From NCBI GenBank assembly GCA_020439505.1, contig JAGQSO010000109.1:1-37543 (forward strand): a stretch of 37,543 nucleotides of DNA, given 5' to 3'. A model generated the notes under the pieces. That model saw only the letters and a list, made by a program, of their open reading frames with translations, was not told the origin of the DNA and made no database searches. Source of the DNA: Acidimicrobiales bacterium. GTDB taxonomy: Bacteria > Actinomycetota > Acidimicrobiia > Acidimicrobiales > Iamiaceae. Numbering within the stretch: the first letter of the stretch is position 1; each line of letters starts with the position of its first letter. Positions 1 through 37,543 of the stretch are shown here, piece after piece. The position numbers were made by a program, and so were the translations under genes.

Positions 1-2
1 GC

Positions 3-1370
3 GACGTCGCCACCGCCGGCTTCGAGGTCATCATCGGCGGCCTGGCGGCGTGGGTCGTCGACGCCGTGATCTGGGTCGTCGGCGGCGTCTTCAACTTCTT
101 CATCGACTCGACCGACCCGAACGTCCAAGCCGACTGGTTCATCACCGGCACCGGCCCCTATGCCACCACCGTCAGCATCGGCGCCACCCTGCTGTTGCTG
201 TTCGTCCTCGCCGGGATCGTCCAGGGCACCCTGAGCGGCGACGTCGGCGGGATGCTGCGCAGGATGGCGCTCGAGCTGCCGGTGTCGGTGCTCGGCATGG
301 TCGGCCTCGTGACCATCATCCAGGTGCTGATCCGGCTCACCGACGCGCTGTCGGGGCAGATCATCAGCAACTTCCAGGACGACATCTCCGACTTCACCGC
401 GGTCGTGCTCACCCTCAGCCACCTCTCGGGCGGCACGTCGACCGCGTTCGTGGTGTTCGTCCTCGGGCTCGTCGCCGTCCTGGCAGGGCTCGTTCTCGTC
501 GCGGTGCTCGTCGTCCGCTCCGCGCTCATCTACATCGTCGTCGCGCTCGCCCCGATCGTCTTCGCGACCCGTCTGTGGCCTGCCACCAAGGGAGCGAGCC
601 GCAAGCTGCTCGACCTGCTCGTCGCGCTGATCGTCTCCAAGCTCGTCATCGCCGTCGCGCTGTCGGTCGCCGCCGCGGCCGCGGTCGGTACCGGCTCGGG
701 TGGCGAGGTGACGTCGCTACCCGAGCCGGAGGTCTTCGCGGAAGATCCGGGCGGCAGCGTCACCCAAGCGGTGGGCATCCTCTTGACCGCCGCCGCAGCG
801 TTCGGCGTCGCCGCGTTCTCACCGCTGCTGGTGGCCCGGCTGTTGCCGATCACCGAAGCAGCCCTGGTCGCGCAGGGCGTCGCCGGATCGCCGGTCCGAG
901 CCGGACACCAGGGCCTGATGATGGCCAACACCCTCCAGATGGTCACCGGCCGTCGCTACAGCCAGCTCGCGAGCGGAAAGGCCGGGAGCGGCGAAGCCGG
1001 AGGCGCAGGAGCCGGACCGCAAGGAGGTGCCCCACCTCCGGGCACCGGCGCACCGGCGGCCGGTGGATCCAGCGGCGCAGGCGCTGGGGCGGCCGGTGCG
1101 GGAGCGGCCGCGACGGGAGTGGGTGTCGCGGTGGTCGCCGCAGCCAAGGCTGTCGAGACGACCAAGAAGGGCATCGACGCCGGCGCACGCGTCGCCGGAG
1201 AGACCGCCCGCGAAGCAACCGAGACCGCCGAGCCTGGCCGAGCGGCCCGCCCGGCGGGCAGCCGCCCGACCCCCGAACCGGCCCAGGCACCGGAGCGGCC
1301 ATCGGACTCATCGCGCCCAGCTGGCAGCTCCGACTCGCCACCACCCAAGGGGCCGCGCGATGTCACGTGA
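3..1370 (+). CDS. TrbL/VirB6-like conjugal transfer membrane protein (5' partial)
   Basis: The frame is open from the first bases of the window, so the true start probably lies upstream; the first internal start is GTG at 66. The protein has about five to six hydrophobic segments: around TVSIGATLLLLFVLAGIV, then LPVSVLGMVGLVTII, a long double segment near nucleotides 445-590, LLDLLVALIVSKLVIAVAL, and one near 760-860. A Gly/Ala/Pro-rich hydrophilic tail of about 130 residues follows and contains a KAVETTKKG stretch. Polytopic membrane proteins with a disordered tail directly before SCO6880-type and VirB4-type genes are typical TrbL/VirB6-like channel components of actinobacterial conjugative elements. 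The last 11 bases overlap the next gene, which suggests translational coupling. The family call rests on topology and neighbours, not on a diagnostic motif. Confidence 0.7.
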   Translation, partial: DVATAGFEVIIGGLAAWVVDAVIWVVGGVFNFFIDSTDPNVQADWFITGTGPYATTVSIGATLLLLFVLAGIVQGTLSGDVGGMLRRMALELPVSVLGMVGLVTIIQVLIRLTDALSGQIISNFQDDISDFTAVVLTLSHLSGGTSTAFVVFVLGLVAVLAGLVLVAVLVVRSALIYIVVALAPIVFATRLWPATKGASRKLLDLLVALIVSKLVIAVALSVAAAAAVGTGSGGEVTSLPEPEVFAEDPGGSVTQAVGILLTAAAAFGVAAFSPLLVARLLPITEAALVAQGVAGSPVRAGHQGLMMANTLQMVTGRRYSQLASGKAGSGEAGGAGAGPQGGAPPPGTGAPAAGGSSGAGAGAAGAGAAATGVGVAVVAAAKAVETTKKGIDAGARVAGETAREATETAEPGRAARPAGSRPTPEPAQAPERPSDSSRPAGSSDSPPPKGPRDVT

Positions 1371-2850
1371 ACGAGCAGACCGCTCCTACCGGCTCGAACC
1401 ACTCGACACGTCGGGGATCTTCCTGGGCCTCGGCCTGGTGCAGTGCATCCTGCTCGGCGGCGGCATCGCCCTCGCGGTCATCATCCTCAGCGCAGGCGCC
1501 CCGCTGCCGGTCGCAGCGGTCTCCGTCGTCGTCGGCGCCGCGGGCAGCTTCACCCGGATCGGCGGATACGCCACCTGGGAATGGGTACCCCTGCTCGCGG
1601 GCTGGACCTGGACGCGCCTGGGGCGCGGCCGACGCTGGACGGCTCCGCTCCCGCTGTGGACCGCAACCGAAGGCCCGGCACCGATGCCGCCGTGCCTCGA
1701 CGGGCTCGACATCGTGGGCATCGACTGGCACGCGGGTGCCGTCCTCGGCGCGGTCCGCGATCGGCACCGCCACACCCTTACCGCGGTGGTCCCCGCGTCG
1801 GGTCCGCAGTTCGTCGTCGAACCACGAGGCGAACAAGAGCGGCTGCTGGCCGGGTGGGGCGACCTGCTCGGCCAGTACGCCGTCGAACGCGGGGTCGTCT
1901 CCCACCTGTCCTGGTCCGACCTCGCCCAGCCCTCCGGCATGGCCGACCACATCGCCTGGCTCAGCTCCGACGAACGAGGCACCCCCAACAGCACCGCAGC
2001 CGCGTCGTACCGCGAGCTGCTCGAGGTGGGCACCGCGTCGGCCATCAACCACGAAGCCGTCGTCACGATCACCGTCGCCCGCGAACGTCTCTCCCGGCGC
2101 CGGGCCGGAAGGGGAGGTGTCGACGAACAGCTCCGCCGGGCGCTCGTCACGTCCGTCGAGGCGCTCCTGCGGGGCCTGCGCTCCGCGGACCTCGCCGCCT
2201 CCGGCCCGCTCGACCCGCCCGGGCTGCAACGCCTCGTCCGCTCCCGCATCGACCCCGTCGGCGAGAAGCCCCGTCCCCGCCGAGGACGCCTCGTCGAACG
2301 CCTCGCGCTCGTCCGCTCCGGCACGGCCGGACCGCTCGCGCTCGACACCGACTGGCGGCACCTCCGCGTCGACGGCGCGTTCCACCGCACCTGGTGGGTC
2401 GGCACCTGGCCCCGCCTCGCGGTGCCACCGGCGTGGCTGGAGCCGTTCCTCTCCGGCGGCGGCGTCACCCGGTCGATGACCGTCTACTTCCAACCCGTCT
2501 CCACCCACCAGTCCCGGCGACGCATCGAACGCGACCTCGTCAAGCTCGAATCCGACGCCGTCACCAAAGAAGAGAAGGGACGGCGCATCGACGCCCGCCA
2601 CCGGCGCGCCACCCAAGCGCTCCTCGACCGGGAAGAGGAGCTCGTCGCCGGCTACCCCGAGATGGGCTACGCCGGGCTCGTCACCGTCTCGGCCCGAACG
2701 CTCGACGACCTCGACGAGCACTCCGAGATCATCGAGCAACTCGCCCGCGAGAACGGCATGGACCTGCGCGTCCTCGACGCCCGCCAAGACCTCGGCTGGG
2801 CCGCCGCGCTCCCACTCGGCCTCGCCCCCTCGACCCTCCTCGCGTCATGA
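1360..2850 (+). CDS. SCO6880-type conjugation protein (PrgI-like membrane region plus VirB4-N-like domain)
   Basis: This 496-residue protein starts at ATG 1360, inside the end of the previous gene. Residues about 18-65 form two membrane helices (GIFLGLGLVQCILLGGGIAL and a second near PVAAVSVVVGAAG), followed by a tryptophan-rich juxtamembrane stretch (WEWVPLLAGWTW). The soluble remainder ends in a charged helical region and a VSARTLDDLDEHSEIIEQLA segment that resembles the region before the ATPase core of VirB4 proteins. It has no Walker motifs. The next gene, overlapped by ATGA, supplies the ATPase core. My reading, which is inference, is that the PrgI/VirB3-like and VirB4 N-terminal parts are fused here and the ATPase is a separate chain. 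It would sit at the inner membrane base of the transfer machine. Confidence 0.75.
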   Translation: MSRERADRSYRLEPLDTSGIFLGLGLVQCILLGGGIALAVIILSAGAPLPVAAVSVVVGAAGSFTRIGGYATWEWVPLLAGWTWTRLGRGRRWTAPLPLWTATEGPAPMPPCLDGLDIVGIDWHAGAVLGAVRDRHRHTLTAVVPASGPQFVVEPRGEQERLLAGWGDLLGQYAVERGVVSHLSWSDLAQPSGMADHIAWLSSDERGTPNSTAAASYRELLEVGTASAINHEAVVTITVARERLSRRRAGRGGVDEQLRRALVTSVEALLRGLRSADLAASGPLDPPGLQRLVRSRIDPVGEKPRPRRGRLVERLALVRSGTAGPLALDTDWRHLRVDGAFHRTWWVGTWPRLAVPPAWLEPFLSGGGVTRSMTVYFQPVSTHQSRRRIERDLVKLESDAVTKEEKGRRIDARHRRATQALLDREEELVAGYPEMGYAGLVTVSARTLDDLDEHSEIIEQLARENGMDLRVLDARQDLGWAAALPLGLAPSTLLAS

Positions 2851-4154
2851 CCCGGCCGTCGCTGCGCCTCCGCTACCACCAGGGCACCACCGCGCACGTG
2901 TCGAGCATCTACCCGTTCTCGGTCCAAGGCTCCTTCGGTCACCGAGGCACCTACGTCGGCCTCGACCTTCTCGCCGGAGGCGGCGAGTTCTGCTGGGACC
3001 CCTTCGAGGCCTACGCCGCCGGACTCGTCACCAACCCCAACGGCTGGATCCTCGGCGAACCCGGCAACGGCAAGTCAGCACTCGTCAAGTGCCTCCTGTG
3101 GCGCCAAGCCGCCATCTACGGCACCGGCCCCGGTGGACGGTGGACCGCGATCGCCGACCCCAAAGGCGAGTACGCCACCCTCGCCGAACACCTCGGGCTC
3201 ACCGTCGTGAAGCTCAGCCCCGGCGGTACCGCCACCATCAACCCCCTCGCCCCCGGACCCGCCGCCGACCACGAACCCGCCGACAAGCAGATCCTCCGCC
3301 GCGCCGAGATGTGCACCGCGCTGGTCGGCACCGTGCTCGAACGCAGCCTCACCCAGCTCGAAGACGCCGTGGTGTTCGCCGCGGTCGACCAGCTCACCAC
3401 AGCGCCGCTCGACGAGCCCACGCTCACCGATGTCGCCCGGCTGGTCGCCAACCCGACCGAAGCGATGACCGAACGGCTCCGCAGCACCGACCGCGACCTC
3501 GCCGCGGACACGGCAACGGTCGCGTACGCCCTCGACAAGCTCCTCTCCCGATCGCTGCGCGGCATGTTCGACGGCACCTCCACCGTCCCGCTGCGATGGG
3601 ACGGACCCGGCGTCGTGCTCGACCTCTCCGCCGTGCCCTTGGACTCCGACGCGCTGCCGCTCGTCATGGTCGCCGCCGCAGGCTGGTTCCAACAGCTCAT
3701 GGCCTGCCCCGGCCCCCAGCGCGTCCAGATCCTCGACGAAGCCTGGGCGCTGCTCGGCAACCGCCACACCGCCGGCTACCTCCAGACGAGCTTCAAGCTC
3801 GGCCGCACCTACGGCGTCGCCAACCTCTGCATCACCCACCGCGCCTCTGACCTCGTCGCACAAGCCGACGACGGCACCGCGACCAGCAAGATCGCGGCCG
3901 GGCTCCTCGCGGACTCGGCCACCAAGATCATCCTCCGCCAGGCCCCCGACCAGCTCGACGCGGCGGTTGCACACTTCGGGCTCACCGGACCCGAAGCGTC
4001 CATCGTCGGCCAGCTCACCCGAGGCCGCGCCCTGTGGAAGCTCGGCGGCCGCACCGCGGTGGTCCAACACGTCCTCGGCCCTGGCGAACAGCCCATCGTC
4101 GACACCGACGCCCGCATGCACGGAACACCGACCGAGCGGACCGAGGCGGCATGA
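2847..4154 (+). CDS. VirB4-type conjugation ATPase
   Basis: This 435-residue P-loop ATPase would energise assembly of, or transfer through, the conjugation apparatus. Walker A is GEPGNGKSALVK at about residues 70-81 and Walker B is VQILDEAWALL at about residue 292. The following ITHRASDL segment and the GRALWKLGGR region match the VirB4/TraC-like HerA-FtsK branch. It is shorter than a usual VirB4 (about 600-800 residues) because the N-terminal domain appears to be on the upstream gene. ATG 2847 overlaps the upstream TGA by four bases (ATGA), a strong sign of coupled translation, and the next gene starts 3 bases after the stop. The ATPase call is firm; its exact place in the secretion complex is inferred from neighbours. 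Confidence 0.88.
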   Translation: MTRPSLRLRYHQGTTAHVSSIYPFSVQGSFGHRGTYVGLDLLAGGGEFCWDPFEAYAAGLVTNPNGWILGEPGNGKSALVKCLLWRQAAIYGTGPGGRWTAIADPKGEYATLAEHLGLTVVKLSPGGTATINPLAPGPAADHEPADKQILRRAEMCTALVGTVLERSLTQLEDAVVFAAVDQLTTAPLDEPTLTDVARLVANPTEAMTERLRSTDRDLAADTATVAYALDKLLSRSLRGMFDGTSTVPLRWDGPGVVLDLSAVPLDSDALPLVMVAAAGWFQQLMACPGPQRVQILDEAWALLGNRHTAGYLQTSFKLGRTYGVANLCITHRASDLVAQADDGTATSKIAAGLLADSATKIILRQAPDQLDAAVAHFGLTGPEASIVGQLTRGRALWKLGGRTAVVQHVLGPGEQPIVDTDARMHGTPTERTEAA

Positions 4155-4157
4155 GCC

Positions 4158-5228
4158 ATGTACGACCGCGACGCACTCCTGGCCGCCGTCGACCTCCGGG
4201 CACTCGCCGACGACCTCCTTGGTCATCGGTCTGGCACCGGTCGATCCCCGATGTGGCCGTGCCCGAACGATCAGCACGCCCAGAGCGGACGCACTCCGCC
4301 CGTCAGCATCTTCACCAGCCGCCGCGGCGAGCAACGGTGGCGCTGCCACGGTTGCGGTGACGGCGGAACGGCAATCGACCTCGTCCTCGCGGCCAGGGGC
4401 GGCACGCCACGCGACGCCATGACCTGCCTCGCGGAGCGCGCCGGGCACCGTGAACAACCCGACGACTGGCACCCCACCCCACGACCCGCGCCACCGCGGA
4501 CGCTGCCCCCGGCCGGGTGCCGCGACCCCGAAGGACTCGACTGCTACGTCGACGAGTGCGCCGAGCGACTCTGGACACCAGAAGGTCGCGGGTGGCGGCG
4601 GTGGCTGACCAACGTCCGCGGGCTACCGCCCGACGTGCTCGTCGAGAACCGAGTCGGCGCGGACCTCGGCCCCCGAACCCAACCTCGGCCCGACGGCATG
4701 CCTCGCGCCGCAGGCATCGTTCTCCCCGCGATCGAGAACGGCCACGCCGTCTACGCCCAGATCCGGGTCCCGCACCCGAACCCCGATCGGCCTCGCTACC
4801 TCAACCCGACATCGGACCTCGCCACCAACCCCCGCGTCTCCCGAGCCCGGCCGGTCGAGACACGCCATCGCGAGGTCGTCGTGACCGAGGGAGCCATCGA
4901 CGCCCTGTCGGCCGCGTCCGCCGGCTACCGGGCGGTCGCCGTGCTCAGCGCGACCTACGGCGACGAAGCCGTCGCCGCGTCTCTCGCCAAGCTGCCGCAC
5001 CCACTCGTCATCGCGTTCGACCCCGACGACGCAGGCCGTGCCGGAGCACACCGCTTGGCGTCACTGCTCGAGGCCCGCCAGCATCCCCCCGTCGTCGTCG
5101 ACCTGGAACACGGCGACCTCAATGACAGCATGAGGCGCGCCGACGATTGGCCCGACCAGATGGCGCGAACCGTCGCTCACGCAATCGAACACAGCGGAGT
5201 CTCCACCGGCGTGAGCGTGAGCCGATGA
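4158..5228 (+). CDS. CHC2 zinc-finger / Toprim primase-like protein
   Basis: This 356-residue protein combines an N-terminal CHC2-type zinc ribbon (C35, H40, C63, C66 in CPNDQH...RCHGCGDGG) with a Toprim domain. The Toprim acidic residues are visible in VVVTEGAIDAL (about residue 242) and IAFDPDDAG (about residue 286). Both are hallmarks of DnaG-type primases and of primase-like proteins on plasmids and ICEs. No helicase domain and no recognisable DnaB-interacting C-terminus is present. It probably primes complementary-strand synthesis on transferred single-stranded DNA, or acts in element replication; this is inferred from family and context. It starts 3 bases after the ATPase gene, and its TGA at 5226-5228 directly touches the stop codon of the opposing gene. 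Confidence 0.85.
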   Translation: MYDRDALLAAVDLRALADDLLGHRSGTGRSPMWPCPNDQHAQSGRTPPVSIFTSRRGEQRWRCHGCGDGGTAIDLVLAARGGTPRDAMTCLAERAGHREQPDDWHPTPRPAPPRTLPPAGCRDPEGLDCYVDECAERLWTPEGRGWRRWLTNVRGLPPDVLVENRVGADLGPRTQPRPDGMPRAAGIVLPAIENGHAVYAQIRVPHPNPDRPRYLNPTSDLATNPRVSRARPVETRHREVVVTEGAIDALSAASAGYRAVAVLSATYGDEAVAASLAKLPHPLVIAFDPDDAGRAGAHRLASLLEARQHPPVVVDLEHGDLNDSMRRADDWPDQMARTVAHAIEHSGVSTGVSVSR

Positions 5229-5810
5229 TCAGACACCGAGCGGAGCGGCGAGGACATCGGCCACCGCGTCGACGCCACGATCACCAGCCAGGACCGTGGT
5301 CACGATCACCGTCAGGTAGGGCACCCACGGCCCAGCCAGGCAATAGGGAGGGTCGCTCTCGAAGGTCATGTCGAGCCGATCCACCGCGAGGTCCGGGCGG
5401 AACTCGCGGATCACGCCGTACCAGACCGACGCCCACGCGCCCTTGTGCCACACCAGCAACCGCCGGTCGGTCACGAGGACACGCAACGCACCCAACGGCC
5501 GCCACTGCGGCGCCGCCAACGCCTCGGCTTCGTGGCGCGCCCGGCGACGAGCCACCGCGCTTCCCGCAGCGGTGAGTCCGAACATGAGCGGCCCGCCGAT
5601 CGCGACGACGCGCGGCGCGACATACGTGATGTCTGCCTCGTGGGACCGCCAACCCTCAGCGGGAAGGTCGGCATGGAGCACCTCGCCCGCATCCAGCAAT
5701 ACCGGGCTCGCGATGCACGGCAACTCCCCACCGGCAGCGATGTGCTCCGCCAGGGCGGCCGCGGCGCCCCGCTCGCTGCCGACGTCGCCGCGACTCCACG
5801 TCGCATCCAT
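5229..5810 (-). CDS. hypothetical protein, only minus-strand gene in the conjugation block
   Basis: I do not recognise a family for this 193-residue protein. It is acidic and has no clear membrane helix. It has two recognisable stretches: an N-terminal half with GEVLHADLPAEGW and VAIGGPLMFGLTAAGSAVARRRARHEAEAL, and a C-terminal half with VLVTDRRLLVWHKGAWASVWYG followed by DRLDMTFESDPPYCLAGPW. The second stretch, where a beta strand ending in TDRRLLV precedes aromatic strands, resembles bacterial PH-like or short-chain lipid-binding folds, but I would not assign a function. Codon usage is strongly GC3-rich in this frame. The gene converges on the primase-like gene, with the two stop codons abutting at 5228/5229, and diverges from the coupling-protein gene, leaving about 100 bases for opposing promoters. 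Confidence 0.7.
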   Translation of the reverse strand: MDATWSRGDVGSERGAAAALAEHIAAGGELPCIASPVLLDAGEVLHADLPAEGWRSHEADITYVAPRVVAIGGPLMFGLTAAGSAVARRRARHEAEALAAPQWRPLGALRVLVTDRRLLVWHKGAWASVWYGVIREFRPDLAVDRLDMTFESDPPYCLAGPWVPYLTVIVTTVLAGDRGVDAVADVLAAPLGV

Positions 5811-5914
5811 GCCGACAGCCTACGCCTGCTCGACGACGTCTGGACGGAGCCGGAAGCGAACCGTGGCACCGGCTTGAACCGGCCCGCGAAGTTTTGGCTC
5901 GCCAAGGGGCCTAC

Positions 5915-7759
5915 ATGGGTATGGAACGCGAAGGCATTGGCGGCTTCGAGTTGCTCATCATCGTCGTCGCTGGCATCGGGCTGGCGCTGGTCGGCGCGGT
6001 GTGGGCGGGAGCTCGGTTGGCGCTGGCCGTGTCGGGAGGCGGCGGGCACCTCCCCTTCGCTGCCGCGGCAGATGCTGCGGTGCGGCTCCCGGCCAACCTG
6101 AGCACGCCCGCCGAGGCGTGGGCCGAGCCCTACTCCGAGGCGCTTCCGGGTGCGCCCCTCTACTGGCTCTGCACCGTCCTCGCCGCCTTCGCCGTCGGCG
6201 GCACGGTTGCGCTGGTCGTGCGGTGGTTGACCCGGTCGAAGGTGGGGACCGCCAAGCGCCGCCCGCTCGGTGTCGACGGGAGGACGCGGTTCGCGAAGCG
6301 GCGAGACCTCGACCCTCTGCTGGTGTCGGGTCCCACGCCAGGGCGACTGATCCTCGCTCGCTACGGCCGACGTCTGGTCGCCACCGAGTCCCCGCCACCT
6401 CGCGTCGAGGGCCGGGCAGATCGGGCGGCGCGTCGCTCGCGCCGAGGGGATCGCGGCGCGGTAGCGCTGGTCGGACCGTCGAGGTCCGGCAAGACCACCG
6501 CCGCGGTGGCGGGCATCCTCGAGTGGGACGGCCCGTGCGTGTTGTCCTCGGTCAAGGCCGACCTGCTGGGCACGACCCAGGGGTGGCGCTCGACCCTCGG
6601 TGACGTCCGCGTCTACGACCCGACGTCCTCGACGACACCGAAGGGCACCTCGGCCCTGTGGTCACCGTTGCAGCAGGCCGGAACCGTGGCGGGAGCGCAG
6701 CGGGCAGCGAGGGCGCTGTGCGACGCCGCACCACGAGGCGGGGTCGAGGGCGGCATGGACTTCTGGCTGGCCCAAGCCGAGATCCTGCTGTCAGGCCTCA
6801 TGTTCGTCGCCCACAACGCCCACCGAGACATGGACGCGGTCTGCGAGTGGGTGCTCACCCAGGACCGACCTGGCGAACTCGGCCCCGGCGATGTCCGCAC
6901 TGCGCTCGACTCGTTGAACCTCTCGAACAACGCAGCGGTCTCGCGTGGCGCGATCGAGGTCGCCAAGGGCCTGGTGTCGGTGTGGGAGATGGAGGAGCGG
7001 ACCCGCTCGTCCATCTACGCGACAGCACAGACGGTGATCTGGCCGTGGACCGATCCGGGCGTCGCCGCGTCCGCCCGGTCACCCAAGGGCAAGAAGAGCC
7101 GCGGCCAGTCCGTCGGGGTCGACCTGCCGTGGCTGTTGTCAGGAGCGAACACCGTCTACCTATGCTCGCCGATCGAGGACCAGCGACGGTTGGCCCCGGC
7201 GTTCGGCGGCCTTCTGAACGACCTGATCAACCAGGCGTACCGGCACGTCGCCGCGACCGGCAAGCCCCTCGACCCGCCGCTGCTCGTGGTGATCGACGAG
7301 GCCGGGAACACCCCGCTGCGCTCGTTGCCCGAGTACGCCTCGACCCTCGCCGGGCTCGGCGTGCTGCTGGTGACGATCTGGCAGTCGCTCGCGCAGCTCG
7401 AGGTCGCCTACGGCAAGGCGTCCGACACGATCCTCACCAACCACCTGACCAAGGTGTTCTACGCGGGCCTGTCTGACCCGGCGTCGATCCAGTACGTCGA
7501 TCGAGTGCTCGGCGAGGCCGAGGTCGACACCCGCTCGCACTCGGCTGCCGAGCGGCTCAACGGCGGCTCGGACCAGTTCTCGACCACCCGCGTGCCGCTG
7601 GCCCCGGCCCACGTGCTGCGCCAGATGCGTCCCGGTGACGCGCTCTTGGTGCACGGCACCCTGCCGCCGGCGCACGTCCGCACGAGGCCCTTCTACCGCA
7701 GCGCGCATCTGGCCAAGCGCGCCGCGACGGAGGTCGGCGACCAGGAGCAGGTGGCATGA
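5915..7759 (+). CDS. VirD4/TraG-type coupling protein (T4CP)
   Basis: This protein of about 614 residues would link the relaxosome to the transfer channel and pump DNA. Two N-terminal membrane helices (GFELLIIVVAGIGLALVGAV and a second near LYWLCTVLAAFAVGGTVALV) precede the motor domain. Walker A is GPSRSGKTTA at about residue 187 and Walker B is LLVVIDEAGN at about residue 455. The intervening FWLAQAEILLSGLMF and the later LLVTIWQSLAQLEVAYG are typical of VirD4/TraG proteins. I chose ATG 5915 because AAGGGG lies five bases upstream; the frame opens at TTG 5894, and ATG 5921 is also possible. The stop overlaps the next gene by four bases (ATGA at 7756). Confidence 0.9.
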   Translation: MGMEREGIGGFELLIIVVAGIGLALVGAVWAGARLALAVSGGGGHLPFAAAADAAVRLPANLSTPAEAWAEPYSEALPGAPLYWLCTVLAAFAVGGTVALVVRWLTRSKVGTAKRRPLGVDGRTRFAKRRDLDPLLVSGPTPGRLILARYGRRLVATESPPPRVEGRADRAARRSRRGDRGAVALVGPSRSGKTTAAVAGILEWDGPCVLSSVKADLLGTTQGWRSTLGDVRVYDPTSSTTPKGTSALWSPLQQAGTVAGAQRAARALCDAAPRGGVEGGMDFWLAQAEILLSGLMFVAHNAHRDMDAVCEWVLTQDRPGELGPGDVRTALDSLNLSNNAAVSRGAIEVAKGLVSVWEMEERTRSSIYATAQTVIWPWTDPGVAASARSPKGKKSRGQSVGVDLPWLLSGANTVYLCSPIEDQRRLAPAFGGLLNDLINQAYRHVAATGKPLDPPLLVVIDEAGNTPLRSLPEYASTLAGLGVLLVTIWQSLAQLEVAYGKASDTILTNHLTKVFYAGLSDPASIQYVDRVLGEAEVDTRSHSAAERLNGGSDQFSTTRVPLAPAHVLRQMRPGDALLVHGTLPPAHVRTRPFYRSAHLAKRAATEVGDQEQVA

Positions 7760-8079
7760 AGCCGTTCCTCCGGGCTACCGACCGCGGACGGCTCGCGCCG
7801 GTGGGATGGATCTCGGAGCCAGCAGGTACCTGGGCGGGACGCCAGGTCGAGGTCGTCTTCGATCCACGCCAACACCAGATCGTGATGGTCCGCAACGAAC
7901 CGGGCGACACGACCCGCGCCGTGCTGGCAGGCGAGGGGTTCCGTCGCCTGGCGGTCGACGGTCAGCAGGAGATGTGGGTGCGCAACCGCGCCGCCGTGGC
8001 CGCGCAGCAACCACCGGACCGCGCGAAGTCGATCGACGCGACGCCCAAGCCCGCCCAGATCCAGGGCCGTGGCCTCTGA
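7756..8079 (+). CDS. small conserved-looking hypothetical protein of the conjugation operon
   Basis: I do not recognise this 107-residue protein. It reads as a compact soluble domain (VGWISEPAGTWAGRQVEVVFDPRQH, IVMVRNEPGDTTRAVLAGEGF) followed by a short charged, Pro/Ala-rich tail. It starts at ATG 7756 within the coupling-protein stop (ATGA), so it is almost certainly translated with it. Its own TGA at 8077-8079 overlaps a further ATG in the pattern TGATG. It has no signal peptide or membrane segment. Its position directly after VirD4 suggests an accessory role in DNA transfer, but that is guilt by association only. Confidence 0.7.
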   Translation: MKPFLRATDRGRLAPVGWISEPAGTWAGRQVEVVFDPRQHQIVMVRNEPGDTTRAVLAGEGFRRLAVDGQQEMWVRNRAAVAAQQPPDRAKSIDATPKPAQIQGRGL

Positions 8080-8129
8080 TGCGCTCACCGGCGGTGCTCG
8101 ATGAGCGGGAGATGGCGGGGGTAGCGTAA
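8079..8129 (+). other. 16-codon mini-ORF bridging two genes by stop-start overlaps
   Basis: ATG 8079 overlaps the preceding stop as TGATG. The frame encodes 16 residues (MRSPAVLDEREMAGVA) and ends in TAA at 8127-8129, which itself overlaps the next ATG as TAATG. It could act as a translational relay that passes ribosomes from the small hypothetical gene to the long downstream frame, with the GGCGGGGG stretch inside it acting as the Shine-Dalgarno for 8129. It may equally be accidental; no product function is claimed. Confidence 0.35.
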
Positions 8130-11100
8130 TGGCCCGCGCTCGGAGCGCTCGCAGCCAACCCTCTGACCAGCTCTCGCTGTTCGACCTAGCGCTCCCTCCC
8201 GACGACGCCGAAGAGGCATCGACCCAGGAGGTGACCCATGAACCGTCACGGTCAGATGGCGCTCGACCACAGCCGACAGCACCGGCCGGACGCCTATTCA
8301 CAGATCCCGGACCCCGCCCAGTTCTTCAACGAGGCCGGGGAGGAGATCGCAGCGACGGTGACCCGGCTGCGCGACGAACTCCTCGGCCCGCCCAAACCCG
8401 GCGAGACGCCGGAGGACTACCGGCTCCGCAGCTACCAGGCGTTGGCGACGGCCGAGGAGCTGACGCTGGCGGACCACCCCCTGTTCCAGCCGGACCCGTC
8501 GGCGGAGACCGAGGACTGGAGCGACGACCCGGACCTGGCCCGCCGCTACCAGGATCTGGCCGAGATCAACCAGGCGATCAACACCCCGCTGTAGCCGACG
8601 AACCACCCGCATCCCCGGCGCGACCGGCACCGTTTCGGCCGACCGGCACGGACGATCTCGCCCCGTCGGGGCAAGGGGCGAAGCTGCGAGCGAACCTCGA
8701 CGCGCTGGCGGTCCTCAACCAGTGCCGAGACGAGGGCGGCAGGTGGGCGACCTCCGACGAGCAAGCGGTCCTCGCCCGCTGGTCAGGGTGGGGAGCGATC
8801 CCGCAGGTCTTCGACCCCGACGACGACCGCTACACCGACGAGCGCGCCGAGCTGCGGCGGTTGCTGCGCACCGAGACGGGCTGGGCACAGGCCCGGCGAA
8901 CCACCTTGAACGCCCACTACACGTCGGCCCCGGTCGTGCAGGCCATGTGGAGCGCCGCCCAACAACTCGGCGTCGACGGCGACGTCCGGGTCCTGGAGCC
9001 TGGGTGCGGGTCCGGGAACTTCATCGGCTTCGCTCCCGACGGTGTGCGACTGACCGGCGTCGAGCTGGACCAGACCACCGCCGAGATCGCCCAGCACCTC
9101 TACGGCGCCCGGGCCACCATCGAGGCCACCGGCTTCGAGGAGCTGCGCGTCCCCGACGGCGCCTTCGATCTGGTGATCGGCAACGTCCCGTTCGCCAAGG
9201 TCACTCCGCACGACCCGCGGCACAACCGCGGGCGGCACGCCCTGCACAACTACTTCCTCATCAAGTCGCTGCACCTGACCCGACCTGGCGGGCTCGTCGT
9301 CGCGCTCACCTCCCGCTACACCCTCGATGCTCGCAACCCGGCGGCCCGGCGGGAGATGGCGTCGCTGGCCGACCTCGTCGGCGCGGTCCGCCTGCCCGAA
9401 CGGGCCTTCGCCCGCTCCTCCGGCACCGACGTCGTCGTCGACATGGTGATCCTGCGCCGCCGCCCACCCGGAGCCGAACCCACCGGCCCCGCCTGGGAAC
9501 ACGTCGGGCCCGCCCCGATCACAGCGGCCGAGAACGCGCCGCCGTTGGAGGTCAACGGGTACTACCTCACCCACCCCGAACGCGTCCTCGGCGACCTCGC
9601 CGCCACACGCGGCATGTACCGAGACCACGAGCTGACCGTCGTGGCGAACGGAGACCTCGACCAACAACTGCCCGCCGCCCTCTCGTCCCTCGCCGCCGAA
9701 GCCACCGACACCGGCCTCACCTACATCGCGGCCACCCGCGACACCGGGGCGCCTCGACCGGAGCGGCGTGCGGCACGAGGCGACTTCTACCTCGAGCACG
9801 CCCAAGACGGCAGCTTCGTCGTCAACCAACGCGGCGACGTCGCGCAGCTTCAAGGCGGCACCCCCGTCCCCTACAAGCCGCGCGTCGCGAAGGACAAGAG
9901 CGAACTCGAACGGCTCGTCGGGCTCCGCGACGCTGCCCGCCGGGTGCTGGAGGTGCAGGTCGACGGCGGCAGCGACGAACGACTCGACGCCGCGCAAGGC
10001 GTCCTCGGTGACCTGTACCGCACGTACGTGCGCGTCTACGGACCGATCAACCGGTCCAGCGAGGCGCGCACCGGACGCCGCAACGCCGAGACCGGCGAGG
10101 AGATCATGCGCCGCGTTCGACCGCGCATGGGTGGCTTCCGCGAGGACCCCGACTGGCCCCTCGTCGCCGCCCTGGAGGTGTTCGACGAAGAGCGCCAAGA
10201 GGCTCGGCCCGCTGCGATCTTCCTCGAACGGGTCATCGACCCGCCCCACGAGCGCCACGGAGTCGACAGCCCCGACGAGGCCGTCGCGGTGTGCCTGGAC
10301 GAGAGCGGGACGGTCACCGTCGAGCGAGTCGCCGAACTCCTCGGCACCGACGCGACCCACGCACGCCGGCAACTCGGCGCACTCGTCTACGACGAGCCAG
10401 GCACGAACCGGCTCGTGCCCGCGTCGGAGTACCTGTCGGGCAACGTCCGAGCCAAGCTCGACGCCTGCCGCGCCGCCGAGGACCCTGATGGCCGCTACCG
10501 GCCCAACATCGCCGCGCTGGAACGGGTGCTGCCGCGTCAGCTCGAGCCGACCGAGATCACCGCCCGCCTCGGCGCACCGTGGATACCGAGCCGCGACATC
10601 GAACAGTTCTGCCGCGAGGTCCTCGACGCCAGCGTCGATGTCGAGCACCTCCCACAGCTCGGCAACTGGTCAGCACGACTGCGCGACGGCAGCCGCCGCA
10701 GCGTCGCGCTCTCCTCGGAATGGGGCACCGGCCGAGCCGACGCCGTCACCCTCCTCGATGCCGCGCTCAACCAGCGGCTCCACACCGTCACCGACGCCAC
10801 CGACGACGGCAAACGGATCCGCAACGACGCCGAGACCCTCGCCGCGCGCGACAAGCAAGAAGCCCTCACCTCCAGGTTCTCCACCTGGGTCTGGGAAGAA
10901 CCCGAGCGGGCCAGCCGCCTGGCTGGCCGCTACAACGAGCTGTTCTCCTCCGCCGTCCTCCCGAACCACGACGGCGACCACCTGACCCTCCCAGGCCTCG
11001 CCCGAACCTTCACCCCGCGACCTCACCAGCGCGCCGCGGTCGCACGCATCCTCACCGACGGCCGCGCACTCCTGGCCCACGCCGTGGGCGCGGGCAAGAC

Positions 11101-13648
11101 CGCCACGATGGTCATGGCTGCGATGGAGCTGCGCCGCCTCGGCTCCGCGTCGAAGCCGGCGGTGGTGGTGCCGAACCACATGCTCGACCAGTTCTCCCGC
11201 GAGTGGCTCCAGCTCTACCCGACCGCGCGGATCCTCGTCGCCGACCGGGACCGGCTGTCCAAGGCACGCCGCAAGGAGTTCGTGGCCCGTGCCGCGACCG
11301 GCGACTGGGACGGCATCGTCTTCACCCAATCAGGGTTCGCTCGCCTGCCCCTCGGCCGCGACCTCATGACCGACTACCTGGGCGAGGAGATCGCCACCGC
11401 CCGTATCGCGCTGGACGGATCGAAGGACGGCAAGGGGCTGTCGGTCAAGAAGCTCGAGCGGCGCATCGCCCAGATGGAAGAGATCTACAAGCGGCTCCTC
11501 TCCGAGCACACCAAGGACGACGGCGTCCGGTTCGAGGAGACGGGCATCGACTACCTCTTCGTCGACGAGGCCCACGCCTACAAGAACCGCCGCGTCGACT
11601 CCTCGATCGACGGCGTCGCGAACACCGGCTCTCAGCGCGCCCAGGACCTCGACTCCAAGCTGTGGGCGCTGCGCCGGATGCACGGCCCGCGCGTGGTCAC
11701 CTTCGCCACCGCGACCCCGGTCGCGAACTCGATGGCCGAGCTATGGGTCATGCAGAGCTACCTCCATCCTGACCTGCTCGCCAGCGTCGACCTCCGAGCC
11801 TTCGACGCGTGGGCCGCGAACTTCGGCCGCACCCACACCGCGTTGGAGCTCGCCCCCGACGGTGCCTCCTACCGGATGCAGACCCGGTTCGCCCGGTTCC
11901 AGAACGTCCCAGAGCTGCTCACCCTCTACCGGCAAGTCGCCGACGTTCGCACGAGCGAGGACCTTGACCTCCCCGTCCCGGCGCTCGCTGGCGGCCAGGC
12001 CGAGACCGTCGTCGTCGAACCCAGCGACGTCCTGATCGACTACGTCGCCGAGCTGGCTTCCCGTGCCGAAGCCATCCGCAACCGGGCCGTCGACCCGAGC
12101 GAGGACAACATGTTGAAGGTCACCGGCGACGGCCGCCGCGCCGCGCTCGACCTCCGTCTCGTCGGCGAGCGCACTCCGACCGAAGGCGGCAAGTTGACCG
12201 TCGCCGCCCAGCGGATCGCCGCGATCCACCACGCCACCCGCGACCATCGCTACACCGACGAGACCAACCAGCTCACTCTCCGCCCGGGCGCGCTCCAGCT
12301 CGTATTCTGCGACGTCTCCACTCCCGCAGCCGAGGGATGGAACGCCTACGACGAACTCCACGCCCTTCTCGTCCGCCGCGGTGTCGACCACGGCTCGATT
12401 CGCTACATGCAAGACGCCAAGACTGACCAGGCCAAGGCGAAGCTCTTCGCCGCCTGCCGCGACGGCACCGTCTCGGTCCTGATCGGATCAACCGAGACCA
12501 TGGGCGTCGGCACCAACGTCCAGACCCGCGCCATCGCCATGCACCACCTCGACGCGCCATGGCGACCCGCCGACATCGATCAACGAGACGGCCGAATCCT
12601 CCGGCAGGGCAACCAGAACCCCGAGGTCCGCGTGCTGCGCTACGTCACCGAGGGCAGCTTCGACACCTACATGTGGCAGACGCTAGAGCGGAAGGCCGCG
12701 TTCATCGCCCAGGTCACTCGCGGCGACCTGCCCGATCGCGATGTCGACGACATCGGCGACCAGGCCCTCTCCTTCGCTGAGGTCAAGGCGCTTGCCACCG
12801 GCGACCCTCTTGTGTTGGAGAAGGCCTCCGTGGATGCCGGTGTCGCAAGGCTCACCCGGCTCGAGCGAGCGCACCACGACGACCAACACCGACTCCGGCG
12901 GACCCACGACTCCGCCACCCGACGCGCCGACAACGCGGAGCATCGAGCCGGTGATCTCCAGACCGTGATCGGCCGGGTCACCGACACGAGGGGCGACCGC
13001 TTCGCCATGACCATCGACGGCCGAACCCACACCAAACGCGTTGACGCCGGCGAACACCTCCAGAACATCCTCCGACAGCGCCTCGACCAGACCGCCCCCG
13101 AGACCAGCGGACCAACCGCCGAGATCGGGAGCCTTGGGGGCCTCGCCGTCACTGCTCAGGCGATCACCACCATCGAGGACGAAGTCCGCGTCGCCATCCC
13201 CGACGCCCATATCGAAGTCAGCTTTCTGAGCAACGACTTCAACCGCAGTGACCCCGCAAACCTCATCACCCGCCTCGAACGCCACCTCCACCGACTACCC
13301 GACACCATCGCCGAGCTGAGCAGCGAGGCGTCCGACGCCCGCGCCGAGGCTCAGCGTGCCGAGACCCGGATCGGCGCACCGTGGGACCGCGCTGCTGAGC
13401 TGGTCGGTCTGCGACATCGTCAGAAGGAGATCGAGGAGCAACTTGCGGCCACGACCGAGACTGCCCAAGACGAGCAGCCCGCGTCCCCGAATGGGCGTCG
13501 TCCCATGGCACCTTCGCCGATCACATCAGTCCCCTCGACTCCTCCGGGCCGAACGGTCGAAGACATCACAGCGGCCGAGCGCATGACCGCACGCCTCGAC
13601 GCGATCCAGCAGCGAGCCGCCATGGGCCGCGATGGAGTCGGCCTGTGA
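8129..13648 (+). CDS. DarB-like N6-adenine methyltransferase / SF2 helicase fusion
   Basis: As drawn this is a 1839-residue protein. Residues about 170-520 hold an adenine methyltransferase: the SAM motif is LEPGCGSGNF (about residue 288) and the catalytic motif is IGNVPFAKV (about 352), an NVPF variant of NPPF/Y. The middle region (for example EYLSGNVRAKLDA) leads to an SF2 helicase with Walker A HAVGAGKTATM (about 987), Walker B FVDEAHAYKN (about 1145), GSTETMGVGTNVQ (about 1453) and RDGRILRQGNQ (about 1486). A long, probably coiled-coil tail follows. Phage P1 DarB and plasmid relatives have this architecture and protect entering DNA from restriction. The start is uncertain. Only ATG 8129 and GTG 8231 are plausible in this frame, and both lie upstream of or at a nested gene (8238-8594). 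No ATG, GTG or TTG then occurs in frame until about 8859, inside the methyltransferase domain. Confidence 0.85.
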   Translation: MARARSARSQPSDQLSLFDLALPPDDAEEASTQEVTHEPSRSDGARPQPTAPAGRLFTDPGPRPVLQRGRGGDRSDGDPAARRTPRPAQTRRDAGGLPAPQLPGVGDGRGADAGGPPPVPAGPVGGDRGLERRPGPGPPLPGSGRDQPGDQHPAVADEPPASPARPAPFRPTGTDDLAPSGQGAKLRANLDALAVLNQCRDEGGRWATSDEQAVLARWSGWGAIPQVFDPDDDRYTDERAELRRLLRTETGWAQARRTTLNAHYTSAPVVQAMWSAAQQLGVDGDVRVLEPGCGSGNFIGFAPDGVRLTGVELDQTTAEIAQHLYGARATIEATGFEELRVPDGAFDLVIGNVPFAKVTPHDPRHNRGRHALHNYFLIKSLHLTRPGGLVVALTSRYTLDARNPAARREMASLADLVGAVRLPERAFARSSGTDVVVDMVILRRRPPGAEPTGPAWEHVGPAPITAAENAPPLEVNGYYLTHPERVLGDLAATRGMYRDHELTVVANGDLDQQLPAALSSLAAEATDTGLTYIAATRDTGAPRPERRAARGDFYLEHAQDGSFVVNQRGDVAQLQGGTPVPYKPRVAKDKSELERLVGLRDAARRVLEVQVDGGSDERLDAAQGVLGDLYRTYVRVYGPINRSSEARTGRRNAETGEEIMRRVRPRMGGFREDPDWPLVAALEVFDEERQEARPAAIFLERVIDPPHERHGVDSPDEAVAVCLDESGTVTVERVAELLGTDATHARRQLGALVYDEPGTNRLVPASEYLSGNVRAKLDACRAAEDPDGRYRPNIAALERVLPRQLEPTEITARLGAPWIPSRDIEQFCREVLDASVDVEHLPQLGNWSARLRDGSRRSVALSSEWGTGRADAVTLLDAALNQRLHTVTDATDDGKRIRNDAETLAARDKQEALTSRFSTWVWEEPERASRLAGRYNELFSSAVLPNHDGDHLTLPGLARTFTPRPHQRAAVARILTDGRALLAHAVGAGKTATMVMAAMELRRLGSASKPAVVVPNHMLDQFSREWLQLYPTARILVADRDRLSKARRKEFVARAATGDWDGIVFTQSGFARLPLGRDLMTDYLGEEIATARIALDGSKDGKGLSVKKLERRIAQMEEIYKRLLSEHTKDDGVRFEETGIDYLFVDEAHAYKNRRVDSSIDGVANTGSQRAQDLDSKLWALRRMHGPRVVTFATATPVANSMAELWVMQSYLHPDLLASVDLRAFDAWAANFGRTHTALELAPDGASYRMQTRFARFQNVPELLTLYRQVADVRTSEDLDLPVPALAGGQAETVVVEPSDVLIDYVAELASRAEAIRNRAVDPSEDNMLKVTGDGRRAALDLRLVGERTPTEGGKLTVAAQRIAAIHHATRDHRYTDETNQLTLRPGALQLVFCDVSTPAAEGWNAYDELHALLVRRGVDHGSIRYMQDAKTDQAKAKLFAACRDGTVSVLIGSTETMGVGTNVQTRAIAMHHLDAPWRPADIDQRDGRILRQGNQNPEVRVLRYVTEGSFDTYMWQTLERKAAFIAQVTRGDLPDRDVDDIGDQALSFAEVKALATGDPLVLEKASVDAGVARLTRLERAHHDDQHRLRRTHDSATRRADNAEHRAGDLQTVIGRVTDTRGDRFAMTIDGRTHTKRVDAGEHLQNILRQRLDQTAPETSGPTAEIGSLGGLAVTAQAITTIEDEVRVAIPDAHIEVSFLSNDFNRSDPANLITRLERHLHRLPDTIAELSSEASDARAEAQRAETRIGAPWDRAAELVGLRHRQKEIEEQLAATTETAQDEQPASPNGRRPMAPSPITSVPSTPPGRTVEDITAAERMTARLDAIQQRAAMGRDGVGL
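8226..8234 (+). promoter_or_regulatory. near-perfect Shine-Dalgarno AGGAGGTGA
   Basis: AGGAGGTGA lies immediately upstream of ATG 8238 and is fully complementary to the 16S anti-SD. It is the strongest ribosome-binding site I noticed in the conjugation block and decides that the nested gene at 8238 is real. Confidence 0.8.
8238..8594 (+). CDS. 118-residue hypothetical protein nested in the methyltransferase-helicase frame
   Basis: I do not recognise this small acidic protein. Its middle is helical (EEIAATVTRLRDELLGPPKP, then ETPEDYRLRSYQALATAEEL) and the end is Asp/Glu-rich (LARRYQDLAEINQAINTPL). It has no membrane segment or signal. The evidence that it is coding is the perfect AGGAGGTGA upstream of ATG 8238 and a strongly GC3-biased codon pattern in this frame. 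The overlapping +2 frame, by contrast, reads as a low-complexity Pro/Gly/Arg string. The gene ends in TAG at 8592-8594. It lies wholly within the open frame that leads into the methyltransferase, so either the two overlap in different frames or the large protein uses an unusual start. A role as an accessory protein of the large enzyme is only a guess. Confidence 0.75.
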   Translation: MNRHGQMALDHSRQHRPDAYSQIPDPAQFFNEAGEEIAATVTRLRDELLGPPKPGETPEDYRLRSYQALATAEELTLADHPLFQPDPSAETEDWSDDPDLARRYQDLAEINQAINTPL

Positions 13649-13842
13649 CGGTCTCCTGGGTGGGCATTCGGACCACCCCACGTATCCTGACGTGATGACG
13701 GAGACGGTCGTTACCAGCACCCTCTGTGGCAGCCGAGCGTCGGCTCCCGGTGGTCCGCTGTGTGCGACCGACTGCGGGACACCGCGCTGGGGGGCGCCTG
13801 TCATCCGAAATCGACGACATCCATCACGCGCAGTGGTGTCTG

Positions 13843-14316
13843 ATGACCTCGGGGACCGCCGGTAGCGCGCGGCGCCCGTCTGAGGAGGAGCCGGATCCCG
13901 TCGAGGGCTTGCGGCTCCGGCCTCTGCCTGCCATCTGCAAACCCGCGTTCCCGCTCGATCACGACTACTTCGAGATCGCATACACCCCACTGGTTGGGCC
14001 GAGTGCCGTCCTCTTGGCCCGAGCGATGGCCCGGCACCTTGAGGCCGCAGGTGGTCCCACCACGGTCTGTCCCGTTGAACTGGCCTTGGAGGTCGGTATT
14101 CGTGCCAGCAGCGGCGACCCGCTCGGTCGCCGGTCACACCTCGTGCATGCTCTGGATCGTCTCGTGCACGACCACGTCGTCTCCCGTGTCGACGGTCGCG
14201 TGCTCGGCGTGCGCGTGGCGGTCCCACCGTTGAGCGATCGGGCCGCTGCGAAGTTGCCCGGACCAGCTCGCGCCGCTCACCACCAGTTTCTCGAGACTCT
14301 GGCAGAAGAGACCTGA
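13843..14316 (+). CDS. winged-helix-like small protein of actinobacterial mobile elements
   Basis: This protein is about 157 residues from ATG 13843; the frame is open further upstream to 13726 but codon quality falls there. Key segments are DYFEIAYTPLVGPSAVLLARAMARHL, then VCPVELALEVGIRAS, LGRRSHLVHALDRLVHDHVVSRVDGRVLGVRVAVPPLSDRAAAKLP. The order 'conserved YxPLxGP entry, helix, recognition-like helix, beta-wing ending in VPPL' matches a small winged-helix/HTH family that I recall from mycobacterial and other actinobacterial plasmids and ICEs. It probably binds DNA and may regulate the element or take part in its replication; this is inference. It follows the large methyltransferase-helicase gene by 194 bases that hold no other convincing gene. 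Confidence 0.6.
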   Translation: MTSGTAGSARRPSEEEPDPVEGLRLRPLPAICKPAFPLDHDYFEIAYTPLVGPSAVLLARAMARHLEAAGGPTTVCPVELALEVGIRASSGDPLGRRSHLVHALDRLVHDHVVSRVDGRVLGVRVAVPPLSDRAAAKLPGPARAAHHQFLETLAEET

Positions 14317-14524
14317 TCTGCTGTGGGCGGAACGCCGTCGGCCTGTGTCAGACCCGCTGTCGGTTCGGGAGGCGGCCGTGATCGTCCCGAGACATCCATG
14401 GGCCTCTACCATTGGCCAAGTTGGGTTTCGGCCACCACGTCGGGGGAGACAGTCTGACGCGTGGCCACATGCTTCCTCGATCCCTTGACCCATCTCAGCA
14501 TGCCCGGACGCAGCGTCTCGCGGT
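14317..14524. other. intergenic stretch between the conjugative block and the phosphatase tail
   Basis: I see no gene, RNA or terminator in these 208 bases. Their interest is positional: they join the last element-type gene to the severed 3' end of the phosphatase gene and so show which chromosomal-type gene was next to the element before the insertion sequences arrived. The conjugative element's boundary could lie here. Confidence 0.4.
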
Positions 14525-14581
14525 TTAGACGCCGAGCTCTTCACGTGCCCGCTCCCACAACTCGGGGGTGCTGGCAACTAG
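14525..14581 (-). pseudogene. severed C-terminal tail of the inositol-monophosphatase-family gene
   Basis: Reading leftward from the CTAG duplicate, the bases encode VASTPELWERAREELGV followed by TAA (14525-14527). This continues, in frame and without loss, the phosphatase that is interrupted at 17322-17325. The resulting ending REGLL-VASTPELWERA fits the usual C-terminus of this family. The fragment cannot be expressed as part of the enzyme now. It is direct proof that the IS5-family element inserted into an intact gene. Confidence 0.85.
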
Positions 14582-14699
14582 CAGGGTGCTGAAAATCGCC
14601 GAGTGGACGCGTTGGCGGCTGGATCGCTGGGCCATCTCTGCTGCTGTGGTTGTCCGGCCGGGGCGAGTGCCCGCTGGCCGACGTGCGGGGCTCGACGGT

Positions 14700-15492
14700 T
14701 CAGGCGGTGCTGGTGTCGAGCGCTGCGATGCGGATCAGGTTGTAGGTGGCGGTGGTGATCTTGAACCAGGCCCGGTTGCGTTCTCGGCCGGTGTAGCGGA
14801 GCTTGCGTCCTCCGCCGACGGTCTTGACCCAGCCGAAGGGTTCCTCGATCCGTTTCCGGATCCGCATGCTGATCCCGTGGCCGGCGTGGCGGGTGGTGCC
14901 CCCGTCGATCGCGGAGCGCCGGTTGCCGCTGGTGTTCTGCGCAACGTGCGGGGTGAACCCGAGGTCGCGGGCATCAGCGACGAAGCCTCGGGTGTCGTAG
15001 CCCTTGTCGCCCGCCACCGTTCTTCGCCGTGCGCTCGCGGGCAGCCGGGCGAGCATCTCGAGTGCGGTGGCCCGCTCGGCGTAGCCGTCCGCGGTGGTGA
15101 GCTCCGCGTCGACGATGAGCGCGTTGCGGTTCTCCATCAACAGGTGCCCCGAGTAGCAGAGCGTCGCAGCGGTGTTGTTGCTCTTGCGGTAGAGCCGCGC
15201 TTCGGGGTCGGTGGTGGAGGCGTGGGTGTCGTTGCTGCGTTTCTGGCCGTGCCAGGCCACCTCGGCGTTGCGCCCCTTCGGGCCCTGCGGATCGTCACCG
15301 GAGCCGTCGGTCGGTTTGAAGCTCTTGTGTGACGCCCACGCCTGCAACAGGGTGCCGTCCACGGAGAAGTGGTCCGAGGAGATGTAGCGGCGCAGCTTCG
15401 CCTGGCGCACCACCGCTTCGAAGAACTCGTCCGCCACGTCGTGGTCGAGAAGACGTTGGCGGTTCTTGGAGAACATCGTCGCGTCGAACGCG
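14700..15492 (-). pseudogene. IS5-family DDE transposase, C-terminal fragment
   Basis: This piece holds the catalytic core. The first Asp is in SVDGTLLQAWASHKSF, the second in TVAGDKGYDTRGF, and the Glu in RKRIEEPFGWVKTVGGG. The motif between them, KRSNDTHASTTDPEARLYRK, is characteristic of this IS5 subgroup. The stop is TGA at 14700-14702. The fragment has lost its start and N-terminal domain to the IS256 insertion. Joined to bases 16956-17257 it restores an uninterrupted 364-residue frame, so no other damage has accumulated. Confidence 0.92.
15484..15492. repeat. 9-bp target duplication of the IS256-family insertion, left copy
   Basis: TCGAACGCG occurs here directly before the inverted repeat, and again at 16947-16955 directly after the other inverted repeat. 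Removing one copy rejoins the IS5 transposase as MRIDQPAFDATMFSKNRQ in frame. Confidence 0.93.
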
Positions 15493-16946
15493 GAGGTGTC
15501 AGATGGTTTGTGTAAGCGGTTGGGGGCTGTCCTGACTGGAGAACACTGTTGGCCATGACGAAGAAGCCGAACCCCGAGCGTGATGAGCGCCGCCGCCTGC
15601 AGAAGGAGATCGCGGACTCGTTGACCGAGTCGGGGGCTCTGGATGAGATCTTCGCCCGGATCGACGCGGGTGAACCCCTCACGGGCCATGAGGGCCTGTT
15701 GAAGGGCGTGTTGAAGGCGTCTTTGGAGCGGGGCCTGGACGTGGAGTTGAGCGACCACGTGGGCTACGAGCGGGGCGACCCGGACGCGGCGATGTTCCCG
15801 AACTCCCGGAACGGGACGTTCCCCAAGACGGTGGCGAGCGAGATCGGCGACATCGAGCTGGCGGTCCCTCGTGACCGTCAGGGCACGTTCGTGCCGATGC
15901 TGGTCCCCAAGGGCGCCCGCCGTTTGGACGGCCTCGACGCCATGATCATCTCGCTCTGCGCCGGGGGGATGACCCTGCGGGACATCTCGCATCATCTCGA
16001 GTCGACGATCGGGACCGAGATGAGCCACGAGACGATCTCCAAGATCATCGACTCGGTCTACGAGGAGGTCCTGGCGTGGCAGCAGCGGCCCTTGGATCCG
16101 ATCTACCCGGTGATCTACCTCGACGCCATCGTGGTCAAGGTCCGTGACGGCGGCCATGTCCGCAACAAGGCTGCTCACATCGCTGTGGGGGTCGACCTCG
16201 ACGGCATCAAGCACGTGCTGGGCATCTGGGTGCAGGCCACCGAGGGAGCGAAGTTCTGGGCGGCGGTGTGCGCCGAGCTGGCCAACCGGGGCGTCGCCGA
16301 TGTCCTCATCGTGTGCTGTGACGGGCTGACGGGGTTCCCCGAAGCGGTGGAGGCGACCTGGCCCGAGGCGACCGTTCAGACCTGTGTCGTGCACCTCATC
16401 CGGGCCGCGATGCGCTTCGTCAGCTACAAGGACCGCAAAGCGGTCGCCGCGGCGCTCAAGCCGATCTACACCGCCGCCAACGCCGACGGGGCCCTGATCG
16501 AGCTCGGAGCGTTCGAGGGCACGCCCTTGGGCAAGGCGTATCCGATGACGGTGAAGGTGTTCCGCGACGCCTGGGAGCGGTTCATCCCGTTCCTCGGGTT
16601 CCCGCCGGCGCTGCGGCGGGTGATCTACACCACGAACTCGATCGAGTCGCTGAACTACCAGCTCCGCAAGGTCACCAAGAACCGCGGGCACTTCCCCAAC
16701 GACGCCGCCGTCGTCAAACTGTTGTGGCTGGCTATCTGCAATATCGAGGACAAGCGGGCCCGGGAACGGGCCAGAGAACGCGGGCGCCCCGCCGCCGAGC
16801 GCCGAGCCCCCGGACGCCTCGTCGAAGGCCAGACCACCACGAACTGGAAACAAGCCCTCGGCCAGCTCGCCCTCGCCTACCCCGACCGCATCACCCCCCA
16901 CCTCTAACCCCATGCCCCCCGCTTACACAAACAACTTGACAGGCTC
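15493..16946 (+). mobile_element. IS256-family insertion sequence (1454 bp)
   Basis: The element is bounded by imperfect inverted repeats. Reading inward, both start with GAG, share a TGTCA block, and then share TGTTTGTGTAAGCGG-like sequence; there is one single-base gap and a few mismatches. A 9-bp duplication, TCGAACGCG, flanks it. It carries one intact transposase gene and appears structurally complete, so it could still be active. It inserted after the IS5-family element had landed. Confidence 0.93.
15555..16907 (+). CDS. IS256-family (mutator-type) transposase
   Basis: This 450-residue DDE transposase is of typical length. The mutator-type core is clear: first Asp in YLDAIVVKVRDGG, second Asp in LIVCCDGLTGFPEA, the CVVHLIRAAMRFVSYKDRK block, and the Glu in TTNSIESLNYQLRKVTKNRG. 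The N-terminal region with DHVGYERGD and FPNSRNGTFPKTV is also typical. I start at ATG 15555; a TTG two codons upstream is possible. The gene is undamaged and fills the element between the inverted repeats. It is read opposite to the IS5 gene that it interrupts. Confidence 0.95.
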   Translation: MTKKPNPERDERRRLQKEIADSLTESGALDEIFARIDAGEPLTGHEGLLKGVLKASLERGLDVELSDHVGYERGDPDAAMFPNSRNGTFPKTVASEIGDIELAVPRDRQGTFVPMLVPKGARRLDGLDAMIISLCAGGMTLRDISHHLESTIGTEMSHETISKIIDSVYEEVLAWQQRPLDPIYPVIYLDAIVVKVRDGGHVRNKAAHIAVGVDLDGIKHVLGIWVQATEGAKFWAAVCAELANRGVADVLIVCCDGLTGFPEAVEATWPEATVQTCVVHLIRAAMRFVSYKDRKAVAAALKPIYTAANADGALIELGAFEGTPLGKAYPMTVKVFRDAWERFIPFLGFPPALRRVIYTTNSIESLNYQLRKVTKNRGHFPNDAAVVKLLWLAICNIEDKRARERARERGRPAAERRAPGRLVEGQTTTNWKQALGQLALAYPDRITPHL

Positions 16947-16955
16947 TCGAACGCG
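16947..16955. repeat. 9-bp target duplication of the IS256-family insertion, right copy
   Basis: This is the second copy of TCGAACGCG, immediately outside the right inverted repeat. It is the copy that adjoins the N-terminal part of the IS5 transposase. Confidence 0.93.
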
Positions 16956-17257
16956 GGCTGATCGATGCGCATGTCGAGGAACCACTTGAACAACAGGTCG
17001 TAGTTCAGCCGTTCGCAGAACGCCCGCTCCGAGCGGATCGAGTACATCGCCATCAACACCGTGGCCTTCAACAGGGTCTCGGGCGGGATGCTGCGCCGGC
17101 CGCTCGAGGCGTACATCGCGTCGAAGGTGTCGTCGAGCTCGGCGAGCACCGCGTCCACGACCACTCGGATCCGCCGGATCGGATGATCGGCCGGGATCAA
17201 CTCCTCGGTGCTCAACGTGGTCAACATCGCCAGCTGGGGATCCGGGGTGCCTCGCAT
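16956..17257 (-). pseudogene. IS5-family transposase, N-terminal fragment
   Basis: From ATG 17257 this encodes MRGTPDPQLAML, then PADHPIRRIRVVVDAVL and PETLLKATVLMAMYSIRSERAFC, up to DMRIDQPAF. This is the DUF772-type N-terminal domain of IS5-family transposases. A TTG at 17299 opens the frame further upstream, but MRG at 17257 matches the usual family start. The frame then runs into the IS256 element instead of its own catalytic domain, which lies at 14700-15492. Confidence 0.9.
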
Positions 17258-17310
17258 CCCCACAGTCTTTTCGATCCCGGCGACGAACGCGAGCACCAAT
17301 CAGCCGAATT

Positions 17311-18087
17311 TCAGCACCCTGCTAGCAGACCTTCGCGGCGCTGCGCCGGCCGATAGCAGCCGCCGTCAAGATGCGCGGCTTTCCCGCCAGCCTCGGAAAT
17401 CAGCAGACCCCCGGGCACGTGGTCCCAGGGGAGCGTGCGCCAATAGAGCAGGAAGTCCCGCTCGCCCGCTGCGATAGCCGGGTACTCGATGCCAGCTGTC
17501 TTCGTCACAGGCTCAAGGCTTTGGAACCGGCCCTCGTTCTCTTCAACGGCCTTAGCGACCTCTGGGGGCAGGAACCTCCTCATGACCGCCCCACGCAGCC
17601 GCCCTCCCGGCTCGCCCGGAACCAGCGCGACGAGCCCGCCGGCCCCGAGCTCATGCGCGCCGGAACCCCGCTCCGCCACGAAGGTGCGCCCGTACTCCGG
17701 TTGGTGGATGACTGACAGGACCGTCTCACCGCGAACGACGAGCGCGGCCATGACCGCATAGTCGGAAGAGCCCGCGGCGAATGCCGAGGTACCGTCCAAC
17801 GGGTCGAGCAGCCACACCGGATCATCACCGGCCAACAACTCGAGTAGCGAGCCGTCCTGCGAGGCTGCCTCCTCACCGACCAGCACGCTTCCCGGGACTA
17901 CCGCCAGCAGCGCCGCACCGAGGTGGGCCTCGCACTCCTCATCCGCGATCGTCACCACCTCGCCCGGAGACTTCTCCCGGACATCGCCCGCCGCAAGGGA
18001 CCGGAACCGGGGACGCAGGAACACATCCGCCGCGTTGCGGACCTCACCGACAACGCGATCTACATCGAATGCCACGATCGCGACCAT
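17311..18087 (-). pseudogene. inositol-monophosphatase-family phosphatase, C-terminus replaced by insertion sequence
   Basis: The protein has the Mg-binding signatures of the FIG/IMPase superfamily (inositol monophosphatases, CysQ-type nucleotidases): GEEAA, then WLLDPLDGTSAF, and WDHVPGGLLISEAGG. Those motifs are intact. At codon 255 the frame enters the IS5 inverted repeat and ends after three foreign residues (AGC) at TGA 17311-17313. The original 17-residue ending lies at 14525-14581. The intact protein would have been 272 residues. The present 258-residue version keeps all metal ligands but has lost its last helix, so it may fold poorly. I chose ATG 18087; the frame extends to 18126. An IS3-family element begins 63 bases upstream of the start and may have removed its native promoter. 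Confidence 0.88.
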
Positions 18088-18181
18088 AGGGCCATCCCAG
18101 CTACCGTCACGTCCCATCGCTGCCACGCGACACCGACGGTGGGGCCTAATTGAGGTTGCCCCGGTTTGACGGACAGGGTTG

Positions 18182-19102
18182 TTATGCGGCTCGTGCGGGC
18201 TCGTCGGTGTGGTGACGGTACCAGGTGGTCTCGGTCTCGATCGGGCTGCGGTAGCCGTTGCTCGAATGCAGCCGGTGGGGGTTGAACCAGCCTTCGATCC
18301 AGCGGATCAGGTCCCTGCGGGCGTCGGCTCGGGTCGTCCAGGACCGCTTGTGGGCGAGCTCTCGCTTGAGGGTCCCGAAGAACGACTCGGCCGCGGCGTT
18401 GTCCCAGCACACTCCGGTCGCTCCCATCGACTGGACCACGCCGAGTTGGTCGCAGAGGTCACCGAACTCGGCGGAGGTGTACTGCGATCCGCGGTCGGAG
18501 TGGAACACGACGCCGTCGACGGTGCCGCCTCGGGTCGCGACCGCCATCTTGAGCGCGTCCGAAACGAGCTCGGTGCGCATGTGCGCGGCGACAGATCAGC
18601 CGATCACCCGGCGGGAGAACAGGTCGATCACCGTCGCCAGGAACAGCCAGCCCTCGGCGGTGCGCAGGTAGGTGATGTCGCCACACCAGGTCTGGTTCGG
18701 TTCGGTCGGGTTGAAGTCCCGCTTGACGTGATCGCTGGCCGCCTGGGCCCCGCGGTCGACGATCGTGGTGCGCACCTTGCGTCGCCCGGTCTCGCCTTCC
18801 CAGCCGTTGCGGCCCATCAGTCGGGCGACCCGCTTGGCCGACACCGCGAAGCCTTGCTTGTGGAGCCAGGCGGTGATGCGGGGGACGCCGTAGGTGCGCC
18901 CGGAGCACTCCCAGATCGCTTCGATCTCAACCTCGAGCATGCGGTCGGTGACCTCCCGCTCTGATGGGGTCCGGTCGACCCAGTCGTAGTAGCCCGAGCG
19001 TGACACCTCCAAGGTCCGGCACATCTCCGCGACGCTCCACGGATCCTCGGTGTTGGTGGGCGTGGCCTGCTCCTCGGCGATGAACGTGTACACGGCTCTC
19101 AC
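18182..19102 (-). pseudogene. IS3-family orfB (DDE integrase domain) with an internal stop codon
   Basis: From GTG 19102, which overlaps the orfA stop, the frame encodes the HTH_21-type region (MCRTLEVSRSGYYDWVDR) and the integrase core. The first Asp is in QTWCGDITYLRT, the second in VVFHSDRGSQYTS, and the Glu in NAAAESFFGTLKREL. At 18596-18598 a TGA interrupts the conserved SRRVIG-W-SVAAHMRTEL stretch, where the family has Trp; a single change from TGG explains it. Downstream the frame continues intact to TAA 18182-18184. OrfB in IS3 elements is normally made as an OrfAB fusion by -1 frameshifting, so this element should not transpose unless the stop is read through or the base is a sequencing error. 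Confidence 0.9.
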
Positions 19103-19401
19103 ACGTTCCTCGGGTCCGACGCCGAGAAGTAGGCCACTGCTTTTCCCAGGATGTCTCGCTCGCGCTTCACGCGCTCCAACTCGCGGCGCAGCTCACGGAT
19201 CTCAGCGCGCTCCTCGACCGTCGGTGCTCCGTCGGCCTCGGCTCGGGCCTGACGGACCCAGTTGCCCAGAGTCGAGTCGTAGATGTTGAGCTCCCGGGCG
19301 ACCTTCGCGACGTTGCCGTCCGCCGCGACGACCATCGCCACAGCCTCCGACTTGAACTCCTTGGTGAACTTCCGCCGGCTACGGCTGGACTTCGATGACA
19401 T
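19099..19401 (-). CDS. IS3-family orfA (HTH_Tnp_1 protein)
   Basis: This is a protein of about 100 residues with a helix-turn-helix (KFTKEFKSEAVAMVV, then VAKVARELNIYDSTLGNWVRQ) and a leucine-zipper-like C-terminus (AEIRELRRELERVKRERDILGKAVAYF). These are the standard OrfA parts for terminal-repeat binding and dimerisation. It ends in GTGTGA, where the GTG starts orfB in another frame. ATG 19401 is preferred; GTG 19407 is an alternative. Confidence 0.92.
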   Translation of the reverse strand: MSSKSSRSRRKFTKEFKSEAVAMVVAADGNVAKVARELNIYDSTLGNWVRQARAEADGAPTVEERAEIRELRRELERVKRERDILGKAVAYFSASDPRNV

Positions 19402-19462
19402 GGACACTCCATTTCGGCCTCATCAGGCCAAGGTAGGTGTCCGTCAAACCGGGGGAACCTCA

Positions 19463-19951
19463 GTGTTCGACCGTCCCGACGCATCCGGCACCCACGGCAC
19501 AGCCAGCACAGCCAGCACAGCCAGCACAGCCAGCACCGCCAGCACAGCCAGCACAGCCAGCGGGGACGGCGGGGACGGCGAGCATCCCGGCCGTCTCGCG
19601 CTCGTCGTCGGCTCGCCCGGCGGCGCCGTGATCATCCAGTACGTCCTCAAGACGCTCGTCGGCATCCTCGACTGGGGGATGGATCCGCAGCAGGCCGTGT
19701 CGATGATCGACGCGGGTGCGGCCAACGGCCCTCAGACGAACATCGGCGGCGAGCACCCGAACGTGGACCGGGCCGACGACGGCGCGCACGACCCGCTCGT
19801 GCTGGGGCTGCGCGAGCGCGGCCACCAGGTTGTGATCGTCGACCACTCGAGCGGCCTGTCGGCCATCGCCCGGGACCCGGAGCGACCCGACGGCGGATGG
19901 ATCGCTGGGGCGGATCCACGCCGCGAGGGGATCGTGCTCGGCGACCGCTGA
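19463..19951 (+). pseudogene. gamma-glutamyltransferase, C-terminal remnant cut by IS3
   Basis: The frame begins exactly at the IS3 edge with VFDRPDAS. It then reads GRLALVVGSPGGAVIIQYVLKTLVGILDWGM and ends GADPRREGIVLGDR. The GSPGG oxyanion region and this ending are characteristic of the gamma-glutamyltransferase small subunit. The large subunit, the autocleavage threonine and the promoter are missing, so about the first two thirds of the gene is gone. An in-frame tandem of seven Thr-Ala-Ser units sits in a surface-loop position just before the conserved core. GTG at the element edge could serve as a start, but the product would lack the active site. Confidence 0.82.
19499..19561 (+). repeat. 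seven tandem 9-bp units (ACAGCCAGC) coding Thr-Ala-Ser
   Basis: Seven head-to-tail copies of ACAGCCAGC run here; the fifth has ACC instead of ACA. They lie in frame in the gamma-glutamyltransferase remnant, and a short GGGGACGGC duplication follows. This is slippage-prone sequence and has no CRISPR-like spacers. Confidence 0.95.
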
Positions 19952-19996
19952 CGCACCCCGGCGAACGACGCACCGATCAGCGCGTAGCTTCCTGTC

Positions 19997-21070
19997 ATGC
20001 GGGTCTCGGTGTCGGTCGGAAGCGCCTACTACGGCGGGGAGCACTGGTCGGATCTCGTCGACTACGTCCGGGCGGCGGACCGCCTCGGCGTCGACACGGT
20101 CTGGTCGGCCGAGGCGTGGGGCCTCGACGCGGTCTCCTCGATCGGGTACCTGGCCGCGGTGACCGAGCGGATCCGACTCGGCACCGGCATCATGCAGATC
20201 AGCGCGAGGACACCCGCGGCCACAGCCCTCACGGCCCTGTCGCTCGCGCAGCTGTCCGACGACCGGTTCTCACTCGGGCTCGGGGTGAGCGGCCCGCAGG
20301 TCGTCGAGGGTCTCCACGGCGCGCCGTTCGACCATCCGCTCGGCCGGCTCCGCGAGTACGTCGAGATCGTGCGGATGGGGCTGCGGGGCGAGCGGTTCGT
20401 CTACGACGGCGACCACTACGTGCTGCCCAGACCCGGCGGCGAGGGCAAGGCGTTGAAGTCCTCGGTCACCCCCCGACCCGACCTGCCGATCTACCTGGCG
20501 TCGCTCGGACCGAGGTCGCTCGAGATGACCGGCGAGCTCGTCGACGGATGGCTCGGCACGTCGTTCGTGCCCGAGCACGCGGACGTGCTGCTGGATCCGA
20601 TCCGCAGGGGGGCCGAGCGCTCCGGTCGGGAGCTGTCGGATCTCGACCTGCAGGTGAACGCGAACGTGGTCGTGTCCGACGACGTCGACGCTCTCGTCGA
20701 GGGCGGTCGGGCGATGATGGCGTTCACCCTCGGGGCGATGGGGTCGGCTCGAACCAACTTCTACAACGACGCCTACTCCCGAGCGGGCTTCACGGACGTG
20801 TGCGCCGAAGTCCAGCGTCTGTGGGTGAGCGGCGACAAGGCTGCGGCGACCGCGGCGGTGCCGGCGGGGCTGGTGCTGAGCGCGTATCCGGTCGGCACCG
20901 AGCAGATGGTGCGGGAGCGCATCGCCGCCTATGACGCCGCCGGCATCGGGTGCCTGCGGATCGCACCCATGGGCTCGACGCCCGCCGAGCGGATCGAGCA
21001 CCTCGAGATGGTGATGGACCTGGTCGCGGGGGCCGCACCCTCCTCCGGCGGCACCGGCCCGACGAGCTGA
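19997..21070 (+). CDS. LLM-class (F420-dependent type) oxidoreductase
   Basis: This 357-residue protein has a luciferase-like monooxygenase TIM-barrel sequence. Typical segments are DYVRAADRLGVDTVWSAEAWGLD, YLAAVTERIRLGTGIMQIS, RTPAATALTALSLAQLSDDR and FSLGLGVSGPQVVEG, then LPIYLASLGPRSLEMTGELVDGW. The TERIRLGTGI and GLGVSGPQ elements are those of actinobacterial F420-binding members (TIGR03559-like). It would reduce or oxidise an unknown substrate with F420 or FMN. An acyl-CoA synthetase starts 5 bases after its stop, so the two are probably one operon acting on a carboxylic-acid or lipid substrate; the substrate cannot be told from sequence. It starts at ATG 19997, 45 bases after the gamma-glutamyltransferase remnant. 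Confidence 0.9.
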   Translation: MRVSVSVGSAYYGGEHWSDLVDYVRAADRLGVDTVWSAEAWGLDAVSSIGYLAAVTERIRLGTGIMQISARTPAATALTALSLAQLSDDRFSLGLGVSGPQVVEGLHGAPFDHPLGRLREYVEIVRMGLRGERFVYDGDHYVLPRPGGEGKALKSSVTPRPDLPIYLASLGPRSLEMTGELVDGWLGTSFVPEHADVLLDPIRRGAERSGRELSDLDLQVNANVVVSDDVDALVEGGRAMMAFTLGAMGSARTNFYNDAYSRAGFTDVCAEVQRLWVSGDKAAATAAVPAGLVLSAYPVGTEQMVRERIAAYDAAGIGCLRIAPMGSTPAERIEHLEMVMDLVAGAAPSSGGTGPTS

Positions 21071-21075
21071 CTCCG

Positions 21076-22560
21076 ATGGCTCACCCGGGACACCACGCCA
21101 CGACAGCCCCCGATGCACCCGCGCTGATCATGGCGCGTTCGGGCGAGGTGACCACCTGGGCCGAGCTGAGCTCCCGAGCGGTCAGCGCTGCGAAGCTGCT
21201 GAGCGACATGGGCCTCCGTCCCGGTGATCCGGTCGCGTTCTGCATCGAGAACAGCCCCGAGTTCGTGGCGATGCTGTGGGCATGCCAGTACGCGGGATTC
21301 CGGTGGACGCCGATCTCGACACGGCTCACCGGCGACGAGGTCGCCTACATCGTCGGGGACTGCGGCGCGTCGGTGCTGGTGCACTCGGCGGCGACAGCCG
21401 AGGCGTGCGCCGCAGCCACCTCTGCGCGCACCGTCGACGTCGGCACCATCGCGCACCACGACGACGTCGCCCGCTACGAGCGCGTCGAGGGCTTCTCGAT
21501 GCTGTACTCGTCGGGCACGACCGGTCGCCCCAAGGGGGTGCTGCGATCCGCACCGACGGAGCCGGTCGAGGAGCTGTCGGACGCGGACCGCTTCCGTGCC
21601 GAGGCGATCGGCATCACCGCCGACGCGGTGTACCTGTCGACGGCACCGCTGTACCACTCGGCACCGATCACCTTCGTGATGCAGGTCGGCCGTCTCGGTG
21701 TGCCGATGGTGATCATGGAGCGCTTCGACGCCGAGCTCGCGCTCGCCTCGATCGAACGGCACAGCGTCACCCACAGCCAGTGGGTCCCGACGATGTTCGT
21801 CCGCCTGCTGCGGCTCCCCGACGAGGTGCGCGGCCGCTACGACCTGTCGTCGCACCGCTGGGCGCTGCACGGGGCGGGGCCGTGCTCGGTGGGGACGAAG
21901 CGGGCGATGCTCGACTGGTGGGGTCCGATCGTGCACGAGTACTACGCGGGCACCGAGGGGGCCGGCACCTGCCTGATCGGCCCGCAGGAGTGGTTGGAGC
22001 ACCCCGGATCGGTCGGACGGTCGGTGTCGGGGCCGATCCACATCCTCGACGACGACGGCCACGAGCTTCCGGTGGGGGAGGTCGGCCAGATCTGGTTCGA
22101 GGGGAGCGCGGACTTCCGCTACCTGAACGACGCCGACAAGACCGCCGGCTCGCGGGGCCCGAGGGGTGAGGGGACCTTCGGCGACCTCGGCTACCTCGAC
22201 GCCGACGGCTACCTGTACCTGACGGACCGCAAGTCGTTCACGATCGTGTCCGGCGGCGTGAACATCTACCCGCGGGAGATCGAGCAGGTGCTCCTCGAGC
22301 ACCCGTGGGTCGACGACGTGGCGGTGTTCGGCGTCCCCGACGACGAGTACGGCGAGCAGGTGAAGGCCGTCGTGCAGCCGGCCGACGAGCTGCCGGCCGA
22401 CGCACGGGACGGGACGGCGTTCACCGACGCTCTCGTCGAGCACTGCCGGGTACACCTGGCCGGCTTCAAGGTCCCGCGATCGATCGACTTCGACCCGGCT
22501 CTGCCCCGGGAGCCGACCGGCAAGCTGCGCGTCGCGGAACTCCGCGCCCGCTACCTGTAG
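21076..22560 (+). CDS. AMP-dependent acyl-CoA synthetase
   Basis: This 494-residue member of the ANL superfamily would activate a carboxylic acid with ATP and CoA. The phosphate loop YSSGTTGRPKG lies at about residue 143. YYAGTEGAG is the A5 region, GDLGYLDADGYLYLTDR holds the adenosine-binding Asp and the hinge, and the catalytic Lys is in PREPTGKLRV near the C-terminus. All core motifs are intact. The start at ATG 21076 lies 5 bases after the LLM oxidoreductase stop, implying coupled expression. The substrate could be a fatty acid, a steroid side chain or an aromatic acid; I cannot decide. Confidence 0.92.
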   Translation: MAHPGHHATTAPDAPALIMARSGEVTTWAELSSRAVSAAKLLSDMGLRPGDPVAFCIENSPEFVAMLWACQYAGFRWTPISTRLTGDEVAYIVGDCGASVLVHSAATAEACAAATSARTVDVGTIAHHDDVARYERVEGFSMLYSSGTTGRPKGVLRSAPTEPVEELSDADRFRAEAIGITADAVYLSTAPLYHSAPITFVMQVGRLGVPMVIMERFDAELALASIERHSVTHSQWVPTMFVRLLRLPDEVRGRYDLSSHRWALHGAGPCSVGTKRAMLDWWGPIVHEYYAGTEGAGTCLIGPQEWLEHPGSVGRSVSGPIHILDDDGHELPVGEVGQIWFEGSADFRYLNDADKTAGSRGPRGEGTFGDLGYLDADGYLYLTDRKSFTIVSGGVNIYPREIEQVLLEHPWVDDVAVFGVPDDEYGEQVKAVVQPADELPADARDGTAFTDALVEHCRVHLAGFKVPRSIDFDPALPREPTGKLRVAELRARYL

Positions 22561-22573
22561 CGGGCTGACCCGC
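22560..22573 (+). terminator. weak hairpin after the acyl-CoA synthetase gene
   Basis: GCGGG and CCCGC flank the loop CTGA directly at the stop codon. The stem is only five pairs and no T-tract follows, so termination here is doubtful. Confidence 0.25.
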
Positions 22574-22621
22574 GCCGCGGCGACCTAGGCGCACGTCACA
22601 AGCTGCGGGCACTCGCCCAGG

Positions 22622-22650
22622 TTGGATTATCGCAACGCCCTCCGTAGAGT
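22622..22650 (+). promoter_or_regulatory. candidate sigma-70-type promoter of the surface-protein gene
   Basis: TTGGAT (22622-22627) and TAGAGT (22645-22650) are separated by 17 bases. A start of transcription near 22657 would give a leader of about 28 bases with GGAAGGA as ribosome-binding site before ATG 22685. The match is partial. Confidence 0.4.
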
Positions 22651-22684
22651 CAACCGGTCGTTCAGGACTCAAGGAAGGACTCCG

Positions 22685-25600
22685 ATGACCGCCGTGCAGG
22701 TCACCCCTCTTAATCGCTCGCGCCCGACGGTTCGAACGTTCGTCGCCGCCATCGCCGCCACGCTCCTCGTCGCGTCGGTGCTCGTGTTCGTCGCAGCGAA
22801 GCCGGCCGCGGCGGCTCCGCCTATGCCGACGGTGGGGTTGTCGCTCGATGACCAGCCGTTCATCGGCGCGCAGGTCGACATGGAGCTGACCTTCTCGAAC
22901 CCGACACCCGCGGACACCGGCTACGGGCCGTTCACCGACCTCTTCCTGCCGACGAACGGAGCCGACGGGACCTCCGGCGGCGGCCCCCGAGACGGCATCT
23001 CGTTCCTCGCCGCCACCTATCTGGGGGCACCCGCCATCTCGAGCGTCCTCACGCTCGCCTGCGACGGCAGCGACGTGCACCCGCTCACCGGTCAGGCCGT
23101 GACGTGCCCGCCGGGCTTCACCGCCGGCGACACGATGACCACGATCACCCTGCCGTTCGGGTCCTTCACCCCGACCCAGCCCGCCGCCACAGTCCTCGTG
23201 ACGGCGCAGCTGTCGAACTTCGCGGACCTCGGCGTCGCTCTGGGCGTCGCAGCTCGGGCTGGGTTCCGCTACGGCGCCGACCCGATCGACAACCCGCTCG
23301 TCGACCCGCCGATCGTGTCGCCGACGCTCACCACGAGCAGCGTCACTCCCACTCTCATCACCATCGAGAAGGAGTCGAACGCTCCCGAGTCCGAGACGGC
23401 GACCGGCGAGAACTTCCCTCGCAGCTGGACGGTGTCGGTCGAGATCGCGCCTGGCCAGACCGTCACCGACCTTCGGGTCACGGACTCGCTGCCCGACGAG
23501 ATCGCCTACGGCGGTGTGTCCGGGATCAGCCCCGCCGGATCGGTGACAGATGAACCTGCGGGCGCAGGCCCCTGGAGCGGTGAGTCAGTCACGGTGTCGT
23601 ACCCGACGGTGACGAGCCACGCCGCGTACGACCTCGCCTTCCACGTTCCGGAGCTCGATGCGTCGAGCGCCCCGGTGATCGATCCGACCAGCGGTGCGCC
23701 GACGCCGGTCGACAACGACGCTGCCGCCGTCGGCAACTGGACGCCGCTCGACCCACGGGATCCCGCGGGCGTCGACAACGCCGTCGCCGATCCGCCGGGA
23801 CCGCTCGACACCGTCACCGCACGGTCCCTCGCGACCCAGAAGGACGTCGTCGTGTCCACCGACACCGGCCGGGGCGGACCGACACCGGGCGACACCCTGA
23901 CGTGGACGATCCAGGTGCAGATCTCCGACTACTTCGACGTCGCGAACCTCGCGCTGGCCGATGTGGCCTCCGATGGCCAGCACCTCGACACCACCTTCGA
24001 TCCGTCGATCACGTTCAACACGCCCGACGGGTCGGGTAGCGCGCTCCTCGGCGGGTACTTCACGTCGGACACCAACGGTCCCACATCCCCCGGCGGCTGC
24101 AACGCCGGCGACCCGGGCGCGATCACCATCGGCGTGGACCTCGCCGGCTTCCTCAACAGCACGGCTCCGTCATCCGGGGGCGTGTGGTTCGGCGACGCCG
24201 CGGGCGGCACGACGGCGACGATCACCTACCGGACCGTCATCGACTCGGCCTACCGGTGCGACTTCGGTGGCTCTGCGGTCAACACCCGCGACGACATCTC
24301 GAACAGGGTGGCAGCGAGCGGCCAGATCCCCGGTGGGGGTGCCGTGTCGGACTCCTCCTCGGAGGAGGTGACGATCGTCGCCCCCGCAGCCACCAAGGAG
24401 GTGTACGCGATCAACGGGGACACAGCCGACACCGGACCCGACATCGCGTCCGGCGACCTGGTGACCTACCGGATCAGGGCTTCTGCCCCACTGACGAACA
24501 TCCTCGACCTGTCCATCACCGACTACCTCCCGCTGCCGACGTTCGAGATCCCCTCGACGCCGTCGCCGTTCACGAACCTGACGGGTTCCGGACCCGTCCC
24601 GCCCGGGCCGTTCTCGCCGACCGCGTGGACGGTCGCGCTCGGCCCGTCCGACACGTTCAGCTCGACGACGGGTCTGACGCCGACGGTCACATCCGATGTC
24701 GCCGGCAACTCGGTCACTCTGACCTATCCCGACTTCCAGTCGGCTCCCGGCAGCTCGTCCGAAGCGCTCGACCTGCTCATCACCGTCGAGGCGAACGACC
24801 AACCCTTCGCTGACGGCCTCCTGCTCACCAACCAGGCGCGGATGATGACGGCGAACTCGCCGTCGGTCATCGCGAGCACGGACGCGATCGTGCAGGTGAC
24901 GCTCACCGAGCCGGAGCTGACCATCACCAAAGGTGTCGTCACCTCCGATGGACCGTCGGCGTCGTACAGCCCGGCGAGCACCGGACCGGCCGGTGTGAGC
25001 TGGTCCGCGCCCGGGACCCCCGGCGTGCGCTTCAGCGGCGCAGCTCTCACCTCCGCAACGCTCGCGACCTCTCCGATCGCCTCCGACGTCAGCCGCGTCG
25101 ACGCCGGCGACACCGTCACCTTCGCCCTGGTGGTCGACAACGTGGGCTCCGGCATCCGCGGGGCGTTCGACGTCGCCGTCGGCGACGTCGTTCCCGCCGG
25201 GCTCGTCGAGCCGTCCGGCGGCTGGAACATCACCGTCAGCGACGGGAACGGCACGCCGCTGGCGCACACCGGGACGGACCCGTCGAGCATCGCCCTGATC
25301 GACCCCGCGGTGGACCAGGGTGCGCTCGCGCCGTACAGCCCGAACGCTGCGACCAACGTCGCCGTCATCACCTTCGACGCGACGCTCGCGTCGAGCGTCG
25401 AGATGAACCAGCTCATGAGCAACGTCGCCGAGGTCACGAACTACTCCGGCTCGGAGGGCGGCCCGAACTTCGTGGTTCAACCCGTCGAGGACACCGCGAC
25501 GGTCCGCGCGGCGATCCCGTCGATCACCAAGACGGTGACCGCGACCGGAGCGGGCGTCCCGCCGAGCGCGCCGCCGAACCTGGAGGTGCCGATCGGGTCG

Positions 25601-28600
25601 GTCGCCACCTACCGGGTCGTCGTCACGGTCCCCGAGGGCGTCACCCCGAACTTCGAGCTGCGCGACACCCTCGACGCCGGCCTGGCATTCGTCAGCTTCG
25701 ACTCGATCGCCGCCTCACCGGCGCTGTCGACCAGCTACCCCGGCGGGTTCTCCGCAGCGCTGGCGGCCACGAACGTCACCGGCTCCGGGACGGTCGCCAC
25801 CGTCCCCCTGTCGACGATCACGAACTCCGACACCGACAACTCGACGCCCGAGACGCTCACCCTCGACTACACCGTCGTGCTGCTGAACAGCACCGGGAAC
25901 ACCACGGGAGCGTCCCGCAACAACTCCGTGATCGCAAGGGCGGGCGGATCGAACCTGGGCACAGCTGTGAGCGCGCCCGACCTCCGGGTGAACGAACCCT
26001 CGCTGAGCGTGTCGAAGTCCGCGACCCCGACGACGGCCGACGCAGGCGACACGATCGACTACACCATCACCCTCGACGCGAGCTCGGCCACCCGCACCTC
26101 GACGGCGCACGACGTGACGCTGACCGACACGCTCCCCGACGGCGTCACCTACGTCCCCGGCTCGTTCGCGTTCGTCTCCGGCGCAGTCCCCTCCTCGGTC
26201 GACCCGGTCACCCAGACGGCGACCTGGACGACCCTCGCCCCGGGGGCGACCGCGACGTTCACCCTGTCCGCCGTCGTCGACGACGACGCCACGTCGTTCG
26301 GCGCGGCCGTGACGAACACCGCCCGTGCCACGTACTCGAGCCTTCCCGGGCCGCAGGGCAGCTCGCTCAGCCCCTACAACTCGCTGGGTGTGCAACGAAC
26401 GGGTTCCACCTCCGACATCGGCGGCTCGGCGAACACCTACAACCGGACCGGGCAGGCGTCGGTGACCGTCAACGCGTCGGACATCGACAAGTCGCTGAGC
26501 TCGACCTCCGCTCCTCACACGAGCTCCAACGACGTGACGATCGGTGAGACCGCCACGTTCACGCTCGACGTGACGCTTCCCGAAGGCGACCTCGGGACCG
26601 TGACCGTCACCGATCTCCTCCCGGCCGGGCTCGTCTACCTTCCGGGATCGGCGAGCCTCGACGCGACCGGCTTCGCCGGGACGTGGAGCGGGTCCCCGTC
26701 GCTGCCCGCCGCACAGATGTCGGGCAACAACGTGAACTTCGTGTTCGAGGACATGGTGGTGGCGTCGGGCCCCGGCAGCACCGACAACACGCTCCACGTG
26801 ACCTTGACCGCACGGGTCGCCGACGTGGCCGGCAACACCGCCGGGACGACCCTGACGAATACCGCACGGGTGACCGTGGGCGGTTCGCAGTTCAACTCGA
26901 ACGGGGTTCCGCTCGACGTCGTCGTCCCCGCCCTGACGGTCCTCAAGTCGTTCACACCCGGATCCGCCGCGGCGAACGACACCGTGTCGGTCGCCCTGAC
27001 GGTCACCAACAGCGGGACGTCGACGGCCTTCGACACAGTGGTCACCGACCTCGTCGACGGTGACGTCTTCACCGACGTCATCCCGGTCGCACCCGCCGGC
27101 TGGACGGCGACCGCAGTGCCCCAGGGCGGCGACACCCTCGTGACGTTCACCGCGGATCCGCACAACGGGATCGCACCGTCGGGGTCCCAGGCCCTGACCT
27201 TCACGGCGAAGCTCGTGGCGGACGCACCGGCACCGTCGACGCAGCCGAACACCGCGAACAGCTCGGCCAGCACCCTCGACGGCACCGACTCCGGCGAGCG
27301 AACGGTCACGGGCTCGGGCTCGGACACGTTGGACGTGACCGGTGTGGACATCGCCGTCGAGAAGACCGCGGACGTCACGACCGCTGATGCGGGCGACACG
27401 ATCACCTACACGATCACCGTCCGGAACCTGGGCGGCCGTGACGCAGACGGCGTCGTGCTCACCGACACGCTCGGCGACCACATCGCATCGTTCAGCGCGT
27501 CGGGCTCCTACACCACGGCAGGATCGACGATGACATGGGACCCCTTCCCACTCGCAGCCGGGGCATCCACGACCCGCACCGTCACCGCGACGGTGGTGAA
27601 CCCGTTGCCGGTCGGCGCCACGCTGACGACCAACAACGCCGAGGCGGCCGACGACGGGACCCACGGATCGGACCTCGACCCGTCCGACAACTCCGACGAC
27701 GCATCGGTCTCGCTCGGCTCGGTCGTGGACCTCGCGACCACGAAGACCGGACCGGCCGACGCTGCCGCGGGTGCCACCATCACCTACCAGGTGAACGTCG
27801 AGAACCTCGGTGACCGCAACGCCGCCGACGCGACGGTGACCGACACGCTCGGCGAGGACCTGACGTTCGTCTCGGCGACCGGCGGCGGCACCTACGACGC
27901 GGGCACGAGGACGATCACCTGGAGCGGCGTCGACCTGACCGGGGCGGCCGGATCGACGCCCAGCGTCGACTTCACCGTCACGGCGACGGTGTCGAACCCC
28001 ATGCCCGCGGGTCATCTCACCGTCGTCAACGACGCGTCGGTCTCCCATCCCGACGACGTCAACCCCCTCAACGACGACGACACGGTGACGACGAGCATCG
28101 ACGCCGAGGTGGACCTGGTCATCACCAAGGACGATCATCGGACGACGGTGGTACCCGGTGACGCCGCCACCTACGACGTCTCGGTCACCAACGTCGGCAC
28201 TCGAGGAGCCTCCGGCGTCACGGTCACCGACGCACTCGACCCGAACCTCGAGTTCGTCTCCGCGACCGGCGCCGCGACCTACGACCCTGGCACCCACACG
28301 GTGTCGTGGACGCTCGGCACCGTCGAGGTCGGCGACGTCGTCGACCTGTCGGTGTCGGTGACGGTGTCGGATCCGCTGGCTCCGCTCTCGACGACGTCGA
28401 TCACCAACACGGTCACCGTCGACGACGACGGATCGAACGGGCCGGAGCACAACCCGGCGGACAACACTGCGTCGGACACCGACACCACCGGCGCCGACCT
28501 CACGGTCACCAAGGACCTGGGGTCACCGCAGCTCGTCCCCGGGGCGGCGGCGACCTACACGATCACGGTCTCGAACGCCGGTCCGATGACCGTCGCTGAC

Positions 28601-29410
28601 ATCTCGGTCAACGACACGATGCCGTCGGATCTGACCGTGACGTCCCTGACCGTCGACCGCGGGACCATCGACGACGCGACGTGGCTGTGGAGCGACGTGA
28701 ACCTCGCTGCCGGCCAGACGGCGACGCTCACCGTCGTCGTCGACGTCAGCCTCGACGCGACCGGTGACCGCACGAACACCGTCACGGTCACCGGCGTCGA
28801 CGTCGGAGACCCGAATCCCGGCGACAACACCGCTGCGACGACCGATCCGATCGTGCCGACCGCAGATCTGGGCCTCACGAAGTCGCTCGATGGCCATCTG
28901 GTGCGCGGTCAGACCGCGACGTGGCGCCTGGAGGTCACCAACAACGGTCCGTCCCGCGCGACAGATGTCGTCGTGACCGACACGCTGCCGCTGGGCCTCG
29001 CTCTCGTGAGCGCGGTCGGCGACGACGGCGCCGTCTGGAGCTGCACCAGCAGCGATGCTCGCACCGTCAGCTGCCGGCTCGACCGGACGATGGAGCCCGC
29101 TGACACGGCAACGCTCCTGGTCGGCACCACCGTCGCCCCGGATGCGCCCGCGGGCACGATCACCAACACGGCATCGGTGTCAGCCGCCGAGACAGAGGTG
29201 ACCACCGCGAACAACGCGGCCGTCTCGGCCGGCGTGCTCGAGGCGCTGCCGGCTCCGGCGACGCCGAGCCGGGAGTCCTCCGGTGACGCGACCAGTGCAC
29301 CACCGAGCCTCGCCTACACGGGGTCGAACCCTCAACGACTGGTGCTCGTCGGCATCGGCGGCGTGATGATCGGATTCCTGCTGCTCCTGCTCCGTCGCCG
29401 GCGACGCTGA
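22685..29410 (+). CDS. giant DUF11-repeat cell-surface protein with LAYTG sortase signal
   Basis: This 2241-residue secreted protein starts at ATG 22685 after GGAAGGA. A signal peptide (VRTFVAAIAATLLVASVLVF, cleavage near AKPAAAAPP) leads to about 13 immunoglobulin-like DUF11 or isopeptide-type repeats. Each opens with a pattern like LTVTKD or ITKTV, continues with GDTITYTITV-N-G, and carries VTDTLP or a variant. Repeat openings fall at about residues 224, 381, 568, 744, 946, 1106, 1266, 1417, 1555, 1682, 1811, 1938 and 2061. The last five are evenly spaced at about 125 residues, while earlier ones are longer and more divergent. The C-terminus has LAYTG (about 2209), a membrane helix and six arginines: a cell-wall sorting signal of the LAXTG type associated with class E sortases. 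It probably acts as an adhesin or stalk. No sortase gene is in the window. Confidence 0.92.
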   Translation: MTAVQVTPLNRSRPTVRTFVAAIAATLLVASVLVFVAAKPAAAAPPMPTVGLSLDDQPFIGAQVDMELTFSNPTPADTGYGPFTDLFLPTNGADGTSGGGPRDGISFLAATYLGAPAISSVLTLACDGSDVHPLTGQAVTCPPGFTAGDTMTTITLPFGSFTPTQPAATVLVTAQLSNFADLGVALGVAARAGFRYGADPIDNPLVDPPIVSPTLTTSSVTPTLITIEKESNAPESETATGENFPRSWTVSVEIAPGQTVTDLRVTDSLPDEIAYGGVSGISPAGSVTDEPAGAGPWSGESVTVSYPTVTSHAAYDLAFHVPELDASSAPVIDPTSGAPTPVDNDAAAVGNWTPLDPRDPAGVDNAVADPPGPLDTVTARSLATQKDVVVSTDTGRGGPTPGDTLTWTIQVQISDYFDVANLALADVASDGQHLDTTFDPSITFNTPDGSGSALLGGYFTSDTNGPTSPGGCNAGDPGAITIGVDLAGFLNSTAPSSGGVWFGDAAGGTTATITYRTVIDSAYRCDFGGSAVNTRDDISNRVAASGQIPGGGAVSDSSSEEVTIVAPAATKEVYAINGDTADTGPDIASGDLVTYRIRASAPLTNILDLSITDYLPLPTFEIPSTPSPFTNLTGSGPVPPGPFSPTAWTVALGPSDTFSSTTGLTPTVTSDVAGNSVTLTYPDFQSAPGSSSEALDLLITVEANDQPFADGLLLTNQARMMTANSPSVIASTDAIVQVTLTEPELTITKGVVTSDGPSASYSPASTGPAGVSWSAPGTPGVRFSGAALTSATLATSPIASDVSRVDAGDTVTFALVVDNVGSGIRGAFDVAVGDVVPAGLVEPSGGWNITVSDGNGTPLAHTGTDPSSIALIDPAVDQGALAPYSPNAATNVAVITFDATLASSVEMNQLMSNVAEVTNYSGSEGGPNFVVQPVEDTATVRAAIPSITKTVTATGAGVPPSAPPNLEVPIGSVATYRVVVTVPEGVTPNFELRDTLDAGLAFVSFDSIAASPALSTSYPGGFSAALAATNVTGSGTVATVPLSTITNSDTDNSTPETLTLDYTVVLLNSTGNTTGASRNNSVIARAGGSNLGTAVSAPDLRVNEPSLSVSKSATPTTADAGDTIDYTITLDASSATRTSTAHDVTLTDTLPDGVTYVPGSFAFVSGAVPSSVDPVTQTATWTTLAPGATATFTLSAVVDDDATSFGAAVTNTARATYSSLPGPQGSSLSPYNSLGVQRTGSTSDIGGSANTYNRTGQASVTVNASDIDKSLSSTSAPHTSSNDVTIGETATFTLDVTLPEGDLGTVTVTDLLPAGLVYLPGSASLDATGFAGTWSGSPSLPAAQMSGNNVNFVFEDMVVASGPGSTDNTLHVTLTARVADVAGNTAGTTLTNTARVTVGGSQFNSNGVPLDVVVPALTVLKSFTPGSAAANDTVSVALTVTNSGTSTAFDTVVTDLVDGDVFTDVIPVAPAGWTATAVPQGGDTLVTFTADPHNGIAPSGSQALTFTAKLVADAPAPSTQPNTANSSASTLDGTDSGERTVTGSGSDTLDVTGVDIAVEKTADVTTADAGDTITYTITVRNLGGRDADGVVLTDTLGDHIASFSASGSYTTAGSTMTWDPFPLAAGASTTRTVTATVVNPLPVGATLTTNNAEAADDGTHGSDLDPSDNSDDASVSLGSVVDLATTKTGPADAAAGATITYQVNVENLGDRNAADATVTDTLGEDLTFVSATGGGTYDAGTRTITWSGVDLTGAAGSTPSVDFTVTATVSNPMPAGHLTVVNDASVSHPDDVNPLNDDDTVTTSIDAEVDLVITKDDHRTTVVPGDAATYDVSVTNVGTRGASGVTVTDALDPNLEFVSATGAATYDPGTHTVSWTLGTVEVGDVVDLSVSVTVSDPLAPLSTTSITNTVTVDDDGSNGPEHNPADNTASDTDTTGADLTVTKDLGSPQLVPGAAATYTITVSNAGPMTVADISVNDTMPSDLTVTSLTVDRGTIDDATWLWSDVNLAAGQTATLTVVVDVSLDATGDRTNTVTVTGVDVGDPNPGDNTAATTDPIVPTADLGLTKSLDGHLVRGQTATWRLEVTNNGPSRATDVVVTDTLPLGLALVSAVGDDGAVWSCTSSDARTVSCRLDRTMEPADTATLLVGTTVAPDAPAGTITNTASVSAAETEVTTANNAAVSAGVLEALPAPATPSRESSGDATSAPPSLAYTGSNPQRLVLVGIGGVMIGFLLLLLRRRRR

Positions 29411-29472
29411 GGAGTCCGGAACCCGCCCCCAGCACCGGCAGACCCACCGCGACCGGGACCCGCGCGCGGCGG

Positions 29473-29487
29473 CCGCCGTTGCGGCGG
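29473..29487. terminator. possible bidirectional hairpin between convergent genes
   Basis: CCGCCG and CGGCGG enclose the loop TTG between the surface-protein gene and the convergent reductase gene. It lacks a T-tract, so the call rests on position and symmetry. Confidence 0.3.
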
Positions 29488-29504
29488 GATCGGAACCCGG
29501 GCGC

Positions 29505-30726
29505 TCAGGAACGCAGGTCGGCGAGCGGGACAGCCAGGTCCGCGAGCCGGGCGGGGTCGATCACGGCCCGGGCTTCGACCAGCGCCTTCAGGTCGTCGAC
29601 CACGTCCCACACGTTGACGTTCATCGCTGCGGTGAGCGCGCCGTCGCGCACCCAGAACGCGATGAACTCGCGGGCGTCGAGGTCGCCGCGGATGACGACC
29701 TCGTCGGAGCCGTCGCCGTAGCCGACGTACTCCATCCCCAGGTCGTACTGGTCCGAGAAGAAGCACGGCAGACGCGCGTAGACCTCGTCGCCACCAGCCG
29801 CGTTCCGACCGGCGGTGACGCCCTGGTTCAACGCGTTCGCCCAGTGCTCGACCCGGATCGGCCGCCCGTAGAGCGGGTGGAGTGCGTTGGCGACGTCACC
29901 CGCGGCGTAGATGCCCGGCGCGCTGGTCTCCAGGTGCTCGTCGACGAGGATCCCGTTGTCGAGGCGCAGCCCTGCGACGTCGGCCAGCTCGACCCGGGGG
30001 GGTGACGCCGACGCCGACGACGACCACGTCGGCGGGTTCGACTCTGCCGTCGCTGAGGACGACCTCCTCGACCGAGCCGCTGCCGCGCAGCTCGGTGACG
30101 CCGTTTCCGGGTCGGAGCTGCACGCCGTGCTCGGAGTGCAGCGCGGCGAACACGGCTCCGATGGTGTCGCCGAGCACGCGCTGCAGCGGGACGGGCGTCG
30201 GGTCGATGAGCACGACCTCGGCTCCCATCTGACGTGCCGACGCTGCGACCTCGGAGCCGATCCAGCCGGCTCCGACGACCGCGACGCGTCCGGCCGAGCG
30301 GATGGCCGTCCCGAGCCGTTCAGAGTCCTCAATGGTGCGCAGGTAGTGGACGCCGTCGAGGTCCGAGCCGGGGATGTCGAGCCGGCGGGGTTCGGACCCT
30401 GTGGCGATCACGGCCGAGTCGAAGGTGATCGGCTCGGCGCCGTCGACCGCGATGCGTCGTGCCTCCACGTCGAGACCGACGACCCGGCCACGGACGAGCT
30501 CGATGGAACGGTCGTCGTAGAAGCCGTCGGGGTGCACATGCGTGACGCTCACGTCCTTGTCGCCGCGGAGCACGTCCTTGGACAGCGGCGGACGTTCGTA
30601 GGGGACGCCGGGCTCCTCGCCGACGAGGACGATCCGGCCGTCGTGGCCGGCGTCGCGCGCCGCTTCGGCGGCCTTGGCTCCGGCGAGTCCGCCGCCGATG
30701 ACGGCGATCGTGCGGTCGGCGCTCAT
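29505..30726 (-). pseudogene. FAD-dependent ferredoxin/rubredoxin-reductase-like protein, frameshifted
   Basis: The N-terminal part from ATG 30726 has an FAD-binding GGGLAGAKAAE, GVPYERPPLSKDVL, ATGSEPRRL and a second Rossmann motif (VVGAGWIGSEVA). It loses frame after VVVVGVGVTPP in a run of seven G on the plus strand (29996-30002). One base fewer gives TPRVELADVAGLRL and then the conserved APGIYAAGDVAN and a C-terminal reductase domain (MEYVGYGD, EFIAFWVRDG). The repaired protein is 406 residues, normal for reductases that pass electrons from NAD(P)H to ferredoxins, rubredoxins or P450 partners. As written, the reading frame from ATG would produce a 276-residue truncated product. A homopolymer length error in the assembly is as likely as a true mutation. 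Its ATG overlaps the anti-sigma stop (ATGA). Confidence 0.88.
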
Positions 30727-31013
30727 GGTGCTCCTTCCCGGACCAGCTCGGCGTCGAGCCGAGCGGTCGCCTCGGTGGGTGTGAGGCCGAGCTCCGGGCC
30801 GATCAGTTCGGCGAGCGAGACGGCTTCATCGTGACACGCAGGGCAGCGCAGCAGGTGCACCCGGAACGGGTCGTCGAGGTGGCCGTCGGTGGCCAGGAGC
30901 GATTCGACGGCGACGTCGGTCTGCTCGAAGCAGTCGTCGCAGGACAGGTACGGGTCGCCGGCCGCGGTGAGAGCCTCGATCAGCTCTGAGTCGATGGAGC
31001 GGTGCTCGGTCAT
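30723..31013 (-). CDS. zinc-type anti-sigma factor (ZAS-like)
   Basis: This 96-residue soluble protein has the H-x3-C-x2-C signature of zinc anti-sigma factors (H53, C57, C60 in HLLRCPACHDE), plus an upstream pair C25/C28 (SCDDC) that could complete or modulate a metal or disulfide site. It lacks a membrane helix, so it would sense a cytoplasmic signal, as RsrA does for thiol oxidation. The gene overlaps the sigma gene upstream and the reductase gene downstream by four bases each (ATGA), so all three are made together. It probably holds the adjacent sigma factor inactive until its cysteines are oxidised or lose zinc; this is inferred from family. Confidence 0.82.
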   Translation of the reverse strand: MTEHRSIDSELIEALTAAGDPYLSCDDCFEQTDVAVESLLATDGHLDDPFRVHLLRCPACHDEAVSLAELIGPELGLTPTEATARLDAELVREGAP

Positions 31014-31687
31014 CGTGTCACCTCCGTCGTCGTGGCCTCCCGGGTGAACCCCTGCTCCTCGAGATGGGTGCGAAGTCGTCGCCGGGCGTCGTGCAGCGTC
31101 TTGTAGATGGCGTTGCGGTTGGAGCCGAGCCGGTCCGCGACGACGTCGATCGGCACGCCGTCGACCAGCAGTGCCACCACGACCCGCCGCTGGTGGTCGG
31201 TCAACGCCTGCGTCAGGCCGTCGCGCACCGCGGCGGCGAGATCACGGCCCTCGACGAACGACTCGGGTGACGTCGCCGCCGGTTCGAGTGGCTCTGAGAC
31301 GTCGTGCCAGCGGACGTCGCGGTCACGCCAGAGCGCGCGTCGCATCTCGACGCCGGCGCAGAGGATCCCGAACTTGTAGGCCCAGGTCGTGAAGCGGCTC
31401 CGGCCCTCGAAGCTGTCCAGCCGCCCGAGCGCAGACAGGGTCGCCTCGTCGGCGGCGGCATGCGCGATCTCGTCGCGGCGGACCGCACCGAGGGCCGCCC
31501 CGTCGGGCATCCGAGAGACCCGGTGACGAGCTGCCCGCAGCATCAGCGCATGCAGGTGCTGCACCGCCTGGTCGCGCACCGGACCGGGGGTCCGCAGGCG
31601 CCCGATCCACTCGTCGTCGGCGGGGACGGAGTCGGGTCCCAGCAGGCGGTAGCGGCCGGCGGCGGTCATCGGATGTCCGTCATCCAT
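31010..31687 (-). CDS. ECF-type sigma-70 factor
   Basis: This RNA polymerase sigma factor is about 225 residues from ATG 31687. Region 2 is visible in LGRLDSFEGRSRFTTWAYKF followed by VEMRRALWRDRDVRW. Region 4 is LTDHQRRVVVALLVDGVPID, then VVADRLGSNRNAIYKTLHDARRRLR with its helix-turn-helix. Regions 1 and 3 are absent, as expected for ECF factors. The frame extends to ATG 31783, but codon quality is lower there, and ATG 31669 is a further alternative. It is translationally coupled to the zinc anti-sigma gene. Such factors usually activate their own promoter, but I could not identify a convincing -35/-10 pair in the 139 bases upstream. Confidence 0.85.
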   Translation of the reverse strand: MDDGHPMTAAGRYRLLGPDSVPADDEWIGRLRTPGPVRDQAVQHLHALMLRAARHRVSRMPDGAALGAVRRDEIAHAAADEATLSALGRLDSFEGRSRFTTWAYKFGILCAGVEMRRALWRDRDVRWHDVSEPLEPAATSPESFVEGRDLAAAVRDGLTQALTDHQRRVVVALLVDGVPIDVVADRLGSNRNAIYKTLHDARRRLRTHLEEQGFTREATTTEVTR

Positions 31688-31826
31688 CCCCCGAAGGGTA
31701 CGGCGGCCGCTGCGGACAGCCGGTGGGTCACCAACGTCGAGGTCGGCGGGGCCGGATCGGACGAGGACCGCAGCACAGGTCATGCTCTCTGAGTGTCGGG
31801 CGAGCGCATCTTTCTTACCGCTGACC

Positions 31827-32285
31827 TCATGCCCTGTACGGCTCCGGGCCGAGCTCGGTGCCGACCGTGACGTTCACGCGGTTCCACACGTTGATCGCGC
31901 CGATCGCGACGAGCAGCTGAACGATCTCCTTGTCGTCGAACTCGGCTCTGACCGCAGCCCACACGTCATCGGGAACCCCGCCGTCGGCGATGAGGGTCAC
32001 CGCCTCTGTGAGAGCGAGCGCCGCCCGCTCACGCTCGGTGAACATCTGCCCCGCCTCGTGCCAGGCGGCGACCAGGTCGATCTTGCGCTGCTCGACGCCC
32101 GCCTGGCGTGCCTCCTCGGCGTGCATGTCGAGACACCATGCGCAGCGGTTGATCTGCGATGCCCGGATGTCGACGAGAGCGCAGAGCGCGGACCCGAGCG
32201 TGCCCTTGGCGACGTAGCCGTTCAACCCACCGATCGCCCGGTAGACGTCGGGATCGACGTCTCTGATCGACATCCGCTGTTGCAT
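31827..32285 (-). CDS. AhpD-like / carboxymuconolactone decarboxylase family protein
   Basis: This 152-residue protein has the C-x2-C-x3-H redox motif of AhpD-like alkylhydroperoxidases (C48, C51, H55 in NRCAWCLDMHAEEA). The surrounding helices are typical: GSALCALVDIRASQIN before the motif and FTERERAALALTEAVTLI after it. The end, IVQLLVAIGAINVWNRVNV, is also diagnostic. It probably reduces peroxides or uses the cysteines in a thiol relay. I chose ATG 32285 because GGAGGAG lies at suitable distance upstream; the frame is open to ATG 32327. It precedes the sigma gene on the same strand by 139 bases, which fits a shared redox-stress function, but it may have its own promoter. Confidence 0.88.
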   Translation of the reverse strand: MQQRMSIRDVDPDVYRAIGGLNGYVAKGTLGSALCALVDIRASQINRCAWCLDMHAEEARQAGVEQRKIDLVAAWHEAGQMFTERERAALALTEAVTLIADGGVPDDVWAAVRAEFDDKEIVQLLVAIGAINVWNRVNVTVGTELGPEPYRA

Positions 32286-32516
32286 CGCCACCGTCTCCTC
32301 CGCTGGATCGCCTGTTGCTTCGCCCATTGGGTCGCCCGCTGCATCGAAGCTGTGGCCAACCTACGGCGCGGGGTCGCCGACCGAGTGAGCACGGGGAGCA
32401 TCCCGGGGATCCGAGCAACGTCTACGGCTCGAGGTGGTGCGGCGAGCGCTCACCACCGCTCGGGGCGGCGGCGCTCGAGCCTGTTCCGGTGCGGCGCTGG
32501 GCTCGGGTGAGGCCGC

Positions 32517-33035
32517 TCAGGTGAGGTCGTGGGTCATGCCGTCCACGGCGACGGTGACCGCGAGGATCAACACGGGATCGACCCCGGGCACGATCTCGAC
32601 TCCGTATGTGTCGCGCAGGCGGAACCACTGCTTGGAGACCTCGGCCACCTTGCCGCCGGCGGACTCGATCTCGTACTCGTGGTCGACGATGTTGCCGTGG
32701 ACCTTCAGGTCGTCGCCGCCGTCGACGTCGACCTTGAAGTGGTCACGGATCCCAAGAGCACGCTTGGTGACCGTGGCCGTGCGGCCGTCCAGGTCGATCT
32801 TCATCTTGTCCCGGACGGTGAGCTTGCGCTCCTTGATCTCCGCGACGTTCCTGCCGCTGGCGTCCTCAAGGATCCACGTGTCGCGAAGGCGCAGCGCCTT
32901 GCCGTCGACGTGGAAGACGCGTTCGCCTGCCGCGTTCTCGATCCATTAGTCGTCGCCGCCACTCAGGAGCTTCTCGCGCATCTGGAACCGCTGGGCCCCG
33001 TCATCGCCGCCACCCCGGTTGCGCAGCAATCCCAT
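32517..33035 (-). pseudogene. LURP-one-related (YxjI-type) protein broken by a nonsense codon
   Basis: ATG 33035 follows a strong GGAGGAGG. The frame reads MGLLRNRGGG, then FQMREKLLSGGDD, then TAA at 32946-32948. It continues in the same frame as WIENAAGERVFHVDGKALRL, RDTWILEDASGRNVAEIKER, VTKRALGIRDHFKVDV and on to TGA at 32517-32519. Repeated strand pairs of the form 'VDGKALRLRDT / D-G--VAEIKE' are typical of the LOR (Tubby-like barrel) family. Relatives have an aromatic residue where TAA stands, so a single change in a Tyr codon explains it. The complete protein would be 172 residues. Translation could restart only at an internal ATG (32804) and would lose half the barrel. A sequencing error cannot be excluded. 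Confidence 0.8.
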
Positions 33036-33289
33036 GGTCCTCCTCCGTCTGCTCGGTCCGTCGTGAACGGATGGTGGGCCCAGCGTGTTCGCGGACCGCC
33101 CGGCACAGCATCACCCACAACGGGTGATCGGCGCGCTGCGGAGCCGGACGACGAATCACCCGGCAGGGGCCCTGCGGCTGGGCTTGCTCGTCACGTCGCG
33201 GGAGCTGCGGTGTGATCGGATGGCCGAGCAGGTGCCCGACGCCGCGTAGGCTCCGCGATGCCGTCCGCGGTGCACGCCGCGCCAGGCCC
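33036..33289. other. intergenic region upstream of tRNA-Thr
   Basis: These bases should hold the divergent promoters of the LURP-one gene (minus) and of tRNA-Thr (plus). I see no further gene, and no promoter pair clear enough to report. Confidence 0.3.
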
Positions 33290-33365
33290 GCCCGAGTAGC
33301 TCAGCTGGCAGAGCAGCTGTCTTGTAAACAGCAGGTCAGGAGTTCGATTCTCCTCTCGGGCTCCA
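33290..33365 (+). tRNA. tRNA-Thr (anticodon TGT)
   Basis: All arms pair. The acceptor is GCCCGAG/CTCGGGC (seven pairs) and the D-stem is GCTC/GAGC. The anticodon stem GCTGT/ACAGC encloses CTTGTAA with anticodon TGT, the T-stem AGGAG/CTCCT encloses TTCGATT, and the CCA is encoded. It reads Thr ACA codons. The tail of a truncated IS21 transposase gene runs into its 3' half from the other strand, and its 3' end is a plausible past recombination site. Confidence 0.95.
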
Positions 33366-34646
33366 CCACGACACCTCGACAGTGGCCGAATTCCCTGCAG
33401 CGGCGGCTTCGACCAGCCAGCTTCGAGCGCCTTCGCCGATGGCCAGGAACTCGGTCTCCGCTGCGCTGGTCGGCTTCGGCTTGCGGGCCAACGGTCCGTC
33501 GGGTCGGGGCGGGTAGTGGGCGTCGTCGATCACCGGCGTGCCCGGGGTGCCCCGGCGATGTCGCGCAACTTCGGTGACACCTGACGGCGCGCAGTGGCAC
33601 ACGACGATCTCGTCGCCGTCGACGCGGACCCACACCGACTCGTCGACGAGCTGGTGTGGGACCGAGTAGGTCACGCCGCCGAAGCTGATCGTGGAGGTCC
33701 AGGAGACCTTGCGGGTCTCGCCCAGCACGGTCGTGTAGGGCTGCTCGGGCAGACGGTGCAGCCGCTGTTGTTCTTCGGTGAGCATCTCGACCGGCGCCCG
33801 GCGCGTCACCCGATGAACCCGCCCGTTCACCTCCTCCATGAACTCGTCGCACGCGTCGACGAGCTCGGCCCAGCACGTGTAGTCGGCCCGCAGGTCTGCG
33901 TCGGTCGGGACCAGGTCGGCCTTCGCGATCCGCACCGTGGCCTCCGAGCCGCCCTTCGATTCCGGGTCCGCGGGCACACAGGTGGCGACGGTGATCCCGT
34001 AGTGGCCGCCGACCGCGACGATCTGTGGGTGCCGGACGGCGATGCCGGCGACGTGGTCGATCGTGACCGTGCGCTCGTTATCGGTCAACCAGTACGTGGG
34101 TGCGCCGCCGAAGGCGCGCATCGCCCGGTCCAGGCACCCGATCGCCGTCGGCAACGTCCGGTCCCACGTCGGGATCACCACCCGGAACCTCGACCACGCC
34201 AACCACGCGCAGAACAGGTTCGTGGGCCGCCCGTCGATGACCGGGCCCTGGCCCCAGTCCCACTGAGCCCACATGCCCGGCTCCGGGATCCAGGGCCGAT
34301 ACACCCGCCGCCGCCCCGCCCGCCACGACGCCTTGGCTTCCGCCACGGCCCGGCGAACGGTGCGGTCCGAACCCGAGTAGCCGAGCGCCTGCAGCTTCTC
34401 GTGGCACACATCGGCTCGGACCTTGCCCTGGGACCGCTCCACCCACTCCTCGATCTTCGGCAAGAACGGATCGATGATCCGCTCTCGCCGCTCGGGGCCC
34501 TCACCTGGCAGCCGGCCCTCGTCGCGCTTGGCGACATACGCGGCGACGGTGTGATGCGAACAGCCGGCCAACTCGCCGGCATCTCTGAACGACCCAGTCA
34601 GGTCGAACGCTTCGAGTATCTCCATGATCTCCTCGCGAGACTTCAC
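33336..34646 (-). pseudogene. istA: IS21-family transposase IstA, 3'-truncated
   Basis: From GTG 34646 (AGGAGGAGCAG just upstream) the protein begins with KSREEIMEILEAFDLTGSFRD, an HTH region (ELAGCSHHTVAAYVAKRD). It carries the DDE core: WAQWDWGQGP, YWLTDNERTV, and the Glu in SKGGSEATVRIAKAD. Family hallmarks YPPRPDGPLARKPKP and ETEFLAIGEGARSWLVEAAAAG follow. After that point, near 33400, the sequence no longer looks like IstA and the frame ends inside tRNA-Thr at 33336-33338. At 436 residues it lacks the usual last 60 or so residues. No istB helper ATPase gene follows. The element is therefore a non-functional remnant. Confidence 0.88.
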
Positions 34647-34840
34647 CTGCTCCTCCTGCTCGGCGGTCACTGGTCTTCAGCAACCGGCAAGTCGAGCGGG
34701 AGGAGCACCCCGCCCGGGGGACCCAGGCACGGGCAGCGGACATCAACACGGGCAGAACTGTTGGCCGCGAACGGGCAGAAACGCTGGCCACCAGCGGGCA
34801 CCTACATGACCGCCACCGGGCACGATCTCATGGCCGCCGA
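33400..34840 (-). mobile_element. IS21-family remnant (one end present, istB and other end lost)
   Basis: The remnant comprises the truncated istA gene and the array of short terminal repeats upstream of it. Limits are approximate: the left limit is where IstA similarity appears to stop, and the right limit is the last recognisable repeat unit. The outermost terminal dinucleotide was not identified. Confidence 0.6.
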
Positions 34841-35120
34841 CAACGAGGGCATCTCTGTCCTCAAAGGGCTTGGCATGTCCAGCTGGCTTGGGGGATCGGG
34901 GCACGTAGGCTGCCGACCATGACCGATCCCGAGGTGGGCGTTGAGGCGCCTGTCCACCGTGAACCCGAAGGTCATCCTCACCCGGGTGCAGAGCACGGTC
35001 ACCTTCTACCGGGCGTGCTACCGAGTGCCCTGGTACGGCCGACGACGGGACGGGACGCCGGCAGGGACGACATCGGCGAAATCCCACGTCACCGGCACGA
35101 TCTGGGACGGGAGGGGACGG
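34647..35120. other. gene-free stretch between istA and the tRNA-Met-like sequence
   Basis: This 474-base stretch holds the leader of istA, the IS21 terminal repeats (34733-34840) and about 280 bases in which I see no credible gene. Open frames occur on both strands but read as low-complexity or as shadows. Confidence 0.5.
34733..34840. repeat. IS21-type terminal multiple repeats
   Basis: A degenerate unit of about 22-24 bases recurs: TGGCCGCGAACGGGCAG (from 34762), TGGCCACCAGCGGGCAC (from 34785), TGACCGCCACCGGGCAC (from 34807), and a partial TGGCCGCC (from 34831). An additional CGGGCAG lies at 34749. Repeated transposase-binding sites at element ends are a known feature of IS21-type and Tn7-like elements, and these lie directly upstream of istA. 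Confidence 0.65.
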
Positions 35121-35197
<77 letters not shown>

Positions 35198-35211
35198 AAT
35201 CGCAAGGAACT

Positions 35212-35230
35212 CCAGGCCTTTCTGGCCTGG
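35212..35230. terminator. hairpin terminator between tRNA and integrase
   Basis: CCAGGCC and GGCCTGG form a seven-pair stem around TTTCT, followed by GGTTTCTG on the plus strand. It could end tRNA transcription and also shield the integrase gene from the opposite direction. The T-tract is short. Confidence 0.55.
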
Positions 35231-35250
35231 GGTTTCTGCGTTCTACCGGA

Positions 35251-36468
35251 TCAGGCGGCCTTCCTCCGGTTGTTCCCACGACGTTCCACCGAGGTCTTCC
35301 CGGCCCGCCGGGTGGCCTTCTTCTTGGTCGACGGGCGCGGCTCGGCGAGCCGTTCGGCGGTGCGGGCCGCGTCGGCCTGCATGCCGGGCAGGACGTGCTG
35401 GTAGGTCTCGAGCGTGTGGGCGATGTGGGCGTGGCCTAGCCGTTCGCTGACGACTTTCACCGGGACACCTTCCTTGATGAGCAGTGTGCCGTGTGTGTGG
35501 CGCAGGTCATGGAACCGGATCGGCGGAACTTGGGCGTTGTGCACGATCCGTCGGAACGCTTGGTAGAGCGCGTGGGGGTGGACTGGCTCGCCGTGGCCGT
35601 CGCTAAACATCCAGTCGTCGGCCAGGTCGATGCCGACTGCGGCGAACTCTGCGGCCTGGTAGGCCCGCCATCCTTCGAGCACGGCGATGGTTGTCTCGTC
35701 GAGTTCGATGGTCCGGCGGGCGGTCTTGGTCTTGCCGCGGGTCTGGTGGACCTCGTAGCCGACGGCGACGAGCCCTCGGTTGAGGTGCAGCCGCTTCTTG
35801 GTGACGTCGACGTCGGACCACTTCAGACCGAGGACCTCGTTTCGACGCATTCCGGTCATAGCGGTGAGCCAGTAGATCGGGAAGAAGCGGTGCCCGGCGG
35901 CGGTGCGCAGCAGTTGACGGAGCTGCTCTTCGGTCAAGGCCTTGCCTTCGGTCCTCTGGAGGGACCGTTGCTTGGGGGCACGGGCCACGAGCGCCACGTT
36001 GCGGGTCACCAGGCCTCGTCGGTGCGCGTCGGTGAGCGAGCCACGGATGATGAGGTGGATCTCGTACACCGTCTTCGGGGCGAGCCCACGGCCCGTCTCT
36101 GGATGCAGGAGCATCTCGTAGAGTGCTTCGATCTGCTGGTACCGCAGTCTACGGATTCTGGTGCGTCCGAGCACCGGAAGGATGTGCAGCTGCACGTTGC
36201 GCTTGTAGCCCCGGTAGGTGCTCGTCGCGAGGTGAAGCTCCTTGGCGGGTAGCCACTGGCTGGTCAGATAGGCGCCGAAGGTCAACGATCGCACTGCGTC
36301 GGTGCGCTTGGTCTCCTCCGCGGCGAGCTTCTTGGCGAGACGTTCGGCTTCGGCCCGGTCAGTGCCGGCGGGATGCCAGCTACGGCGTTCCTTGCCGGTC
36401 ACCGGATCAAGACCCTGGTAGATAACCGCGTAGAAGCGACCACGGCGCTGTGCCACATATCCATCCAT
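35251..36468 (-). CDS. tyrosine recombinase / site-specific integrase
   Basis: This 405-residue phage- or ICE-type integrase has an N-terminal AP2-like arm-binding region (GYVAQRRGRFYAVIYQGLDP), a SAM-like core-binding domain (FGAYLTSQWLPAKELHLATS) and the catalytic domain. Catalytic residues are R208 (TGMRRNE), probably K248 (GKTKTA), H320 and R323 (HDLRHTHG), H346 (LGHAH) and nucleophile Y356 (LETYQHV). All are intact. The tail is rich in Lys/Arg (TKKKATRRAGKTSVERRG). ATG 36468 follows AAGGAGGAAC. The gene reads toward the tRNA-Met-like sequence and its stop lies 54 bases from the encoded CCA, the usual layout of an element integrated into a tRNA 3' end. No excisionase gene is visible on its upstream side. 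Confidence 0.95.
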   Translation of the reverse strand: MDGYVAQRRGRFYAVIYQGLDPVTGKERRSWHPAGTDRAEAERLAKKLAAEETKRTDAVRSLTFGAYLTSQWLPAKELHLATSTYRGYKRNVQLHILPVLGRTRIRRLRYQQIEALYEMLLHPETGRGLAPKTVYEIHLIIRGSLTDAHRRGLVTRNVALVARAPKQRSLQRTEGKALTEEQLRQLLRTAAGHRFFPIYWLTAMTGMRRNEVLGLKWSDVDVTKKRLHLNRGLVAVGYEVHQTRGKTKTARRTIELDETTIAVLEGWRAYQAAEFAAVGIDLADDWMFSDGHGEPVHPHALYQAFRRIVHNAQVPPIRFHDLRHTHGTLLIKEGVPVKVVSERLGHAHIAHTLETYQHVLPGMQADAARTAERLAEPRPSTKKKATRRAGKTSVERRGNNRRKAA

Positions 36469-36645
36469 GATGTTCCTCCTTCAAGGCGTAGATCCCGGCG
36501 ATCGGGACCCGTAGGAACAATCGGTAGAACGGGTGTCCAACCGCACTCGGCTTACCGAAGCGGGCGAAAGCCGGCCAGGAGCCCGATTCCTCCTTTGCCG
36601 CAAACCCGGCGGAACGCGAACGAGAAGCGACTAGCGTCCGTCGGC

Positions 36646-37543
36646 GTGCGAAGGATTCTCGTCTTCGGTTTGATGCTGGTTCTTCTGGGTGCCTCATGCA
36701 GCGATTCGAGCGGCGGTGAGACCGGTGCCGACGCTCCGAGCAGTAGCACGACCAGGAACACAGAGAGCGAACCGACGAGCGGATGTGGGACCGATGGCCA
36801 ACCGAAACCCGGGACTGAACGCATCGAGGTGGCCGATGACGGCCCGGACCGTGGCGGTGCGCGCGAACTCGAACGTGTCATTCCGGATTCCTATGACGGC
36901 ATCTCGCCGCAACCGTTGGTGCTCAGCCTGCACGGCTTCACCTCGACCATCGACCAGATCGACCTCTTCTCAGGCTTGCCCGCGGCAGCGAACTCCCGCG
37001 GCTTCGTGCTCCTCACGCCCCAGGCACTGCCGGCGACCCTGCTCATCGGCGACACCGAGATCGAGGCCCCGTTCTGGAACGTGCTGCCCGAACAGGCTGA
37101 CGACATCGAAGGCGCGAAGGACGACATCGGATTCCTTCTCGGGCTCATCGATGACACGGTCTCAGAACTGTGCATCGATCCTGACCGGGTCTACGTCACC
37201 GGGAACTCCAACGGCGCCGGAATGTCGGCCGCCCTGGCATGCGCCAGCCCCGGCCGGTTCGCCGCCATCGCTCCGGTGTCAGGGATCAACCTGGCCGGAA
37301 CCTGCGACGATCTGGCTCCCGTATCGGTGATCACCTTCCACGGTGACGCAGACCCACTCGTCAACCATGAGGGCGGCAGTGCGGTGTCGGCCGAACTGGA
37401 CGTGCCCTCGGTACCCGACCAGACAGCTGCCTTTGCGGCGGCGGGCGGATGCGATCCGGACCCCGAGACCTCGATGCCCCAGGACGACATCGAGGAATCC
37501 CGTTGGACCGGCTGTGAGCCGGGCATCGGTGTCGAGCTGTTCA
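36646..37543 (+). CDS. secreted PHB-depolymerase/CE1-type esterase, lipoprotein-like (3' partial)
   Basis: From GTG 36646 the frame stays open to the window end. An N-terminal export signal (RILVFGLMLVLLGASCSDSS) has a lipobox-like end, so the protein is probably a lipoprotein with a Ser/Thr-rich linker (about residues 20-45). The catalytic domain shows PLVLSLHGFTSTIDQ (the oxyanion region), VTGNSNGAGM (the nucleophile Ser in G-x-S-x-G) and FHGDADPLV (the acid Asp). The catalytic His would lie beyond the window. This pattern fits the polyhydroxybutyrate-depolymerase / feruloyl-esterase (CE1, LpqC-like) group. The substrate is unknown. ATG 36673 is an alternative start but would shorten the signal. 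Third-position GC is a little lower than in neighbours, which may indicate a transferred gene. Confidence 0.82.
   Translation, partial: MRRILVFGLMLVLLGASCSDSSGGETGADAPSSSTTRNTESEPTSGCGTDGQPKPGTERIEVADDGPDRGGARELERVIPDSYDGISPQPLVLSLHGFTSTIDQIDLFSGLPAAANSRGFVLLTPQALPATLLIGDTEIEAPFWNVLPEQADDIEGAKDDIGFLLGLIDDTVSELCIDPDRVYVTGNSNGAGMSAALACASPGRFAAIAPVSGINLAGTCDDLAPVSVITFHGDADPLVNHEGGSAVSAELDVPSVPDQTAAFAAAGGCDPDPETSMPQDDIEESRWTGCEPGIGVELF

Follow-up and report, generated by a model that had tools for sequence, protein, structure and literature searches.

The window, by which we mean the whole 37,543-nucleotide stretch of contig JAGQSO010000109.1 analysed here, encodes a giant methyltransferase-helicase whose reading frame entirely encloses a second open reading frame on the same strand. 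Both frames were described in an earlier note made from this DNA alone, and their coordinates stand. The features on which our argument turns are:

5894-7759, forward strand: type IV coupling protein (TraG/VirD4-like), which marks the element as conjugative
7756-8079, forward strand: 107-residue gene of no family; a gene of similar size lies in the same place in an Iamia plasmid
8117-8122, forward strand: GGGGGT, 6 nt 5' of ATG 8129, likely serving the giant CDS as its ribosome-binding site
8129-13648, forward strand: giant methyltransferase-helicase CDS (polyvalent, DarB-like), 1839 residues from ATG 8129, assigned from its open frame, Pfam matches and a leader that is in frame in relatives
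8168-8182, forward strand: QLSLF motif in the leader (beta-clamp-binding-like), residues 14-18, conserved in Acidimicrobiia relatives
8226-8234, forward strand: AGGAGGTGA, ribosome-binding site of the nested gene, 3 bases 5' of ATG 8238
8238-8594, forward strand: nested tnpV-like gene, 118 residues, in the +1 phase relative to the giant CDS, assigned from amino-acid constraint and TnpV homology
8240-8590, forward strand: doubly coding stretch, whose giant frame encodes a Gly/Pro/Arg-rich linker, as judged from composition and from the lack of stops in 44 nested loci
8651-9520, forward strand: N-terminal part of the enzyme, conserved and containing the methyltransferase domain, which served as the query in searches for relatives
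11009-12610, forward strand: SF2 helicase module of the giant enzyme, from Pfam matches

Pfam models match the giant protein at residues 288-362 (methyltransferase) and 961-1494 (ResIII, SNF2 and Helicase_C), placing the methyltransferase N-terminal to the SF2/SNF2-type helicase as in DarB-like proteins; the scan listed no LPD36 domain. Polyvalent methyltransferase-SF2 helicase proteins of the DarB type are known from phages and conjugative elements (Iyer et al. 2017, PMC5512222), and the window's enzyme likewise joins an adenine-methyltransferase-like domain and an SNF2-type helicase in one giant protein. It also shares their carriage on conjugative elements: a tyrosine integrase gene (35251-36468, minus strand), together with genes for the coupling protein, a VirB4-like ATPase and a Toprim protein, suggests an integrated conjugative element. 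Elsewhere in the window, a 2,262-residue open reading frame with DUF11 and CARDB repeats (22622-29410) likely encodes a giant surface protein.

The earlier note recognized ATG 8129 and GTG 8231 as the only plausible starts of the giant frame and saw no further ATG, GTG or TTG between 8234 and about 8859. Our scan for these codons agrees: the next is TTG 8861, which lies 210 nt into the conserved enzyme domain. Because GTG 8231 falls within the ribosome-binding site of the nested gene, ATG 8129 is the sole credible giant start. Close relatives keep GGGGGTAGCGT[A/G] 5' of the leader start and AGGAGG 5' of the nested start. The first codon position of the nested frame coincides with the second position of giant-frame codons, and the giant-frame linker is 42% glycine plus proline with 9% order-promoting residues. 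Just 3' of the giant start, most Acidimicrobiia relatives preserve CGGAGCGCTCGC (palindrome GAGCGCTC; 8141-8152) as a nucleotide sequence, which may be an operator site or only reflect RSAR codons.

The nested product can be placed by profile comparison in the TnpV family, as a TnpV-like homologue. A profile of 16 nested relatives matched nine Bacillota-type TnpV proteins, several of them annotated as TnpV, with 97.7% probability (E 2e-12), and several plasmid members bear the name TnpV in public annotation. The Pfam TnpV model (PF14198) matched four of the 16 nested relatives (best E 6.5e-5) but not the window's nested protein itself, so our claim is one of a TnpV-like protein homologous to TnpV and not of a Pfam hit. 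Homology here rests on the profile comparison, because a PF14198 search of the window's genome returned no match, as did the controls. Searches with the nested protein gave one weak match in PHROG, none among NCBIfam models and none, by sequence, among solved structures; neither Pfam nor NCBIfam detected an HNH domain in it. The protein is predicted to be all-helical, with no strands (pLDDT 83), and a fold search gave no clear match. TnpV has been described as an accessory protein of Tn4451-type elements, encoded by a free-standing gene and postulated by homology to be Xis-like (PMC3158075); in S. suis ICEs it has also been described among the cargo of elements that inserted into snf2 genes (PMC9815147). 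The window's product shares with this family sequence homology, small size and a mobile-element setting; in contrast to the free-standing gene described, it sits nested in a polyvalent gene.

The same arrangement recurs across the Actinomycetota. With the enzyme and the nested protein as queries, we collected relatives from Acidimicrobiia out to distant Actinomycetota, and tblastn recovers leader, nested frame and enzyme in them, with leader and enzyme in one frame. A TnpV-like open reading frame fills the slot in all 20 actinobacterial loci selected by enzyme, comprising the ten strongest enzyme matches among 396 Actinomycetota genomes and ten plasmid loci; the TnpV profile score of the slot frame in one of these, from Gordonia (L074), is only weak. 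The earlier note had proposed checking whether the start and the nested gene are conserved in homologues, and leader, slot and phase are indeed retained. The phase is +1 across nested loci with one exception, a plasmid of Iamia sp. SCSIO 61187 (L066, 4566-4856), where a one-base indel in a C tract shifts the enzyme into the tnpV frame and fuses the two. This indel is absent from the sister chromosomal copy, whose methyltransferase carries a frameshift of its own. Frameshifts inside the methyltransferase occur in two loci; these and the C-tract indel may be assembly errors or decay. A further locus (L062) carries a second TnpV-like open reading frame (2955-3203) upstream of the nested one.

On the Bacillota side, we drew on plasmid, gut-contig and viral collections, a small and opportunistic sample. 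TnpV genes found by sequence alone split into nested and free-standing classes. About a dozen Bacillota loci carry a TnpV-like open reading frame in the same slot and phase, and in the nested class the enzyme frame runs for ~1,500 residues or more, stop-free across tnpV, in hosts that include Monoglobus (38% GC), Virgibacillus (32% GC), Cohnella, Selenomonas, Subdoligranulum and gut contigs. The region upstream of the overlap is larger here, at ~250-330 residues. A methyltransferase domain was found in all five long nested examples run against Pfam; a sixth, truncated, gave a MutS_I-type match and nothing else. Listeria pLIS40 also belongs to the nested class, its match to TnpV being weaker, and viral contigs searched with an Arthrobacter-type query yielded nothing. 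Free-standing tnpV genes, found in Pusillibacter, Vescimonas, tet cassettes and others, have 3-6 stops in the corresponding frame, and serve as a natural control. One further tnpV of the nested type (L104, 3705-3971) has a single enzyme-frame stop that leaves a 315-residue open reading frame, possibly a nested case in decay.

For the window alone, the openness of the giant frame is unremarkable at its GC content, since a synonymous shuffle yields zero stops with P = 0.28. Comparison across loci tells a different story. Among 16 non-redundant relatives the enzyme frame contains no stops, against 15.8 +/- 3.1 expected from 2,000 synonymous shuffles with a minimum of 6, whereas the third frame contains 61 against 51 expected. 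The enzyme frame is likewise free of stops across tnpV in 31 nested Actinomycetota loci (31.8 expected) and in 13 nested loci of Bacillota and Coriobacteriia (18.5 expected), so that all 44 nested loci together show none where synonymous shuffles predict about 50; because these loci are related and not independent, multiplied probabilities overstate the case and are indicative only. Third-frame stops are near expectation throughout (121 against 108.5 and 137 against 131.5 in these two sets, respectively), and the enzyme frame stays open even in Bacillota of 32-56% GC, with as many as 15 stops in the third frame. In eight loci with free-standing tnpV, the corresponding frame contains 29 stops against 40.4 expected.

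Both frames are conserved in constant phase, synonymous change is suppressed, and there is no alternative start. In the window's comparison with relative L049, the identity of synonymous codons is 0.87 in tnpV and 0.71 in the enzyme; in a Coriobacteriia/gut-contig pair (L063-L091) it is 0.63 and 0.48. Over a set of 17 pairs that does not include the L063-L091 pair, it ranges over 0.65-0.91 in tnpV against 0.55-0.84 in the enzyme, with tnpV higher in every pair, so the lowered synonymous divergence that the earlier note had suggested looking for over 8238-8594 is present. Reverse simulations place TnpV-frame identity far above what the enzyme frame alone dictates (z 8-11), whereas the amino acids of the enzyme frame are only weakly conserved over the overlap (z -1.3 to 2.6, with the number of synonymous changes fixed and stops barred). 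The evidence for the enzyme frame is thus mainly its openness and the slowed synonymous change, and the difference between the two signals shows that constraint falls on TnpV, with the enzyme frame as a permissive linker. Composition fits this reading, in that order-promoting residues make up 11% of the overlap linker, 29% of the downstream protein and 21% of the same frame of free-standing tnpV.

We propose that positions 8238-8594 are coded twice and that both frames are translated, a reading to which we give a probability of roughly 0.88. Initiation at ATG 8129 would produce the full enzyme, with a short QLSLF leader, a linker read through tnpV and then the methyltransferase-helicase, while separate initiation at ATG 8238, from its own strong ribosome site, would produce the 118-residue helical protein. 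The TnpV frame would carry the folded product; the enzyme frame would be kept as a tether for the N-terminal motif, in a linker whose sequence matters little beyond being open and flexible. QLSLF, by its agreement with QL[SD]LF, is what we take to be a beta-clamp-binding-like motif, and the leader may therefore bind the sliding clamp. Motifs of this kind flank the overlap in 23 of the 44 loci, with 25 occurrences against the 0.43 that their frequency elsewhere in these proteins would predict, for a pattern picked after seeing examples. Attachment of this motif to the enzyme, or of the larger N-terminal region in Bacillota, would explain selection for openness.

The earlier note had offered overprinting, a non-standard start or a frameshift, and the comparative evidence selects the first of these, since the leader and enzyme frame is open across tnpV. 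Were the enzyme instead to begin downstream of tnpV, around 8600, at a codon that is non-standard or has been overlooked, the open frame across tnpV would simply follow from high GC. At 70% GC an open second frame is common, as the shuffles of the window alone illustrate, and pipelines place enzyme starts downstream of tnpV (2561 in L072, 2795 in L073, 2543 in L081 and 4070 in L110, records in which the conserved region starts at 2501 or 4001). GTG codons also stand near the end of the slot in a few distant plasmids (L076, L078 at 2414 and L081 at 2438), and pipelines either adopt codons of this sort or shorten the enzyme. Yet none of 19 close and intermediate relatives has an ATG, GTG or TTG between the tnpV stop and the enzyme domain, so the normal starts near 8600 that the note had named as telling against its reading are absent there; moreover, a GC by-product sits poorly with openness in AT-richer Bacillota, with the stops that free-standing tnpV do carry, and with a QLSLF leader conserved in frame. 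We consider a late start improbable, and annotated N-termini of these giant enzymes appear often to be wrong, shortened to points within the methyltransferase domain. Programmed -1 frameshifting close to the 3' end of tnpV, giving a TnpV-enzyme fusion, is very improbable: the indel in the Iamia plasmid makes exactly such a fusion in DNA, but frameshifting would not need the leader frame to be open through all of tnpV, as it is in every nested locus, and the 3' ends of tnpV differ in length and sequence, with no common slippery site seen. Openness of the leader and enzyme frame in all nested loci, combined with the lack of a start after tnpV in the 19 relatives, makes both of these mechanisms unlikely.

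Two other readings concern the nested segment itself. It might be a selfish out-of-frame insertion, recent and tolerated, like the ShiLan HNH element of phage methylases (PMC11855218), where by the same logic an insert codes in one frame and leaves the frame of the host methylase open. ShiLan is, however, a homing endonuclease insert, whereas the nested TnpV has no HNH match in Pfam or NCBIfam and its slot is filled in every enzyme-selected actinobacterial locus and not sporadically, which leaves this idea hardly credible. Least credible of all is that the nested frame is spurious and the giant protein the sole real product; pipelines usually discard nested frames, but this one is conserved beyond what the enzyme frame dictates, keeps its ribosome site and is homologous to free-standing, annotated TnpV genes.

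Under the double-coding reading, the arrangement likely originated by read-through fusion: the flanking frames would have been joined through a pre-existing tnpV by stop loss, and the product then kept in conjugative elements of at least two phyla. We favor this order of events because TnpV is folded and conserved while the other frame is a low-complexity linker. In a tree of 56 TnpV proteins (midpoint root, long branches), free-standing copies fall within the Bacillota side, among nested ones; five changes between the nested and free states are most parsimonious, and at least two are forced by well supported branches. With the root uncertain, the simplest reading is that free-standing tnpV genes may have escaped from the nest. 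TnpV may also act with or on the enzyme that surrounds it.

Among bacteria, long genes overprinted on the same strand are regarded as rare. Since two phyla share this pair in a single phase, and free copies serve as controls, it offers a model for how overprinting starts, is maintained and is lost. The nesting would also explain odd Gly/Pro-rich linkers in giant conjugative-element proteins, and connects the TnpV family, whose function is unproven, with the putative anti-restriction enzyme that encloses it. The identity of the nested protein and its spread across phyla go beyond what a single sequence could show. In Bacillus subtilis, comS is likewise a small same-strand gene out of frame within a giant enzyme gene, srfA, and is cited for one species (PMC12350097), whereas the nesting of tnpV holds a single phase in different phyla. 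For DarB-type proteins, the main text of the Iyer et al. survey (PMC5512222) names neither TnpV nor an overlapping gene; we account for part of the linker of the window's giant as tnpV read in a second frame. Our literature search, whose coverage excluded most subscription journals, found no described overlap of TnpV or polyvalent proteins.

On a larger scale, tnpV nesting may be an ancient, phase-locked overprint that was retained in or spread across Actinomycetota and Bacillota, with free tnpV genes as escapees and the linker slot as a general site of overprinting, a scenario that we regard as an even bet. The suggestion of a general site arises because in Pseudomonadota plasmids this slot is occupied, in the same phase, by another small gene. 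In the P. putida plasmid p420352-strA (L110, 3666-3971), this is a 101-residue open reading frame in the +1 phase of a methyltransferase-helicase, for which no homology to TnpV was detected; its relatives, down to about 55% identity, are found on 62 plasmids, mostly of Pseudomonadota.
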